Origin: Methanobrevibacter gottschalkii DSM 11977 | Lineage (GTDB): Archaea > Methanobacteriota > Methanobacteria > Methanobacteriales > Methanobacteriaceae | Direction of reading: 5' to 3' | NCBI RefSeq assembly: GCF_003814835.1 | Contig: NZ_RKRG01000001.1 | Location: 1-64,000, forward strand | Length of the DNA: 64,000 nucleotides | Made by a program: the position numbers and the translations under genes | In this document: positions 1 to 64,000 of the stretch, one piece after another | How the letters are laid out: each line of letters starts with the position of its first letter | Numbering within the stretch: the stretch's first letter is position 1 | Notes under the pieces: model-generated | Seen by the model: the letters and a program-made list of their open reading frames with translations, nothing else | Database searches by the model: none | Told to the model about the DNA's origin: nothing

Positions 1-786
1 AATTTTCATGGTTTAAAGCATTTTCTATGAGAGGTATTAAATTTTTATTTTTAAGGTTATTACACCTAATTTCTCCTGCAAACTTTATCATATTTTGGAG
101 TATGGGAGTTTTCAGGAAAATTAACAATAGAATTCCCATTTACGGCTTGAAATCCCATTGCTGTTTGTTTGAATTTTTTTTCCTCTTTTTTTTTATTTTA
201 TTTTTTGTTCCTTTTTTGTTTAAAGTTTTTGGAGAATTAGCTGAGTCCTGGCATGATGTTTGGTCAAGAAATCCAATTATATATTCATTTAAATTGAATT
301 GTGAGAGTTTTTTTTAAAGATTTCAACTTTTTGAGAATCAGTTTCAATATTTATTGGATATGGTTTTGAATATGAATAACCCAAACTTTTAACAATGATT
401 CTTACTTGTTTATGACTATAATCAACACCGAAATTATCTTTAATAATTTTATGAACGATTTCTGTTGTTATAACTTCTTCTTGTTGGAGTAATTTTTCTA
501 ATTCTATTTTTTCATCTGAAGTCAGATATGATGGACGTCCTCCAGCGTATTTTGGAATTATGCCCTCAGGACCTTCTTCGTTCCATCTATTAAACCAAAC
601 ATATGCATTTGAATAAGATATTCCATTTAATTCAGCTGCTTCTTTAATACTCATTCCAGAATAACATGCTTTTATAAAATGAAGCCTATTTAATACTTTT
701 ACATCTTTTTCTAACTTTTTAATTCTTTTATCCAAATCTTTAACAGGAATGTGTTTTTTTATTTCTTTTTTAGGAATTCCAGACAT
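1..786 (-). pseudogene. Decayed IS630-family transposase, running off the window start
   Basis: The first open part (786 to about 303) gives a helix-turn-helix protein starting MSGIPKKE, with a HTH around SIKEAAELNGISYSNAYVW and a second winged-helix part ending SLGYSYSKPYP. This is the usual N-terminal half of IS630-type transposases. At 309-316 (A8 on the minus strand) reading must slip -1 to continue as LSQFNLNEYIIGFLDQTS, the start of the DDE half (GFLDQTS, then ANSPKTLN). That half needs at least three more frame changes (near 180, 160 and 95) to stay coding: GFQAVNGNSIVNFPEN, then MIKFAGEIRCNNLKN. I infer a dead copy. An alternative start at 807 (MKFIIIIM) has no better support. The first slip alone could have been programmed, because the site reads A AAA AAC; see findings. 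Confidence 0.8.
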
Positions 787-947
787 AATAATTATTATGA
801 ATTTCATCTTTATTAAAAGTTTGGTTTTTAACTATAATTGAGAAAATATATATTATTCAATTGAAATTTAAAATCATAAAATTCAAAATAATTCATTAGA
901 CTTATGTCATTTCCAGATATTCTTCCCCATCTCTAGTAAAACCCAAT

Positions 948-2502
948 TTATTCTCTTTTAAGTAATGGCCAATAATTGAAATAATCAGATTTGATAAATG
1001 CGAAATCATATGTTGCTTCACCCCTATTAAATTTTACAATTTTAAAACCAACATTTAACAAATCCTCTTTGAAATCATTATCTGAGAAAATATGCCCTTC
1101 CCCAATAATCACATCAATTTTATTAATTAAATCGGATTTTAATTAAATCATAGACAATCTTATATTCTGCACCTTCAGTATCAATTTTTAGTACAATATT
1201 AGATGTAATATTATTTTTTGAAATAATGTCTAATATTACCTCACTAGCTTTTTTCACATGAACTTTTTTCACATCAAGTTTATCTTTATATAAATTTAAT
1301 GAAGGATTAGCCTCTAAAAAATCATACATCATCGTATTAAGACCATCGAAACCTTCATAACAATATAATTCAACAATGCCATCTTCATCCGAAAGTCCAA
1401 AATTATAAGTTGTTATTTTATTAGCTAAATTTGGATTTAAAGAAATATTATCTATTGCTTTAGAATATACAAATTCATCAATTTCAAATCCAAAAACTGA
1501 AGAACAATTTTGCATATTTGCAAAACTCAAACTAGCATATGCTCTATTCATACCAATATCAAACACAACAAAATCATCAAAATAAAATAAAATTGGAATC
1601 ATATATTCATTTAAACCATAAATTTCCATAATTGTCCAAAGGTGATTATTTGTCCCAATAACAATCCCATCTTTATTTTTTAGCAATATCAAATTCTCTT
1701 TAGGAGAATAAGAAAGTAATTCTATATTATTAAAATAACAAAAGTTGAACATGAAATCCGTATCCAAATAAGGCTCTAAAAGTGATTCATTACCCTTAAA
1801 AAAATATTTTCTACAGTTCTTATAATTATTTTCAATAAAATCCATAGAGTTCTTTATATTTTTGTTAAATTTATTGAATTCTTTCACATGATGATTAAAT
1901 AACATTTCAACATGATTGTTTATTCTAATATTCTCATTTTTAATAAAATCAAGAATAACATCAGACTTCTCATCCATTCCCCTATTACTTTTAGATAACA
2001 TTGTTTCAAACTTAATTAATGATTCATTAACTTCATTGCTCCTATAACTTAATTTTTCATAGTATTCATTTAAATTCGATGCAAAATCTCGTTGATTATC
2101 AAAAATCTCTTTAATATGAGTATTAAACATTGTTAAATTTTCTTTAAAAAGCAAGTCAAATGATAACATTTTATCAATTCTATAATTAACTCTATTAATT
2201 TCAGAATTCTTATCCTCCAATTCCTCATTAAGTAATTTTAAATTATTACCTTGTCCTAACACAATCTCATTAAATTTATTAATTTCAGAATTCTTATCCT
2301 CCAATTCCTCATTAAGTAATTTTAAATTATTACCTTGTTCTAACACAATCTCATTAAATTTATTAATTTCAGAATTCTTATCCTCCAATTCCTCATTAAG
2401 TAATTTTAATTGAATATTTTGAGCTAAATAATTATTTTTATAAAAATTATAAGAATTACTTGAATTTAATAACTTTAGTTTGATTTTATCAATAATCTGC
2501 AC
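948..2502 (-). pseudogene. FkbM-family methyltransferase with N-terminal coiled-coil repeats, frameshifted near the end
   Basis: The open part 2502-1123 encodes 459 aa. Residues 1-120 are coiled-coil-like and include nearly three 28-residue tandem repeats (LKLLNEELEDKNSEINKF...). The C-terminal half is a SAM-dependent FkbM methyltransferase: VFDIGMNRAYASLSFAN is the SAM-binding motif and LKIDTEGAEY the family's conserved motif. The frame closes early at 1123, but one base less in the T4 run at 1137-1140 restores a normal FkbM tail (INKIDVIIGEGH ... NYWPLLKRE) to a stop at 948, giving 517 aa (1554 nt, divisible by three). FkbM enzymes O-methylate sugars or related groups; its position after the two glycosyltransferases fits modification of a surface glycan. 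Whether the truncated protein works is unknown. Confidence 0.8.
2213..2440 (-). repeat. 84-bp tandem repeat in the coiled-coil part of the FkbM gene
   Basis: About 2.7 near-identical copies of an 84-bp unit encode the 28-residue repeat LKLLNEELEDKNSEINKF..IVLxQGNN. Copies differ by only a few bases (for example the Glu/Gly codon before QGNN), so they are recent duplications or are kept alike by recombination. The unit length is a multiple of three, so copy number can change without breaking the frame. Confidence 0.85.
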
Positions 2503-2530
2503 TTAATCACTATCCTTTATTCTTAGACAT

Positions 2531-3925
2531 CTATTTAATAATTAACATCAACATAATAATTAATATATACATTACTAAAAAAATTATAAACCCAACAGTA
2601 ACTAAAACGATTATTGATTTAAACATCCCTATTTTTCTAAAAATTTTAGTTAATCTCCATGAACGAGATGTTTCAACTTCACTAAGTTTCGCAATTAATA
2701 GATTATTTTCATGAACCTGATAAGAATATTTCTCTTCTAAAATATTAATTCGATTATCTTTATCATCCAATATATTTAAATACTTTTTAATTTCAACATC
2801 CAATTTTTTTGAAGAATTAGCCAAATCATTATTTAAATTAGATATTAAATTATTTTTTTCATTAATAATCTTATCTTTTCCTTCATTTTGTAAAACTAAC
2901 CTATTATTTTCATATAATAATTCTAATTCATAAATGGAATTTGATTTTAAAATAGACCTATAAAAAGTTAAGTTTTCTATTTTTAAATTTAAAACTAAAT
3001 CATTATGATACTTAGAAAAAACATTTGTACAAAAATCATGAATATTCTTAAAAATAACAATATTATTTTTAAAATTTTGTAAATATATGCGTCTAAATAC
3101 TCTAAAAATATAATTCCACAAATAATATTTATTACAATTGTAAATTCCCTCTTTTTCTAAAAAATATAATATATTAAAATAAGTATCAATAATAGAATCC
3201 ATATTAATTTCTAAATTATTTTCACAAATTCCAAAATTAAAATCATTACAAATCAAATTATAATAATTTAAATTATCATTTTCCTCATTAAGTCTATTAT
3301 ATAATAATGGTTTATTATTATACCCAATGCGTGAAGTCATCATTGATGAGTTAATAAAAAAAGAGATCTGACTAGTTAAGTCTAATGGGATTTTTAAATT
3401 CAATTTTTTAATAAAGTCAGTTTTATAAAGATTGAAAGAATATTTCGGCATGTTAAATAAAATGTTTTTAAAATCATTACCAGAAAAACTATTTAAATTA
3501 TTTAATTGAGCATATTCTTCTTGGTAAGGATCTTCAATTTCACCAGAAAATTCATGAAATATATTATAAGAATTAATCAAAATATCCATATCATTTTCAA
3601 TGGCCAAATTATATGCATGTTTCAAACCAACAAATAATAACCAATCTTTTGCGTTTAAAAATAAAATGTAATCAGAATTTATTATTAAATTAAAATTATT
3701 TTGAAGATAATATTCATCGAAAATTTTAATAAACTCATATTCTAATAAATATTTTTGAAATTTATCAAATTTATAGTTTTCATTTTCAACACAAATGATT
3801 TCAACATAATCTAATTCTTGATTACATATTGAATCAAAACATTTTTCAAAATATTTTTCTGTTACATCATTTAAATTTAATATTATTGAAATTTTAGGTT
3901 GTGTAAACTCTTTAATAGGAACCAC
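2531..3925 (-). CDS. GT2-like glycosyltransferase with coiled coil and C-terminal membrane segment
   Basis: The 464-aa protein begins like a GT2 (GT-A fold) glycosyltransferase (PKISIILNLNDVTEKYFEKC, then SICNQELDYVEIICVENE). The expected nucleotide-binding acidic motifs are altered: VENE stands where DDxS is usual and LNAKDW where a DxD lies. Residues about 340-410 form a charged coiled coil (KDKIINEKNNLISNLNNDL...). A motif common in large surface-glycan transferases (SRSWRLTKIFRKIG) follows, then one strongly hydrophobic segment at 435-463. It lies 8 bp after the GT2-CgeB gene and 28 bp before the FkbM gene, so they are probably cotranscribed. With the DxD lost it may be a non-catalytic partner or scaffold at the membrane; this is inference. 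Confidence 0.75.
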   Translation of the reverse strand: MVPIKEFTQPKISIILNLNDVTEKYFEKCFDSICNQELDYVEIICVENENYKFDKFQKYLLEYEFIKIFDEYYLQNNFNLIINSDYILFLNAKDWLLFVGLKHAYNLAIENDMDILINSYNIFHEFSGEIEDPYQEEYAQLNNLNSFSGNDFKNILFNMPKYSFNLYKTDFIKKLNLKIPLDLTSQISFFINSSMMTSRIGYNNKPLLYNRLNEENDNLNYYNLICNDFNFGICENNLEINMDSIIDTYFNILYFLEKEGIYNCNKYYLWNYIFRVFRRIYLQNFKNNIVIFKNIHDFCTNVFSKYHNDLVLNLKIENLTFYRSILKSNSIYELELLYENNRLVLQNEGKDKIINEKNNLISNLNNDLANSSKKLDVEIKKYLNILDDKDNRINILEEKYSYQVHENNLLIAKLSEVETSRSWRLTKIFRKIGMFKSIIVLVTVGFIIFLVMYILIIMLMLIIK

Positions 3926-3933
3926 CCGGATTA

Positions 3934-6504
3934 TTAGATATTAAGAATTGTTAATTTATTTAATCGATATTTTAATAAACCTTCTAATACTTTATCTAAC
4001 AGTTCAATATTAAATAAAATATTTTTATATTCTATAGTTTTAGCTAAATTATATTTAGGATTTCCCTGTTTGACACCAATGTTCTTATCAAGATAATTAT
4101 AATGCAAAAAAGCCCTTCTAATAAAATCTTTTTCAAGTGGATGAAATAAATCCCTAATAATAAAAAAATAACTCTGATTAAATTCTTCTGAAATCATGAT
4201 TAATTCTTTTATACCAATAAATTTAACATCTTCAATAAACCTTTCATTTAAACTATTCAATAAATTATTATCTTTTACATAGATTAAGCAAGTTTTATTA
4301 ACATACTTAATAGATTCAAAGTCATTTAAAATAATTTCCAGTTCATTTTTATTATTTAAACCATAAATTATAATAAGATTATTATTTTCTTCTTTAAATT
4401 TAAATCCGATAATATTTAAAATATATTTAAACCTATTATAATAAGTATGATTTTCAAGAACATCATATAAATTATTTTCACAAATATTTTCAATATCAAT
4501 TTTATCTAAATTTAAAGAACTGAGTTTATCTAAATAAATAACATTATCTTTAAATAAATCAAAAATACCTTTAGAATAATTAGATAACACCAATGTATTA
4601 GATGACATTAATTCAAACACTCTTCTAGCAAACATTGTGTAAGAATTTGTTACAGTGTTAATATTTAAGGATATCTTGCTCTCTTTGTATACACTAGGCA
4701 TTTTATCAAAATGTACTTTGGGGAAAACATATCGAGAATATTCCTTAGGAAACTTCCTATTAATAGAATTAATCTCTGAAGCACGATCATATATTTTCAA
4801 ATTATAATCACTATTAATTATTTTATTAAAAAATTCTCTCATAACGTTACTTCTTTCACTAAATTGATTATACCAACTACCTGCAAAAATAATATCGTTA
4901 GTACGTTTTTTATACTCTATAGGATTGAACAATTTAATTTGTGATGCAAACAATAAAGGATAAACATTATCATGTCCTCTTGCATTATATCGAGGAATAG
5001 TTTCTTCATCAGTTGTAAAAATATAATCAAAATGTAATGAAGTATCAATAAAATTATATTGTTTTATATCGAAAGATGTAGGATCTTCTTTATTCCAAAA
5101 TATTGTAGGAATATTATGATTATTACAATAATTTAATATATCAAAGAGAATTTTCCTATTATCATTGCCACTAATTAAATTTAACCCAATTTTTCCCTGC
5201 CAAGGAGTAATATTATCTTCAATTGCAACCCCATTTATCACACTTTTTTTGTTAACTCCAGAATATGCGGATTCACAAAAAAATAAATCAGGTTTTTCAT
5301 TTTCAAAAGTTTCTAACCAAGATGATGGTTCAATTATAATATCTTCAAACTCATTGCTATATGAAGTGTAAGTAAAGGGATCCATTATAACTGCTACTTT
5401 TATATCTTTAATATATTTAGTTTCATGATTATTTGTCACAATATGAAAAACATCATTTTCTGAGTATTTATAAAGCTCATCCACATTTTTATCAATAATA
5501 AGTTCAACTAATTTTTTATAATCAGAATCAAATTTACAATTAGAATTATTAATCAAAGTAAATAAATCATAACTTTCATTAATAATTATACTAATCTCCT
5601 TTTTAGATAAATTTTTATTATTAACATATTGATTTAAGAAATAATTCATCTTACCACAAAGAAGATAATTAACAAACTCATCTAATTTATCATGATCTTT
5701 TGATAATTTTAACATCATTTTATATGCTTTTAATCTACCTAAATTTCTTGACAAATCACTTTGATGTGTTAACGATGCATTATCCTCATCATCACGTGAA
5801 GTATAATAAGAAAAGATTATTTTATTAATAAAAATAATTCCTTTAGCATTTAGAAATACATTTAATAAAAATACTGAATCTTCACCGGGTATTTCTTCAG
5901 GAAAATTAATATTATTAGAAAATAAAAAACTTTTACGATAAATTTTGCTCATTATGGCAAAATTACCTAATAAATAAGGCATTTCATCCAAAGATTCAAA
6001 ATAAAGCTCATCAAAATCTTTTAAGTATTCAGCCAATTGTTTTTTCCTAATTTGCCAACTATCATTGGGATTTGTGAAAGTACTTATTAACAAACCTGGA
6101 AAAATAATATCAGTATCACCATGAATTTTTTTGGAATGTAACCCACTAACAACATCCACCTTCGATTTAGAGATTTTATCATATAAAACTTCACATGCAT
6201 CTTTAGAAAAAGTATCATCAGGATCAATAAACATTATATAATCTGATGTGGCATTAACCATACCAATATTACGGGGTTTACCTGCAACTCCACTATTTTC
6301 ATTACAATAAATTGCCCTAATATTTTTATATTTTTTTGCATAGTATTCTATGATTATTGAAGTATTATCCGTAGAACAATCATCAATAAAAATAATTTCT
6401 AAATTTTCAAAACCAATAGTTTGATTTTGTAATGATAATATACAGGACTCAATATAAAATTCAACATTAAATACTGGTATTATAATACTGACCTTAAATC
6501 CCAT
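3934..6504 (-). CDS. Two-domain glycosyltransferase: GT2 plus CgeB/DUF3880-like GT
   Basis: The 856-aa protein has an N-terminal GT2 domain (1 to about 330) with VSIIIPVFNVE, the acidic FIDDCSTDNT and the DxD-like FIDPDDTF, all intact. A second half (about 370-700) resembles DUF3880/CgeB-type GT-B transferases: PDLFFCESAY, NIPTIFWNKEDP, FDYIFTTDEE, NDIIFAGSWY, and an ARRVFELMSSNTLVLSNY motif typical of Glyco_trans_1_2. The last 130 residues are less clear. It probably adds two different sugars in sequence while a cell-surface polymer is built on the cytoplasmic side. It follows wecC by 100 bp and precedes the coiled-coil GT2 by 8 bp. Donor and acceptor sugars cannot be told from the sequence. 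Confidence 0.85.
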   Translation of the reverse strand: MGFKVSIIIPVFNVEFYIESCILSLQNQTIGFENLEIIFIDDCSTDNTSIIIEYYAKKYKNIRAIYCNENSGVAGKPRNIGMVNATSDYIMFIDPDDTFSKDACEVLYDKISKSKVDVVSGLHSKKIHGDTDIIFPGLLISTFTNPNDSWQIRKKQLAEYLKDFDELYFESLDEMPYLLGNFAIMSKIYRKSFLFSNNINFPEEIPGEDSVFLLNVFLNAKGIIFINKIIFSYYTSRDDEDNASLTHQSDLSRNLGRLKAYKMMLKLSKDHDKLDEFVNYLLCGKMNYFLNQYVNNKNLSKKEISIIINESYDLFTLINNSNCKFDSDYKKLVELIIDKNVDELYKYSENDVFHIVTNNHETKYIKDIKVAVIMDPFTYTSYSNEFEDIIIEPSSWLETFENEKPDLFFCESAYSGVNKKSVINGVAIEDNITPWQGKIGLNLISGNDNRKILFDILNYCNNHNIPTIFWNKEDPTSFDIKQYNFIDTSLHFDYIFTTDEETIPRYNARGHDNVYPLLFASQIKLFNPIEYKKRTNDIIFAGSWYNQFSERSNVMREFFNKIINSDYNLKIYDRASEINSINRKFPKEYSRYVFPKVHFDKMPSVYKESKISLNINTVTNSYTMFARRVFELMSSNTLVLSNYSKGIFDLFKDNVIYLDKLSSLNLDKIDIENICENNLYDVLENHTYYNRFKYILNIIGFKFKEENNNLIIIYGLNNKNELEIILNDFESIKYVNKTCLIYVKDNNLLNSLNERFIEDVKFIGIKELIMISEEFNQSYFFIIRDLFHPLEKDFIRRAFLHYNYLDKNIGVKQGNPKYNLAKTIEYKNILFNIELLDKVLEGLLKYRLNKLTILNI

Positions 6505-6604
6505 TATACTTCCTCAAATAAAAACAACTTAACAATGCCTTTTCCTTAATATTACATCACATCAATACATATTTAAATTACATATTCTTTGAAATATAGA
6601 AATT

Positions 6605-7840
6605 TTAAATAGAGTATAAATTTCCATAGTTAAATAACTTGATATCATCTGGAACTTCTTTTATTATATTTTTAGTATCAAAAATTATTGCTTTTTCCAT
6701 TTTATCTTTAATTAAATCATAATCCATGTTTTTAAATTCATTATGATCACATAATACTAAAATTAAATCCGCACCATTAACTGCAGTACCTAAACTTACA
6801 AAATTAGGATTATCAATGTGAGGATCATGTATAGAAATTTCATACTTTGAACATAACTTAGCGATTATTTCATATGATGGGCTTTCCCTATCATCCCCAA
6901 TATTACCTTTATAAGAAACACCCAAAATTGCAATTTTACCTTTCGAAATAATTTTTTCAACATTTTCACATACAAAATCTGGCATGGATTTGTTTGTATC
7001 ACGTGCTAATTTAATAATATGGGCAGTTTTAGGTGCTTTAGCATAAATAAAGTAAGGATCAATTGCAAGGCAATGCCCTCCAACACCTGGACCAGGTGAA
7101 TGTAAATTAACCCTTGGATGTTTATTAGCCATTTCAATAACATCTAATACATTAACACCAATTTCAGTACAAATTTTAGTAAGTTCATTTGCAAGTGCAA
7201 TATTAACATCCCTAAATGTATTTTCCATACATTTAGATAATTCTGCGGTTTTTGCCTCAGTAAGTATTAGCTCTCCTTCAACAAACTGATCATAAACTTC
7301 ACTAGCTTTTACTGCACATTTTGGTGTTACTCCCCCAATGATTCTATCATTATGAATTAATTCATCAATAATTTTGCCAGGGATTACTCTTTCAGGACAA
7401 TGTGCAAGGAATAAATCCTCACCAATAATAAAACCAGCATTTTCAAATATAGGTTTAATCACATCATCAGTAGACATAGGAGCAATAGTAGATTCAATGA
7501 TAACAGTATTACCTTTTTCAATATAAGGTAAAATTGATTTACATGCAGTTGTAACATAACTTAAATCACAACTATAATTTTCAACAATATACGGTGTTGG
7601 TACAGTAATTATAAATGCATCAGCTTTTTCAGGGATTAAACTAGCTCTATAAACATTTGATTCAATCGCTTTTTTAATAATTTTCGAAATTCCTGGTTCT
7701 TCTATATGAATAATACCTTTATTCAAATTATTTATCATATCTTCAAAGATATCCACTCCAATAACTTCACAATGATTAAGACTAAATAGTGCTGCAGTTG
7801 GAAGCCCAATGTATCCTTGACCCAAAATACATATCTTCAT
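6605..7840 (-). CDS. wecC: UDP-N-acetyl-D-mannosaminuronic acid dehydrogenase-type UDP-sugar dehydrogenase
   Basis: The 411-aa, NAD-dependent UDP-sugar dehydrogenase carries out two successive oxidations of the sugar C6 to a uronate; UDP-ManNAc is the likely substrate, giving a precursor of acidic surface glycans. Visible are the Rossmann GQGYIG (7-12), TVPTP (79-83), ESTIAP (116-121), the central-domain segment around NANELTK-like ALANEL (215-220), and the catalytic Cys257 in GVGGHCLAIDPYF. Length is normal for WecC/MMP0706-type enzymes. The ATG has the ribosome binding site AGGAGAT, which overlaps the target duplication of a MITE inserted directly upstream (7851-8038). It heads the leftward glycosyltransferase run. 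Substrate choice (ManNAc versus Glc or GalNAc) rests on similarity only. Confidence 0.9.
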   Translation of the reverse strand: MKICILGQGYIGLPTAALFSLNHCEVIGVDIFEDMINNLNKGIIHIEEPGISKIIKKAIESNVYRASLIPEKADAFIITVPTPYIVENYSCDLSYVTTACKSILPYIEKGNTVIIESTIAPMSTDDVIKPIFENAGFIIGEDLFLAHCPERVIPGKIIDELIHNDRIIGGVTPKCAVKASEVYDQFVEGELILTEAKTAELSKCMENTFRDVNIALANELTKICTEIGVNVLDVIEMANKHPRVNLHSPGPGVGGHCLAIDPYFIYAKAPKTAHIIKLARDTNKSMPDFVCENVEKIISKGKIAILGVSYKGNIGDDRESPSYEIIAKLCSKYEISIHDPHIDNPNFVSLGTAVNGADLILVLCDHNEFKNMDYDLIKDKMEKAIIFDTKNIIKEVPDDIKLFNYGNLYSI

Positions 7841-7842
7841 TT

Positions 7843-7850
7843 TATCTCCT
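7843..7850 (-). promoter_or_regulatory. wecC ribosome binding site made from a MITE target duplication
   Basis: TATCTCCT here (minus strand AGGAGATA, 3-10 bases before the wecC ATG) is matched by TATTTCCT at 8039-8046 on the other side of the MITE (7 of 8 bases). The Shine-Dalgarno therefore lies within the duplicated target site. Confidence 0.65.
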
Positions 7851-8038
7851 TGACCATTTCAAAAACTTAAGTGATTTAAATATTAGTAAGTTTTTTTATT
7901 AAAAACTTTTTCTTAATAATTGCCAACCCAATGGGCATTATTTTTATAATTTAAATTTAATTAATCCGTTATTTTGAAAAATTTAAATGAATAAATTAAT
8001 CATACCAATTATTTATCACACAAATTTTTGAAAGAACC
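7851..8038 (+). mobile_element. MITE family A, copy 1 (188 bp)
   Basis: Imperfect terminal inverted repeats: left GACCATTTCAAAAACTTAAG, right (reverse complement) GGTTCTTTCAAAAATTTGTG. It is flanked by TATCTCCT and TATTTCCT, read as an 8-bp target duplication. The interior aligns over nearly its whole length with the reverse complement of the element at 19248-19421, including the identical stretches TTATTTTTATAATTTAAA and GTTATTTTGAAAAATTTAAA. There is no coding capacity. The ends match those of the larger IS relics at 11471-14149 and 55638-56732, the probable source of transposase. Confidence 0.8.
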
Positions 8039-8176
8039 TATTTCCTACAAATAATAAATATTATACAAATATTTTTTCATTGTATAGTATGTTATTTTGT
8101 TTAAAAAGTATTTATAATTTGTGAAATAATCCTTTATGAGACTGTCAATTTGTTAGGACTTTTTTGATTTTCTATC

Positions 8177-9705
8177 GTGTACCAGCCAAAATTAGTTTTT
8201 TGATTTTGTGCTGGAAAATTTTTGACTTATTTTTTCTTATTTTTCATTGATTTATTTTAATTTTGCTTTAATTTAAATGTATTCTTATTAACATTGTATA
8301 ATTTAACTATAGTAATTTTTAATTTGTTAAACTGGATTTTAACTGATTTTATAATAGTTAAATTTATATACTTTGTTTTATATAGTTAATATTAACTATT
8401 AGTTATTTTGGAGTTGTATTTTATGGTTTTAAGAAAAATTGATAAGAATCAGAGTAAAATTAAGTATTGTAACTTTTAGATAGCAACATTCCCGGAAGAC
8501 CATATTTCTCGTTTTGTGGGTGGATTTTTATTGATGAAATTTTATCCAATGTTAAATATCAAAGAACCTAAAAAGAAGAAAGGACGAGAGTCCTTGCCTA
8601 TTGATTCCATGTTAAAATTGCTTGTTTATGCTAAAATAGAGCATGTGGAAAGTGCCAAGTATTATTGCAGATAATGGCAAGGTACCATGATGTTTACAGG
8701 TTTGTTTTATGATGATGTACAACCATAAGAACGCTCAATTCAAAGATATAGAAGAGAATATGGCTGTTACTTTGAAGTATTGCTTCAAATGACCTTAAAA
8801 AAAGAGGCTTCAGATTTGAAATTAACAGATTTTAATCAATGTTGCCCTTTGATGGAACTATTAAAAAAAGCATTACAATTCCAACAACAATGTTATCACA
8901 AAAAAAGATAACTCAAATATTGCTCAATTACTTCAATGGACTACATATTAGCCAGGAAAAGCTTGATAAACTTCAAAAACCCACCCAAAGAATATTGGAA
9001 ATATAAAGACATTGAATGTCAAAGATAAAATAGAACTATTAATATGATATTGAAACACAATTCACTTAATACCCAATAGAAAGCAATCCAAAGAAAAAAT
9101 AGGGAAATTAAATCCCAATCAATATCATAAAGACCATTTCGAATACAATTATGAATTAGATGCATTCAAATGCCCAGAAGGAGAATATTTACACTTCTTT
9201 GGAAAATATATTGAACCACACAAAGACCCAGAAAAACCAGACAAAATAAAAAGAATTTACAACAATTATGAAGCATGTAAAAAAACTGTAAAGAACGAAA
9301 CAAATGTTGCTCAGCCTCACAAACACACAAAACCATCACAGAATACGGATCATAAAATGCAAAAAGCAATGAACCAAAAAATGGAAAAAACAAGAATATA
9401 AAAGACGAATATGCTAAAAGATCAAGCGTTGAAGGACCCATTTTGGAAAATATTAAAAGAACAATTCCAAATAGAAAAAGAAGCAGTCATCGGAAATGAT
9501 ACGAACAGAAGATAAGACTATACTTAGATGCATTAGCATACAATCTAATCAGATTATACAACATTAAACAAGAAAATAGAAAATTCAACAGAAGATTTAG
9601 AAAATTTCTGCGAAAAAGAATCAATAATCCACCAATTAAAACTCGATGTAACACTATTTTAATTAAAAATCAACAGACCTGCCAAAAACTAACTTTGGCA
9701 GACAC
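8177..9705 (+). mobile_element. IS1182-like insertion sequence relic
   Basis: The left end GTGTACCAGCCAAAATTAGT and the right end (reverse complement GTGTCTGCCAAAGTTAGT) form imperfect terminal inverted repeats around the transposase remnant, giving about 1.53 kb, close to the size of IS1182-type elements. The same terminal sequence, GTGTCCGCCAAAA, caps the MITEs at 10330-10434 and 14287-14389. I could not see a clear target duplication. 8047-8176, between this element and the MITE, holds nothing I recognise. Confidence 0.7.
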
Positions 9706-9720
9706 CCAATATTATAAAAA
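8423..9720 (+). pseudogene. Degenerate IS1182-family DDE transposase
   Basis: Starting MVLRKIDKNQSKIKY, the reading frame meets stops and frameshifts repeatedly, yet recognisable pieces lie in order: HISRFVVGFL, SMLKLLVYAKIEH, ERSIQRYRREYG, a stretch with FNQCCPLMELLKKALQ-like decay, then a C-terminal half with LDAFKCPEGEYLHFFGKYIE, a cysteine-rich patch (CKNCKERNKCC after correcting shifts), SSVEGPFGILKEQFQIEKE and LDALAYNLIRLYNIK. The SVEGPFG...KEQFQ part is the conserved C-terminal Glu region of IS1182/IS5-like DDE transposases. At least six lesions are visible, so no active enzyme can be made. It lies in the rightward direction, opposite to wecC. Confidence 0.8.
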
Positions 9721-9793
9721 TAAATGAAAAAGTTATTATTGTAATATACATATACCATAAATTAATTATTAATTTTTAATAAGATGTGATAAA

Positions 9794-10231
9794 ATGGATA
9801 AAAAATGGATAGTATTAACGATATTTTTGGTAATTTTTGGCTTTTTAATATTAAATGGATTAAATAATAGTATACATGTTGGAGATTCCTATTTTTCTCT
9901 ACCTGAAGGATATGTGGAAGGAAATATTGTTAAATATAATGATGTGAATATAACTAATGGAACTACTTCATTAAGAATTATAGAATACAATGATAACAAT
10001 ATTCAAGAGCATATTGATAAATATGTGAACTATAGCACTAATCATAATTATTCTACAAAAATTAATAATTTTAATGTTGATGGTATGAATGTATATAAAT
10101 CTGAAATTATACAAAATAATAAAACATTCCATTATTGGTTTATTAAAAAAGATAAAGTTTATGAAATTGTAACATGGGATGGAAATAGTTACACTGATAA
10201 TACTGTATTTAATTTAATTAAATCAAATTAA
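9794..10231 (+). CDS. Hypothetical membrane-anchored small protein
   Basis: The 145-aa protein has one N-terminal hydrophobic segment (residues 5-22, IVLTIFLVIFGFLILNG) and a soluble remainder rich in Asn and Tyr (VGDSYFSLPEGYVEG, then YWFIKKDKVYEIVTWDGN). It is probably anchored in the membrane with the C-terminal part outside. The ATG follows GATGTGATAAA, a GTGAT-type ribosome binding site. I do not recognise the family; similar short lipoprotein-like or anchored proteins are common in Methanobrevibacter, but I cannot give a role. It sits alone between the IS1182 relic and a MITE. Confidence 0.6.
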   Translation: MDKKWIVLTIFLVIFGFLILNGLNNSIHVGDSYFSLPEGYVEGNIVKYNDVNITNGTTSLRIIEYNDNNIQEHIDKYVNYSTNHNYSTKINNFNVDGMNVYKSEIIQNNKTFHYWFIKKDKVYEIVTWDGNSYTDNTVFNLIKSN

Positions 10232-10294
10232 TTTCTTTTTTCACTATTTTGAAAAAACATGTTAGTAGAATAGTGATTATCAAAATGTTAGCTC

Positions 10295-10486
10295 TTTGCA
10301 GATTTCTTTGGTTTTTTCTATTTTTCAGGGTGTTCATCAAAAATCTAAAATTAATTTTTGAAACTAATTAAAAATACTTCAATTCAAAAACAAAGAAAAA
10401 TTTGCATCAAAAAAAAATTACTTTTGGAGGACACTCTAATACAAAAAAATATTTTTTTGCAAAAAATCAATAAAAGAATCTGCAAA
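10295..10486. repeat. Outer inverted repeat around a MITE
   Basis: TTTGCAGATTTCTTTGGTTT at 10295-10314 is mirrored by a right arm ending at 10486 (reverse complement TTTGCAGATTCTTTTATTGA). The MITE at 10330-10434 lies wholly between the arms, so this may be an older small element into which the MITE jumped. The arms are imperfect. Confidence 0.45.
10330..10434 (+). mobile_element. MITE family B, copy 1 (105 bp)
   Basis: The left end GTGTTCATCAAAAATCTAAA and the right end (reverse complement GTGTCCTCCAAAAGTAAT) are inverted repeats. The whole element is about 90 percent identical by eye to 14287-14389, sharing for example CTTCAATTCAAAAACAAAG. It has no coding capacity. The ends resemble those of the IS1182-like relic at 8177-9705. 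Confidence 0.8.
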
Positions 10487-10533
10487 ATTATTAACTTATT
10501 ATTTTTCAAAACAAATTAAAGTTATACATTATT

Positions 10534-11400
10534 CTAAAAATTATTATATAAATTTATTTTAATAAAATTTTTGAGAATAACTAAAATTTTATCAGTACTC
10601 ATTGGATTATGAGGAAAGTCTTTATACTCATGATAATAATGTACATTTAAATTATCTTTAAATTGAGGAATAAACATGACATTTTCTATAAATGGCATTG
10701 CATGATATTTAATATCATACTTTGAACATGCATTAACATAATATGTAATAGAAGGCATATAATTTTCTTTTTTGAATAATTTTATTAAATCTAACCTATA
10801 ATCTATTTTATCAGTTATTTCAGATTTATTTAGTCTAAATGAATTTTCTAAAAATTTAAAAAGTCTATTTATGTGTGTTTCATAAAAATTAAATATAGAA
10901 AATTGAGAGTTATTAACTACACATTTTGAACCTTTTATTAAAGTAGCTAATATTATAGATACAAATCCACCTCCTGAACTTGCAAAAAATAGAATATTCT
11001 CATTAATTATTTCCTGATTTTTAGCTAATTTTTGAATAATTAAGGATATATTTTCAGCATACCACTGATTTTTATCACCTACACACCAACCTAATGTTAT
11101 TTCTTTATCATAATAAAAAATAGGATCTGAAAAAGCAATGAATGATTCCTCAAAATATTTAAACCATGACCATCTGTCAAAATACGGAGGTTTAATTAAT
11201 TCCCCTTGACTTGTTCTTTTGTTCCTATCTTGTGCACCAGGAGCACAACAAATTAAATTATTATTATTACTTGAAAATTTTATAATAAAATTATATTTAA
11301 CATGATTATAATTAACTTCTAAAGAAAAAGGTTCATCCATTATAAATTTATAATTATCTAATTCCTCAAAATCAACATTAATTTTAATTAAATTTTTCAT
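10534..11400 (-). CDS. Alpha/beta-hydrolase-like protein of the glycan locus
   Basis: The 288-aa soluble protein has no signal peptide. The motif FFASSGGGFVSIILA (around 138-152) looks like an alpha/beta-hydrolase nucleophile elbow with Ser before Gly-Gly-Gly, and the C-terminal DFPHNPMS offers a candidate catalytic His. CCAPGAQDR near residue 52 could be part of the oxyanion hole. The fold is thus probably that of serine esterases such as those found beside glycosyltransferases, where they may remove or add acyl groups. It stands alone between the MITE and the nested IS. No precise family is claimed; the hydrolase assignment is inferred from motif order. Confidence 0.6.
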   Translation of the reverse strand: MKNLIKINVDFEELDNYKFIMDEPFSLEVNYNHVKYNFIIKFSSNNNNLICCAPGAQDRNKRTSQGELIKPPYFDRWSWFKYFEESFIAFSDPIFYYDKEITLGWCVGDKNQWYAENISLIIQKLAKNQEIINENILFFASSGGGFVSIILATLIKGSKCVVNNSQFSIFNFYETHINRLFKFLENSFRLNKSEITDKIDYRLDLIKLFKKENYMPSITYYVNACSKYDIKYHAMPFIENVMFIPQFKDNLNVHYYHEYKDFPHNPMSTDKILVILKNFIKINLYNNF

Positions 11401-11868
11401 ATTGTTCCCTTTAATATATAATTTATTGTTTAATTATTGTATGTTATTGTTATAATATTTATTCATTATTTGCTCTTTCAAAAACTTGTGTGATTTTTTT
11501 ATTTTCATTTTTTATGTTCCAATAGTTTAGTTTTAGCATGAATCGGCTTAAAAGACCTGATTTTATTTTCATTGTTCTTTTTATGTGTTTTGGGAATACT
11601 TTTTGGAAGATGTTTTCGATTTTTATTATTCGTGGATTGAATATTCGTGTTTTCAAGGTGGTTCGTTAATTTTTTGAAGTAAATGGATGATGAATTTTCC
11701 ATTAGGATTTTGTTTGTGAAGTTGTTTTGAGGGTATTTTTTATCAATTAAGATATCACGTGGTTTTTTAGCATCATTGAGTGTTTCTGCATCCAGTATTT
11801 TTATAAAATATCTTGTTTTAAATCGGTTAGGATTTCTTTTTCTTCGTCTGTTAGTTGGTTTTTTATCT

Positions 11869-11876
11869 AAAATATT
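11869..11876. repeat. Target duplication of the inner IS, left copy
   Basis: AAAATATT is repeated exactly at 13135-13142, directly flanking the inner IS. An 8-bp duplication is the size reported for ISM1 of Methanobrevibacter smithii. Confidence 0.8.
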
Positions 11877-13134
11877 TAGGGGTCTGAATTTTTTAGTTTT
11901 CAGATAATTGTTGTATGGCTGTTTTTGAGTTGAATCCTTGCGATATGATTAGTGCTCCTAAAAATACATTTAGATATACTGTTTTTTCAACTGATTCAGG
12001 TGTGTATTTGTGTATTTGCCTCATGTTGAGGCCTTGTTTGAGTAATTTGAAGAAATCTTCAATTTACCCCTTATTGGTTTGAATTTTTTTCCAGTTGTCT
12101 AGTTTTTTTAGTAATTCGTGTTTTAAGTTGTTGTAAAATCTTTTTTCGGTCAAGATTTTCTTTGTTTTCTTAAATACATGTAATGGGTAGGATAATTGAT
12201 TATCTAGTTTGGTTCTTTTGAAATTGTCTCTTGGAAAAAATGAAAGGAACGATTTTATATTTGCTAATTCCTATTTGATAGTTTTTTATAGCTGTAATAA
12301 CCTTTGTCAAAAATTATTGTGTCTCTTTTTTGAATTATACGTCTTTTTTGGAGATTTTCCATAACGGTGTCAAAAAGTTTTGCATCATTTGGGGGCTCCA
12401 GAATGGATTAAAATACAAACGGGATTCATACTATCGTAATCAATGACAACAGTTGCTTTAAATCCAATATAAAATCCTTTTGATGATGAATAACTCCATT
12501 TTAAATTCAAAGTTTCTAGATGTTCTTTTTTCTTTTTATTTCTGTAGAAATTAAAATCTAAGTCCACTGGTGTGGCATCCACTATAAAAGTCTTTTTTCC
12601 TCTTCTTTTAACACGATTTCTTGAATTTAAAATGCGATTTAACGCTTTAATGAGATTATCAGAGTTCTGAAGTGATAAAAGTTTTGTAAACCTGATCAGC
12701 ACTCCAAACTTCAGAAATATTAAAGTATTTACGAAGCTTTTCTTTAGATTCAAGCTCACTTAAGATGAATGGAATATCTAAACCAAAGAACATGCTGATA
12801 AATATAATTTTAAAACTAAATACTTGTTAATTCAAGTTTTTAAAGCCAAATGAAGCTAAAATTTCAGAAGTTTCTCGGGAATCCATAATTTTAAATATTT
12901 CTTTCAACAAAATGTAATTTGGGTCTTTAATATCTAAATTTAATCTGTGTTTCATTTTTATCACTAAATAAACTTATGTAACACATAATATTTAAATTTA
13001 TCGATATTAAGACCCTTTTTATTAAAATTAACACTAACAAAAATGTATTTTTACAAACCATACGAAATAAATGAAAAAAATACGAAAAATAGAACAAATT
13101 AAGCCGAATTTTAATCAAAAAAATTCAGACCCCT
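11877..13134 (-). mobile_element. Inner insertion sequence nested in the outer IS
   Basis: The terminal inverted repeats are TAGGGGTCTGAATTTTTT on the left and AGGGGTCTGAATTTTTTT on the right (reverse complement). A perfect 8-bp target duplication (AAAATATT) flanks the 1258-bp element. It interrupts the outer transposase right after codons for KRFKEYF, so it arrived later. Size and duplication length recall ISM1, but this identity is not proven. Confidence 0.85.
11900..12955 (-). pseudogene. IS4/ISM1-like DDE transposase of the inner IS, decayed
   Basis: From the ATG at 12955 it reads MKHRLNLDIKDPNYILLKEI, then ASFGFKNLN, an in-frame stop near 12826, FSFKIIFISMFFGLDIPFIL, a frameshift, and then the longest open part (about 12720-12385) with KTFIVDATPVDLDFNF (first catalytic Asp), GFKATVVIDYDSMNPVCILI and HSGAPK. 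It goes on as NDAKLFDTVMENLQKR, TIIFDKGYYSYKNYQ (second Asp), and IEDFFKLLKQGLNMRQIHKY (catalytic Glu). The three DDE positions remain recognisable in spite of at least three lesions. The segment 12385-12759 is the middle of this gene, not a separate one. Confidence 0.8.
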
Positions 13135-14286
13135 AAAATATTCTTTAAATCTTTTGTTTATGTTTTGTTTTACATGGAAATTTGCAGAAAATGATGTTTT
13201 ACTTTTAGTTTTATCTAATTGCTTCTCGATATATCGTGTTTTAAGTCCTGTTCCTATTGATATTTTCTTTTGATTTCTTAGTGATTCGTTTAAGAATTGA
13301 TAAAAGGGGGTTTTGGAATCCTCTGATTCGATTAAATTTTGACTGAAACTATAAGTATTCAGTTTTAACGTCGAAATAATGTTAAAAACATAAATATCCA
13401 AATTCCATTTATTTTAACCCAAAGACTGTCAAATAAGTAATAACCAGAATAAGTCCGATTTTAATTAGTCAAATTGAATAATTTAGATGCCAATAATAAT
13501 GTTTTTCTATGCTTTGATGTGAAATTTCAATGTATGTGTTTGATTGTTTTAAGTCAAATCGTATTTTTTATGGAGTCCATGTTCCATTAAATTTGGATAT
13601 AAATTTTCAATACAATTAAATAACAGGTATATGTAATATTCGAATTAGAATAAACAAGGTGAACGATAAAATCAGTATAAGAAGACTTTACCCCATTTTT
13701 TTGCATTTTATATTTTTGAATAGTGTATGTTTGTTCTCCAATTCTTAAAAAAATTAGTTTTCTTTCGTAAGTTTCCCATTTTTTAACAAGTATTTTTTTG
13801 ACTTGCAACTTGGACAAATTACTAATTTTATTTTTCAAAATAAGTTTTACCCATTTGTTTCCAGTCTAATAAGATTATCCTCAATATTTTCACAACCAAA
13901 TCGGGAAAAGATCATCAGATTGATGGAATTCAGAAAACTCTGCAATAAAATCGGAAAGTTTATATTCTTTTAACTCCATACAATCATATGGAGCTTTAAT
14001 ATTCTTATTAATCATATTAATATTTAAGTTCCACCTTATATATTAATTTTACTACTTCTAAATTAAAAATAAAGAAAAAATAGAACGAAAAAAAATCGTG
14101 CCTCAAAAACTAGTGAAAATCCAAATCACACAAGTTTTTTGAAAGAGCCACTATAAATGAAAAAATACATTAAAAACACAAGCAAAAACCTGCCATTCCA
14201 TACTAAAATGGCATAATCTTCTGGAATACAATATACATTAAAAATAGACATGGAAAGTGCAATATATATAATAAAAAGAAGATTGG

Positions 14287-14389
14287 GTGTCCGCCAAAAA
14301 TCTAAAATTAATTTTTGTAACTGATTAAAAGTACTTCAATTCAAAAACAAAGAAAAATTTGCATTGAAAAAATTACTTTTGGCGGACAC
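14287..14389 (+). mobile_element. MITE family B, copy 2 (103 bp)
   Basis: Perfect 13-bp terminal inverted repeats GTGTCCGCCAAAA ... TTTTGGCGGACAC. It is nearly identical to 10330-10434 and in the same orientation. It lies between the outer IS and the end of the TagF-like gene. The rest of 14150-14509 contains only an imperfect inverted repeat (TGCCATT/AATGGCA at 14191-14213). Confidence 0.85.
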
Positions 14390-14509
14390 TCGATTCAATA
14401 AAAAAATTATAATGGAAGCATAAAACTCAAAAATGTATATATAACATTTACATAACAATACAAATATTTTAAATGATGGTTTCTACAAGATTATAAAAAA
14501 TATCAAAAC

Positions 14510-15256
14510 TCAATTATTTAAAATCCAATTATAAACTCTTTCACAATTCTTTTTATCATTAAATTTAAAAAAATTTTCAACATTACATTTATATTTATAT
14601 TCCATTTGGCAATTATTTTCTAAATAAAACTTAATTTTTTCAATCAACAGATTTTCATCAGAAATTACTTCACCAAATCCCATTGTTTCATAATCAAAAT
14701 AACCCTCATCATAATGATAATCATTATTATCTTGGTAATAAATAACTGGCTTTTTTAAATAAGCAAAATCAAAAAATACTGATGAATAATCTGTGATAAG
14801 TATTGCAGATTCATTAAACAAATCTTGATAAGATTCATTAATAGATATATAAACATCATTATCAACATTTAATAAATCAAGATATTCCATTAATTCGGCA
14901 TGAGGTTTGAATACTAATTTATAGTCATTTTTATTTAATAACTCCAATAATTCTTTATTATTTAAAAAATTATTCAAAGTTTCATAATATTTAGAATTTA
15001 AGAAAAGATCTTCACTTTCCAATTGTAATCTCCAAGTAGGCATGAATAATACTTGCTTTTTCACATTCCAATTTGTTAAATTATCATACCTGGGAAATCC
15101 TAATACTTGAACTACATCATCATCATAATTATAACCCTCACTTAAAAAAGAATCTCTTTCTAATTCTGAAACAGTTACTATTAATGATAAATTTTGATTA
15201 TATTTCTTAATAAATCTAGAGATATTATCTTTGGTTACTCCATGCTGTAAAAAAAA
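14510..15256 (-). pseudogene. C-terminal part of TagF-like CDP-glycerol glycerophosphotransferase, cut off by a frameshift
   Basis: This is the continuation of the gene at 15225-17150. Removing one base from the A8 run at 15249-15256 restores a single 879-aa frame (2640 nt). The part here contains LQHGVTKDNISRF (the HG motif with the catalytic His of TagF/TagB), FMPTWRLQL, FKPHAELM, ITDYSSVFFDFAYLKKPVIYY and a closing DYETMGFGEVI, all typical for Glyphos_transf enzymes that move glycerol-phosphate from CDP-glycerol to a growing teichoic acid. The ATG-like open part 14510-15064 lacks the HG motif, so it is unlikely to act alone. Direction and place suggest translation with the GT2 part when the run is seven bases long. 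Confidence 0.8.
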
Positions 15257-17150
15257 CTCTTTGCGAAGTAATTAAACCATCAAATAAATCTTTATTATAG
15301 TTAAAAAAAGGATTTATAAAATCTTCATTAACATAAGATGAAATAATTTTTTCAGCATACAAATATAAAAATCTATGTTTTAAGCTAGAAAAAGATATTA
15401 CATTCTTATTCTCATTTTTCATATCATTAAATGAATTACTATCCTTATTTAATACAAAAAATTTTTTAACATCATCATCTTGATTAATTGCATATTTAAA
15501 AAGATGTTTTGCATTATCATCTGCAAAATCTGGACGATCAGAAAAAATCCAAATTTTCTTATTAGAAAATAAAGGATATAAAATGTAATATGCTAATCTT
15601 ATAAAAATAGAACTTAAAAAGAAATTTGGTTTATCCTTAATAGTTTTTTTAATATTACTAAACTCATAACGTAACATTGAAGAATATTTATAAGGTAAAA
15701 TAAAAAGTTTAGAATATTTAAAAAGAACAATATAATGTTTTTTACTAATACATGCACTAAAATCAGACAGTCTTACACCATAATTTAAACCCAGACTGGA
15801 TTCAAAAGAAAATAAATGTTCATCATCCTGATAATTTACAACAAATCTTAACTTAGAACTTTCATTTTTAACTAATGGAATTTTTACATCAAAATTATAT
15901 GGAAATATCCAATCAAATCCTAAAAATGTCCTATTTTTACGTTCAAAAGAATTATATTTTTTATATTGGCAAAAATATTCTTTATCATGCTTTTCACTTT
16001 CTTTAATAACTTTTATCGAAATATTCTGATTTGGAAAATTAGTTAAAAAAATCCCAGAAATATTTAATATATCCTTTTTTATATCAATTATATCTAACCA
16101 AATTTTATGTCTACTTAATTTATCAACATTATGTGTGCCCACATTCAATAACACAGAACCATCATCATCTAAAGAGATATATTTTTCTTCACCAAGCAAA
16201 TACAGAAAGAATGGTTTAACATCATTAAGAATATTTTTATTTCCATAGACAACATTAGTACTTATAAAACCTAAAACATAATATAAACAATCCCAAAATT
16301 CTTGAACTTCAATTTCAGTTTCCAAAACATCTAAATTAGGTAATTTCAATAACCATTGTAAATCATAAGCCATTAAATATTGGATAAATTTAGGAATGTT
16401 GCCTTCTTTAGATAAACAGTAATCTATTATATTGCAATAAAAACTTTTTAATCTATCTGTAAAATACTCTTTTTTAGAATTTATTGTGTCAACTGTAGAA
16501 TTTCTTAAATTCCTCTGCCTATAATAATATTTACATGTATTTAAAATAGCATACTTCTTTTTATCTAACAATATTTTATTAATTACTAAAGCATCTTCTA
16601 AATTAACAAGGTTAATGTCAAATTTATAATCTCTGATTGCATCAGATTTAATAAATGAAGAAGATGAAGACAACAAAGGATTATTTGGATCTTCAATTAA
16701 ATCAATTATTTTATTTTCATTAAATTTATAATTTAATCTATGAGGCTTATTAACTCTTTCAAATAAAATCATAGGTATTGCAAGTATATCAATTTCATCA
16801 AAATGATTTTCAAAAAAATTATAAACTTCTTCTAAAGTATTATTAGATAAATAATCATCACTATCTAAAAAATTCACATATTTCCCAGTGGCATATTTTA
16901 ATCCTAAATTACGTGCACTAGCTTGGCCACCATTCTCTTTAGACAATACTAAAATATTATCTGGAAAGTCTTTTTGATACTGCAAAGCAATTTCTAATGA
17001 ATTATCTGAACTACCATCATCAACAAGAATTAACTGAGTATTTTTTTCAAAATCAAAAGATTGATCAATAATTGAATCAATAGCTTCATTTAAGTATTTT
17101 TCCGCATTATAAACTGCAATAATTATAGAAAATTTAAAATTATATTTCAT
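15225..17150 (-). CDS. GT2 glycosyltransferase with truncated TagF-like domain (frameshifted bifunctional gene)
   Basis: The 641-aa open frame has a complete GT2 domain: FSIIIAVYNAEKYLNEAIDS, VDDGSSDNS (acidic motif), GGQASARNLGL, and LDSDDYL (DxD). Around residues 330-480 there is a beta-rich segment, then from about 510 the N-terminal half of a CDP-glycerol glycerophosphotransferase (IWIFSDRPDFADDNAKHLF, FVLNKDSNSF, VISFSSLKHRFLYLYAEKIISSY). The frame ends soon after LITSQRVFF through an extra base in a T8 run (15249-15256), just before the catalytic LQHG. GT2-TagF fusions in bacteria make sugar-phosphate-glycerol polymers. It follows the LbH acyltransferase by 15 bp. The GT2 half may still function in the short product. 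Confidence 0.85.
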   Translation of the reverse strand: MKYNFKFSIIIAVYNAEKYLNEAIDSIIDQSFDFEKNTQLILVDDGSSDNSLEIALQYQKDFPDNILVLSKENGGQASARNLGLKYATGKYVNFLDSDDYLSNNTLEEVYNFFENHFDEIDILAIPMILFERVNKPHRLNYKFNENKIIDLIEDPNNPLLSSSSSFIKSDAIRDYKFDINLVNLEDALVINKILLDKKKYAILNTCKYYYRQRNLRNSTVDTINSKKEYFTDRLKSFYCNIIDYCLSKEGNIPKFIQYLMAYDLQWLLKLPNLDVLETEIEVQEFWDCLYYVLGFISTNVVYGNKNILNDVKPFFLYLLGEEKYISLDDDGSVLLNVGTHNVDKLSRHKIWLDIIDIKKDILNISGIFLTNFPNQNISIKVIKESEKHDKEYFCQYKKYNSFERKNRTFLGFDWIFPYNFDVKIPLVKNESSKLRFVVNYQDDEHLFSFESSLGLNYGVRLSDFSACISKKHYIVLFKYSKLFILPYKYSSMLRYEFSNIKKTIKDKPNFFLSSIFIRLAYYILYPLFSNKKIWIFSDRPDFADDNAKHLFKYAINQDDDVKKFFVLNKDSNSFNDMKNENKNVISFSSLKHRFLYLYAEKIISSYVNEDFINPFFNYNKDLFDGLITSQRVFFTAWSNQR

Positions 17151-17165
17151 TTATCTAACAACATC

Positions 17166-17972
17166 CTAATAATAAAATCTATTTTTACGTTTGTTTTTAA
17201 TAAACAGTTTTTCGAGAAAATCTAACCTTTCATCTACAGTTAAATCTTTTAGAATTTTATCTATATTGTCCATTGCCAAGGTTTCATTAAGCACAAAATC
17301 ATAATGGAAAATATCACTTTTATATGATGAAAAATTCATTGTATCCTCAACATTATAACTACCTGTGAACTCTTTTGTAAAGAAAACATTGTCATTAAAC
17401 ACCTTAATTGGATTACCCATAACATAATTATTTGAATGAACCTTACAATATGGTGATAAAAAACTATGAACAGCAACAATGGCTCCTGAACCCACATGAA
17501 CACCCCGAGAGATATACGAAAAATGATCTATCCAGACATGGTCGCCTATGAAAATACTTTCTGAAAAATTAATTCTTTTCTTAGTATTAAAATCATAAAT
17601 TGCACGTGTATCACAAGTTCTAATAGTTACATCATTACCTATAATACAATCATCACCAATAATTAAATTTTGATGTTCTTGAATATTAATATTAAATTTA
17701 GAACCAATTTCATTATTTTTTCCTAAAAAAATAGTAGAATCACTGCGAACAAATACCATCAATTTATAATCATGTTTTGTATAGGAAAGATAAATTATTG
17801 AATTATTTCCTTGAAAAACAATATTAGAATTTACCAGATTAATAGTGCCCTCACATACTAAAATATTATTTCTCCCATGAAACTGAATTTCAGAATTAAT
17901 CAAATCTGGAGCACCAATCAATTTGTTATTAGTTAAATTTTTAACATCATCCAATTTTTTAACTAATTCCAC
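17166..17972 (-). CDS. Left-handed beta-helix (hexapeptide-repeat) acyltransferase
   Basis: The 268-aa protein shows irregular hexapeptide repeats from about 30 to 200, with the recognisable closing part IGDHVWIDHFSYISRGVHVG and SGAIVAVHSFLSP, then NNYVMGNPIKVF, which is the usual end of the LbH domain in Wzx-locus acetyltransferases. The His in VWIDHFS may serve as the general base. Such enzymes O-acetylate sugars with acetyl-CoA. The last 65 residues are a helical extension with charged ends. It lies directly upstream of the GT2-TagF gene in the same direction, so it probably acetylates the same polymer. Confidence 0.85.
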   Translation of the reverse strand: MELVKKLDDVKNLTNNKLIGAPDLINSEIQFHGRNNILVCEGTINLVNSNIVFQGNNSIIYLSYTKHDYKLMVFVRSDSTIFLGKNNEIGSKFNINIQEHQNLIIGDDCIIGNDVTIRTCDTRAIYDFNTKKRINFSESIFIGDHVWIDHFSYISRGVHVGSGAIVAVHSFLSPYCKVHSNNYVMGNPIKVFNDNVFFTKEFTGSYNVEDTMNFSSYKSDIFHYDFVLNETLAMDNIDKILKDLTVDERLDFLEKLFIKNKRKNRFYY

Positions 17973-18142
17973 TTCTAAACCTCCATTGATAAAATTTTAT
18001 AATACATTTATACTATTAATAATATATATTTATCATATTATTAAAGTATTGATTATTAAACTAATCATGCATTAAATTTAAATAAAAAATTACTAAATAA
18101 ACTTAAGTCAAATATTACAAATGATTTTAAATGGGTGTAAAT

Positions 18143-19198
18143 ATGGTTAGTGAATTTACAGTATTTGGTTCATGTACTTGCAGAGATATCTTTAATAGTA
18201 CGATTAATAAAAACTATAAAGATTATTTCCATATAAATCCCTCAGGAATTAGAGTATCATACATTAGTTTAATGCATCCACCAGTTGACTACACAGAAGA
18301 ATCATTGATAATACATCCTGAAACAAAAAAAAACATTAACTTCAGCAATTGGATTAAACAAGATTTAGATAAAAGTTTTTTAAATGAACTTAAAAAAAAT
18401 AAATCAGAATATCTTATTATAGATACTTATTACGATGTTAATTTCGGCATTATTGAATTTGAAAATAAAAATTATATTACAAACAATTTACATATTGATA
18501 AAACTGAATTCTATAAAAACCTAAATTATAAAAAAGTAATGACAATTCAATCTAATAAAAATGAATATTTAAAATTATGGAAGGAAAATTGTAATCTATT
18601 TTTTAATTTTTTAGAAAAATATTGTCCTGATACTAAAATCATATTAAATCCCACCAGACATGTTACTAATTTAATCAGAGCAGATGGAACAATATCTGAA
18701 ATGGGCATATATAAAAAGATAAGTGAAAAATATAACCCATATAGAGATTTATTAGACAGTCATATTATTGAAAATTTCAATGTTGATGTATTATATTTTG
18801 ATGAAAACACTCTTGCATCCGAAAATAGTATTTGGGGTGCTTCATCATTACATTATAATACCTCATATTTTATGGATGTTACAAAACAATTGAATGAATT
18901 TATAAAAAGAAACAAAATATTAGATAATGCAAATGAAAAAAGATTAAATAATTTATTTAAAAAACAAAACAGAAATTTGTTAACATTTAAAATCCAATTA
19001 AATAACAATGAGAAAATTAACAAAATAGTGCATAAATTCAAACAAAACAATACCTATAAAAACCTTCTGAAAAATAATAATGAAATAACAAATAATATCA
19101 CAGAATTAAAAGACATATTAACTTCGAATGAATATGCATTTTTAAATTCTATAAATAACAGTAAATTATCACAAATCAAACAATTAAAATTGAAATAA
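18143..19198 (+). CDS. DUF6270 domain protein (SGNH-like)
   Basis: The 351-aa product is counted from the ATG at 18143, chosen because GGGTG lies six bases upstream; the upstream ATG at 18131 overlaps that ribosome binding site. The N-terminal FTVFGSCTCRDIF and the late HYNTSYFMDVT are characteristic for DUF6270, in which GSC and a C-terminal His resemble SGNH-hydrolase blocks. It also contains LIIDTYYDVNFGI and ILNPTRHVTN. After about residue 260 a Lys/Asn-rich helical tail follows. DUF6270 proteins are repeatedly found in polysaccharide loci and may modify glycans, though the reaction is not known. It precedes the ABC exporter and may belong to the same unit, separated by a MITE. Confidence 0.75.
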   Translation: MVSEFTVFGSCTCRDIFNSTINKNYKDYFHINPSGIRVSYISLMHPPVDYTEESLIIHPETKKNINFSNWIKQDLDKSFLNELKKNKSEYLIIDTYYDVNFGIIEFENKNYITNNLHIDKTEFYKNLNYKKVMTIQSNKNEYLKLWKENCNLFFNFLEKYCPDTKIILNPTRHVTNLIRADGTISEMGIYKKISEKYNPYRDLLDSHIIENFNVDVLYFDENTLASENSIWGASSLHYNTSYFMDVTKQLNEFIKRNKILDNANEKRLNNLFKKQNRNLLTFKIQLNNNEKINKIVHKFKQNNTYKNLLKNNNEITNNITELKDILTSNEYAFLNSINNSKLSQIKQLKLK

Positions 19199-19239
19199 AT
19201 GTATAACAATCGTAAAACCTTATACGATAAACTATAAAA

Positions 19240-19247
19240 TTAAATAT
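19240..19247. repeat. Target duplication of MITE A copy 2
   Basis: TTAAATAT is repeated exactly at 19422-19429, flanking the MITE. Confidence 0.85.
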
Positions 19248-19421
19248 GGCTATTTCAAAAACTTGTGTGATAACTAATTTTTCGGTTAATCAATTCATTT
19301 AAATTTTTCAAAATAACAGATTAATTAGCTTTAAATTATAAAAATAACTCCAAAATATTAAGAAAATGTTTTGAATAAAAAACTTGCAGATATTTAAATC
19401 ACACAAGTTTTTGAAAGTGCC
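19248..19421 (-). mobile_element. MITE family A, copy 2 (174 bp)
   Basis: The ends GGCTATTTCAAAAACTTGTG and (reverse complement) GGCACTTTCAAAAACTTGTG are inverted repeats of more than 20 bp. A perfect 8-bp target duplication TTAAATAT surrounds it. Its reverse complement aligns with the element at 7851-8038. It lies between the DUF6270 gene and the ABC permease; nothing else is recognisable in 19199-19504. Confidence 0.9.
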
Positions 19422-19504
19422 TTAAATATTCTTAATTACATTAATATATATCTTAAAATAAAATATTAAATAATTAATATAGAAATTATGAAAATGTGGG
19501 ATTT

Positions 19505-20275
19505 ATGAGTTTAATCAAAGAAAATGAAATTTTTTTATTTGAAGAGATTGTTAAAAAAAATTTTGCTTCAAAATATAAAGGTTCAGTATTAGGAATATTA
19601 TGGAGTGTATTAAAACCATTACTCATCATGATTTTGTTAACAATAATCTTTTCTACTCTATTTGGAGGCAGTATTAAGAATTATCCTGTTTATTTTTTGT
19701 CTGCAAAATGTATTTTTGATTTTTTTACTGCTGGAACTAATAGTGCTATGAATGCGATCAAAGGAAATAAGAATATATTGAAAAGAACTGCTGCTCCTAA
19801 ACATGCTTTTGTATTAGGAAGCATTATCGCAGAGTTTATCAACTTTTTAATCACATTAGTTATTTTAGTGGCAGTCATGATTGTAACAAAAGCACCATTT
19901 AATATTAATACAATCCCTTTCACAATATTGCCGATTATATCATTATTAATGATGATTACAGGCATTGGATTTATATTATCCATATTATGTGTTTATTATA
20001 CAGATATACAACATTTATGGAGTGTTGTAACATTAATGGCCATGTATGCATCTGCAATATTTTATCCAATGGATATTATTCCAGAACCCTACCATCAATA
20101 TATGATTTTAAATCCTATTTTTTGGATTATTGATCAATTTAGACATATGACACTATGGCAAAGTATGCCATCTACATTAAATTTAATAAATTCATTAGTT
20201 TTATCAACAATAATATTAGTGATTGGAATAATTGTATATATAGTGTACGAAAAAAAGGTTGCAATGAGATTCTAG
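19505..20275 (+). CDS. ABC-2 type polysaccharide export permease (TagG/Wzm type)
   Basis: The 256-aa integral membrane protein has about six hydrophobic segments (near 35-60, 60-80, 105-135, 140-165, 170-190 and 225-250). The N-terminal amphipathic stretch FEEIVKKNFASKYKGSVLGILWSVLKP is the hallmark of the O-antigen/teichoic-acid export family. With the ATPase that follows 10 bp later it should form the transporter that moves a lipid-linked polymer across the membrane. I prefer the ATG at 19505 (MSLIKENE), with GTGGGAT upstream, over the GTG at 19496. It is the probable exit for the product of the 1-18 kb glycan genes. Confidence 0.9.
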   Translation: MSLIKENEIFLFEEIVKKNFASKYKGSVLGILWSVLKPLLIMILLTIIFSTLFGGSIKNYPVYFLSAKCIFDFFTAGTNSAMNAIKGNKNILKRTAAPKHAFVLGSIIAEFINFLITLVILVAVMIVTKAPFNINTIPFTILPIISLLMMITGIGFILSILCVYYTDIQHLWSVVTLMAMYASAIFYPMDIIPEPYHQYMILNPIFWIIDQFRHMTLWQSMPSTLNLINSLVLSTIILVIGIIVYIVYEKKVAMRF

Positions 20276-20285
20276 AGGGTTTAAA

Positions 20286-21395
20286 ATGAATAAAAGAGAT
20301 AAAATAAAAACAAATCTAATTAAAAAATATAATATTTCCCCAGAAGAATCTGAAATTCTATTAACTAAAATTGAGAAACGAATTGCAAAAGAAAATGCTC
20401 GAAAAAGAGAAATACTCTCTAAAAACATGTTCAATGAATCTAAAGAAGAATTTAATCAACCTGAACATAAAATAAGGAATATTAATTCAGAAACGAATAA
20501 ATATAATGACTTTGAAACTATAACTCAAAACATTTCATCAAAAGAAAGTGAAAAGTTAAAAAAAGAAGAAAATAATAATGTTGATACAATCCTATCAAAT
20601 ATTATTCCCAATTATGATCAAGAGATTTCAATTGAATTAAATAATGTCGATTTAATCTTTGAAGTTGAAACAGATAAAATTGACAATATAAAAGAAAATA
20701 TAATAAGAACTTTGAAAAGAAACAAGTCTAAAAAAACTAAATTTCAAGCATTAAACAATATTTCCTTCAAAATCAACAAAGGAGAAAAAGTAGGAATTAT
20801 TGGATACAATGGAGCGGGAAAATCTACTTTATTAAATGTTATTACTGGAATTTACCCTATAAATAATGGTACTGTAACTACACATGGAAAGATATCACCA
20901 TTACTTTCATTGGGAGCTGGTTTTGACCATAATTATTCTGGAAGAAAAAATATTTATTTAAATGGAGCAGTATTAGGTTACAGTAAAAAATTTTTAGAAG
21001 AAAAAGAAGAAGAAATAATTGAGTTTTCAGAATTAGGAGAATTTATTGATTTCCCTATTAAAAATTATTCATCAGGTATGCTCGCCAAACTAGGTTTCTC
21101 TATAGCAACAATTGTTGAACCAGATATTCTAATAATCGATGAAATTTTAGGAGTTGGAGATGTTAATTTCCAAAGAAAAAGTTCTGATAAAATTAAATCA
21201 TTAATGGATGGTGGTACTACTGTACTTTTAGTATCTCACTCCATACCTCAAATCAGAGAAATATGTGACAAAGCTATTTGGATAGACAAAGGAAAAGTAC
21301 GAGAAATAGGTGAAGTAAATAAAGTCTGTGATCATTATCTTAAAGATGCTGAAAAAGCCAGTAATAAACAATTAGCAAATATTAAATTTAGATAA
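20286..21395 (+). CDS. ABC polysaccharide export ATPase (TagH/Wzt type) with N-terminal extension
   Basis: The 369-aa protein has a normal nucleotide-binding domain from about residue 118: Walker A GYNGAGKST, a TagH/Wzt-typical LLSLGAGFDHNYSGRKNIYLNG, signature YSSGM, Walker B ILIIDEIL followed by GVGD, and the switch HIS in LLVSHS. Residues 1-115 are a very charged, Lys/Glu/Asn-rich extension (KIEKRIAKENARKREIL...) not usual for TagH. The C-terminus stops soon after the domain, so a Wzt-type carbohydrate-binding tail is absent. ATP hydrolysis powers export through the permease encoded immediately upstream. Confidence 0.9.
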   Translation: MNKRDKIKTNLIKKYNISPEESEILLTKIEKRIAKENARKREILSKNMFNESKEEFNQPEHKIRNINSETNKYNDFETITQNISSKESEKLKKEENNNVDTILSNIIPNYDQEISIELNNVDLIFEVETDKIDNIKENIIRTLKRNKSKKTKFQALNNISFKINKGEKVGIIGYNGAGKSTLLNVITGIYPINNGTVTTHGKISPLLSLGAGFDHNYSGRKNIYLNGAVLGYSKKFLEEKEEEIIEFSELGEFIDFPIKNYSSGMLAKLGFSIATIVEPDILIIDEILGVGDVNFQRKSSDKIKSLMDGGTTVLLVSHSIPQIREICDKAIWIDKGKVREIGEVNKVCDHYLKDAEKASNKQLANIKFR

Positions 21396-21601
21396 ATTGT
21401 ATATATTTATTTAATATTTTGCATATCTGTTTTTACTTAATAGAATTGAGATATATTTTAAAAACAACCATTAGATTATATGAAAACTCTTGACAAGTAG
21501 AATACATAATAAAAACAAGATTATTTAACCATATGAATTATTTTTTAAATTATTCAAATCAAACTGATATGTATTGTATTAATCAGAATCATATTTAAAG
21601 A

Positions 21602-21619
21602 GATTCTATAAATAGAATC
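21602..21619. repeat. 18-bp perfect palindrome in the lysC upstream region
   Basis: GATTCTAT-AA-ATAGAATC. It is the only ordered structure I see in the gene-free 21396-21897, and lies about 280 bp before lysC. It could be an operator or a terminator element of the ABC genes; neither is shown. Confidence 0.4.
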
Positions 21620-21897
21620 CATTAAATTTTCAATTGATAAAAATACATAATTTAAATACTGCAAATAGCTATAAAACCATTATTTTTGATATTTAAAATC
21701 ATTTACAATTAATTATTCCAATATTCCCCCAATTGAAACGGAATTTGATACAACATGAATTTTATTATTCCTTATTCAATCAAAAGATTTATAGATTTTC
21801 CTTTGATTTTTTATCATGATAAAATATGTATTTAAAAAATTCATCTAAAACTTTAATAAAAATATCATACATATACTGTAGTATTAGGTGAATTTTA

Positions 21898-23091
21898 ATG
21901 GATTTGATAGTAGCAAAGTTTGGTGGCACTTCTGTTGGAAACGGTAAAAGAATTAGAAAAGCCGCCGAATCAGTGGCAAGGGAATATAAAAAAGGCAGCG
22001 AAATTGTTGTTGTAGTATCGGCAGTTAATAAAACCACTGATGATTTAATAAACATTACAAACGATGCGATTACATGTAATCTTACAGAAAAACAACATGC
22101 TGAAATTGTTGGTATGGGTGAGAGAACTAGTGTTAGACTATTTTCAGCTACTCTTGAATCTTTAGGCATCAAATCCTTATTCATCGATCCGTATTCTGAA
22201 TTATGGCCCATTATTACTGATTCCAATTATATGGAAGCCAGGATTGATCTTGATAAAACCAAAGAGAAAGTTAACAATCTCAAAAGTTTGCTTGATCAGG
22301 GAATCGTTCCGGTTGTCTGTGGATTTTTAGGCAAATGCAAAAATCAGGTTACCACTTTAGGCCGTGGGGGAAGTGACATCACCGCATTTTTAATTGGTGA
22401 ATGTTTGAATGCAACTGAAGTGATTATTGTAACTGATGTAGACGGAGTCCTATCAACTGATCCTCAAAAGATTAGTGAGGCCGAACTTTTAGAAAGCATT
22501 ACTGTTGATGAGATGAAAACACTTGCAACCCATGGTGCCCAGGTTCTACATCCTCATGCACTTGATTATAAACACCCCAAAATTGATGCTAAAATCATCA
22601 ATTACAACAAAGAGGATCTGAAAGCGGAAGGAACTTATATTACCGGTCCTAAGGATTATAAGCCTATTGACTTATATGAGAATCCTGTTGCGTCAATAAC
22701 TATTGTCGGTAAAAGCTTGTTGAACAAAGTGGGAATTGTATCTGCACTTTCAAATATTCTTTTAGAAAATGGAATCAATCTTTTTAAGATGAATCCTCAT
22801 CACAATTCAATAACTGTTTTTATTGACAGTGAAGATGCGGATAAAGCTTATGAGTTATACCATGATCATGTTGTTAAAAGTGAAGATTTAAGTTCCATTT
22901 CACGTGACAAGGACACTGCAATGTTTAGTATTACATCTCCCGAGATTAGTGAGATTACATTAGCTAATCTTTTAACTGAAAATGACATTGATGCTGTTTT
23001 AATCAATTATACGAAAACTGAAATTTTATTATTTGTTGAATGGGAGTTTAAGTATGAAGTTTCCAAATTGCTCAACACTTATAAAAATTAA
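21898..23091 (+). CDS. lysC: Aspartate kinase
   Basis: The 397-aa enzyme catalyses the first step of the aspartate pathway (lysine, threonine, methionine). The N-terminal KFGGTSVGNG is the kinase signature, followed by VVVVSAVNKTTDDL, TLGRGGSDITA (substrate and ATP binding) and VTDVDGVLSTDP. Two ACT domains (from about 270, VASITIVGKSLLNKVGIVSAL, and about 345, TAMFSITSPEISEI) would bind the allosteric amino acid. The ATG follows AGGTGAATTTT, a strong ribosome binding site. It is monofunctional, as usual in methanogens. It stands alone, far from other pathway genes in this window. Confidence 0.95.
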   Translation: MDLIVAKFGGTSVGNGKRIRKAAESVAREYKKGSEIVVVVSAVNKTTDDLINITNDAITCNLTEKQHAEIVGMGERTSVRLFSATLESLGIKSLFIDPYSELWPIITDSNYMEARIDLDKTKEKVNNLKSLLDQGIVPVVCGFLGKCKNQVTTLGRGGSDITAFLIGECLNATEVIIVTDVDGVLSTDPQKISEAELLESITVDEMKTLATHGAQVLHPHALDYKHPKIDAKIINYNKEDLKAEGTYITGPKDYKPIDLYENPVASITIVGKSLLNKVGIVSALSNILLENGINLFKMNPHHNSITVFIDSEDADKAYELYHDHVVKSEDLSSISRDKDTAMFSITSPEISEITLANLLTENDIDAVLINYTKTEILLFVEWEFKYEVSKLLNTYKN

Positions 23092-23308
23092 TTATTGACA
23101 TGTTAAACAATTGCAGTAAAATGAACTCTGAAATTGAATCAAATATTTTTCATTTTCAAATAAGGATAATGTTAAAAATAAATACTAAACTACTTTTAAT
23201 TGACTGTAAAATCAACTAAATCAAATGGAAACTTAATAAAAGAAATTTGACTCGAATATGATATTTTAATTGTTGTGATTTACAACTATGCAGTTTTTAA
23301 TAAAAAAA

Positions 23309-23334
23309 TTCGAAGTGCTGCAGGCAACTTCGAA
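23309..23334. repeat. Perfect hairpin between lysC and the TrmB gene
   Basis: Arms TTCGAAGT and ACTTCGAA with a 10-base loop (GCTGCAGGCA). It lies 218 bp after lysC and 173 bp before trmB, in otherwise unstructured A+T-rich DNA. It could be a transcript hairpin or a dimer-binding site. Confidence 0.5.
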
Positions 23335-23411
23335 CGGCATTTCTTTCACAACTTGTTTTTAGCCACTTTATACATTTTAATTTCCTATAATATAAATTAA
23401 ATGGTTTTATT

Positions 23412-23443
23412 TCACATTGTCACTAAACTTATGTAAAATGTGA
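23412..23443. promoter_or_regulatory. Operator-like inverted repeat upstream of the TrmB gene
   Basis: TCACATT and AATGTGA arms separated by 18 bases, 64 bp before the start of the TrmB-family regulator. It may be an autoregulatory site; this is inference from position and symmetry. Confidence 0.45.
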
Positions 23444-23506
23444 CAAAATTTATTTATTGAATAATAAGGAAATTTAAAAACAGATGAGCAATAAGAAGGA
23501 AATTCT

Positions 23507-24289
23507 ATGGAAAACATGATAAATTCACTAAAAAAGTTAGGATTAAACCGTTACGAAGCACTAGCTTATATAGGACTTAACAAAATAAAAACCGGACAGG
23601 CCGATGAAATTTCAGAAGTTTCAAAATTACCACGCTCAAGAATATATGATGTTTTAAAAGAATTGAATAGAAAGGGATTTGTTGAAATTGAAGGTGGAAA
23701 ACCATTAAAATATAAAATAATCCCTCCGAGCAAGATATTTAAAGAAGAAAAAAATAAATTGATTGAGGAACTTGAAAATACTGAAAAAAAGTTGGAAAAG
23801 TTATACAATGATGAATTAGATGAAATCCAAGCTCCAATATGGTTAATTCATTCCAGTGAAAATATTATTGAAAAAGAAGTAGGCATTATCAGAAAAGCTA
23901 GAAAGACAATCACATGCAGCATCGGCTTTTTACTTGAAGGTGAAGGAAAAGCTATGATTAAAGCATTTAATGAAATTCCAAGAAACGTTGAAATCAAAAT
24001 TCTTGCTAATCAGTTCTGTTATGTGAATAATCACAAAATAGACATCATCAAAATATTTAAAGACACAAAATTAGACAATCTGGAAATTATCCCCTCAGAT
24101 TTGCCAATGATGAAATTATTAATTGTTGATGAAAAAGAGCTCATTAGAACATTTACACGTTTTACAGGTGAAAATAATGAGATATTGCCCCAAACAGCAA
24201 TTGGAGTTCACAATACATACGAAGACATTTGCAAAAATTTCAGCAGACACATTCTAAAAGAGTTTGATAAAAACAGACAAGAGAATTAA
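23507..24289 (+). CDS. TrmB-family transcriptional regulator
   Basis: The 260-aa protein starts with a winged helix domain (residues 1-75: LKKLGLNRYEALAYIGLNKI, EISEVSKLPRSRIYDVLKEL, GFVEIEGGKPLKYKII), the TrmB signature. A short coiled coil (about 85-105) follows, then a PLD-like C-terminal domain (IRKARKTITCSIGFLL, NVEIKILANQF, LLIVDEKELIRTFT). TrmB proteins in archaea sense sugars or other metabolites and regulate metabolic genes; the ligand here is unknown. The ATG has AAGGAAATTCT upstream. The gene meets the thioesterase gene tail to tail with a 4-bp overlap. Confidence 0.9.
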   Translation: MENMINSLKKLGLNRYEALAYIGLNKIKTGQADEISEVSKLPRSRIYDVLKELNRKGFVEIEGGKPLKYKIIPPSKIFKEEKNKLIEELENTEKKLEKLYNDELDEIQAPIWLIHSSENIIEKEVGIIRKARKTITCSIGFLLEGEGKAMIKAFNEIPRNVEIKILANQFCYVNNHKIDIIKIFKDTKLDNLEIIPSDLPMMKLLIVDEKELIRTFTRFTGENNEILPQTAIGVHNTYEDICKNFSRHILKEFDKNRQEN

Positions 24290-24705
24290 TCTCTTATTTT
24301 GCTATTTTTCAGTTTAAACCCGGTACCTACAAACTGAGCAACATCACAACCCAAATCATCCGAAATATCTACAATAACAATGGATGATGTTCTGCCACTT
24401 TTACGGCAAGCTGCCTCGGCTATCAGCATGTCCCCCTTTGGAGCGGACAAATAATTAATACTTACCTGCTGAGCAACAGTTAACTGATGGATCTGATTAG
24501 ACAATACTGCAAAAGCAAAATCGGCCAATGTAAATATTACGCCTCCCATTACCCCACCATAAGCATTTCTATGCTCATCATTTAACATTAAAGAACAAAT
24601 AGCTTTGTCTTCTGTTAATTCATCTAATGTAACTCCTGTATTTATTGCAAACTTATCCTTGTAAAAAAATTCACGTGCTTCCTTTAGTGAATTGAAATTA
24701 GCCAT
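24286..24705 (-). CDS. PaaI-type hotdog-fold thioesterase
   Basis: The 139-aa protein matches small acyl-CoA thioesterases: HRNAYGGVMGGVIFTLADFAFAV contains the hotdog helix with the usual catalytic region (HxNxxGGxxGG...D), then VSINYLSAPKGDMLIAEA and FVGTGFKLK. Such enzymes free CoA from aryl- or acyl-CoA; no pathway is visible nearby. A ribosome binding site AGGAGGT lies just before the ATG. It diverges from the acetyltransferase gene at 24781, with which it shares a 75-bp promoter region. Confidence 0.85.
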   Translation of the reverse strand: MANFNSLKEAREFFYKDKFAINTGVTLDELTEDKAICSLMLNDEHRNAYGGVMGGVIFTLADFAFAVLSNQIHQLTVAQQVSINYLSAPKGDMLIAEAACRKSGRTSSIVIVDISDDLGCDVAQFVGTGFKLKNSKIRD

Positions 24706-24780
24706 TTTACTACCTCCTTTTATTAATTGGTAATAATATTAAATAAATTATTGCACAAACTATTAATAAGGAGAAATAAT

Positions 24781-25257
24781 ATGTCCGAGTTAACATTTAA
24801 AATAGCCGAAAGAAAAGATTCCCGATTAATCTTAGAATATATTAAAAAACTTGCAGATTATGAAAAAAGATCAGATGAGGTCATTGCAACTGAAAAATCA
24901 ATTGAAAAATGGATATTCGATGAAAAACAAGCAGAAGTCCTATTTGCTCTTGAAGATAGGCATATAGTCGGATTTGCACTTTATTTCTTAAGCTTTTCAA
25001 CATATATTGGAAATGTGAATATGCATTTAGAAGATTTATTCATTGACCCCGAATATCGGAGAAGAGGATACGGTAAAGCATTGCTTAAAGAGCTTGGAAA
25101 AATAGTAATAGATAGGGATTACGGCAGGTTTGAATGGACTTGCCTTTCATGGAACCGGCCGAGCATTGATTTTTACCTCTCAATTGGTGCAGAACAGAAA
25201 GATTGGGATGTATTCCATTTTACAGGAGATGCGCTAAAAGACTTTGTAAAAGAATGA
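24781..25257 (+). CDS. GNAT-family N-acetyltransferase (SSAT/diamine type)
   Basis: The 158-aa protein is counted from the ATG at 24781, preceded by TAAGGAGAAATAAT; the longer frame from 24727 has no such site. GNAT motifs are complete: FKIAERKDSRLILEYIKKLA, LFALEDRHIVGFALYFLSFS, LEDLFIDPEYRRRGYGKALL (acetyl-CoA loop RRRGYG), and FEWTCLSWNRPSIDFYLSIGA. The arrangement with YEKRSDEV near the N-terminus resembles spermidine/spermine and thialysine acetyltransferases. The substrate is likely an amine but is not proven. Confidence 0.9.
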   Translation: MSELTFKIAERKDSRLILEYIKKLADYEKRSDEVIATEKSIEKWIFDEKQAEVLFALEDRHIVGFALYFLSFSTYIGNVNMHLEDLFIDPEYRRRGYGKALLKELGKIVIDRDYGRFEWTCLSWNRPSIDFYLSIGAEQKDWDVFHFTGDALKDFVKE

Positions 25258-25368
25258 AAACAATCAAAAATCATCAAATGGACAGTGTTTGTTTTATGAT
25301 TCAAAATTACCCCGCGAAACTAACACTTATTAAATGAAAAATAAAAAACTGAAAAATCATAAAGTGTT

Positions 25369-26989
25369 TCAACCAAACATGGCTTCTAATTTCTCTAAAA
25401 TAAATTTATGATTTTTATTATATTCCTCTATTCTAAAAGTATTTATTGCTTCATCAAATAATTTGGAAATGTCAAATGAATGTTGGGAACCATATAAACA
25501 GTTATAACATGAAAATGAATCAAACAGATAAACACTAATCAATAATTCACCGTTGTTGTCTCCAGAATAATTGGACATTAACAGGAGCATTTGTGCATAA
25601 TATATAAAAGCATCATCCAAGTCATCATTAGCAATATAATAATTGCAATAATATATCAAATACTTAGCATAATCATCAAATTCACTTTCAGTGCCTAAGG
25701 ATTTATTTAATTTATCATTAATGAACAATTCTGCTATTTGCTGCATTTCAAGATTTTTATCCGCCCGATTGTAAAATTCTAAAAACTCATGATAATCATA
25801 ATTCAACATGAAACTGTTATAAAATGTTTTAAATTCAAATAACTCATCATCATCCTTAATAAAAATCATATTACCCAATTTAGAGTCCATATCATCAAAC
25901 AATTTATCAAAACTTTCCCTGAAATCAGTGTATTTATTAATAGAATTCTCTTCAAAATCAATATCCCTTATACTTAAACCACACACAACACATGACCTGA
26001 CATAATCCGGAACGGGCATTTCACAAAAAGGACATACATCCACAGCATCATACCCGTCATCAATACTCCAGTCAACTGCATCAATATTTGAAAGTAAATA
26101 CAATATTCTTTGCCTATAAGAAGTTTTGGTTAACTGACCAGAATTTATGCCGTCAACAATATGTTGTCTAATCCTAAATCCATCATCAACACTTAAATTA
26201 AAATGACCTAAACTATCAATAAAGTCCTGGCATAACTCCTCCTCATCCCAATCATATTTTCAATATTTAACATTTCATCAAATTCCCTATCTTTCAGGTC
26301 AACGAATTCGTTGATTATATCAACACTATCTGTCCAGACAGAATATTTATCGTCAAGATATGATTCGGTCACTTTTTTTAGTTTTTTACGGCATTTATAT
26401 TTTTTCAGATCGTACTTTCTAGGTATAGTTACTGCAAAAAAATCAGTGTATTTAATGAAATTACCTGCAGGATCTCTAAACATTACGCCACACAGATCCA
26501 TATCAAATAAATTAGCCTTATAGGGGATGGTATGCTCTGATTTTTTATAAAATTTTTTGATTTTCGGATTTTTATAAATCTCATCAGTATCTACTATAAA
26601 CTTCAAATAGCTTAAAATAAAATTAGACGTTAACTTGATTGCATAATCATTTTTCAACAAACATTGATAAAAGCTTTTGTTGGTTTTCTTGGAAAATATC
26701 TGAAATTGTCCAAAAGAAACAGATTATTTAAATGTTCAAAAAGTAGATTATTTCCCCGATATTCAGGTATTATATATGCTTCATCAATAGCAAAATAATT
26801 CTCAACAATGTCAAATCTCGAAAATGAAATAAAACCAACAACATCGTCTTCAAAACGAATTTCGGTAAATACATCAAAAGACAAGTAATCTAAAATATAA
26901 CCTTCCTTCTCGATAGCTTTAAGAATATGAGGATATTCGTTGAATAACTTATCTTTAAGATTTTTATCTTGAAACAATCCTTCATCCAT
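25369..26989 (-). pseudogene. GNAT-like plus zinc-ribbon protein, broken by two frameshifts
   Basis: Three consecutive open pieces join into one gene of about 540 codons if one base is added at each of two sites. Piece 1 (26989-26654) begins MDEGLFQDKN after GGTGAG and has a GNAT-like core (VVGFISFSRFDI, EAYIIPEYRGNNLLFEHL). After a shift near 26657 piece 2 (to 26208) follows (LKNDYAIKLTSNFILSYL ... MLNIE). After a shift at the T4 run 26257-26260 piece 3 reads KYDWDEEELCQDFIDSLGHF, then a zinc ribbon (CPFC-x9-CVVC) and a long helical tail to 25369. Piece 3 has no own start codon near that join. I do not know the function; the N-terminal GNAT likeness is moderate. Confidence 0.65.
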
Positions 26990-27096
26990 AACATCTCACC
27001 CAATAGTAATTGTAATAAAATCTTACTTGCAAAAATAGTGAAGAACACATATTCCTTTGAAACCATAAAAATGAACATCTTTGTAACATAATTAGG

Positions 27097-27270
27097 ACAT
27101 ATGACATTGCTGCAGGAGATGAAATCTCATGGACAAACACAGAAGAAGGGATACTATTGAAAATTGAAAAGAAAGTTACAGAAGAAGACATAATTGGATT
27201 AATAAAAAATGAATTGCGATACAACAGCGTTGAAATTAAAAAAAGAGGGTCAAAAGGATTGAAATGGTGA
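27097..27270 (+). pseudogene. VapB/AbrB-like antitoxin remnant
   Basis: The frame TYDIAAGDEISWTNTEEG, then IEKKVTEEDIIGLIKNEL, ends at the stop at 27268-27270. YDIAAGDEI is the second half of an AbrB/SpoVT-type swapped-hairpin DNA-binding domain, and the rest is the tail that wraps around the toxin. No start codon and no first half of the domain are found upstream in frame, so the gene is truncated. It lies 4 bp before the PIN-domain gene, the usual antitoxin-toxin order. Confidence 0.6.
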
Positions 27271-27274
27271 TAAC

Positions 27275-27661
27275 TTGATATTTGTAGATGCAACTTACAT
27301 AATTGCATTAATAGTCGAAAAAAGACCAGTGGCACAAGGATGCAGTTAGATTGCTTGAAAAATTAAAATCTGAAGACAAAATAATCACCGGAGCGATGAT
27401 TATCGAAACATTGAATCTCATTGGAAGTTGTCACAGCGGAAAAGTAGGGGCAATAGCATTTAAATATATTAAAGATAACTTCACCATATTTAAATCAGAT
27501 ACATTACTTGAAGAATCACTTAGATACTACCTCAAATTTGATGGAACGTTATCACTAGCGGACTGCACAGCAATCCACACCATGAAAGAAAATAACATCT
27601 TGAAATAGTATCATTTGATGATGATTTTGATAAAGTTGGAGGCATACTAAGAATCTGTTAA
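27275..27661 (+). pseudogene. VapC-like PIN-domain toxin, twice frameshifted
   Basis: From the TTG at 27275 it reads LIFVDATYIIALIVEK (first PIN Asp). One surplus A in the run 27318-27323 breaks the frame. The main open part follows: KDAVRLLEKLKSEDKIITGA, MIIETLNLIG (Glu), LSLADCTAIHTM (Asp). Near 27601 one base is missing before EIVSFDDDFDKVGGI (last Asp), ending at 27661. PIN toxins of VapBC systems cut RNA; all four acidic positions survive but the gene cannot give a whole protein. The open frame 27351-27608 is its middle part. Confidence 0.7.
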
Positions 27662-27684
27662 AAAAGAAAAAAAGAAAAGGAAGT
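27662..27684 (-). terminator. T-rich terminator of gdhA
   Basis: Directly after the gdhA stop the minus strand has TTCCTTTTCTTTTTTTCTTT, a pyrimidine/T tract of the kind that stops archaeal RNA polymerase. Confidence 0.55.
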
Positions 27685-29064
<1,380 letters not shown>

Positions 29065-29080
29065 TTATTAAATTAATTTT

Positions 29081-29102
29081 TTTGCCGGAATTTTTCGGCA
29101 AA
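29081..29102. promoter_or_regulatory. Operator-like inverted repeat in the gdhA promoter/leader
   Basis: TTTGCCG-GAATTTTT-CGGCAAA, perfect 7-bp arms. A TATA-like TTTAAATA at 29138-29145 puts the expected start of transcription near 29115, so the repeat would lie at about +13 to +34. The rest of 29103-29536 is A+T-rich without other clear signals except a TATA-like CTTTAAATACT near 29455 for the gene at 29537. Confidence 0.55.
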
Positions 29103-29536
29103 TTTAACAATATACTTAATTGTATGGATGTTCTCATATTTAAATATTATTCAATTTTTAATAAAATATTCAAATAAATTTAATAAAAATCAATAATTAT
29201 TATAAACATTGTATAGATAAGATAGATAAAAAATAATTAATTGGACATAAGATTTAATATAAAAATTTAAAATGTCTAACCAAAATAATCAAATAATGGA
29301 CAAAGTCGGAAAATGATTGCCAACCAAGAAATTCCGAAGTGTGAAAAAAATCAAACTGCCAATTTCAATAAAATGCATCTAAAAATTCCGAACAAATAAA
29401 AACATATCGGATAAATATTAAACAAAAACACATATAAATCAGAAAAGCATAACTCTTTAAATACTATAACTTACAAATTAATCTACGAAATATATTAAAA
29501 ATTTAATTTTAGTAGACAAAATCATAAGGTTAAAAA

Positions 29537-29788
29537 ATGAGTGTGGAAAAATTAACTAAATCCCAATATAATGATTTGAAAAATAGCTATCTTACAAAAA
29601 ACAGAACAATGCATTCACTATATGCTGAAATCAATAAAGAAAACAAAGTCGACAAACATTTATTTTTCAAATTAATAAATAAAATCAGACAAGAGGAAGG
29701 ATTAAATGATTTTTATACAATGAAAAAAGAAAAAAAGAGAAATAACATTATAGAAAATTTGGACAAATCTCCAAAATACTATAACTAA
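29537..29788 (+). CDS. Small charged hypothetical protein
   Basis: The 83-aa, Lys/Asn/Glu-rich protein ([20 protein letters not shown], then [15 protein letters not shown], then a basic tail KKEKKRNN) has no membrane segment or known motif. The predicted structure is mainly helical. The ATG follows AAGGTTAAAAA, a fair ribosome binding site, and a TATA-like box lies about 75 bp upstream, so it looks like a real gene. Its stop overlaps that of the aRF1 gene tail to tail. It could bind nucleic acid, given its basic end, but nothing proves this. Confidence 0.55.
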
Positions 29789-31029
29789 TATTCTACATAA
29801 TACCTTAAAATAGCAGCAATACCACCGAATGCTCTGAAAAGCTGCATGCCCTCTTCAGTTTCAGTGGAAATGAATTCAACATTTGTATTCATCTCTTCTG
29901 CTTTTTCAACAAATTCATCAGTCAAATCTTTTGAAGCCACTTCTTTAAAAGTATCGTTACAATTAGGACATCTTTCATTGAATTTATCCGCTTCAGCCTG
30001 AGTTTTAACAGTGACTTCAATTTGAGTTCCGCAATTGGTACATTCAAATGTTTTACGCATACTTGACAAATCTTCTGATAACAGCAGAGTGTCAACAGCA
30101 CCCATAATCAAATTATTTCTAACCTGATTTTCACCATAAGAACATAAACCTTTATCTTTAGTTAATTCTTTCAGGAATCTTTGAACCTGTTTTTTCTCAT
30201 GCATAACATCCAAATTATCCAAAATATCTGCAGATTTATCAATGACTTCACGAATACCCGGTTCTCCAGTGTATGATGTATCAACAGTTGCTATTATTTT
30301 ATCCTTAAGCTCATATTGAAGATAGTCCCCCTGGATAAATTCCTCTTTGGTGAAACCTGGTCCGCCAACGATGATTCCTTTCAAATCATCTTTAAGCTCC
30401 AAGAAGTCATCATTCATATGTTCCCCAATACGTTTTTTGAACTCGTGAGCCGCAAGGTCAATTACACGGTCAAACCTTCTTTGTGATTGCCCTCCTGCTT
30501 TGTGCTTACCTGGAACACCACTTGTCAGGTGAGTTAGAATATTGACCTTTTTACCCTTTAAAGTAGCGACAGTAGCTTCTTTTCTGTCAACTACTGCAAG
30601 ACCATAGGTGTCTCTCTCTTCAATGATTTCTTCCAAAGGTTCAATGAAAAATTCATTATTGCATTTATACCAGTAAGTAGTGATTGGTTCAGGAGGTTCT
30701 AAAATATATTTTTCCATTTTTTCAGTGCCCGGACCTCCTTTAGGAATCATGCCCACAAACAAAACCAGACCATTTTCTGGAGGTTGTTTATATAAGCGTA
30801 TACTTTGTAAAATTACTTCGATTGCGGATTGTACATTTTTTCTTGTTTGTTTACTCTTAATGTTAGCACTTTGTCCGAGTTCATCTCTCATGTGCTTACC
30901 AACATCACTTAATTGCTTATCATGTGGAATGTAAACGGAAACAAGCTCTGTACCTCTACCTCTTTTTCCAGATAGTTCTTTTAAAGTTTTTTTAAATTCA
31001 TATAACTCTTTTGATGATACTTCAGCCAT
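29785..31029 (-). CDS. prf1: Peptide chain release factor aRF1
   Basis: The 414-aa class-1 release factor recognises all three stop codons and releases the peptide from the ribosome. The stop-codon recognition loop NIKS is at 56-59 and the hydrolysis motif GGQ at 179-181 ([15 protein letters not shown]). The third domain carries a zinc-binding set CTNC...CPNC in an extra mini-domain, as in other archaeal/eukaryal RF1. Length and order of domains are standard. It is read leftwards; a short gap separates it from the diverging dihydrouridine synthase gene. Confidence 0.97.
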
Positions 31030-31172
31030 GTTATCCCTATAAAAATTAAATTAATATAATAGTATTAATTTTCTTTTTTTATATATAAATAATTAATTAA
31101 AAAATAGCCATTTTATACTATTTTTTGAAAGCGGCAAAAAACATAAAAATAATTAAAAGAAATAAAAATGTA

Positions 31173-32192
31173 ATGAAATGGAAAATTGGTAATGTCAAAA
31201 TATCAAATCAGATAGTCTTAGCACCCATGGCAGGGATATGTGACTATGCATTCAGAAGCATAATCAAATCCATGGGTTGCGGTTTGATTGAAACAGAAAT
31301 GGTTTCAGATAAAGCTATAATGTATAACAATTTTAAAACACAAGAAATGCTATTTATGAAAGACGAAGAAAGGCCTATCTCACAGCAGATTTTCGGTTGC
31401 GGCACTGACTCTTTTAAAATTGCTTCCAAATACATCTATGAAAATATGAAACCTGACATTATCGACATTAATATGGGATGTCCCGTTAAAAAAGTAGCCA
31501 TTAAATCAAAAGCTGGAAGTGCGCTTTTAAAGAATCCTGAAAAAGCAAGAAGCATTGTGGAAACCGTTGTTGATAGTGTTCCAATACCGGTCACTGTTAA
31601 AATTAGGAGCGGGTGGGATAAAAGTAGCATTAATGCAGTTGAAATGGCGCAAATAATCGAAGAGGCGGGGGCTTCAGCAATTACTGTCCATCCCCGTACA
31701 AGACATCAAAGGTACGACATTCCTGCAGACTGGTCAATAATCAAGGATGTTAAAAACCATGTATCCATACCAGTTATCGGAAACGGAGATATTAAATCAT
31801 GTTATGATGCTAAAAGAATGCTTGATGAAACTGGCTGTGATGCAATAATGATCGGCAGAGCAACGCTTGGAAATCCCTGGCTTGTAAAACAATGCATTGA
31901 CTACATAGATTATGGCATGGAACCTGAAAAAATTTCAGTTGAAGAAAAAATAAATATGGCCAAAAGGCATGCTGATATAATTGAGAAAACTCAAGCGGAA
32001 AAATTAGCAATTTCCAGAATGAGAACACAGACTGCATACTACATGAAAGGAATGTATAACACTGCAGATATCAAACCAAAATTGTTTAAAATGAATTCAA
32101 AAGAGGAAATATTCAGTCTTTTAGATGAGTATTTGGCTTCACATAAGCAGCATCTTAGAGAATTTGTCAAACAAAACCAAATCCTCTCCTGA
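31173..32192 (+). CDS. tRNA-dihydrouridine synthase
   Basis: The flavoenzyme (339 aa from the ATG at 31173; the frame is open from a TTG at 31125) reduces uridines in the tRNA D-loop. Motifs: VLAPMAGICDYAFR (FMN binding), IDINMGCPVKKV with the catalytic Cys, VTVKIRSGWD, ITVHPRTRHQRY, PVIGNGDI and IMIGRATLGNPWL. The MKWKIGNVKI start lines up with DusB-type proteins, so the 16 upstream residues (lysine-rich) are probably not translated. Its end overlaps by 54 bp the end of the opposing gene at 32139. Confidence 0.9.
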   Translation: MKWKIGNVKISNQIVLAPMAGICDYAFRSIIKSMGCGLIETEMVSDKAIMYNNFKTQEMLFMKDEERPISQQIFGCGTDSFKIASKYIYENMKPDIIDINMGCPVKKVAIKSKAGSALLKNPEKARSIVETVVDSVPIPVTVKIRSGWDKSSINAVEMAQIIEEAGASAITVHPRTRHQRYDIPADWSIIKDVKNHVSIPVIGNGDIKSCYDAKRMLDETGCDAIMIGRATLGNPWLVKQCIDYIDYGMEPEKISVEEKINMAKRHADIIEKTQAEKLAISRMRTQTAYYMKGMYNTADIKPKLFKMNSKEEIFSLLDEYLASHKQHLREFVKQNQILS

Positions 32193-33107
32193 AATTGTGT
32201 TTATTTCCAAAAGATCCATACCAGTGAGTTTTTCAACCTCACGAGCTAAACAGACATATGTATCCGGATAGTCATTATATCCAAACAAATGCCAAATAAT
32301 CCCCTCTTCAAAAACCATTTCCAGATACCAGTCATATCCTTCCAAATCATCAGGATCCCGAGTATTAGATTTGTTGTGATATTCATCAAAAATCCAGTTA
32401 TAAACATGATACTTTTCAAGTAAACTTAAAATTGCATTCTCATCGCCAGAAGACAAATTTTTATCAATATAACCGTCAATCCTCTTTTTATTAAAATCGA
32501 TGATTAATCTTGGTTTTGGAATATCATAGGGATAAGTCCTGTAATGTCCAAATTCAATAGCTTTAAGTTTCAATAGCTCCCCATCATAATAAACACCATC
32601 CAAACATACGTCATAGAATAATGGGGTGACCATCTGTTTTTGATAATCAAGATGGAGGACATCAAAATTTAATAGTTCTTTTAAGATTTCACCAAACTTA
32701 ATCCAATTTATCGGAAAGTTATTCTTAAAAGCATATTCCTCATAGTTATCAGTTGAATAGATAATAATATTGCATGAATAAATCAACTCTATTTTTTCAA
32801 AATAAGAAAAATTTTCAGACCTGAAATCTTTAAAAAGATTTAGCTTATTAAAATCATTCAAGAATTTATCAGCTTGTTTAAGATTGAAATGGCAGATTTC
32901 ACTTGTCATGTTACGACGCAGCCCGCTCAAGATTTCAATCCAGGAATCGTCACAAAGATCACTTTCACTTAAAAACTTATCACCGCTGCCCCTCTCAGAG
33001 ATTTTATAGTATGCCGAATTATTTGAAAAATCAATTGTGAAACATTCATAATGGCGATTAAGACGTTTGAAATTAAATCTTTGCGTAATCTCTATTTTTT
33101 CAATCAT
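32139..33107 (-). CDS. Hypothetical protein, tail-to-tail overlap with dus
   Basis: The 322-aa soluble protein is acidic and rich in aromatic residues (SFDVLHLDYQKQMVTPLFYD, YRTYPYDIPKPRLIIDF, then DLEGYDWYLEMVFEEG). There is no signal peptide, membrane segment or motif I know. The segment WYLEMVFEEGIIWHLFGYN near the C-terminus looks like a conserved beta-hairpin core. The last 18 codons overlap the dus gene on the opposite strand. Base use fits its neighbours, so it is probably native to this lineage. Function not assigned. Confidence 0.6.
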   Translation of the reverse strand: MIEKIEITQRFNFKRLNRHYECFTIDFSNNSAYYKISERGSGDKFLSESDLCDDSWIEILSGLRRNMTSEICHFNLKQADKFLNDFNKLNLFKDFRSENFSYFEKIELIYSCNIIIYSTDNYEEYAFKNNFPINWIKFGEILKELLNFDVLHLDYQKQMVTPLFYDVCLDGVYYDGELLKLKAIEFGHYRTYPYDIPKPRLIIDFNKKRIDGYIDKNLSSGDENAILSLLEKYHVYNWIFDEYHNKSNTRDPDDLEGYDWYLEMVFEEGIIWHLFGYNDYPDTYVCLAREVEKLTGMDLLEINTISGEDLVLFDKFSKMLLM

Positions 33108-33204
33108 TTAATTAAAATATCTAATGCGAGTTTAATATAATTATGGTAATAATTGAAAAACTTTATAATATATTAATTAGTTAATTATTAAATTAAGTGA
33201 TAGT

Positions 33205-33723
33205 ATGGTTTTTAGAAGATGCCCGCAATGTGGTTCGACAAGTGATGATCAATATGGTTTTTGTATAAAATGTGGGTGGGAATTTGCAAAAATAGACGCC
33301 ACAAAGAATTTATGTCCTTTATGCGGACATGAAAATCCGAATGAAGCAGATTTCTGTGTTAAATGTGGTGCGCCACTCGTTTTTAAGAATCATCCGAATG
33401 AAGAGCAAAGGAATATAACCCCAATAGTAATAAACAAAGAAGTTGCTGGAACACCTATTCAAAAAAACAGCGGCGGATGGATTAAATGGATTATAATACT
33501 GGGATATATCTTTTCAATTTTAGGCGGTCTTTTAGGATTGATCATTGCAGTTTATTTAGTTACAAGAAAAGAAGCGACTGTTAGAAAACATGGAATCATA
33601 CAACTTGCAATATTTGCATTCTATATCGTATTAATTGCCGCATTATATGCAACCGGAATGATTCCTGCAGATGCAATTACCAACTATCAACAATTAATTG
33701 CTGGAAATATGACCCTTCCTTAA
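33205..33723 (+). CDS. Membrane protein with two zinc ribbons
   Basis: The 172-aa protein has two N-terminal zinc ribbons (CPQC-x10-CIKC and CPLC-x10-CVKC), a short linker, and two or three hydrophobic segments (about 93-117 IKWIIILGYIFSILGG.. and 130-150 IIQLAIFAFYIVLIAALYA). Such zinc-ribbon membrane proteins are numerous in Methanobrevibacter; the ribbons face the cytoplasm and may hold partners. The ATG follows AAGTGATAGT. It overlaps the acetyltransferase gene at its end by 30 bp. Confidence 0.75.
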   Translation: MVFRRCPQCGSTSDDQYGFCIKCGWEFAKIDATKNLCPLCGHENPNEADFCVKCGAPLVFKNHPNEEQRNITPIVINKEVAGTPIQKNSGGWIKWIIILGYIFSILGGLLGLIIAVYLVTRKEATVRKHGIIQLAIFAFYIVLIAALYATGMIPADAITNYQQLIAGNMTLP

Positions 33724-34149
33724 CGGCAGATACATAATAACTGCACCATCACCACTTGCATAATAATTCGGAACAGTTCTATCTATCTGAAAATTAAATC
33801 TCCTATAAAATTCAATAGCTCCATCATTATGTTCATTTACTTCCAAGTAAATATTATCAATATTAAGCATGGACAAAATAGAAATAGCTTTAACTAAAAG
33901 TTTAGTTCCAGCACCTAAACGCCTGTAATTTTCATCAACAGCTATTGATATGATATGTCCATTAAATTCGTATTTAATCCAAAACATCACATAACCAATC
34001 ACATGACCTTCATGTTCTGCAACTAAAAATCCAATACCCATTTCATATAACTGCTGAAACATTTTTATTCCGTAAGACTGGTCAAAAGACATGTTTTCTA
34101 TTTCAAAAACTCTTTTTAAATCATTTGGATTGAATTTTCGTATAATCAT
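33694..34149 (-). CDS. GNAT acetyltransferase, RimI-like
   Basis: The 151-aa protein is counted from the internal ATG at 34149 (MIIRKFNPNDLKRVFEIEN), where GNAT proteins normally begin; the frame is open from 34173. It has VIGYVMFWIKYEFNGHIISI, VDENYRRLGAGTKLLVKAI (acetyl-CoA pocket RRLGAG) and YLEVNEHNDGAIEFYRRFNF, all typical for RimI/Ard1-type N-terminal protein acetyltransferases. It probably acetylates N-termini of proteins in the cytoplasm. It ends within the zinc-ribbon gene on the other strand. Confidence 0.85.
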   Translation of the reverse strand: MIIRKFNPNDLKRVFEIENMSFDQSYGIKMFQQLYEMGIGFLVAEHEGHVIGYVMFWIKYEFNGHIISIAVDENYRRLGAGTKLLVKAISILSMLNIDNIYLEVNEHNDGAIEFYRRFNFQIDRTVPNYYASGDGAVIMYLPLRKGHISSN

Positions 34150-34218
34150 AACAACATTAACTATAAAAACCAAGATATTTAATAGTTTGGTATATTAAAT
34201 ATTAAATGAGGATTAAAT

Positions 34219-34608
34219 ATGTGGCAAGATTTTGGAGATTACATTTTAAGCGAAGCCGGAGATGATCCGGTTAAAATTGCAGAGATTGGTGTTGGAAAAT
34301 TCGACAAAATATCAGAAATATTATCCGAAAAGAAGAACATAACCGTTCTTAAAACAGATATTCACCCAAAAGATTCAACAGTGATAAAAGACGACGTTAC
34401 AAATCCCAATCTTGAATTATACAAAGATGTTGATATTATCTACTCAATCAGACCGCCAAGTGAACTTCAGCCTCATCTAATTAATCTTGCTGAAAAGATA
34501 AACTCCCAGTTAATAATAAAACCTTTGACAAATGAAGATTTAAATACTGGCAGAGTTAAAATGAAACTAAAAAACTATAAGAAAGCTAGTTTTTATATAT
34601 TGAGGTAA
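34219..34608 (+). CDS. UPF0146 family protein
   Basis: The 129-aa protein matches the small archaeal UPF0146 family: VKIAEIGVGKFDKISEIL, VLKTDIHPKDSTVIKDDVTN, VDIIYSIRPPSELQPHLINLA. The order resembles a minimal Rossmann methyltransferase (EIGVG as motif I, D in KTDI as the acidic residue), but there is no known reaction. It is followed after 4 bp by the P-type ATPase gene and cobK, likely in one transcript. Confidence 0.85.
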   Translation: MWQDFGDYILSEAGDDPVKIAEIGVGKFDKISEILSEKKNITVLKTDIHPKDSTVIKDDVTNPNLELYKDVDIIYSIRPPSELQPHLINLAEKINSQLIIKPLTNEDLNTGRVKMKLKNYKKASFYILR

Positions 34609-34612
34609 TTTA

Positions 34613-37042
34613 ATGGAAAAACTTCTAAAAAAATATAATACAACACCTGATGGATTAAGCGAAAGTGAAGTTCTTAAAAGGCATGAAAGATACGGTTTAA
34701 ACGAGCTTGATGAAAAAAAACCAACACCACCAATAATATTATTTTTATCCCAGTTTGCAGATATTTTAATAGCTCTTTTAATTATTGCAGCCATTGCATC
34801 TTTTGCAATTGGTGATACAATAGATGCAGGAGTGATTTTACTTGCAGTGCTTTTAAATGTAATAATCGGATTCATTCAGGAATATCGGTCAATAAGAGCA
34901 GTCAATAGCCTTAAAGATTTAATGGTCAAAAAAGCCATTGTTAAAAGGAATAATGAAGTCCTTGAAGTTGATGCTAGATTCTTGACCATTGGTGATATTG
35001 TAATTCTTGAAGAAGGAAATAAATCACCTGCCGATTTAATACTAATTGAAAGCAATGATATAAACTGTGATGAATCATTCCTAACAGGAGAATCTGAAGC
35101 GGTTATAAAAGAAGAAAAAGATGCTGTTTTTATGGATTCCAATATTATTTCAGGCCATGGGCTTGGAATTGTTACAGATATCGGAATGGATACGGAAATC
35201 GGGAAAATCGCAGAAATTGTTCATGAAGAAGATGAGAAGACACCGCTTGCAGTGAAAGTTGGAAAACTTGGAAAAATCTTATCAGCAATTGCGATTTTGG
35301 TTTGTACAGTTATTTTTATTTTAGAATTAATCCAGGGAGCAGGTATTGTGGAAACGTTTATGACTGCTGTTTCACTAGCAGTTGCAGCAATTCCTGAAGG
35401 TCTTCCTGCAGTTTTAACATTAACACTTGCACTTGGAATGTCTGAGATGGCATCATCAGATGCTCTTGTTAAAAGATTATTATCTGTTGAAACATTAGGT
35501 TCATGTACCATCATCTGCAGTGACAAGACAGGAACATTAACTGATAATAAAATGAGTGTTGTTGAGAGTTATTTATTAAACAAAGACAAATTATTGTTAA
35601 TTTCAAAATTATGCAACAATGCGATAATTAAAGATAATGCCCTTATCGGAAATCAGACTGACGGAGCTATTTTAAGATTTGCACAAAATTATGAAACTTC
35701 CCTTGAGCGCATTGATGAAATCCCTCTTGACAGCAACCGTAAAATGATGACCACAATACATAGGTTAGACAGTGAAAATAAAATTGTTTTATCAAAAGGT
35801 GCACCAGAAATAATTCTAAATAACTGCAAATATATAGATAACAACGGAAGTATAGAAATACTTGATGAAGAAATAAAGGAAACTGTAGTTAAAAGAATTG
35901 ATGAAATGAGTGATGAAGCATTAAGAGTAATCGGATTTGCATACAAAATCAATGATGATGAACGACCTGAAGAAAATCTCATTTTTACAGGACTGCTTGG
36001 ATTAATTGATCCCCCAAAGAAAAATGCCAAAAAAGCAGTGAAGGAATGCATTAATGCTGGAATTAAAGTAAGAATGATTACCGGAGACCATGAAAAAACG
36101 GCAAGTGCAATAGCAAAGCAGCTTGGAATATTAACTGACGGCCGTGTAATTACAGGCAAAGAATTAGAAAAAATCAGTGATGAGGAATATCTGGCCATTG
36201 CAGATGATATTCAGGTTTATGCAAGGGTAAAACCTGCTCAAAAAATGAGAATAGTTGAAGCTTTAAAAGATTTAGGAAACATAGTTGCAATGACAGGAGA
36301 CGGAATTAACGATGCACCTGCTCTTAAAAAAGCATCAATAGGTATTGCAATGGGCGATGGTACTGATGTTTCTAAAGAGTCATCGGACATGATTTTACAG
36401 GACAATGATTTTTCAACAATTGTAAAAGCAATAAAAGAAGGGCGTAAAATTTACGACAACATTAAAAGATTCGTCAAATTCCAAGTATCAACAAATGTGG
36501 GTGCTATTCTAACAATAGTCGGAACAAGCCTACTCAATTTACCTCTGCCATTCAATCCTGCACAATTATTGTGGTTGAATATAGTTATGGACGGCCCGCC
36601 GGCACAAACATTAGGTATGGAAGGTGCTGAAAAAGATACAATGGCAAGACCTCCTGAAACCGGAGACATCTTAACCAAAAAAACATTAACTGAAATATTT
36701 CTATTAGGATTAGTGATGGCTACCGGAACAATTCTAGTATTTAGCTGGGAGATATATAGTGGTGCACCAACTGAAAAAGCAATGAGTGTTGCATTTACAT
36801 TATTTGTAGTTTACCAATTATTTAATGCATTTAACGGAAGATCAAACTCGACTAAATCAAGCAAATATTTATATATTGGACTTGCATTGTCATTCATGCT
36901 CCAATTGCTAATAATATACATACCGCAGCTACAAATAATATTTAGAACAACTGCAATCGGCATTGCAGAATGGACAATCATAATTATTGTTGCATCAACA
37001 ATAATAGCTGCTCAGAAAATAATGAATAAAGTGATAAAATGA
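34613..37042 (+). CDS. P2-type cation-transporting ATPase (Ca2+-ATPase-like)
   Basis: The 809-aa membrane pump shows all P-type ATPase marks: N-terminal cation-ATPase domain (GLSESEVLKRHERYGLNEL), dephosphorylation loop TGES (158-161), membrane helix 4 with PEGLP (261-265), phosphorylation site DKTGT (304-308), ATP-binding KGAPEIIL, TGD, and hinge TGDGINDAPALKKASIGIAMG. Helix 6 has NIVMDGPPAQTLG. Ten hydrophobic segments are expected. PEGLP plus the N/D in helix 6 point to the P2A (Ca2+/Mn2+) group rather than to heavy-metal pumps. The ATGA overlap with cobK suggests coupled translation. Confidence 0.92.
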   Translation: MEKLLKKYNTTPDGLSESEVLKRHERYGLNELDEKKPTPPIILFLSQFADILIALLIIAAIASFAIGDTIDAGVILLAVLLNVIIGFIQEYRSIRAVNSLKDLMVKKAIVKRNNEVLEVDARFLTIGDIVILEEGNKSPADLILIESNDINCDESFLTGESEAVIKEEKDAVFMDSNIISGHGLGIVTDIGMDTEIGKIAEIVHEEDEKTPLAVKVGKLGKILSAIAILVCTVIFILELIQGAGIVETFMTAVSLAVAAIPEGLPAVLTLTLALGMSEMASSDALVKRLLSVETLGSCTIICSDKTGTLTDNKMSVVESYLLNKDKLLLISKLCNNAIIKDNALIGNQTDGAILRFAQNYETSLERIDEIPLDSNRKMMTTIHRLDSENKIVLSKGAPEIILNNCKYIDNNGSIEILDEEIKETVVKRIDEMSDEALRVIGFAYKINDDERPEENLIFTGLLGLIDPPKKNAKKAVKECINAGIKVRMITGDHEKTASAIAKQLGILTDGRVITGKELEKISDEEYLAIADDIQVYARVKPAQKMRIVEALKDLGNIVAMTGDGINDAPALKKASIGIAMGDGTDVSKESSDMILQDNDFSTIVKAIKEGRKIYDNIKRFVKFQVSTNVGAILTIVGTSLLNLPLPFNPAQLLWLNIVMDGPPAQTLGMEGAEKDTMARPPETGDILTKKTLTEIFLLGLVMATGTILVFSWEIYSGAPTEKAMSVAFTLFVVYQLFNAFNGRSNSTKSSKYLYIGLALSFMLQLLIIYIPQLQIIFRTTAIGIAEWTIIIIVASTIIAAQKIMNKVIK

Positions 37043-37824
37043 AGATTTTCCTATTAGGCGGTACAAAAGACTCAATAAATATTATCAAATTTATAAAAAA
37101 GAATTATGATGCATATATTCTAACAACCACAACAACAGAATATGGCGCTAAACTTGCAAAGGAAGGCGGAAGCGATGATACAATAGCCCGACCGCTTCCA
37201 AAAGAAGAAATAATTGATATGATAATAAGTAAAAATTATGATATTTTAATTGATGCAACCCACCCTTTTGCAGAGCACATAACACAGACTAGCGCAAGCA
37301 TTGAAAATGAATTGAAAATACCATATTTACGCTTTGAAAGACCTATCACCAACCTTGAAAACATTGACACATCAAATGTGTATTATGTAAATTCATTCAT
37401 TGAAGCGGGAAAATTAATAGCTAGTGAATTCAGTAAAGGAAATGTACTGCATTTTGCAGGTGCTAACACCATGGAAGACATCCTAAAAAATATCCCAACA
37501 GACAGGTTTTATCCAAGAATTTTGAAAGTGGAAAAATCTGTTGAAAAATGTAATGAACTAAATATAAACCCCAACCATATTATTCCAATGACCGGTGCTG
37601 CAAGCACAAAAGAAAATATCGAACTGATTGAAAAATACAATGCCAGTGTAATAATTACTAAAGAAAGTGGTGAAATAGGAGGAGTTATTGATAAAATAGA
37701 AGCAGCCAATGCGAAAAACATTGCAGTGGTTATGATTCGAAGACCACAGATAAAAGAAATAAATAAAAAAAATATTGTATCCAATTTAGATGAATTAGAT
37801 GTTGAATTAAAAAACTTTTTTTAA
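37039..37824 (+). CDS. cobK: Precorrin-6A/cobalt-precorrin-6A reductase
   Basis: The 261-aa enzyme reduces (cobalt-)precorrin-6A in corrin ring synthesis (cobamide and related cofactors, needed by methanogens for methyl transfer). Typical are IFLLGGTKDSINI, YILTTTTTEYG, ILIDATHPFAEHIT, YLRFERP, VLHFAGANTMEDIL, FYPRILKV, IIPMTGAASTKEN and VIITKESGEIGG. Length is normal. It starts within the ATPase stop codon (ATGA). No other corrin gene is in the window. Confidence 0.92.
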   Translation: MKIFLLGGTKDSINIIKFIKKNYDAYILTTTTTEYGAKLAKEGGSDDTIARPLPKEEIIDMIISKNYDILIDATHPFAEHITQTSASIENELKIPYLRFERPITNLENIDTSNVYYVNSFIEAGKLIASEFSKGNVLHFAGANTMEDILKNIPTDRFYPRILKVEKSVEKCNELNINPNHIIPMTGAASTKENIELIEKYNASVIITKESGEIGGVIDKIEAANAKNIAVVMIRRPQIKEINKKNIVSNLDELDVELKNFF

Positions 37825-37842
37825 AAATAGATATAAAATAAA

Positions 37843-37925
37843 CGCCGAGACTGGGATTTGAACCCAGGCGGAGAGACTCCACAGGATTTCAAGTCCTGCG
37901 CCTTACCAGACTAGACTATCTCGGC
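37843..37925 (-). tRNA. tRNA-Ser (anticodon UGA)
   Basis: Type II tRNA with a long variable arm. Acceptor GCCGAGA/TCTCGGC, anticodon stem CAGGA/TCCTG with loop CTTGAAA (anticodon TGA), T-arm with GGTTCAAATCC. Discriminator G; CCA is not encoded. It lies just after rps10. Confidence 0.95.
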
Positions 37926-37959
37926 ATATCAAAGGAATATTTAGAAAAAATCTAAATAT

Positions 37960-38268
37960 CTATCCTTTAAGTTCAATTTCGATACTTACATTATCAGGAA
38001 CATTAATTTTCATGACTTGTCTCATAGCACGTTCATCAGCTCCAATACCGATTAAACGTTTATGGATCCTGAGTTCCCATTTTTCCCAAGAAGCTTTACC
38101 TTCTCCATCTGGAGATTTTCTTGTAGGCACTACTAATTTTTTAGTAGGTAATGGAATAGGACCAGATAAGTCGACACCAGTTCTTTCAGCAATTTTTTTG
38201 AGTTGATCGCAAACATATGCTAATTTTTCCGGATCTGTTCCTGTAAGCTTAATTCTTGCTTGATTCAT
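37960..38268 (-). CDS. rps10: Ribosomal protein S10 (uS10)
   Basis: The 102-aa protein begins [20 protein letters not shown] and has [20 protein letters not shown] and [20 protein letters not shown], typical for archaeal uS10 of the small subunit head. The ribosome binding site GGAGGATAATAA follows a hairpin and T-tract (38282-38313). Last gene of the long rpo-tuf run. Confidence 0.97.
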
Positions 38269-38281
38269 TTATTATCCTCCA

Positions 38282-38313
38282 AAAAAACAAAAAGAAAGTA
38301 AATGATTACTTTC
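38282..38313 (-). terminator. Hairpin with T-tract between tuf and rps10
   Basis: Perfect 8-bp stem GAAAGTAA/TTACTTTC with a 4-base loop (38294-38313), followed on the transcribed strand by TTTTTGTTTTTTT and at once by the rps10 ribosome binding site. It looks like an intrinsic terminator or attenuator. Confidence 0.6.
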
Positions 38314-38331
38314 TAATTATTGTTTACAAAC

Positions 38332-39573
38332 TTATTTCGCTGGGGTAACATTAAGACATAAACCAGCTGCAACAGTTTGACCCATATCTCTGATAGCAAA
38401 TCTACCCATTTGAGGGATTTCTTTTGCGTTTTCGAGACACATTGGTTTGGTAGGTTTAATTTTAACAATTGCCGCATTACCAGTTTTTAAGAAATCAGGA
38501 TTTTCTTCATCAACAGCACCAGTAGCAGGGTTTAATTTTTTAGATAATTCCAAGAAAGTACATGCTACTTGAGAAGTGTGGCAGTGGAATACAGGAGTGT
38601 ATCCAACGGTGATTACACCAGGGTGTTGTAAAACAACAACTTGTGCATCGAATTCTTTAGCAACAGTAGGAGCATTGTCAGTGTGTCCAGCTACGTCTCC
38701 TCTTCTGATATCGTTTTTACCTACACCTCTTACGTTGAATCCGATGTTGTCACCAGGTTCAGCTACATCAAATACTTCGTGGTGCATTTCAATAGATTTA
38801 ACTTCTCCAGAAGCTCCAGCAGGTTCAAAAATAACATTTTCACCTTTTTTCATGATACCGGTTTCAACTCTTCCCACAGGTACAGTTCCTACACCAGTAA
38901 TGGAGTAAACGTCTTGAATAGGAATTCTTAAAGGTAAGTCGGTAGGTTTTTCAGGTGGAGTTAATTTGTCTAAAGCATCCATTAAAGAGTCGCCTTTATA
39001 CCAAGGAGTGTTTTCACTTGCTTCTTTAATGTTGTCCCCTTCAAATGCAGATAATGGGATGAAAGGTACGTCTGCTGGGTTGAATCCTACGGTTTTGATT
39101 AAGTTAGCAACTTCTTCTTTTAATTCATTGTATTTGTCTTCAGAGTAGTCAACAACATCGATTTTGTTGATTGCAACGATTAATTGACCAATACCTAAAG
39201 TTCTGGATAAGAAAACGTGTTCTTTAGTTTGAGGCATTACACCGTCGTCAGCTGCAACTACTAAAACACCAGCGTCTGCTTGGGAAGCACCGGTAATCAT
39301 GTTTTTAACGAAGTCTCTGTGTCCAGGACAATCTACAACAGTATAGTCGTATTTTTTGGTGGAGAATTTTTGGTGAGCTAAATCAATAGTTACTCCTCTT
39401 TCCCTTTCTTCTCCTAATTTGTCCATAACAAATCTGAATTTGTTTTCACCGTCATCTAATTGTTGTTCTGCGATTGCACCAGCTTTCAATAATAAATGTC
39501 CAACTAAAGTGGATTTTCCGTGGTCAACGTGTCCAATAAATGCTAAGTTAAGATGTTCTTTTTCTTTTGCCAT
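38332..39573 (-). CDS. tuf: Translation elongation factor 1-alpha (EF-Tu homologue)
   Basis: The 413-aa GTPase brings aminoacyl-tRNA to the ribosome. G motifs: GHVDHGKST (14-22), the switch [24 protein letters not shown], and SAF. Domains 2 and 3 follow ([37 protein letters not shown]). Ribosome binding site GAGGTTATTAT before the ATG. Length is normal. It lies 147 bp after fusA and may have its own promoter. Confidence 0.98.
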
Positions 39574-39719
39574 TATAATAACCTCTTTGTAATATTAACA
39601 AACAATATCTATAAGCTTAAATGATAGCTTAAATGTTACTTTTATACTTTAACATATAAATAGCTAATGTTTTTTTATAAATTTTAATAAAAAAATATAA
39701 AAATTAAAAAATTTTAATT

Positions 39720-41921
39720 TTATAAATCTCCTAAGTAGTGGCTTGCAGGGAATGGTTCTGCAGATAATCCTTTTCTTTGTCTGATTTCTTTTACGATCTG
39801 ATTTTGCATCTCACGTGGAAGTGGTTCAAATCCGGCAATTTCAGTAGACCATAAACATCTTCCTTCAGCAGCGGATCTGATATCACCAGCGAAACCAAAC
39901 ATTTCAGCTACAGGAACTTTAGATTCAATTCTTGCCATATCTCCAGTTTCCTGACCCATGTTTACAATTTGACCTCTTCTATTTTGGATTTCACGAGTAC
40001 ATGAACCCATGTAATCATTAGGAGTGTCAATAACTACTTTTTGCATTGGTTCGAGTAATGCTGGTTCAGCAAGCATCATAGAACCTAAGATTGCATTTCT
40101 GATAGCAGGCAATACTTGAGCAGGTCCTCTGTGAACTGCATCTTCGTGAAGTTTTGCATCATGGAGTTTGAATTTTAATCCCATAGCAATTTCATTACCT
40201 AAAGGACCATTTTCCAATGCAGATTCAAATCCTTCAATCAAGAGTTCTTTAACTTCATCTAAGTATTGGATACCACGAGTCATGTTAAGGAAGATACTTC
40301 TGTTATGAACAGCCCATACTCTTCTAGCCTCTTCTTTTTCCAAACCGTGTTCCATGAAGTCATTAGCTCCTTCTTTACCTTTAACTTTACCCTCTTTAAT
40401 GTCACCATCCTGAATAGCAGTATAAAGTTCAGGTTCAATAGGTTCAACAGTGATGTAGAATCTGTTGTGTTTGTTAGGAGATTTACCTTCAACTTGTGGA
40501 GATAACTGTCTTACAGTTTCTCTGTATACAACAATAGGTTCAGAAGTAGTAATATCCACACCTTTTTCTCCAATTCTGTAACCGATAACTTCCAAGTGAA
40601 GTTCTCCCATACCTGATACTAAGTGTTCACCTGTTTCTTCGTTAATATCTATTTTAACGGTAGGGTCTTCTTTACCTACTTGTCTTAATACTTCAATTAA
40701 TTTTGGTAAATCCTTAGTATTCTTAGCTTCCACAGCAACAGTAACTACAGGTTCGGATATGTGTTCCAATCCTTCAAATTCAACAATTTTATGTTCGGGA
40801 TCACATAAAGTTTCACCAGCAATAGCACCTTTTGCACCAGCAACATATACAATGTTACCTGCAGGAACTTTATCAGTGTTAACTCTTTCAGGTCCAAAGT
40901 AGACACCTACTTGTTGAACTCTGGATTTACCATGAGAACCAACGAGATATACTTCAGTACCTTTTTCAATAGCGCCTCCGTAAACCCTACCAGTTGCAAT
41001 TTCACCAGCGTGTTTATCAACAGATACATTGGTAACCATTACTGCTAAAGGTCCATCAGGGGAAGTGGTGACCATACATTCTCCAGCAGGAGATTCAATG
41101 TCTCCATCCCATATGTTAGGTACTCTGTAAACTTGTGCTTCTTTAGGGGAAGGCAAGTGTTCAACTACCATACCTAACAACACATCAGATAAAGGTACTT
41201 TTTGTGCTAACTCTTTTTGCTTATCCTCATTACAATATTGGATAATATCATTAAAGTTAACTCCAGTTTCTTGCATAGTTGGTACGTTAATAGCCCAGTT
41301 GTGATATGCAGAACCAAATGCTACACTACCATCAGTGAAATCTAATGACCAATCATCTTTTTTATCTTCAGGAGCCATGTTTTTGATTAATTTATTAGCT
41401 TCCATGTAGATATTGATGAACCTTTTTTGTAACTCTTCAGGTTCTAATTTTAACTCGTTGATTAATCTGTCAACTTTGTTAATGAATAAAACTGGTTTTA
41501 CGTTTTCTTTTAATGCTTGTCTGAATACAGTTTCAGTTTGAGGCATAATACCTTCTACAGCACAAACTACAACTACTGCTCCATCTACAGCCCTCATAGC
41601 ACGGGTAACATCCCCACCAAAGTCAACGTGACCAGGTGTATCAATTAAGTTGATTAAATATTCATCATCTTTGTAATCGTGTACCATGGATACGTTAGCT
41701 GCATCAATAGTAATACCACGTGCTTGTTCCTGTTCATCAAAATCTAAGAATCTTTGATCACCGGCAAGTTCCTCGGAAATCATTCCTGCACCTGCAAGCA
41801 AGTTATCAGATAAAGTGGTTTTACCATGATCAATGTGAGCGCAGATACCAATGTTTCTGATTTGATCAGGTTTATACATTAATTCTTTGATTTTCGCAAT
41901 CATTTTGTCTCTTCTACTCAA
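39720..41921 (-). CDS. fusA: Translation elongation factor 2
   Basis: The 733-aa translocation GTPase has [48 protein letters not shown] and NKVDRLI, and ends with domain IV ([18 protein letters not shown]) in which the His before RGPAQ is the diphthamide residue. The best start is TTG at 41921 ([12 protein letters not shown]), with AGGTGGTT five bases upstream; a GTG inside that ribosome binding site at 41930 would add three residues but is unlikely. It follows rps7 by 22 bp. Confidence 0.97.
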
Positions 41922-41943
41922 AATAACCACCTAAACATTATAA

Positions 41944-42504
41944 TTAGTGTGCTGCTTTAGCAACTCTTTCTTTCTCTTCAGCTTTTCTTAAAGCGAAGCT
42001 TCTTGAATCTTCTTCAGATGCAAGAATTAATTCATCAGCTAAACATTCAGCAACAGATTTCCTGTTTTTGAATGAAGATTGTAAAGTACCTCTAGTTAAG
42101 AAACCTAATGAAAGGTCAACTCTTCTTTGTGGAGAGATATCTACAGCAACTTGGTATCCAATACCACCGTATTTAATACGGGTAGTCTCTTCACGAGGTG
42201 CAGTATTTTCAACTGCTTTAACTAAAATTTGAACAGGATTCTGTTTAGTTCTTTTATTAATAATTTCTAAAGATTCTTTAACAATGTTGTAAGCTTTATT
42301 TTTCTTACCAGAGTTGAGATGGGTTCTCATGATTTTGTTCATTAATCTTTCAACAATTGATACTTTAGATTTTGCAAATTGTCTTTTTACATGTCTACCA
42401 GAAGTATGTGGAACTAAAGTTTCATCTAAGCAGATATATTTTACCAAACCTAAGTCCTCAACTTTTACTTCATTGAGATCCCATTTATCGAATAATTTAC
42501 TCAT
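41944..42504 (-). CDS. rps7: Ribosomal protein S7 (uS7)
   Basis: The 186-aa protein begins MSKLFDKWDLNEV at the ATG 42504, preceded by AAGGTGGTC; a GTG at 42516 lies within this ribosome binding site. Conserved uS7 parts: SIVERLMNKIMRTHLNSGKK, NPVQILVKAVENTAPREETT, GGIGYQVAVDISPQRRVDLS. It binds 16S rRNA in the small subunit head. Between rps12 and fusA in the usual archaeal order. Confidence 0.97.
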   Translation of the reverse strand: MSKLFDKWDLNEVKVEDLGLVKYICLDETLVPHTSGRHVKRQFAKSKVSIVERLMNKIMRTHLNSGKKNKAYNIVKESLEIINKRTKQNPVQILVKAVENTAPREETTRIKYGGIGYQVAVDISPQRRVDLSLGFLTRGTLQSSFKNRKSVAECLADELILASEEDSRSFALRKAEEKERVAKAAH

Positions 42505-42517
42505 AAATATGACCACC

Positions 42518-42943
42518 TTATCTTACAGGTTTTTCTATTTTTCCACTTACCATTTCTGATAAAGCTACGTTATTAACTTTGGAAACTTTCCAACGAACCC
42601 CAGGAATATCCCCCATGGATCTTCCAGACGGTCCACCAATTCCTTCAATCATCACTTCATCGTGTTCATCAATAAATCCAATAGCTCCGTCACCTGGTGC
42701 GAAAGCAGTTAATTGTTTACCGTTTTTAATCAATTGAACACGTACACATTTACGAATAGCAGAGTTAGGTTGTTTTGCTTCTATCCCTACCTTTTCGATT
42801 ACAATACCTCTAGCCTGAGGAGCTCCTTCAAGAGGATCTGCTTTAACATCTAATCTTAAAGCTCTTCTTTTGTAATCTACATCTTTCCACTTAAAATTTT
42901 GTCTATTTTTTTTAAGTTTTTTTGCAGCAAAAAGTCCTGGCAT
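42518..42943 (-). CDS. rps12: Ribosomal protein S12 (uS12)
   Basis: The 141-aa decoding-center protein has [40 protein letters not shown] and the closing [18 protein letters not shown]. Length typical for archaea. Its ATG follows GAGGAAAAATT. The 322 bp before it (42944-43265) hold no gene, but on the minus strand a TATA-like AAAATATATAAATT near 43160-43175, so a second promoter may serve rps12-rps7-fusA. Confidence 0.97.
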
Positions 42944-43159
42944 AATTTTTCCTCGAATTTTTTATATTAAAAAACATATCTAAGAATCCACCGCTGCGAT
43001 TTATACTACAATCTTATAGTACAATCTAAATTCTAAGATATAAATCAGTAAATAATAATCAATAGATAAACAAGTTTATCTAAAAGAAGATATCTTGAAA
43101 TAATATTAAAAACCTTGACACAAAGCACACGTAGTCAAGTTATAACCAGTACAGATATC

Positions 43160-43175
43160 TTATGATAATTTATAT
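43160..43175 (-). promoter_or_regulatory. TATA-like box in the nusA-rps12 gap
   Basis: The minus strand reads TTAAAATATATAAATTATC here, a good archaeal TATA match in the only long gap of the rpo-tuf run. Transcription would start near 43140, giving a leader of about 200 bases before rps12. Confidence 0.4.
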
Positions 43176-43265
43176 ATTTTAACCTTTATAAAGGTATGTA
43201 TTTAATATATTAATAAAAAAAGTAATTTTTAAAATGAAATAAATTAAAATAAAATAGCTCGGAAG

Positions 43266-43697
43266 CTATTTTAAAATAATATTATCAATATTATGTTGTC
43301 TATTAGCTAATAATTTAGCTCTTTCAATATTAATTCCATTTTTACCGATAGCAATACGTTTGTTGGTATTGTCTGCTGTGACAATAGCTATTTTTTCACC
43401 TGACTGTTTTTGACTTATTTTAACAGACTGTAACTTTGCAGGGGATAAAACATTTTTGATAAAAATTATTGGATCATCATCTAATTCAATGATTTCAACA
43501 CTTTTATCTACTGCTCTTTGAACTTTAGAAACAGAACTTCCACCTTTACCAATAGCAAGCCCCATATCACCTTTCTTAACAATGAAAGTGACTTTTCCAT
43601 GTTCATCATCGATAATGCAATCTTTAACCATTGCTCCAGTCATACTTTCGAAAAGAGCTATGAATCTAATTTCATTTGCACTAAGTTTAATAGACAC
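43266..43697 (-). CDS. nusA: NusA-like transcription termination/antitermination protein (two KH domains)
   Basis: The 143-aa archaeal NusA has only the two KH domains: the first around GLAIGKGGSSVSKVQRAV and the second around RIAIGKNGINIERAKLLA (GxxG loops GKGG and GKNG). It lacks the bacterial N-terminal and S1 domains, as usual in archaea. It binds RNA and probably acts with RNA polymerase. It follows L30e by 6 bp. Confidence 0.95.
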   Translation of the reverse strand: MSIKLSANEIRFIALFESMTGAMVKDCIIDDEHGKVTFIVKKGDMGLAIGKGGSSVSKVQRAVDKSVEIIELDDDPIIFIKNVLSPAKLQSVKISQKQSGEKIAIVTADNTNKRIAIGKNGINIERAKLLANRQHNIDNIILK

Positions 43698-43703
43698 TTA
43701 AAT

Positions 43704-44003
43704 CTACCTCAAATCATCTAATATTGTAGAATCTCCTGGATCGTTAACGATTAATGTAGCAACTGTGAAAGGTTTACCACAAACAGACCCTAAATCTACA
43801 CTAGTTCCATCATATACAACAAATGGAATTTCGGAAAGATTTGCATAATATTCAACATCTTCAATAAGTTCTTTAGGAGCGTTAGCAGCAACAACAACGA
43901 GTTGACCTTTTCCTAATTTTAAAGATTGAATTGATTTTTCAGAGCCTAAAGTTACATCACCAGTATCGACAGCTACTCTGATTCCTCTATCTACGTCCAT
44001 CAT
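43704..44003 (-). CDS. rpl30e: Ribosomal protein L30e (eL30)
   Basis: The 99-aa protein of the L7Ae/L30e family has DTGDVTLGSEKSIQSLKLGK, QLVVVAANAPKELIEDVEYY and IPFVVYDGTSVDLGSVCGKP. It binds the large subunit RNA. Located between rpoA2 and nusA, as in many Euryarchaeota. An alternative start one codon later (MDVDRG) is possible. Confidence 0.96.
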   Translation of the reverse strand: MMDVDRGIRVAVDTGDVTLGSEKSIQSLKLGKGQLVVVAANAPKELIEDVEYYANLSEIPFVVYDGTSVDLGSVCGKPFTVATLIVNDPGDSTILDDLR

Positions 44004-44011
44004 CTAGCCTC

Positions 44012-45190
44012 CTATTCTTTTTTATAATCCATTTTGACACCGACAGAACCGGTACCAAGAGGTATTGGTTGTCCAATAATAATATTTTCGATGATACCTG
44101 TTAAATCATCCACTTCACCACGAATACTTGCATGTAGTAAATGTTTACCAGTTTCTTCAAAAGCTGCACGAGCCAAAACACTTGATTTTTCACCACTAAT
44201 ACCATGTCTTCCAATAGATTTAACAACACCTTCGGAAGTCATAATATCTGCAACCAGCATAATGTGTCTTACATCAACACTAAGACCTTGTTCTGAAAGG
44301 GTTTTTTGAGCTTCGTTAATAATTGACCTGCGAGCTGCTTCAATACCCAAAATTTGACCAATTTCATGAATATTGTTAGTGGTAGTTCTTACTTGGTCAA
44401 TACCATCCATAGTGAGAACTTCTTTAAGATTGGATCCTTCAGTGTGAATAATCCATTCTTCATCACGACGAATAATGACTCTTCCAATATTTTTAATACC
44501 ACTAATTTGCAAATCACGGAATTTATCTGCTAAAAGACGAAGTTCTCTAATAATGAAATCAGAATCTGTCTTGTTGCTGGATAAAACAATATTATCCCCA
44601 TTAATTGTAGCTTTTTTAAATGTTTTTAAGATTTTTGCATCAATCTCTTCCCTGTTGAGTCTTTTTTCTTCAATTTTCTTATTATCCAAAACAGCTTCAA
44701 CTTCCATGGTTCCATAATTTAAATTGAAATCTGAAAGAATATCGTTAATAGTGCTTTTACCAATTTTATTAGCTAAAGTTCTAACAAATTCTTCATCATC
44801 CCGTTTATCTTCAGTGAAATAAATATCCATAGTTGGAGTTTTGATTTTTTCTCTAGCATCTACAATTTCAATAAGCCTTGGAAGACCTAATGTTACGTTT
44901 AACTCAGTTACCCCTGCATAGTGAAAAGTACGCATAGTCATCTGAGTACCCGGTTCACCTACAGATTGTGCAGCTACTGTTCCAACAGCCTCTCCAGCTT
45001 CAACATGAGCTCGGTCATAGGCCTGTTTAAGTTTAATTATGAGTTTGCGTAATTCATCATCAGTTAAATTTTTACTGATATAATGTTCAGCTAAATCTTT
45101 GATATAACTATCTGCAAAATCAATACCAAGATTTTCAGTTTCGTTGATCTCAGTAATCATGCCCCTAATTTTAGTTATAATTTCATCCAT
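44012..45190 (-). CDS. rpoA2: RNA polymerase subunit A'' (C-terminal half of the largest subunit)
   Basis: The 392-aa subunit corresponds to the end of Rpb1/beta-prime. [20 protein letters not shown] with MRTFHYAG is the trigger loop/bridge region; [20 protein letters not shown] and [20 protein letters not shown], with [20 protein letters not shown] near the end, are jaw and clamp elements. It starts 8 bp after rpoA1. Length is normal. Confidence 0.97.
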
Positions 45191-45198
45191 AGTTACAC

Positions 45199-48100
45199 CT
45201 ATTTACCTTCCATCCTAATTTCATCAATAAGTTTATCCAAGTTTGCCGGCTTACCAAAGTCAGATTTCGCCGGATCCACACCATCTTCACCGAACATGGT
45301 CTGAATAACATTTCCTTGGTTATCAGTAACAAGTCCAGTAGACTTAACTTGTAAATCCTGTAGTGCATTAACAAGCCTTCTTTGCATGTAACCAGACTGA
45401 GCGGTACGGATTGCTGTATCTACAAGACCTTCTCTTCCACCCATTGCATGGAAGAAGAATTCGATTGGATCAAGTCCGGATTTATAACTTGAGTGAACAA
45501 ATCCTTTTGCCTTTGCCCCTAACTCACCTTTTTTGAAGTGAGGTAAAGTTCTGTTAATGTATCCTCTTTCAATACGTCCACCCCTAACTGCTTGTTGTCC
45601 TACACAAGCAGTAATCTGAGTAAGGTTCAGCATTGATGCTCTTGCACCAGTACGTGCCATTACAACAGAGTGATTTTCAACAGCCATTACATGGTCATAA
45701 GGATCATCAGGATATTGTTTACCCATGTTAAGATAATGTTCTGCGATCTGACCAGACATATCCCTAGCTTCCCCAAGAACTTGCATGATTTTCATCTCTA
45801 ATGTTTCTTCAAGACTTCTACCAGGCAGAGCTTCAAGGTAACCTTCTTCATAAGCCTCAACAAGCTTATCTACTTCATCCATCTTATTTTGTAAATGCTC
45901 ATTAATACGGTCTTGAGCTTCTTCAGGAATTTCTTCATCGTTTAAGGAAGTGGTAATTCCAGTTTTCATGATTCCACAGATAGCAAGGTCAGTGGATCTA
46001 TCTAAGAATTCTTTAGCTCTTCCAGGACCATATTCTTTAACAATTTTATCTAATATTTTACCTGAGAATGATCCGTATGCACTTTCATCTATTACTCCTT
46101 GTATGAGAATACCGTTTTTAATGACAACTTCCGCATCTTCAGGAGGGTAAACAACAGGACATTTGGAAATTTCAGCACTGTAAGATAAGTTTAAATCGTT
46201 AGGCAATAATAAAGAGAACAATTCTTTACCAGTCCATTTTTCACCTTTTTCTTTGTAGATGAATGAATCTTCATTTCCATTAGAATCATATTTTAAAATC
46301 CACTGATTTGATTTGAACTCAGGAATTTTAAGGTGAGACTTTCTGATAATTTGTAAAGCTTGCTCTTCACTGAATTCAACCCCATCACGAGTTAAAAGAT
46401 ATGCACCGGAAATATGGTCGTGAATAGCTCCAATAATTGGTCCTCCAAACCTTGGAGACAAAATATGTTCTTGTACACGCATTAATGATTTTGCTTCAGC
46501 ACGGGACTCATCAGTTTGGAATACATGCATGTTCATTTCGTCCCCATCGAAATCCGCATTGTATGGAGGACATACGCATAAGTTTAATCTGAAAGTTTTG
46601 TAAGGTAAAACTCTTACTTCATGCGCCATCATACTCATTCTGTGAAGAGAAGGCTGACGATTGAATAAAACCATATCCCCATCTTTTAAGTGCCTTTCAA
46701 TGATGACACCAGGTTCTAATGTTTCAAGAATGTACTCCTTAGTTTCATCAGTAACCCTTCTTTTCCTATCTCCATTGATTACATAGTTTGCACCAGGATG
46801 TACATCCGGACCATTTTCAATGTATGTTCTCATTTCATCCATGTTCCATTCGTTTACATGAACAGGCACAGTTACTTCTTTTGCAATCATTTCAGGAACA
46901 CCAACTTCATTAATACTGATATTAGGATCCGGTGAGATTACAGTACGGGCAGAGAAATTAACCCTTTTACCGGAAAGATTGGATCTGAATCTTCCTTCTT
47001 TACCTTTTAACCTTTGGGTTAATGTTTTAAGTGGCCTGCCTGATCTGTGCCTTGCAGGTGGAACTCCGCTAGCTTCATTATCAAAGTAAGTGGTTACATG
47101 GTACTGTAATAATTCCCATAAATCTTCAACGATTAATTGTGGAGCACCTGCCTCCATATTCTCAAGTAAACGCTGATTAATACGTAAAATATCAACAAGT
47201 TTATGAGTTAAATCATCCTCAGATCTCTCACCAGTATCCAGGATAATAGATGGTCTTACAGTTACCGGAGGAACAGGAAGAACAGTTAAAACTAACCATT
47301 CAGGTCTTGCAACCTCAGGATTAACACCTAAAACAAAAGAATCTTCATCAGAAATTCTTTCAAGTCTTTCACGAACTTCAGAAGCAGTTAACTTATAATC
47401 CTCAGTTAAATTATTATCACTGATAGCTGTTTTGAAAATATTATTCAGACGAGTATTATTCACTTCATAAGAACCATCTTCATCTTCCAAATCTAAAATA
47501 TTAATAATGTAATCAACATCATGCAATCTTTCACATAACCTTTCTAAAAGATTACTGTTAATCAACAATTTATTCTGGAAGAGTTCTTCTTTGTTTTCAA
47601 CAATTTCCCTAGCCATTGGCCCAATCTCTTCAATAGTAATAGAATCAGAAGATGCAGTTTCATAAAATACTTTTTTAAATTCGAAAAGTGGATCAATGCG
47701 TTGAACAATAGAAACAGGTTTATCTAAAACAATTTTATCCTGGATAGTACCGCAATGAGGACATTCTTCCCCATCCTTTTTAGCAGCATCATAAATCTCT
47801 TTGAGAATACTGCTAATGCTCTCATTTTGAGCTTTGAGTTCTAAGATTTTCTGAGTATACTCTTCAATCTCTTCATCAGTTAAAAGAGTACGGCCACACT
47901 CATTACAGGTAGAACGTAAAATTTTATGAATAACATCCCCAAAACCAACATGAATAACTGGCCTAGCTAATTCAATACTACCAAAGTGTCCTTGACAAAC
48001 TCCCCCTTTAGACCCACAAGTCCTACAAACAAGACTAGGATCAATAATACCTAAATGAGGATCCATTAAACCTTTATCAATAGGAAAACCGTCATCACCA

Positions 48101-48204
48101 TAAGTATCGGGATACTCGACAGTGACAACAGACATCTTACGAATATCTTCAGGAGACATTAAACCAAAATTAATTCTCTGAATTTTTTTAATAAATGCTT
48201 TCAT
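45199..48204 (-). CDS. rpoA1: RNA polymerase subunit A' with an extra segment
   Basis: The 1001-aa subunit is the N-terminal part of the largest subunit and carries the active-site Mg2+ motif [10 protein letters not shown] (549-558). Zinc-binding clamp: [16 protein letters not shown] (60-75) and CNECG...CPHCG (100-152). [20 protein letters not shown] and [20 protein letters not shown] are universal. Between FEFKKV (about 175) and [14 protein letters not shown] (271) lie about 90 residues ([20 protein letters not shown] ... [20 protein letters not shown]) where most archaeal A' subunits have only a short link, explaining the above-average length. Ribosome binding site AAAGGAG. Confidence 0.97.
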
Positions 48205-48229
48205 GTATTTGCTCCTTTAATAAATTTAA

Positions 48230-50455
48230 TTATGCTTTGTCTCCTAAAACCAGTTTAGGGAAAATACATAAACTTTTAAGTTCATCTAATAATAATTTGA
48301 ATGCGTATGAAATCTCAACAGGATATGTTTCCACATCTCCACAGATCGGGCAGTATTTTTTATGTTTGCTTGTATCCTCTACAGCTAACATACCACAGTT
48401 TTCACAGACAACAGCTTCATATTTGTCAGATTCATCAAGCAATCTTTCTTTTAAAGTTAATGCGGCACCATGTGCAATAAGACAATCCCTTTCCATTTCT
48501 CCAAATCTTAAACCACCTTCACGAGCTCTACCTTCTGTAGGTTGACGTGTTAAAACTTGGACAGGACCTCTAGAACGAGCATAAACTTTATCAGTGGTCA
48601 TATGGTGTAGTTTTTGGTAATATGCAACACCAACAAAAATTTCCGCATCCAATCTTTCACCAGTTACTCCGCTGTATAAAGATTCACATCCTGCAGACTC
48701 AAATCCGTTATCAACAAGCAATTGCTGAATTTCATCTTCAAGAGTTTGATTGAACGGAGTTGCATCAACCCTTTCACCTTCAAGACATCCAGCTTTACCT
48801 GCAACCATCTCAAGTACTTGTCCAATAGACATCCTGGATGGAATCGCGTGAGGATTAACTATTAAATCTGGAACAACACCAAATTCAGTGAACGGCACAT
48901 CTTCCGGAGATAATATTAAACCAATAACCCCTTTCTGACCGTGTCTTGATGCGAATTTATCACCAAATTCCGGTTGTCTTGTATCCCTTACTCTAATTTT
49001 AGCCAGTTTAGAACCTTCAACAGTTTCAGATAAAAGAACTGCATCAACAATACCTTTTTCACCATGTCTTACAGTAACAGAAGTTTCTCTTCTTCTATCC
49101 GCAACACTGCCGAAGTTTTCTTCTAAAAATCTTGGAGGTGAAGTTTTACCAATCAATACATCCCCAGATTTTACGTAGGATTCGGGATTTACAACACCGT
49201 CATTATCTAAGTTTCTGTAAGCTTCCTCAGATCTGTAACCTTTAATGTTTTTATCAGGCACTTCAAATTTATCTACCTGACCACCAGCATATTTCTTTTC
49301 TGATGTGTCATATGCTCTGAAGAATGAAGATCTTGCAAGACCTCTTTCTAAAGCCGCCTTGTTGATAACCATTGCATCTTCCATATTATATCCTTCATAA
49401 GACATTAATGCAACAACAAAGTTTTGACCGGACGGTCTTAAATCATAATTGGTTGAATCAATAATACGTGTTTTAACAATAGGAGTTTGAGGATGATGTA
49501 ATAAGTGAGCTCTAGTATCAGTACGTAATGCATAATTTGACACATATAATCCTAAAGCTTGTTTTGTCATACCTGCTTCCATTGTGTTCCTTGGAGATGA
49601 ATTGTGATCAGAGAATGGAATAATACCGGCGCAAATACCTAACATTGTAGCCGGATCGATTTCTAAATGAGTATGATCTTCACTTAAATCAGCTAAATTC
49701 ATTGCGATATATGCATTTTCTTCTTCTTCAGCATCCAAATACTCAATAAGACCATCATTAATTAAATTATCCCAGTTTAATTTACCGTTAGCAATTTTAT
49801 TTATATGCTCTTCTTTTAACAGAGGAACACCATCTTTAACTATGATTAGAGGCCTTCTTGCTCTTCCAGGATCATTGAAGATATATATCTCCTGATTATC
49901 AGCATAATAAGTAATATTCATTTCATGAGATATTTCCCCATTTCTCCTTTTTTCCCTCATTTCCTGAGTGAAATTAATTGGATCATCACAATAACCTAAA
50001 AGTTCTCCATTAATATAGATTTTAGTTTGAGGATGTTTTTTATTAAATACGTTAGGCTGTTCCCCAACAGTTTCTATCTCATCGTCACTTACAATAGCTT
50101 CTTCAACAGTTTCTTCTTCTGCAGGTTCAATTGAATCTTCAGTGTCTACTTCCTCAGTTAAATCTATTTCAGGGAAGTCTTTCTTATATGATTCCCATTT
50201 AGCTCTACGTTTATCTTTTTTAAATGGAACGTTTAAACTATCATCAGCTTTCAATTCATCACTGTCAAAATATGATTCAATGAATTCAACATGTTTATTA
50301 ATTTTTTCCAGTGCTTCTTCATCATCCCCCAATTTTTCTTTTAATTGGGTAATAATTACATCAACTTCATTAAAAGGAGCTAATCTTTCAAAACCAAAAT
50401 AATAAAACGCCTTTTTTTCATCAGTTTCGGGTTTTTTATAATCTTCAGACAACAT
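48230..50455 (-). CDS. rpoB1: RNA polymerase subunit B' with a long N-terminal extension
   Basis: The 741-aa subunit is the C-terminal half of the second-largest subunit. The normal body starts near residue 143 (TKIYINGELLGYCDDPINF) and includes DHNSSPRNTMEAGMTKQALG, VALMSYEGYNMEDAMVINKA, RHGQKGVIGLILSPEDVPFT and the zinc-binding CENCGML...CPICG end. Residues 1-140 (AFYYFGFERLAPFNEVDVII ... acidic TEEVDTEDSIEPAEEETVEE) are not part of usual B' proteins of about 600 aa. The gene starts 9 bp after rpoB2. The extension is rich in Glu/Asp and partly unstructured-looking. Confidence 0.96.
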   Translation of the reverse strand: MLSEDYKKPETDEKKAFYYFGFERLAPFNEVDVIITQLKEKLGDDEEALEKINKHVEFIESYFDSDELKADDSLNVPFKKDKRRAKWESYKKDFPEIDLTEEVDTEDSIEPAEEETVEEAIVSDDEIETVGEQPNVFNKKHPQTKIYINGELLGYCDDPINFTQEMREKRRNGEISHEMNITYYADNQEIYIFNDPGRARRPLIIVKDGVPLLKEEHINKIANGKLNWDNLINDGLIEYLDAEEEENAYIAMNLADLSEDHTHLEIDPATMLGICAGIIPFSDHNSSPRNTMEAGMTKQALGLYVSNYALRTDTRAHLLHHPQTPIVKTRIIDSTNYDLRPSGQNFVVALMSYEGYNMEDAMVINKAALERGLARSSFFRAYDTSEKKYAGGQVDKFEVPDKNIKGYRSEEAYRNLDNDGVVNPESYVKSGDVLIGKTSPPRFLEENFGSVADRRRETSVTVRHGEKGIVDAVLLSETVEGSKLAKIRVRDTRQPEFGDKFASRHGQKGVIGLILSPEDVPFTEFGVVPDLIVNPHAIPSRMSIGQVLEMVAGKAGCLEGERVDATPFNQTLEDEIQQLLVDNGFESAGCESLYSGVTGERLDAEIFVGVAYYQKLHHMTTDKVYARSRGPVQVLTRQPTEGRAREGGLRFGEMERDCLIAHGAALTLKERLLDESDKYEAVVCENCGMLAVEDTSKHKKYCPICGDVETYPVEISYAFKLLLDELKSLCIFPKLVLGDKA

Positions 50456-50464
50456 TCCACCTCC

Positions 50465-52015
50465 TTAAATCAATTCAACATCCATCTGTCCAATAACATC
50501 AATAATCTCTTGTTCATCAGAACCTTCTGAAATATTACACAGTAAAGCTAAATTCTTTACCAAACCACAGTTAGGTCCCTCTGGGGTTTCATTTGGACAT
50601 ATTTTACCAAATTGAGTCGGATGCAAATCTCTTGCTTCAAAATGAGGTTGACTTCTAGTTAAAGGAGATACAACACGTCTTAAGTGAGAAAGAGTTCCCA
50701 TATAACTTGTTCTATCTAAAAGCTGACTTACACCTGCTCTTCCACCAACCCAGTTTCCGGTAGCAATTGCATGCTTGATGTTTTCAGTTAAGACATCGCT
50801 ACGCACTGCCTGCTTAATTGAAAGCTCTTTACCACGAGAAAGACTTCTTTCAAGCTGATAACTCATGTCTCTTGTCAAATTAGTAAAAGCAACTCTAAAT
50901 AAATCTTCCATTAAGTCACCGGATACTCTAAGTCTTTTGTTAGTGTAGTGGTCCTTATCGTGAGGTTCTCTTTTTTCTTCAATAACCTCCAATAACATTT
51001 CAGTCATTTCCGCAAGATAAATTGCTTTATCATAACATCTTTCTTCTTCAATACCCATGTGAGGTAATAAATAACGGTTAATAACATCCTTAGCACGTTT
51101 ATAACGATAATCTTTAGGCATGTTTTTAGCTACCCTATTACCAATGTACTTAATAGCAGCATCTTGTAAATGCTGCTTTACTTCATCCTTGTCACCATTT
51201 TTAATGACATTTTGATCTATGAATTTATCCAATTCTTCTGCAGAAACCTGAATATCATCCGCAATCATCATCTGGAAGTTATTATCATCAGAAATAGCAG
51301 TAATGATTTCCTGATCAGTGGATAAACCAAGAGCTCTTAATAACACGACTAATGGAATTTCCCCAGGAAGATATGGGAAAGATATTCTTAAAAATGCTTT
51401 ATTTTTACGTGGTTTTTTATATTCTAAAGTAATTCTAGCTCTGAACCCACTTTTGATTGAAGTTACGACAGCTTTGGCATGCCTTTCTTCAACTTCACCT
51501 ATACGTTCAAGAATAATCTTATTCGGTGCAATCTCTTCCATAGTAACAACAGCTCTTTCAGAACCATTTACAATGAAATATCCTCCTAAATCTTGAGGGT
51601 CTTCGTGTTTTGCAATTAATTCTTCATCACTTAGACCATTAAGATGACAAATGTCAGATTTAAGCATAACCGGTAATTCACCAATATATACTTCCTCCAA
51701 TGGATTGTCTTCGCCTTCTTCATTTAATGCCATTTCAAGATACATATCTGCAGAATAGTTTAAATTCCTAAGTCTAGCTTCAGTTGGGTCAATAATGCTT
51801 CTAGAACCATCCGCTTCTTTATTAGATGGTTTTTCAATGCGTATTTTACCAGTTTTTAAAGTGTATTTACCATCATCTAAAGAAATAGGGTCAGTAATAT
51901 CAATAATATTCTGAATCCTATTATTTACAAAATCATTGTAGGATTTTATATGATGGTCGACTAAATCATATTTATCGAAAAATGCATCAACTAATTTCCA
52001 ATTATTCACTGTCAT
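50465..52015 (-). CDS. rpoB2: RNA polymerase subunit B''
   Basis: The 516-aa N-terminal half of the second-largest subunit begins MTVNNWKLVDAFFDKYDLVD at the ATG 52015, preceded by GGAGGATG; the frame is open from 52042. Conserved parts: IGELPVMLKSDICHLNGLSD, DLGGYFIVNGSERAVVTMEE, and the end RVVSPLTRSQPHFEARDLHP, GKICPNETPEGPNCGLVKNL. A gap of 231 bp separates it from rpoH. Confidence 0.97.
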   Translation of the reverse strand: MTVNNWKLVDAFFDKYDLVDHHIKSYNDFVNNRIQNIIDITDPISLDDGKYTLKTGKIRIEKPSNKEADGSRSIIDPTEARLRNLNYSADMYLEMALNEEGEDNPLEEVYIGELPVMLKSDICHLNGLSDEELIAKHEDPQDLGGYFIVNGSERAVVTMEEIAPNKIILERIGEVEERHAKAVVTSIKSGFRARITLEYKKPRKNKAFLRISFPYLPGEIPLVVLLRALGLSTDQEIITAISDDNNFQMMIADDIQVSAEELDKFIDQNVIKNGDKDEVKQHLQDAAIKYIGNRVAKNMPKDYRYKRAKDVINRYLLPHMGIEEERCYDKAIYLAEMTEMLLEVIEEKREPHDKDHYTNKRLRVSGDLMEDLFRVAFTNLTRDMSYQLERSLSRGKELSIKQAVRSDVLTENIKHAIATGNWVGGRAGVSQLLDRTSYMGTLSHLRRVVSPLTRSQPHFEARDLHPTQFGKICPNETPEGPNCGLVKNLALLCNISEGSDEQEIIDVIGQMDVELI

Positions 52016-52246
52016 GAACATCCTCCAATTACATAAACGCAATAAAAATAATTAACTAAATAAAAATAAATAAAAAGGGAAAAACCTAATAACTAAATCA
52101 TTTAATCATTATTCTTAATTTACTCCTAACTATCTCATTTAAGATAATTCCTCTCAAACTAAGTTCAAATTTATTATAATGAATTTCCAAAAAAAAACAA
52201 AAAACACAGAAATTAATATATAAACTTCACTAATTCTAAATTCATA

Positions 52247-52501
52247 TTATTCTTCAACGATTCTATAAGTAACAAAAACACCAGCAGTTTGACTTTCACG
52301 AGTTATTCTTAAAACATCACCTGGTTTTGCACCAATAGATTCTGCAACAGGATCATCAACTTTAATTTTAGGAAGATTCTTAAAACTATAATCCAAATTA
52401 CTAAATTCGTTTGAAATTTCTTCATCAGTCATGATTTCATGCTTTGGTACCAGCATATGCTTTTGAATATCAAATTCACTTTTCAAAATAATTTCCTCCA
52501 A
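52247..52501 (-). CDS. rpoH: RNA polymerase subunit H
   Basis: The 84-aa homologue of the Rpb5 C-terminal domain has HMLVPKHEIMTDEEISNEF, LPKIKVDDPVAESIGAKPGD and LRITRESQTAGVFVTYRIVE. It sits in the lower jaw of the enzyme. GGAGGAAATTA precedes the ATG. First gene of the RNA polymerase run; the tRNA cluster lies upstream. Confidence 0.97.
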   Translation of the reverse strand: MEEIILKSEFDIQKHMLVPKHEIMTDEEISNEFSNLDYSFKNLPKIKVDDPVAESIGAKPGDVLRITRESQTAGVFVTYRIVEE

Positions 52502-52530
52502 ATAGAAAAGTTAAAATATAAAATTAGAAA

Positions 52531-52604
<74 letters not shown>

Positions 52605-52636
52605 ATAAGATAAGTTAACACTATTTAAGTTAGAAG

Positions 52637-52708
52637 CGCCCTGGCCGGGATTTGAACCCGAGTCGCGGGCTCGACAGGCCCACATGATAGCCCCTACACC
52701 ACCAGGGC
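52637..52708 (-). tRNA. tRNA-Asp (anticodon GUC)
   Basis: 72 nt. Acceptor GCCCTGG/CCAGGGC, anticodon loop CTGTCGA (anticodon GTC) on a stem with one U-G pair, T-arm CGGGTTCAAATCCCG. Discriminator G. Confidence 0.95.
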
Positions 52709-52833
52709 ATAGAACCTTAAACAGTATAACAATACACTATTCAATTATTATGTTTCTAATCATATATAAATGTTTTGGAAAATCACCCATATTTCCAAAT
52801 TTATGATATGAATCAAAATAAATAATTGATAAA

Positions 52834-52907
<74 letters not shown>

Positions 52908-52911
52908 TAAA

Positions 52912-52986
<75 letters not shown>

Positions 52987-53103
52987 ACACACTAAAAAGC
53001 ATGTGAATAACATACTAATTATAACTATATACAAAGTAATATATAAAGATTTCTATAATTTACCTCAAATATAGAAAAATCATGATTACAATATAAAATT
53101 AAA

Positions 53104-53180
<77 letters not shown>

Positions 53181-53292
53181 ATTCAATATCGTATAACAAA
53201 ATTAGTTATGTTAATTGTTATTTAAATAGTTTACTATAAATTAACCTAATGTTAATAAAATTTAAATAAAACAAAATTTATAATTAATAATA

Positions 53293-54159
53293 ATGACAAA
53301 TAATAAAATTGAAATCTTAGATAAAATTGAAGAAAATTTAATTAAAATTAGAGAAAAAAACGCATTGACCCATTGCATTACAAATTCAGTGACAATAAAT
53401 GACTGTGCGAATGCTGTTCTTGCAATAGGTGGATCACCATTCATGGCTGAAGATGCAGAAGAACTTGAAGAAGTTGTAGCAATAGCTGATGTATTAGTAA
53501 TAAATATCGGGAAATTAAGTAAAAACCAAATTAAAGCTATGGAAATTAGTTGTAAAAAAGCTGATGAAACAAACACTCCAATTATATTAGATCCGGTAGG
53601 CGTAGGAGTAACCGAACTTAGAAACAAAATAACCATGAATTTAATTGATAACCACAACATTACTGCAATCAGAGGAAACATAAGTGAGGTCAAATCCATT
53701 GCAAAATTATCTGGAGTTCTGGATGAGAGCAACACTGCAAAAGGTGTTGATGTTAATGTAGATGACATTATAACTAAACAAAACTTAAAAACAAATGGAG
53801 AATTAATATCAACTTTAGCTTCAAAATTAAATACAGTAATATTAGCCAGTGGCCCTATCGATATTTTAACTGATGGAAAAACAACAATAGCCATTGACAA
53901 TGGAGATGATATGATGCCGTTGATAACTGGTAGCGGTTGCATGTTATCATCAGTTGTAGGAAGTTGTATTGGTGGTTCAAATCCATTAGAAGGAAGTCTT
54001 ATTGCAATTTTAGCAATGAACATTGCTGGTGAAAAAGCAAGAGCAAAAGTGGATGAAAAAGATGAAGGTACCGGTTCATTTAGAACTTACTTAATTGACT
54101 ATTTATACAAAACCAATAGTGAAAGCCTAATTAACGAATCAAACATTATGATATTATGA
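53293..54159 (+). CDS. thiM: Hydroxyethylthiazole kinase
   Basis: The 288-aa enzyme phosphorylates the thiazole alcohol for thiamine salvage. Typical are ALTHCITNSVTINDCANAVL, GGSPFMAEDAEELEEV, LVINIGKL, PIILDPVGVGVTELR and the anion hole DMMPLITGSGCMLSSVVGSC with the catalytic Cys. No ribosome binding site is seen; TTTAAATA at 53261-53268 lies about 28 bases before the ATG, so the transcript is probably leaderless. The ATGA overlap links it to thiE. Confidence 0.95.
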   Translation: MTNNKIEILDKIEENLIKIREKNALTHCITNSVTINDCANAVLAIGGSPFMAEDAEELEEVVAIADVLVINIGKLSKNQIKAMEISCKKADETNTPIILDPVGVGVTELRNKITMNLIDNHNITAIRGNISEVKSIAKLSGVLDESNTAKGVDVNVDDIITKQNLKTNGELISTLASKLNTVILASGPIDILTDGKTTIAIDNGDDMMPLITGSGCMLSSVVGSCIGGSNPLEGSLIAILAMNIAGEKARAKVDEKDEGTGSFRTYLIDYLYKTNSESLINESNIMIL

Positions 54160-54776
54160 AAAATATAGATTTATCCCTTTACCTTGTAACTGACAAAAGT
54201 GAAGATATCGAAAAATTCTTAAAAACAATTGAAGAATCCATAAAAGGCGGAGTCAGTATAGTTCAAATCAGAGAAAAAACTGCTGAAACTTTAGACTTTT
54301 ATAATTTGGCTTTGAAAGTTAAAAAAATTACAACAAAATACAATGTGCCATTAATAATTAATGATAGAATTGATGTAGCGTTGGCTATTGATGCTGACGG
54401 AGTTCATGTCGGTCAAAGTGACATGCCTTGTGATGTTACAAGAAAATTAATTGGAAAAGATAAAATATTAGGTGTTTCAGCATCTACAATATCCGAAGCG
54501 AAAAAAGCACAGGAAGATGGTGCGGACTACATAGGAACTGGTGCTGTATTTCCAACTGCAACCAAAGATGATGCACCTTCAATTACAAAGCAAGATCTAA
54601 AAAAAATTGTTGATGCAATTGATATTCCAGTAGTTGCAATTGGTGGAATTAATCATGAAAATGCATCTGAATTAATCGAAACCGGAATTTCCGGATTATC
54701 CGTAGTGAGTGCAATAATGAATGCTGAAAATCCTAAAAAGGCATCCGAAGAGTTATTAAATGTTTTCAATGCCTAA
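54156..54776 (+). CDS. thiE: Thiamine-phosphate synthase
   Basis: The 206-aa TIM-barrel enzyme joins hydroxymethylpyrimidine diphosphate to thiazole phosphate. Motifs: LYLVTDKSEDIEKFL, GGVSIVQIREKTAETLDFYN, LIINDRIDVALAIDADGVHV, GQSDMPCDVTRKLIG, YIGTGAVFPTATKDDAP and VVAIGGINHENASELI. Translationally coupled to thiM, forming a thiazole salvage pair. Confidence 0.96.
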   Translation: MKNIDLSLYLVTDKSEDIEKFLKTIEESIKGGVSIVQIREKTAETLDFYNLALKVKKITTKYNVPLIINDRIDVALAIDADGVHVGQSDMPCDVTRKLIGKDKILGVSASTISEAKKAQEDGADYIGTGAVFPTATKDDAPSITKQDLKKIVDAIDIPVVAIGGINHENASELIETGISGLSVVSAIMNAENPKKASEELLNVFNA

Positions 54777-54781
54777 ATTTT

Positions 54782-55558
54782 TTAAATATCTTCGAATATG
54801 TAAGATGTCATAGATATTGAACCCAGTTCACAGACATCATTGAATATTTTTACATTATCCTCTTTTGATGCAGCTCCCAAGACATTTAAAAAAGGATAAA
54901 AATGATCAGGAGCCGGTATTGCAATTTCATTGAATTTTATATTTCTAAAATTAACAATTCTTTCAAAATCGCCATTTAAAACAGCCTTTTTAACATCATT
55001 ATCAAATGCATAAGCCCATTTATATCCGCCATTCATTCTCCAGTCAACCATTCCCAAATTATGAACAATATTTCCACTTCCTAAAACTAATGCTCCTTCA
55101 TGCCTTAATGGTTCTAATTTTCTACCAATTTCAAATTGTTCAACAGGAGTTAAATTTCCATTAACACTCACCATAACTACCGGAACATCAGCTTCTGGAT
55201 ACATATTTGATAAAACTGACCAGACCCCATGGTCAATTCCCCAATCATTATTTTCCTCTGCAATATCCAATAATTCCAATACTTTTTCAGCATGTCTCGG
55301 AGACCCCTTAGGTTCATATTTTACCTGATACAACTCATCTGGAAATCCATACATGTCATGAATTTGCTTATTTTTCTTAGCAGTTCTAACATATAATTTT
55401 TCACTATACCAATGAGCAGAAACCGCTATTATTACATTAGGTTTACCCAAGTATTCCCCTACTTTTTTCCATTCAGGAATGTAGATATTGTCACCAATTG
55501 CATTAGTCGGTGCCCCATGACCTACAAAAATAACAGGCATTCTCCTTTGTTTATTCAT
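54782..55558 (-). CDS. LigB-type extradiol dioxygenase (DODA/YgiD family)
   Basis: The 258-aa protein (ATG at 55558 behind GGTGTTG; open from 55570) shows VIFVGHGAPTNAI (metal His), IIAVSAHWYSEK, IDHGVWSVLSNMYPEADVPV, LVLGSGNIVHNLGMVDW and AIPAPDHFYPFLNVLGAA, the conserved His set of the 4,5-DOPA dioxygenase-like group. These enzymes open catechol rings with a divalent metal and oxygen; in a strict anaerobe the reaction must be different or unknown. It ends 5 bp from thiE, on the opposite strand. Confidence 0.88.
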   Translation of the reverse strand: MNKQRRMPVIFVGHGAPTNAIGDNIYIPEWKKVGEYLGKPNVIIAVSAHWYSEKLYVRTAKKNKQIHDMYGFPDELYQVKYEPKGSPRHAEKVLELLDIAEENNDWGIDHGVWSVLSNMYPEADVPVVMVSVNGNLTPVEQFEIGRKLEPLRHEGALVLGSGNIVHNLGMVDWRMNGGYKWAYAFDNDVKKAVLNGDFERIVNFRNIKFNEIAIPAPDHFYPFLNVLGAASKEDNVKIFNDVCELGSISMTSYIFEDI

Positions 55559-55637
55559 TTTTATCAACACACCACTGTTTTATTATTTAATACATAAAAA
55601 ATACATAGAATATAAAAGTTTGTTTTTATACGAACAG

Positions 55638-56732
55638 GGTTCTTTCAAAAACTTGTGTGATTTTTTTGTTTTCATTTTTTATGTTCCAACAGTTTAGTTT
55701 TAGTATGAATCGGCTTAAAAGACCCGATTCTATTTTCATTGTTCTTTTTATGTGTTTTGGGAATACTTTTTGGAATATATTTTTCGATTTTTATTGTTCG
55801 TAGATGGAAAATATTCGTGTTTTCAAGGATGGTTCGTTAATTTTTTAAAGTAAATGGAATGATGAATTTTCCATAGGATTTTGTATTGTGAAGCTGTTTT
55901 GAGAGTATTTTTTATCCAATCAAGGACTTCTGATTCGACTAATTTTTGACTGAAACTATAAGTATTCACTTTAACATGGAATAATGCTAACATAATATCC
56001 AAATTTCATCTATTTTAACCTATAGACTGTCGAATAAATAAGTAATAACCAGAATAATTCCAATTTCATAGTTAAATTGATAATTAGATTCCAATAATAT
56101 GTTTTCTATGATTTGATGTGAGATTTCGATGTATGTGTTGATTGTTTTTAAGTCAAATCATATTTTATGGAGTCCATACTCCATAAATTTGATACAAATT
56201 CTCAATACAACCAAATAACAGGAAAATGCAATATTAGAATTAGAATAAACAAGTGAAGATAAATCTGCATAAAAGACTTTGCCGCATTTTTGCATTTATA
56301 TTTTTTGAATAATGCATATTTGTTCTCCAATTCTTAAAAAAAGATTAATTTTCTTTCGTAAGTTTCCATTTTTAACAGTGCTTTTTGACTTACAGCTTGG
56401 ACAAATTACTAATCCTATTTCAAAATATGTTTTACCATTTTTTCCAGTCAAATAATGATTATCAGCAAATATTTTTCACACCCGAATAGAGAAAAGATCA
56501 TCAGATTGACGGAATTCAGAAAACTCCGGAATAAAATCGGAAAGTTTATATTTTTTTAACTCCATACATCCATATGGAGCTTTAATATTATCTTTAAACA
56601 TATTAATATTTAAATTTCACTCCATATATTAATTTTACTACTTTTAAATTAAAAATAAAGAAAAAATAGAACAAAAAAATCGTGACTCAAAAACTAATGA
56701 AAATCCAAATCACACAAGTTTTTGAAAGTGAC
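55638..56732 (-). mobile_element. Outer IS relic, copy 2 (internally deleted)
   Basis: The ends GGTTCTTTCAAAAACTTGTG and (reverse complement) GTCACTTTCAAAAACTTGTG are inverted repeats. It aligns with 11471-14149 but lacks the inner IS and about 310 bp around its insertion point (joined near 55922). The transposase remnant runs leftwards from MELKKYKLSDFIPEFSEFRQ at 56568, with many lesions. No target duplication is visible. Confidence 0.8.
55641..56568 (-). pseudogene. Transposase remnant of outer IS copy 2
   Basis: Pieces such as MELKKYKLSDFIPEFSEFRQ, CPSCKSK, NSNI and, near the other end, FPKHIKRTMKIESGLLSRFI, QVFERT match the remnant at 11459-13979. The central region with part of the catalytic core is deleted and numerous frameshifts exist, so it cannot encode an enzyme. 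Confidence 0.7.
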
Positions 56733-56806
56733 AAATTTTGTGCTGGAATTTAATTAAGGAAAATTATAAATAAAATAAATTTAAATTAGGTTTTAGATTA
56801 ATTGCA

Positions 56807-57600
56807 ATGTTATTATATATTAATTTTTTGACTCAAGTTCATTTTCAATTTAACAATAATATAAATGTTCAAGCTGATATTCAAGAAGGTAAATCAGAAA
56901 GTAAATTGGAAGATGGAGATTTAACTTGGATATTCACTGATGAAAATACTAAGCAGGTTGAGTTAAACTCCAAGAGTTTAATTTTAGCTTATCGTAAAGG
57001 AGATTATGAAGGTTTTAAAGAATTTTTAAATGATGTTTCTTTAATATTGGCTGCCTTAAGATGGTGCACGCCATTTAATTTAACATTTTTAGGATAAGAT
57101 ATATAAACCAAATTCATGAAGATGTAATTGATGACAGTAATATCCATGAGTATGTCAATGAATCTTTACTAAATAATGTAATTTTTGAATTAGAAGATAA
57201 TGAAGGGTTTTCCCAATTATTTTCTAGATTAAACTTGTTAAAGGACGATTATCAATTAACATTCCAATATGGATTTTTCAATCCTGAATATCCTAGTGCT
57301 AATGCTAAAAAAGATTTTATATTAGATTATGATTGTAAATTAATAAAGGTTGATTCAGCTAATTCGCAATTTGAAGTTGAAGAAGAATTGAAAAAGATGA
57401 ATAAAATTATTTATGATAAATCAATATTAAAATCAAATTTGATGAGGATTTTAAAAAAACTTTTAAGAAAATCGATAATTCTTATAATATTAAAGTTAAA
57501 AGCAGATTAACAAAATCATCCAAAATCCAGAAATTGGTAAACCAATGAAAGCTAATAGAAAAGGAACTCAGTAAGTTTATTTGTCTCCTTTTAGATCATC
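56807..57600 (+). pseudogene. TIGR04255-like protein, frameshifted
   Basis: A first piece (56807-57097) reads NFLTQVHFQFNNN, GDLTWIFTDENTKQVELNSK, SLILAYRKGDYEGFKEFLND. After one frame change near 57090 the hallmark RYINQI follows, and then ESLLNNVIFELEDNEGFSQL, LLKDDYQLTFQYGFFNPEYP, FILDYDCKLIKVDSANSQFE to about 57440, where another change leads to FDEDFKKTFKKIDNSYNIKV and then decay. This order is that of the sporadic TIGR04255 family (function unknown, often in mobile contexts). The open frame 57235-57510 is the second piece. Nothing is recognisable in 57601-57747. Confidence 0.65.
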
Positions 57601-57747
57601 TTATGCTTTTTTTTCCAAGTGAGGATGAGGAAGATCAAGGTAAAGAAATCTACAAGTTAGTTTTTTTAGACTTGTATCATAAGGATAATCAATAATTTAT
57701 GCCAACAAAATTATTGGTTAATAAAAAAGATATGGAAGTAAAAAAAA

Positions 57748-58962
57748 TTATTTTTTGTTGTTTTTCAAAGCTTCCACAACCGCTAGTTTTTTACCAGCTA
57801 GCATACTAATGCAAGCTCCACCACCACTGCTTACATGGCTCATTTGATCTTCACAACCAAGTCCAGCAGTAGCTGCAGCAATATGTCCTCCACCAATAAT
57901 TGAAAAACCATCAGAGTTTGCAATTGCATTAATTAAATCTTCAGTTCCCATTGCAAATTTAGGATCTTCAAATACACCTGCAGGACCATTAGCGAATATT
58001 GTTTTAGCATCCCTAATTTCTTTTGCATAAAATGCAATTGTTTTTACACCAATGTCAAAAATAGATTCATCCGGAATTTCTCCAATATCAATGTCAACTC
58101 TTTCCCCATCAATTTCACAAGCAACATCAATAGGATATTTTACTTTATCTCCAAATTTTTCAATTAGAACCCTGGATTTTTCAACCATGTCTTCATATCC
58201 CCTATTAGTAATGAAATCTTTATTCACCTGACCAATATCTACTCCAGACGCCCATAATACAATATTTCCAACAATACCAGTTGTTAGAATAGCATCTGCT
58301 GTCCCATTATTCAATACATTTTCCATAACATCAATTGAATCGTCAGGTTTCATTCCACCCAGCAGAAAAACACAGGGATGCTGCACATTATCCAGTGCAT
58401 CTTGAATCACAGTCAATTCTTTTTCCATTACACGACCTGCAGCTGAAGGAGTATTAACAGTAAATCCAACTAAAGAAGCTTGTGATCTATGAGCCGCTGC
58501 AAATGCATCATTTACAAAATAATCAATCAATGGAGATAAATGTCTCACAAGCAATGTTTTTGACTGTTCCACTGGAGTTCTTGAAAGGGATTCTTCAGAA
58601 AAGAAACGTGCATTTTCAAGTAAAAGAATTTCATGAGGTTTTAAATCACGAATAGCTTCCTTTGCAACATTTGAAAATAATGAATCAACATATTTTACTC
58701 TTAAATTTAAAATATCTGATAAAGCATCGGCATGCTGAGATAAAGTTGTGAAATCTTTTTTGCCCGGACGGCTTTGGTGTGCAAGAAGTACTACTTTAGC
58801 ACCTTTTTTAGACAACTCTTTAATAGTTTTAGAATGTAATTTCAATCTAGTATCATCCAAAATAATTCCAGAACCCGGATCCACAGGTGAGTTAATATCA
58901 ACTCTTACAAGAACAGTTTTATTTTCAACATCAAAATCATCAATTGTATTAAATTTCGCCAT
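57748..58962 (-). CDS. pgk: Phosphoglycerate kinase
   Basis: The 404-aa enzyme interconverts 1,3-bisphosphoglycerate/ADP and 3-phosphoglycerate/ATP, mainly in the gluconeogenic direction here. Typical are VLVRVDINSPVDPGSGIILD, KVVLLAHQSRPGKKDFTTLS, LLLENARFFSEE, FVNDAFAAAHRSQASLVGF, VFLLGGMKPDDSIDVMEN and the closing SIIGGGHIAAA, HVSSGGGACISMLAGKKLAV. It begins 9 bp after tpiA. Confidence 0.97.
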   Translation of the reverse strand: MAKFNTIDDFDVENKTVLVRVDINSPVDPGSGIILDDTRLKLHSKTIKELSKKGAKVVLLAHQSRPGKKDFTTLSQHADALSDILNLRVKYVDSLFSNVAKEAIRDLKPHEILLLENARFFSEESLSRTPVEQSKTLLVRHLSPLIDYFVNDAFAAAHRSQASLVGFTVNTPSAAGRVMEKELTVIQDALDNVQHPCVFLLGGMKPDDSIDVMENVLNNGTADAILTTGIVGNIVLWASGVDIGQVNKDFITNRGYEDMVEKSRVLIEKFGDKVKYPIDVACEIDGERVDIDIGEIPDESIFDIGVKTIAFYAKEIRDAKTIFANGPAGVFEDPKFAMGTEDLINAIANSDGFSIIGGGHIAAATAGLGCEDQMSHVSSGGGACISMLAGKKLAVVEALKNNKK

Positions 58963-58971
58963 TTTCTCACT

Positions 58972-59640
58972 CTATAATTTACTTACCAAATCAAGCAAAG
59001 CATCTTTTGGACTTTCTGCTTTAATGATGCCTGATGCAAGTAAAACACCATCCGCACCTAAATCCATGGCCGATTTCATATCATCGCCAGTTGTGATTCC
59101 TGCACCACATAAAACTTTAATTTTTTTATTAATTGATTTAACCTCTTTTACAGTGTCTTCAACAATTTCAGGTTGGGCCTGAGATACTGGAATTCCAGTT
59201 CCAATAAGTTCCGGAGGTTCAACAGCAACAGCAACTGGATTGAGAGCTGCAACAGCTTTTGAAGTTTCAATGTTATTAGTGCATACACAGGATTCTATTT
59301 CATAATCCCTACATGATTTTATAACTTCTGCAATGTCAGCCAATTTCATCCTATTTTCAGAATGATTAATTAAAGTTCCACTAATTCCTGCATCAATTAA
59401 TGTGTTAATCAAATTAGAACCGGTGTGTCCGCCAGGAGAAATTGAATCAACGTGTTGAGCAAAAATAGGGAGTGAAGTTTCTTGACTTACTCTATAAATA
59501 TCAGCAGCTTGAGGAACTGCTACCATAGTAATTCCAGACTCACTAGCAGCACTTTCCAAATCGTTTGCAAGTTCTAAAGCTTTTATACCACTTGATTCCA
59601 AATAAGTTTTATAATTTAATATTACAATTGGTGTATCCAT
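58972..59640 (-). CDS. tpiA: Triosephosphate isomerase
   Basis: The 222-aa protein, shorter than bacterial TIM as usual in archaea, begins MDTPIVILNYKTYLESSG at the ATG 59640; the upstream 54 open codons overlap the methyltransferase gene and are not needed. NYKTYLE holds the active-site Asn/Lys, GTLINHSENRM the catalytic His95 region, AVEPPELIGTG the catalytic Glu with loop 6, and LCGAGITTGDD plus GVLLASGII the phosphate loop. Upstream partner of pgk. Confidence 0.96.
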   Translation of the reverse strand: MDTPIVILNYKTYLESSGIKALELANDLESAASESGITMVAVPQAADIYRVSQETSLPIFAQHVDSISPGGHTGSNLINTLIDAGISGTLINHSENRMKLADIAEVIKSCRDYEIESCVCTNNIETSKAVAALNPVAVAVEPPELIGTGIPVSQAQPEIVEDTVKEVKSINKKIKVLCGAGITTGDDMKSAMDLGADGVLLASGIIKAESPKDALLDLVSKL

Positions 59641-59686
59641 AATAATTCCCCAACAAATATTCAATAATAATATTTGATTAACACCA

Positions 59687-60565
59687 TTAAATAAATTTTT
59701 GATTAGAAAGTCTGCTTTTGGACAATTGAATATACTTTTCTTCAATATCATACCCAATATAATTTCTTTTATTTTTAGTAGCGGCAATGCAAGTCGTTCC
59801 ACTACCGCAGAAAGGATCTAGAACAACATCCCCTTCATAACTATAAAGATTTATAAGTCTATGTGGCAATTCAGTTGGAAACGGTGCAGGATGTCCAATT
59901 TTTTTTGCATTTACTGCTGGAAATGTCCAAATACTTTTTGTCCACTGAATGAATTCGTCATGGCTAATGGTGTCTTTCTTTTCTTGAGATTTGTTTTTAG
60001 AATAAGATTCCTTTGAAAAAATTAAAATATACTCATGAAAATCTCTAAGAACAGGATTTGAAGCAGACATCCAACTTCCCCATGCACATGATCCACCAGC
60101 ACTTGCAGATTTATCCCATATGATTTCTCCACGCATCAGAAATCCCAGATTTAACATTATTTCAATAACCATTGCATGAAGTGGAATGTATGGTTTTCTT
60201 CCAATGTTTGCTATATTAATACATGCCCTACCCCCACTCACTAATTTTTTGTAAGTTTGAGCAAAAACAGAAGTCAATAGTTCCAAATATTCATCTAAAG
60301 TTAAATCATCATCATATTCTTTTCCAACATTGTAAGGAGGAGATGTAATCATTAAGTGAATGCTATTATCTGGAATTTCATCCATATTTTCACTAGATTT
60401 ACAATAAAGTTTATTTAAATCTTCTTTTTTAATTTTAAATTCCTTAAAATCAATATTTTCGGGAATTTTAAGATTTTCATACAATTTTGAATTGTAAAAT
60501 TTTCTTGAATTATGGGATTGTCTTAAAACTGATCCGAAAGATGCAGTTTGAGTTTTTTTTACCAT
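59687..60565 (-). CDS. Type II DNA methyltransferase (N4-cytosine or N6-adenine)
   Basis: The 292-aa enzyme transfers a methyl group from SAM to an amino group in DNA. The catalytic motif IV is ITSPPYNVGKEYDDD (TSPPY is more frequent in N4-cytosine enzymes), and the SAM motif DPFCGSGTTCIAATKNKRNY lies at the C-terminus, the order of the beta group. The target recognition part in between has ASAGGSCAWGSWMSASNPVL and WTFPAVNAKKIGHPAPFPTE. It starts 1 bp after the nuclease-like gene, as in restriction-modification pairs. The recognition sequence cannot be read off. Confidence 0.9.
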   Translation of the reverse strand: MVKKTQTASFGSVLRQSHNSRKFYNSKLYENLKIPENIDFKEFKIKKEDLNKLYCKSSENMDEIPDNSIHLMITSPPYNVGKEYDDDLTLDEYLELLTSVFAQTYKKLVSGGRACINIANIGRKPYIPLHAMVIEIMLNLGFLMRGEIIWDKSASAGGSCAWGSWMSASNPVLRDFHEYILIFSKESYSKNKSQEKKDTISHDEFIQWTKSIWTFPAVNAKKIGHPAPFPTELPHRLINLYSYEGDVVLDPFCGSGTTCIAATKNKRNYIGYDIEEKYIQLSKSRLSNQKFI

Positions 60566-60566
60566 T

Positions 60567-61436
60567 TCAATACCTTCTTATTAACTTCAAAAATTTTAAA
60601 CCTTTATCTTCATAATTATTTTCATTATTAGCAATTTCAATGTATTTACCTAATGTCTTAGGATTTTCCATTCCTGAAAAAAAGTTTAAATCCTGAGAGA
60701 ATAAATTATCAAGATTTCTTTTTAATTCAGAAGTATTATTAAATCTGATATAACCTCCATAAGGTGTTGTTTTTCGAGTATTTCCATGGTTTAGAGGAAA
60801 CGGATTTAAAGACCAAAAACCTTGAATTACACCAACTCTTTTTAAGTGATCTGCTTTTTTACAGAAACCATTAGATAATGGAGCATTACCTATAACAACG
60901 ATTGGAATCTTTGATGATTCGAAGCTTGAAACTCTAATACCAATACATTTACCAATAGCTTTTAAAATAGAGTCTGAACGTGTGAAACTGGGCTTTCCCT
61001 GATGAGTTCTAAAATCTCCGATTTCCACAACATTATTGGAATCATCGAAATATTGCCAATTCCAGACAATAGACATCTTAACCTCAAAAATAACTTTTAC
61101 CTCACTTGCCTTTAAAATTTTTCTATTAGCAGTTGAAATAACCAAGTCTACTGGAGAACGGGATGTAATACCTAGTGAAGGAATTATTGCTTGTTTAACT
61201 AAATACAAATCATCATCAACGATCAGTCTTCCAAATAGCTTGCAAACCCATTCTTCTGTGAATTTGCCAATCAATGAATTTCTTGACTGTAATGTTGATT
61301 TTCTGCCCCTATAATCTTTCGGCCAATATGCCAAATACCTGCCATCATCTGTTTTATAGAATAACTGAGATGGAAATGCAACTTTTCTTGAATTAATAAA
61401 AAATATTTTTTCCTGATTTTTACTCCATAATCTCAT
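60567..61436 (-). CDS. Putative type II restriction endonuclease (PD-(D/E)XK-like)
   Basis: The 289-aa protein is counted from the ATG at 61436. SRSPVDLVISTANRKIL followed by KVIFEVKMSIVWNW gives a D-x(n)-ExK pattern of PD-(D/E)XK nucleases. Other stretches: RNSLIGKFTEEWVCKLFGRL and FTRSDSILKAIGKCIGIRVS. An open frame extends to 61499 and would add a hydrophobic N-terminus, but TTTATATG (61459-61466) inside it sits 26 bases before the 61436 ATG, as a TATA box for a leaderless mRNA. With the methyltransferase directly downstream it is most likely the restriction half; direct evidence is lacking. Confidence 0.65.
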   Translation of the reverse strand: MRLWSKNQEKIFFINSRKVAFPSQLFYKTDDGRYLAYWPKDYRGRKSTLQSRNSLIGKFTEEWVCKLFGRLIVDDDLYLVKQAIIPSLGITSRSPVDLVISTANRKILKASEVKVIFEVKMSIVWNWQYFDDSNNVVEIGDFRTHQGKPSFTRSDSILKAIGKCIGIRVSSFESSKIPIVVIGNAPLSNGFCKKADHLKRVGVIQGFWSLNPFPLNHGNTRKTTPYGGYIRFNNTSELKRNLDNLFSQDLNFFSGMENPKTLGKYIEIANNENNYEDKGLKFLKLIRRY

Positions 61437-61458
61437 AATAACAACTATAATTATTAAA

Positions 61459-61466
61459 CATATAAA
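61459..61466 (-). promoter_or_regulatory. TATA box of the restriction-modification genes
   Basis: Minus strand TTTATATG, centred 26 bases before the ATG at 61436. On the opposite strand TTATATAA at 61531-61538 is the matching box for taw1, about 29 bases before its ATG; no ribosome binding sites are seen for either. Confidence 0.5.
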
Positions 61467-61562
61467 TAGTTTTAAAAAATATATTACAATATTGTTCATA
61501 AAATATTAAATTTATTTGCATTGAAAAATATTATATAATCAAAAACTAAACATAAAAATAAT

Positions 61563-62480
61563 ATGTCATTTAATGAAAACCAAATTCAAAAATTAGAAAA
61601 AAGCGGATATAGATTTGTAGGTAAACATAGACATGCTGCCGTTAAAACTTGCCATTGGACCCGTCAGAGTATTGTTGAGAAAGGAGTTTGCTATAAAGAA
61701 AAATTTTATGGAATACAATCACACAGATGTCTTCAAATGTCTCCTGCAGTTCCAAATTGCCAACAAGAATGTGAATTTTGTTGGAGAGATTTGACTCATA
61801 CTCAAACCGAATGGGAAGACAATGAGTACGATGATCCCAAAACAATCGTTGATGAAGCTATTGAAGCACAGAATAATTTATTATGTGGTTATTACGGAAA
61901 TGACAAAGCAAATAAAAAGAAATTAGAAGAACTTAAAAAGCCAACCAATGCTGCAATCTCCCTTGCAGGAGAACCAACTCTTTATCCGAAAATTGATGAA
62001 TTGATAGGTGAATTTAATCATAGAGATTTTACAACATTTGTAGTTAGTAATGGTCAATGTGTTGACAGATTAAGAAATCTGGAAAATGATCCATATCAAT
62101 TATACCTTTCCTTAGATGCACCTAACGAGAAAATATTTAATGAAATATGTAGGCCAAGAATAAATGATGCTTGGAATAATTTAAATGAATCACTTGAAAC
62201 ATTATCCAGTTTTAACTCCCGTACATGTATAAGGAATACATGCGTTAAAGGAAGAAACATGGAACAACCAGAAAAATATGCCGAACTAATAAAAAAAGCA
62301 GATCCTGATTATGTAGAAGTAAAAGCATATATGTGTGTTGGTTCATCACGTGACCGATTAACCCTTGATAATATGCCAACATTTGATGAAGTTAAATCAT
62401 TTGCAAAAAGAATAGGTGATGAATGCGGTAAAGAATTAGTAAATGAATCTGAAATTAGCCGTGTTGTTTTACTAGAATAA
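61563..62480 (+). CDS. taw1: tRNA 4-demethylwyosine synthase (radical SAM)
   Basis: The 305-aa iron-sulfur enzyme makes the tricyclic base at position 37 of tRNA-Phe. The radical SAM cluster motif is CQQECEFCW (C-x3-C-x2-C). The second cluster's Cys come from the N-terminal part (KTCHWTRQSIVEKGVCYKEK, SHRCLQMSP). SLAGEPTLYPKIDEL, VVSNGQCV and LYLSLDAPNEKIF fit the TIM barrel. The transcript is probably leaderless. Confidence 0.95.
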   Translation: MSFNENQIQKLEKSGYRFVGKHRHAAVKTCHWTRQSIVEKGVCYKEKFYGIQSHRCLQMSPAVPNCQQECEFCWRDLTHTQTEWEDNEYDDPKTIVDEAIEAQNNLLCGYYGNDKANKKKLEELKKPTNAAISLAGEPTLYPKIDELIGEFNHRDFTTFVVSNGQCVDRLRNLENDPYQLYLSLDAPNEKIFNEICRPRINDAWNNLNESLETLSSFNSRTCIRNTCVKGRNMEQPEKYAELIKKADPDYVEVKAYMCVGSSRDRLTLDNMPTFDEVKSFAKRIGDECGKELVNESEISRVVLLE

Positions 62481-62521
62481 ATTAAAAATTTCAAATTCAT
62501 TTAAAGTAAAATAAAAAATAT

Positions 62522-63640
<1,119 letters not shown>

Positions 63641-63648
63641 TATAACAC

Positions 63649-64000
63649 CTATTCCACTAAAGCATATCCCGCTTCAAAAGCACTGATATTTTTCTTTTCA
63701 GTTCCTTTAGGAACACTAACTTCAATTGCTTTAATAGCTGCTTCTTTGGATATGACTCCAGTAATTTTTGTAATAGATCCAACCATAACAATATTTGCCA
63801 CTATTTTAAGTCCTATGTCATCAGTAGCTGTTTTAGTAGCAGGAGCTTCATAAACTTTAATATTATGTTCTTCAATATAGTCCCTAACATCTTCAATATC
63901 AGTTGTTCCAGGATCAACAATTAAAGTTCCATTATCTTTTAAATCCACAATATATTTAATTAAAGCTTCGTTAGACATTGCAACTAAAATATCTGGACTT
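63649..64000 (-). CDS. korC: 2-oxoglutarate ferredoxin oxidoreductase, gamma subunit (partial)
   Basis: The gene runs off the window end. The visible 117 residues start SPDILVAMSNEALIKY, so the ATG at 63978 is internal. TLIVDPGTTDIEDV, VYEAPATKTATDDIGLKIVA, NIVMVGSITKITGVISKEAA and VPKGTEKKNISAFEAGYALV are typical for the gamma subunit of 2-oxoacid:ferredoxin oxidoreductases. Together with sucC downstream the 2-oxoglutarate enzyme (Kor) is most likely; other 2-oxoacid variants are possible. Confidence 0.88.
   Translation of the reverse strand, partial: SPDILVAMSNEALIKYIVDLKDNGTLIVDPGTTDIEDVRDYIEEHNIKVYEAPATKTATDDIGLKIVANIVMVGSITKITGVISKEAAIKAIEVSVPKGTEKKNISAFEAGYALVE

Follow-up and report, generated by a model that had tools for sequence, protein, structure and literature searches.

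A MITE lies immediately upstream of a wecC-like gene of Methanobrevibacter gottschalkii DSM 11977, and the best reading of the sequence around it is that the element inserted at the Shine-Dalgarno of this gene, the site being kept through the target duplication. In the window (the whole stretch of DNA analysed, 64,000 nucleotides), we found AGGAG 5 nt before the wecC ATG (position 7840, minus strand), within GGTCAAGGAGATAAAATG and within the gene-side copy of the probable duplication; the minus-strand junction reads GGTCA-AGGAGATA-AAATG. The proposal of the initial annotation that the duplication includes the ribosome binding site is probably right. An insertion at the Shine-Dalgarno is favoured because the MITE family and its partner insertion sequence (IS) both make 8-bp duplications. 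The “rebuilding” of the site is automatic and needs no special mechanism, since whenever the duplicated target covers a site, one flank necessarily retains it whole, and a non-lethal insertion at a Shine-Dalgarno would be seen only with the site preserved.

The MITE family and its autonomous partner

The element upstream of wecC is bounded by inverted repeats (24-bp TIRs) of the form GGYNCTTTCAAAAACTTGTGTGAT (Table 1). It had previously been described as a MITE of 188 bp; a TIR-bounded interspersed repeat is indeed present, but by family consensus its length is 187 bp, the difference arising because base 7851 had been counted as part of the element. That base (T) is either an insertion or an altered base of the duplication. 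No ORF of 90 aa or more was found inside 7852-8038 in any of the six frames, 187 bp being too short to encode a transposase, and the internal sequence gave no Rfam match.

Table 1. Features at the wecC-like gene, in window coordinates
Feature	Position	Strand	Description and basis
Nucleotide-sugar dehydrogenase gene (wecC-like)	6605..7840	-	Intact, 411 aa; TIGR03026 E 1e-121; PF03721/PF00984/PF03720
wecC-side copy of probable 8-bp target duplication	7843..7850	-	Minus strand AGGAGATA, the Shine-Dalgarno; 7/8 with distal copy
Extra base between target duplication and TIR, ambiguous	7851		Family ends, GG(C/T)NC or GACC, directly abut the duplication
MITE copy	7852..8038		187 bp: 174-bp family plus 12-bp and 1-bp internal insertions; 20-copy family alignment, genome copies
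Left TIR, GACCATTTCAAAAACTTAAGTGAT	7852..7875	+	Pairs with 8015-8038; pattern matches
Right TIR, minus strand reads GGTTCTTTCAAAAATTTGTGTGAT	8015..8038	-	Pairs with 7852-7875; pattern matches
Distal copy of target duplication	8039..8046	-	Minus strand AGGAAATA, decayed
Remaining unique upstream DNA	8047..8139	-	93 bp, single copy in genome; from 8140 on, matches to repeats and IS sequence

We searched the complete set of contigs of this genome (1,876,577 bases, 6 contigs) and found five near-full copies of the MITE including the one at wecC, the other four being 80-81% identical over nearly the whole length, besides fragments. The TIR pattern, with up to 3 mismatches, occurred 34 times in the genome versus once for a reversed control pattern. 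Two congeners (G055 and G061) contributed at least 15 further copies, near identical in G055, and an alignment of 20 copies (174-187 bp) gave a consensus of 174 bp. Relative to this consensus, the wecC copy carried 12.1% substitutions versus ~3% in the other four copies of the genome, and it is therefore an older insertion or a member of another subfamily. Among the 17 other copies readable at both ends, the 8-bp duplication was perfect in 7, matched at 7/8 in 4 and was not clear (7/8 or better) in 6; none of the 17 lay within an ORF of 80 aa or longer, except that one overlapped the end of such an ORF by 11 bp. One G055 copy, with a perfect GAACAAAC duplication, sits 20 bp ahead of the start codon (ATG) of an ORF of 192 aa, so that insertion at a gene start is not unique to wecC within the family. 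Taken together, these repeats have the properties of MITEs: they are short, TIR-bounded, dispersed and multicopy, with a target duplication of fixed length (8 bp) and an autonomous partner with the same ends.

Two further copies were observed in other settings. A second one in the window (19242-19417), with a perfect 8-bp duplication (TTAAATAT), has a DUF6270 gene on one side and on the other the start of a gene for an ABC-2 transporter permease, whose GTG is 74 bp away. In G061 (L295, C124), a diverged copy is found ~0.8 kb upstream of a wecC homologue, and this different position relative to the gene makes it probably an independent insertion.

The partner is an IS of 1358 bp in four sister species (G033, G059, G060 and G056), whose ends match those of the MITE and whose ORF of 405-409 aa is intact. 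Its TIRs are identical to the MITE family consensus over 19 inner bases, and an 8-bp duplication was seen where both flanks were readable (G033, G059), with at least three copies in G033 bordered by the direct repeats AATTTATC, AACGAAAG and AAAATATT. Like ISM1/ISH6/ISL3-like insertion sequences, it combines a DDE domain (PF13610) and zinc-ribbon matches with TIRs and 8-bp duplications; unlike ISL3 and ISH6, its transposase scores below both curated equivalog cut-offs (ISL3, 30.6 bits, cut-off 180; ISH6, 19.3 bits, cut-off 240), and these matches relate it weakly to the ISL3/ISH6 type. It may resemble the ISM1 group, although at 1358 bp it differs in length from ISM1 of Methanobrevibacter smithii (~1.2 kb). 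Our literature search found no paper on ISM1 in Methanobrevibacter.

In the M. gottschalkii genome itself, stops interrupt all close relatives of the partner IS that share its ends. One diverged transposase relative (32% identity; C5:908-1765) has an open reading frame, so that immobility may not be complete. The window holds two degenerate partner elements with the same TIRs: one of ~1.1 kb (55637-56733), its transposase broken by stops, and another at 11470-14149, split by ~1.3 kb resembling a different transposase element that is also degenerate.

The probable target duplication and insertion history

The flanks TATCTCCT (7843-7850) and TATTTCCT (8039-8046) match at 7/8 only with a 1-nt offset, the extra T on the wecC side, and at 3/8 in the strict register of the family. 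The 8-bp target duplication claimed in the initial annotation is thus upheld in part: agreement of 7/8 or better with one offset had a chance of 0.43% among random pairs in the window and 1.3% in simulations of flank composition, but the offset is required. We consider the flank match to be a probable, not proved, target duplication. A single substitution plus a single indel across 8 bp would be no surprise in a copy of this age, and the single difference between the two flanks fits a history in which the wecC-side copy would have been kept by selection and the distal copy left free to drift. The near-match might instead be due to chance, the MITE having inserted beside the Shine-Dalgarno, its true duplication having decayed or been lost by recombination and the Shine-Dalgarno never having been duplicated. 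The strict-register value and the 6 of 17 other copies lacking a clear duplication speak for this explanation; we regard it as distinctly improbable given how rarely so good a match arises with one offset and that the match falls at most 1 base from the expected place.

An empty site was sought with the joined flanks in 139 genomes of the family, one genome per species, and none was found; nor did the 93-bp stretch beyond the distal copy of the duplication have a match adjoining a wecC in these 139 genomes. We also compared wecC upstream regions in 29 further genomes of the genus and ~40 GTDB loci, genome loci in reverse orientation covering the downstream side only. Matches in relatives ended at or near the ATG or ran only into the AT-rich leader, and the alignment of the distal flank with the promoter region that is conserved at wecC in relatives was no better than that of shuffles. 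Farther upstream, 8140-9680 is a remnant of a different IS; part of it (8185-8480) is 97% identical to C2:167640-167936 elsewhere in this genome and has matches in many genomes of the genus.

Under the preferred reading of an insertion at the Shine-Dalgarno, the non-autonomous MITE would have been mobilised in trans by the 1358-bp zinc-ribbon/DDE (ISL3/ISH6-like) IS of the genus, which has the same TIRs, and would have entered a target with an 8-bp stagger, 10-11 bp ahead of the ATG of the wecC-like gene. If the stagger covered the Shine-Dalgarno, it would have left the copy AGGAGATA, since kept, by the ATG and the copy AGGAAATA, since mutated, beyond the element; with a Shine-Dalgarno beside the ATG, translation could begin as before. 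Transcription of wecC, we infer, would probably read through from an upstream promoter, adding a leader of ~195 nt with a long weak hairpin. The insertion would be old, close transposase relatives in the genome now being broken. We assign this account as a whole a probability of about 0.8. It is supported by a multicopy, TIR-bounded family with an intact partner IS, by 8-bp duplications, by the low probability of a chance match, and by an intact wecC ORF with low dN in a genome whose own partner-IS copies all contain stops. It is weakened by the one substitution and one indel that the duplication alignment needs, by the lack of an empty site in the 139 genomes and by a distal flank without significant similarity to the wecC promoters of relatives.

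The wecC-like gene and its transcription

The name wecC stands at the level of the subfamily, with 407 bits to TIGR03026 (cut-off 190), but the product does not reach the equivalog cut-offs for UDP-N-acetylmannosamine dehydrogenase (WecC; 394 bits, cut-off 459, and 377 bits, cut-off 750). Its best named relatives are all from Methanobrevibacter. The window gene has no stop or frameshift, and its dN versus relatives is 0.10 (dS >1.6, saturated). The genome carries a second wecC-like gene (C1:430075-431304), its protein 79% identical to that of the window gene and its upstream TATA/SD layout similar to the wecC upstreams of relatives.

A de novo motif search of upstream regions picked up the repeats themselves, and the box-A-seeded promoter model that we applied was weak. 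In this DNA (~80% AT) its best score was equalled by 44% of shuffles for the MITE and by 50% for the flank. The TATA boxes that the initial annotation had suggested looking for inside the element thus did not stand out from shuffles, and its statement that the old promoter had been moved 196 bp is unsupported: the figure is arithmetic only, and TATA-like motifs in neither the MITE nor the flank exceed shuffles. The unique DNA at 8047-8139 is the only stretch in which an older promoter could sit before other IS remnants start. Folding of the leader RNA exceeds that of shuffles only slightly (z -1.45), and AGGAG is not part of the TIR helix.

Our guess, at roughly even odds, is that the wecC transcript would read through from the upstream flank. 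The MITE might itself supply the promoter, a box-A-like stretch such as AATTATAAAAATAA near 7944-7957 (minus strand) starting wecC transcription: the element is the DNA nearest the gene, the stretch is kept in nearly all family copies, and bacterial MITEs with internal promoters are known (PMC10969869). Since almost half of the shuffles reach the best score of the element under a weak model in AT-rich DNA, we hold this proposal to be tentative and somewhat unlikely. We find it less likely again that the insertion parted wecC from its promoter, leaving it weak or silent, and that the second wecC-like gene took over; such a copy exists, with a relative-like upstream layout, but the window gene is undamaged and its dN low, a signal most of which may predate the insertion. 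The initial annotation proposed that the glycosyltransferases behind wecC would likewise be driven from within or across the MITE; the gap of 100 bp between wecC and the glycosyltransferase gene (6505-6604) has its own TATA-like stretch and could hold a promoter for the glycosyltransferases.

Relation to known elements

Prokaryotic MITEs such as Correia, RUP and MITEAba12 include some that lie just upstream of genes and may carry promoters (PMC10969869). Like these, the wecC MITE is short, non-autonomous, TIR-bounded, multicopy, intergenic and presumably mobilised in trans; it differs in its archaeal host genus, which is absent from the genera named in the passages of that review considered here (PMC10969869). 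Unlike promoter-bearing MITEs, its promoter motifs are no better than shuffles and its internal sequence is without an Rfam match. That the family carries a working archaeal promoter which took over wecC and the surface-glycan cluster, as an archaeal counterpart of promoter-bearing Correia elements, we consider quite unlikely.

The insertion is a known kind of event with an ordinary mechanism; our literature search found no paper on a MITE insertion at a Shine-Dalgarno. It illustrates cleanly that, where the target duplication is roughly as long as a ribosome binding site, an insertion can hit such a site and still leave it intact. The analysis also names a MITE family of gut methanogens and the autonomous element that partners it. 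Were the MITE to drive transcription as well, it would offer an archaeal case, open to testing, of surface-glycan genes under MITE control.
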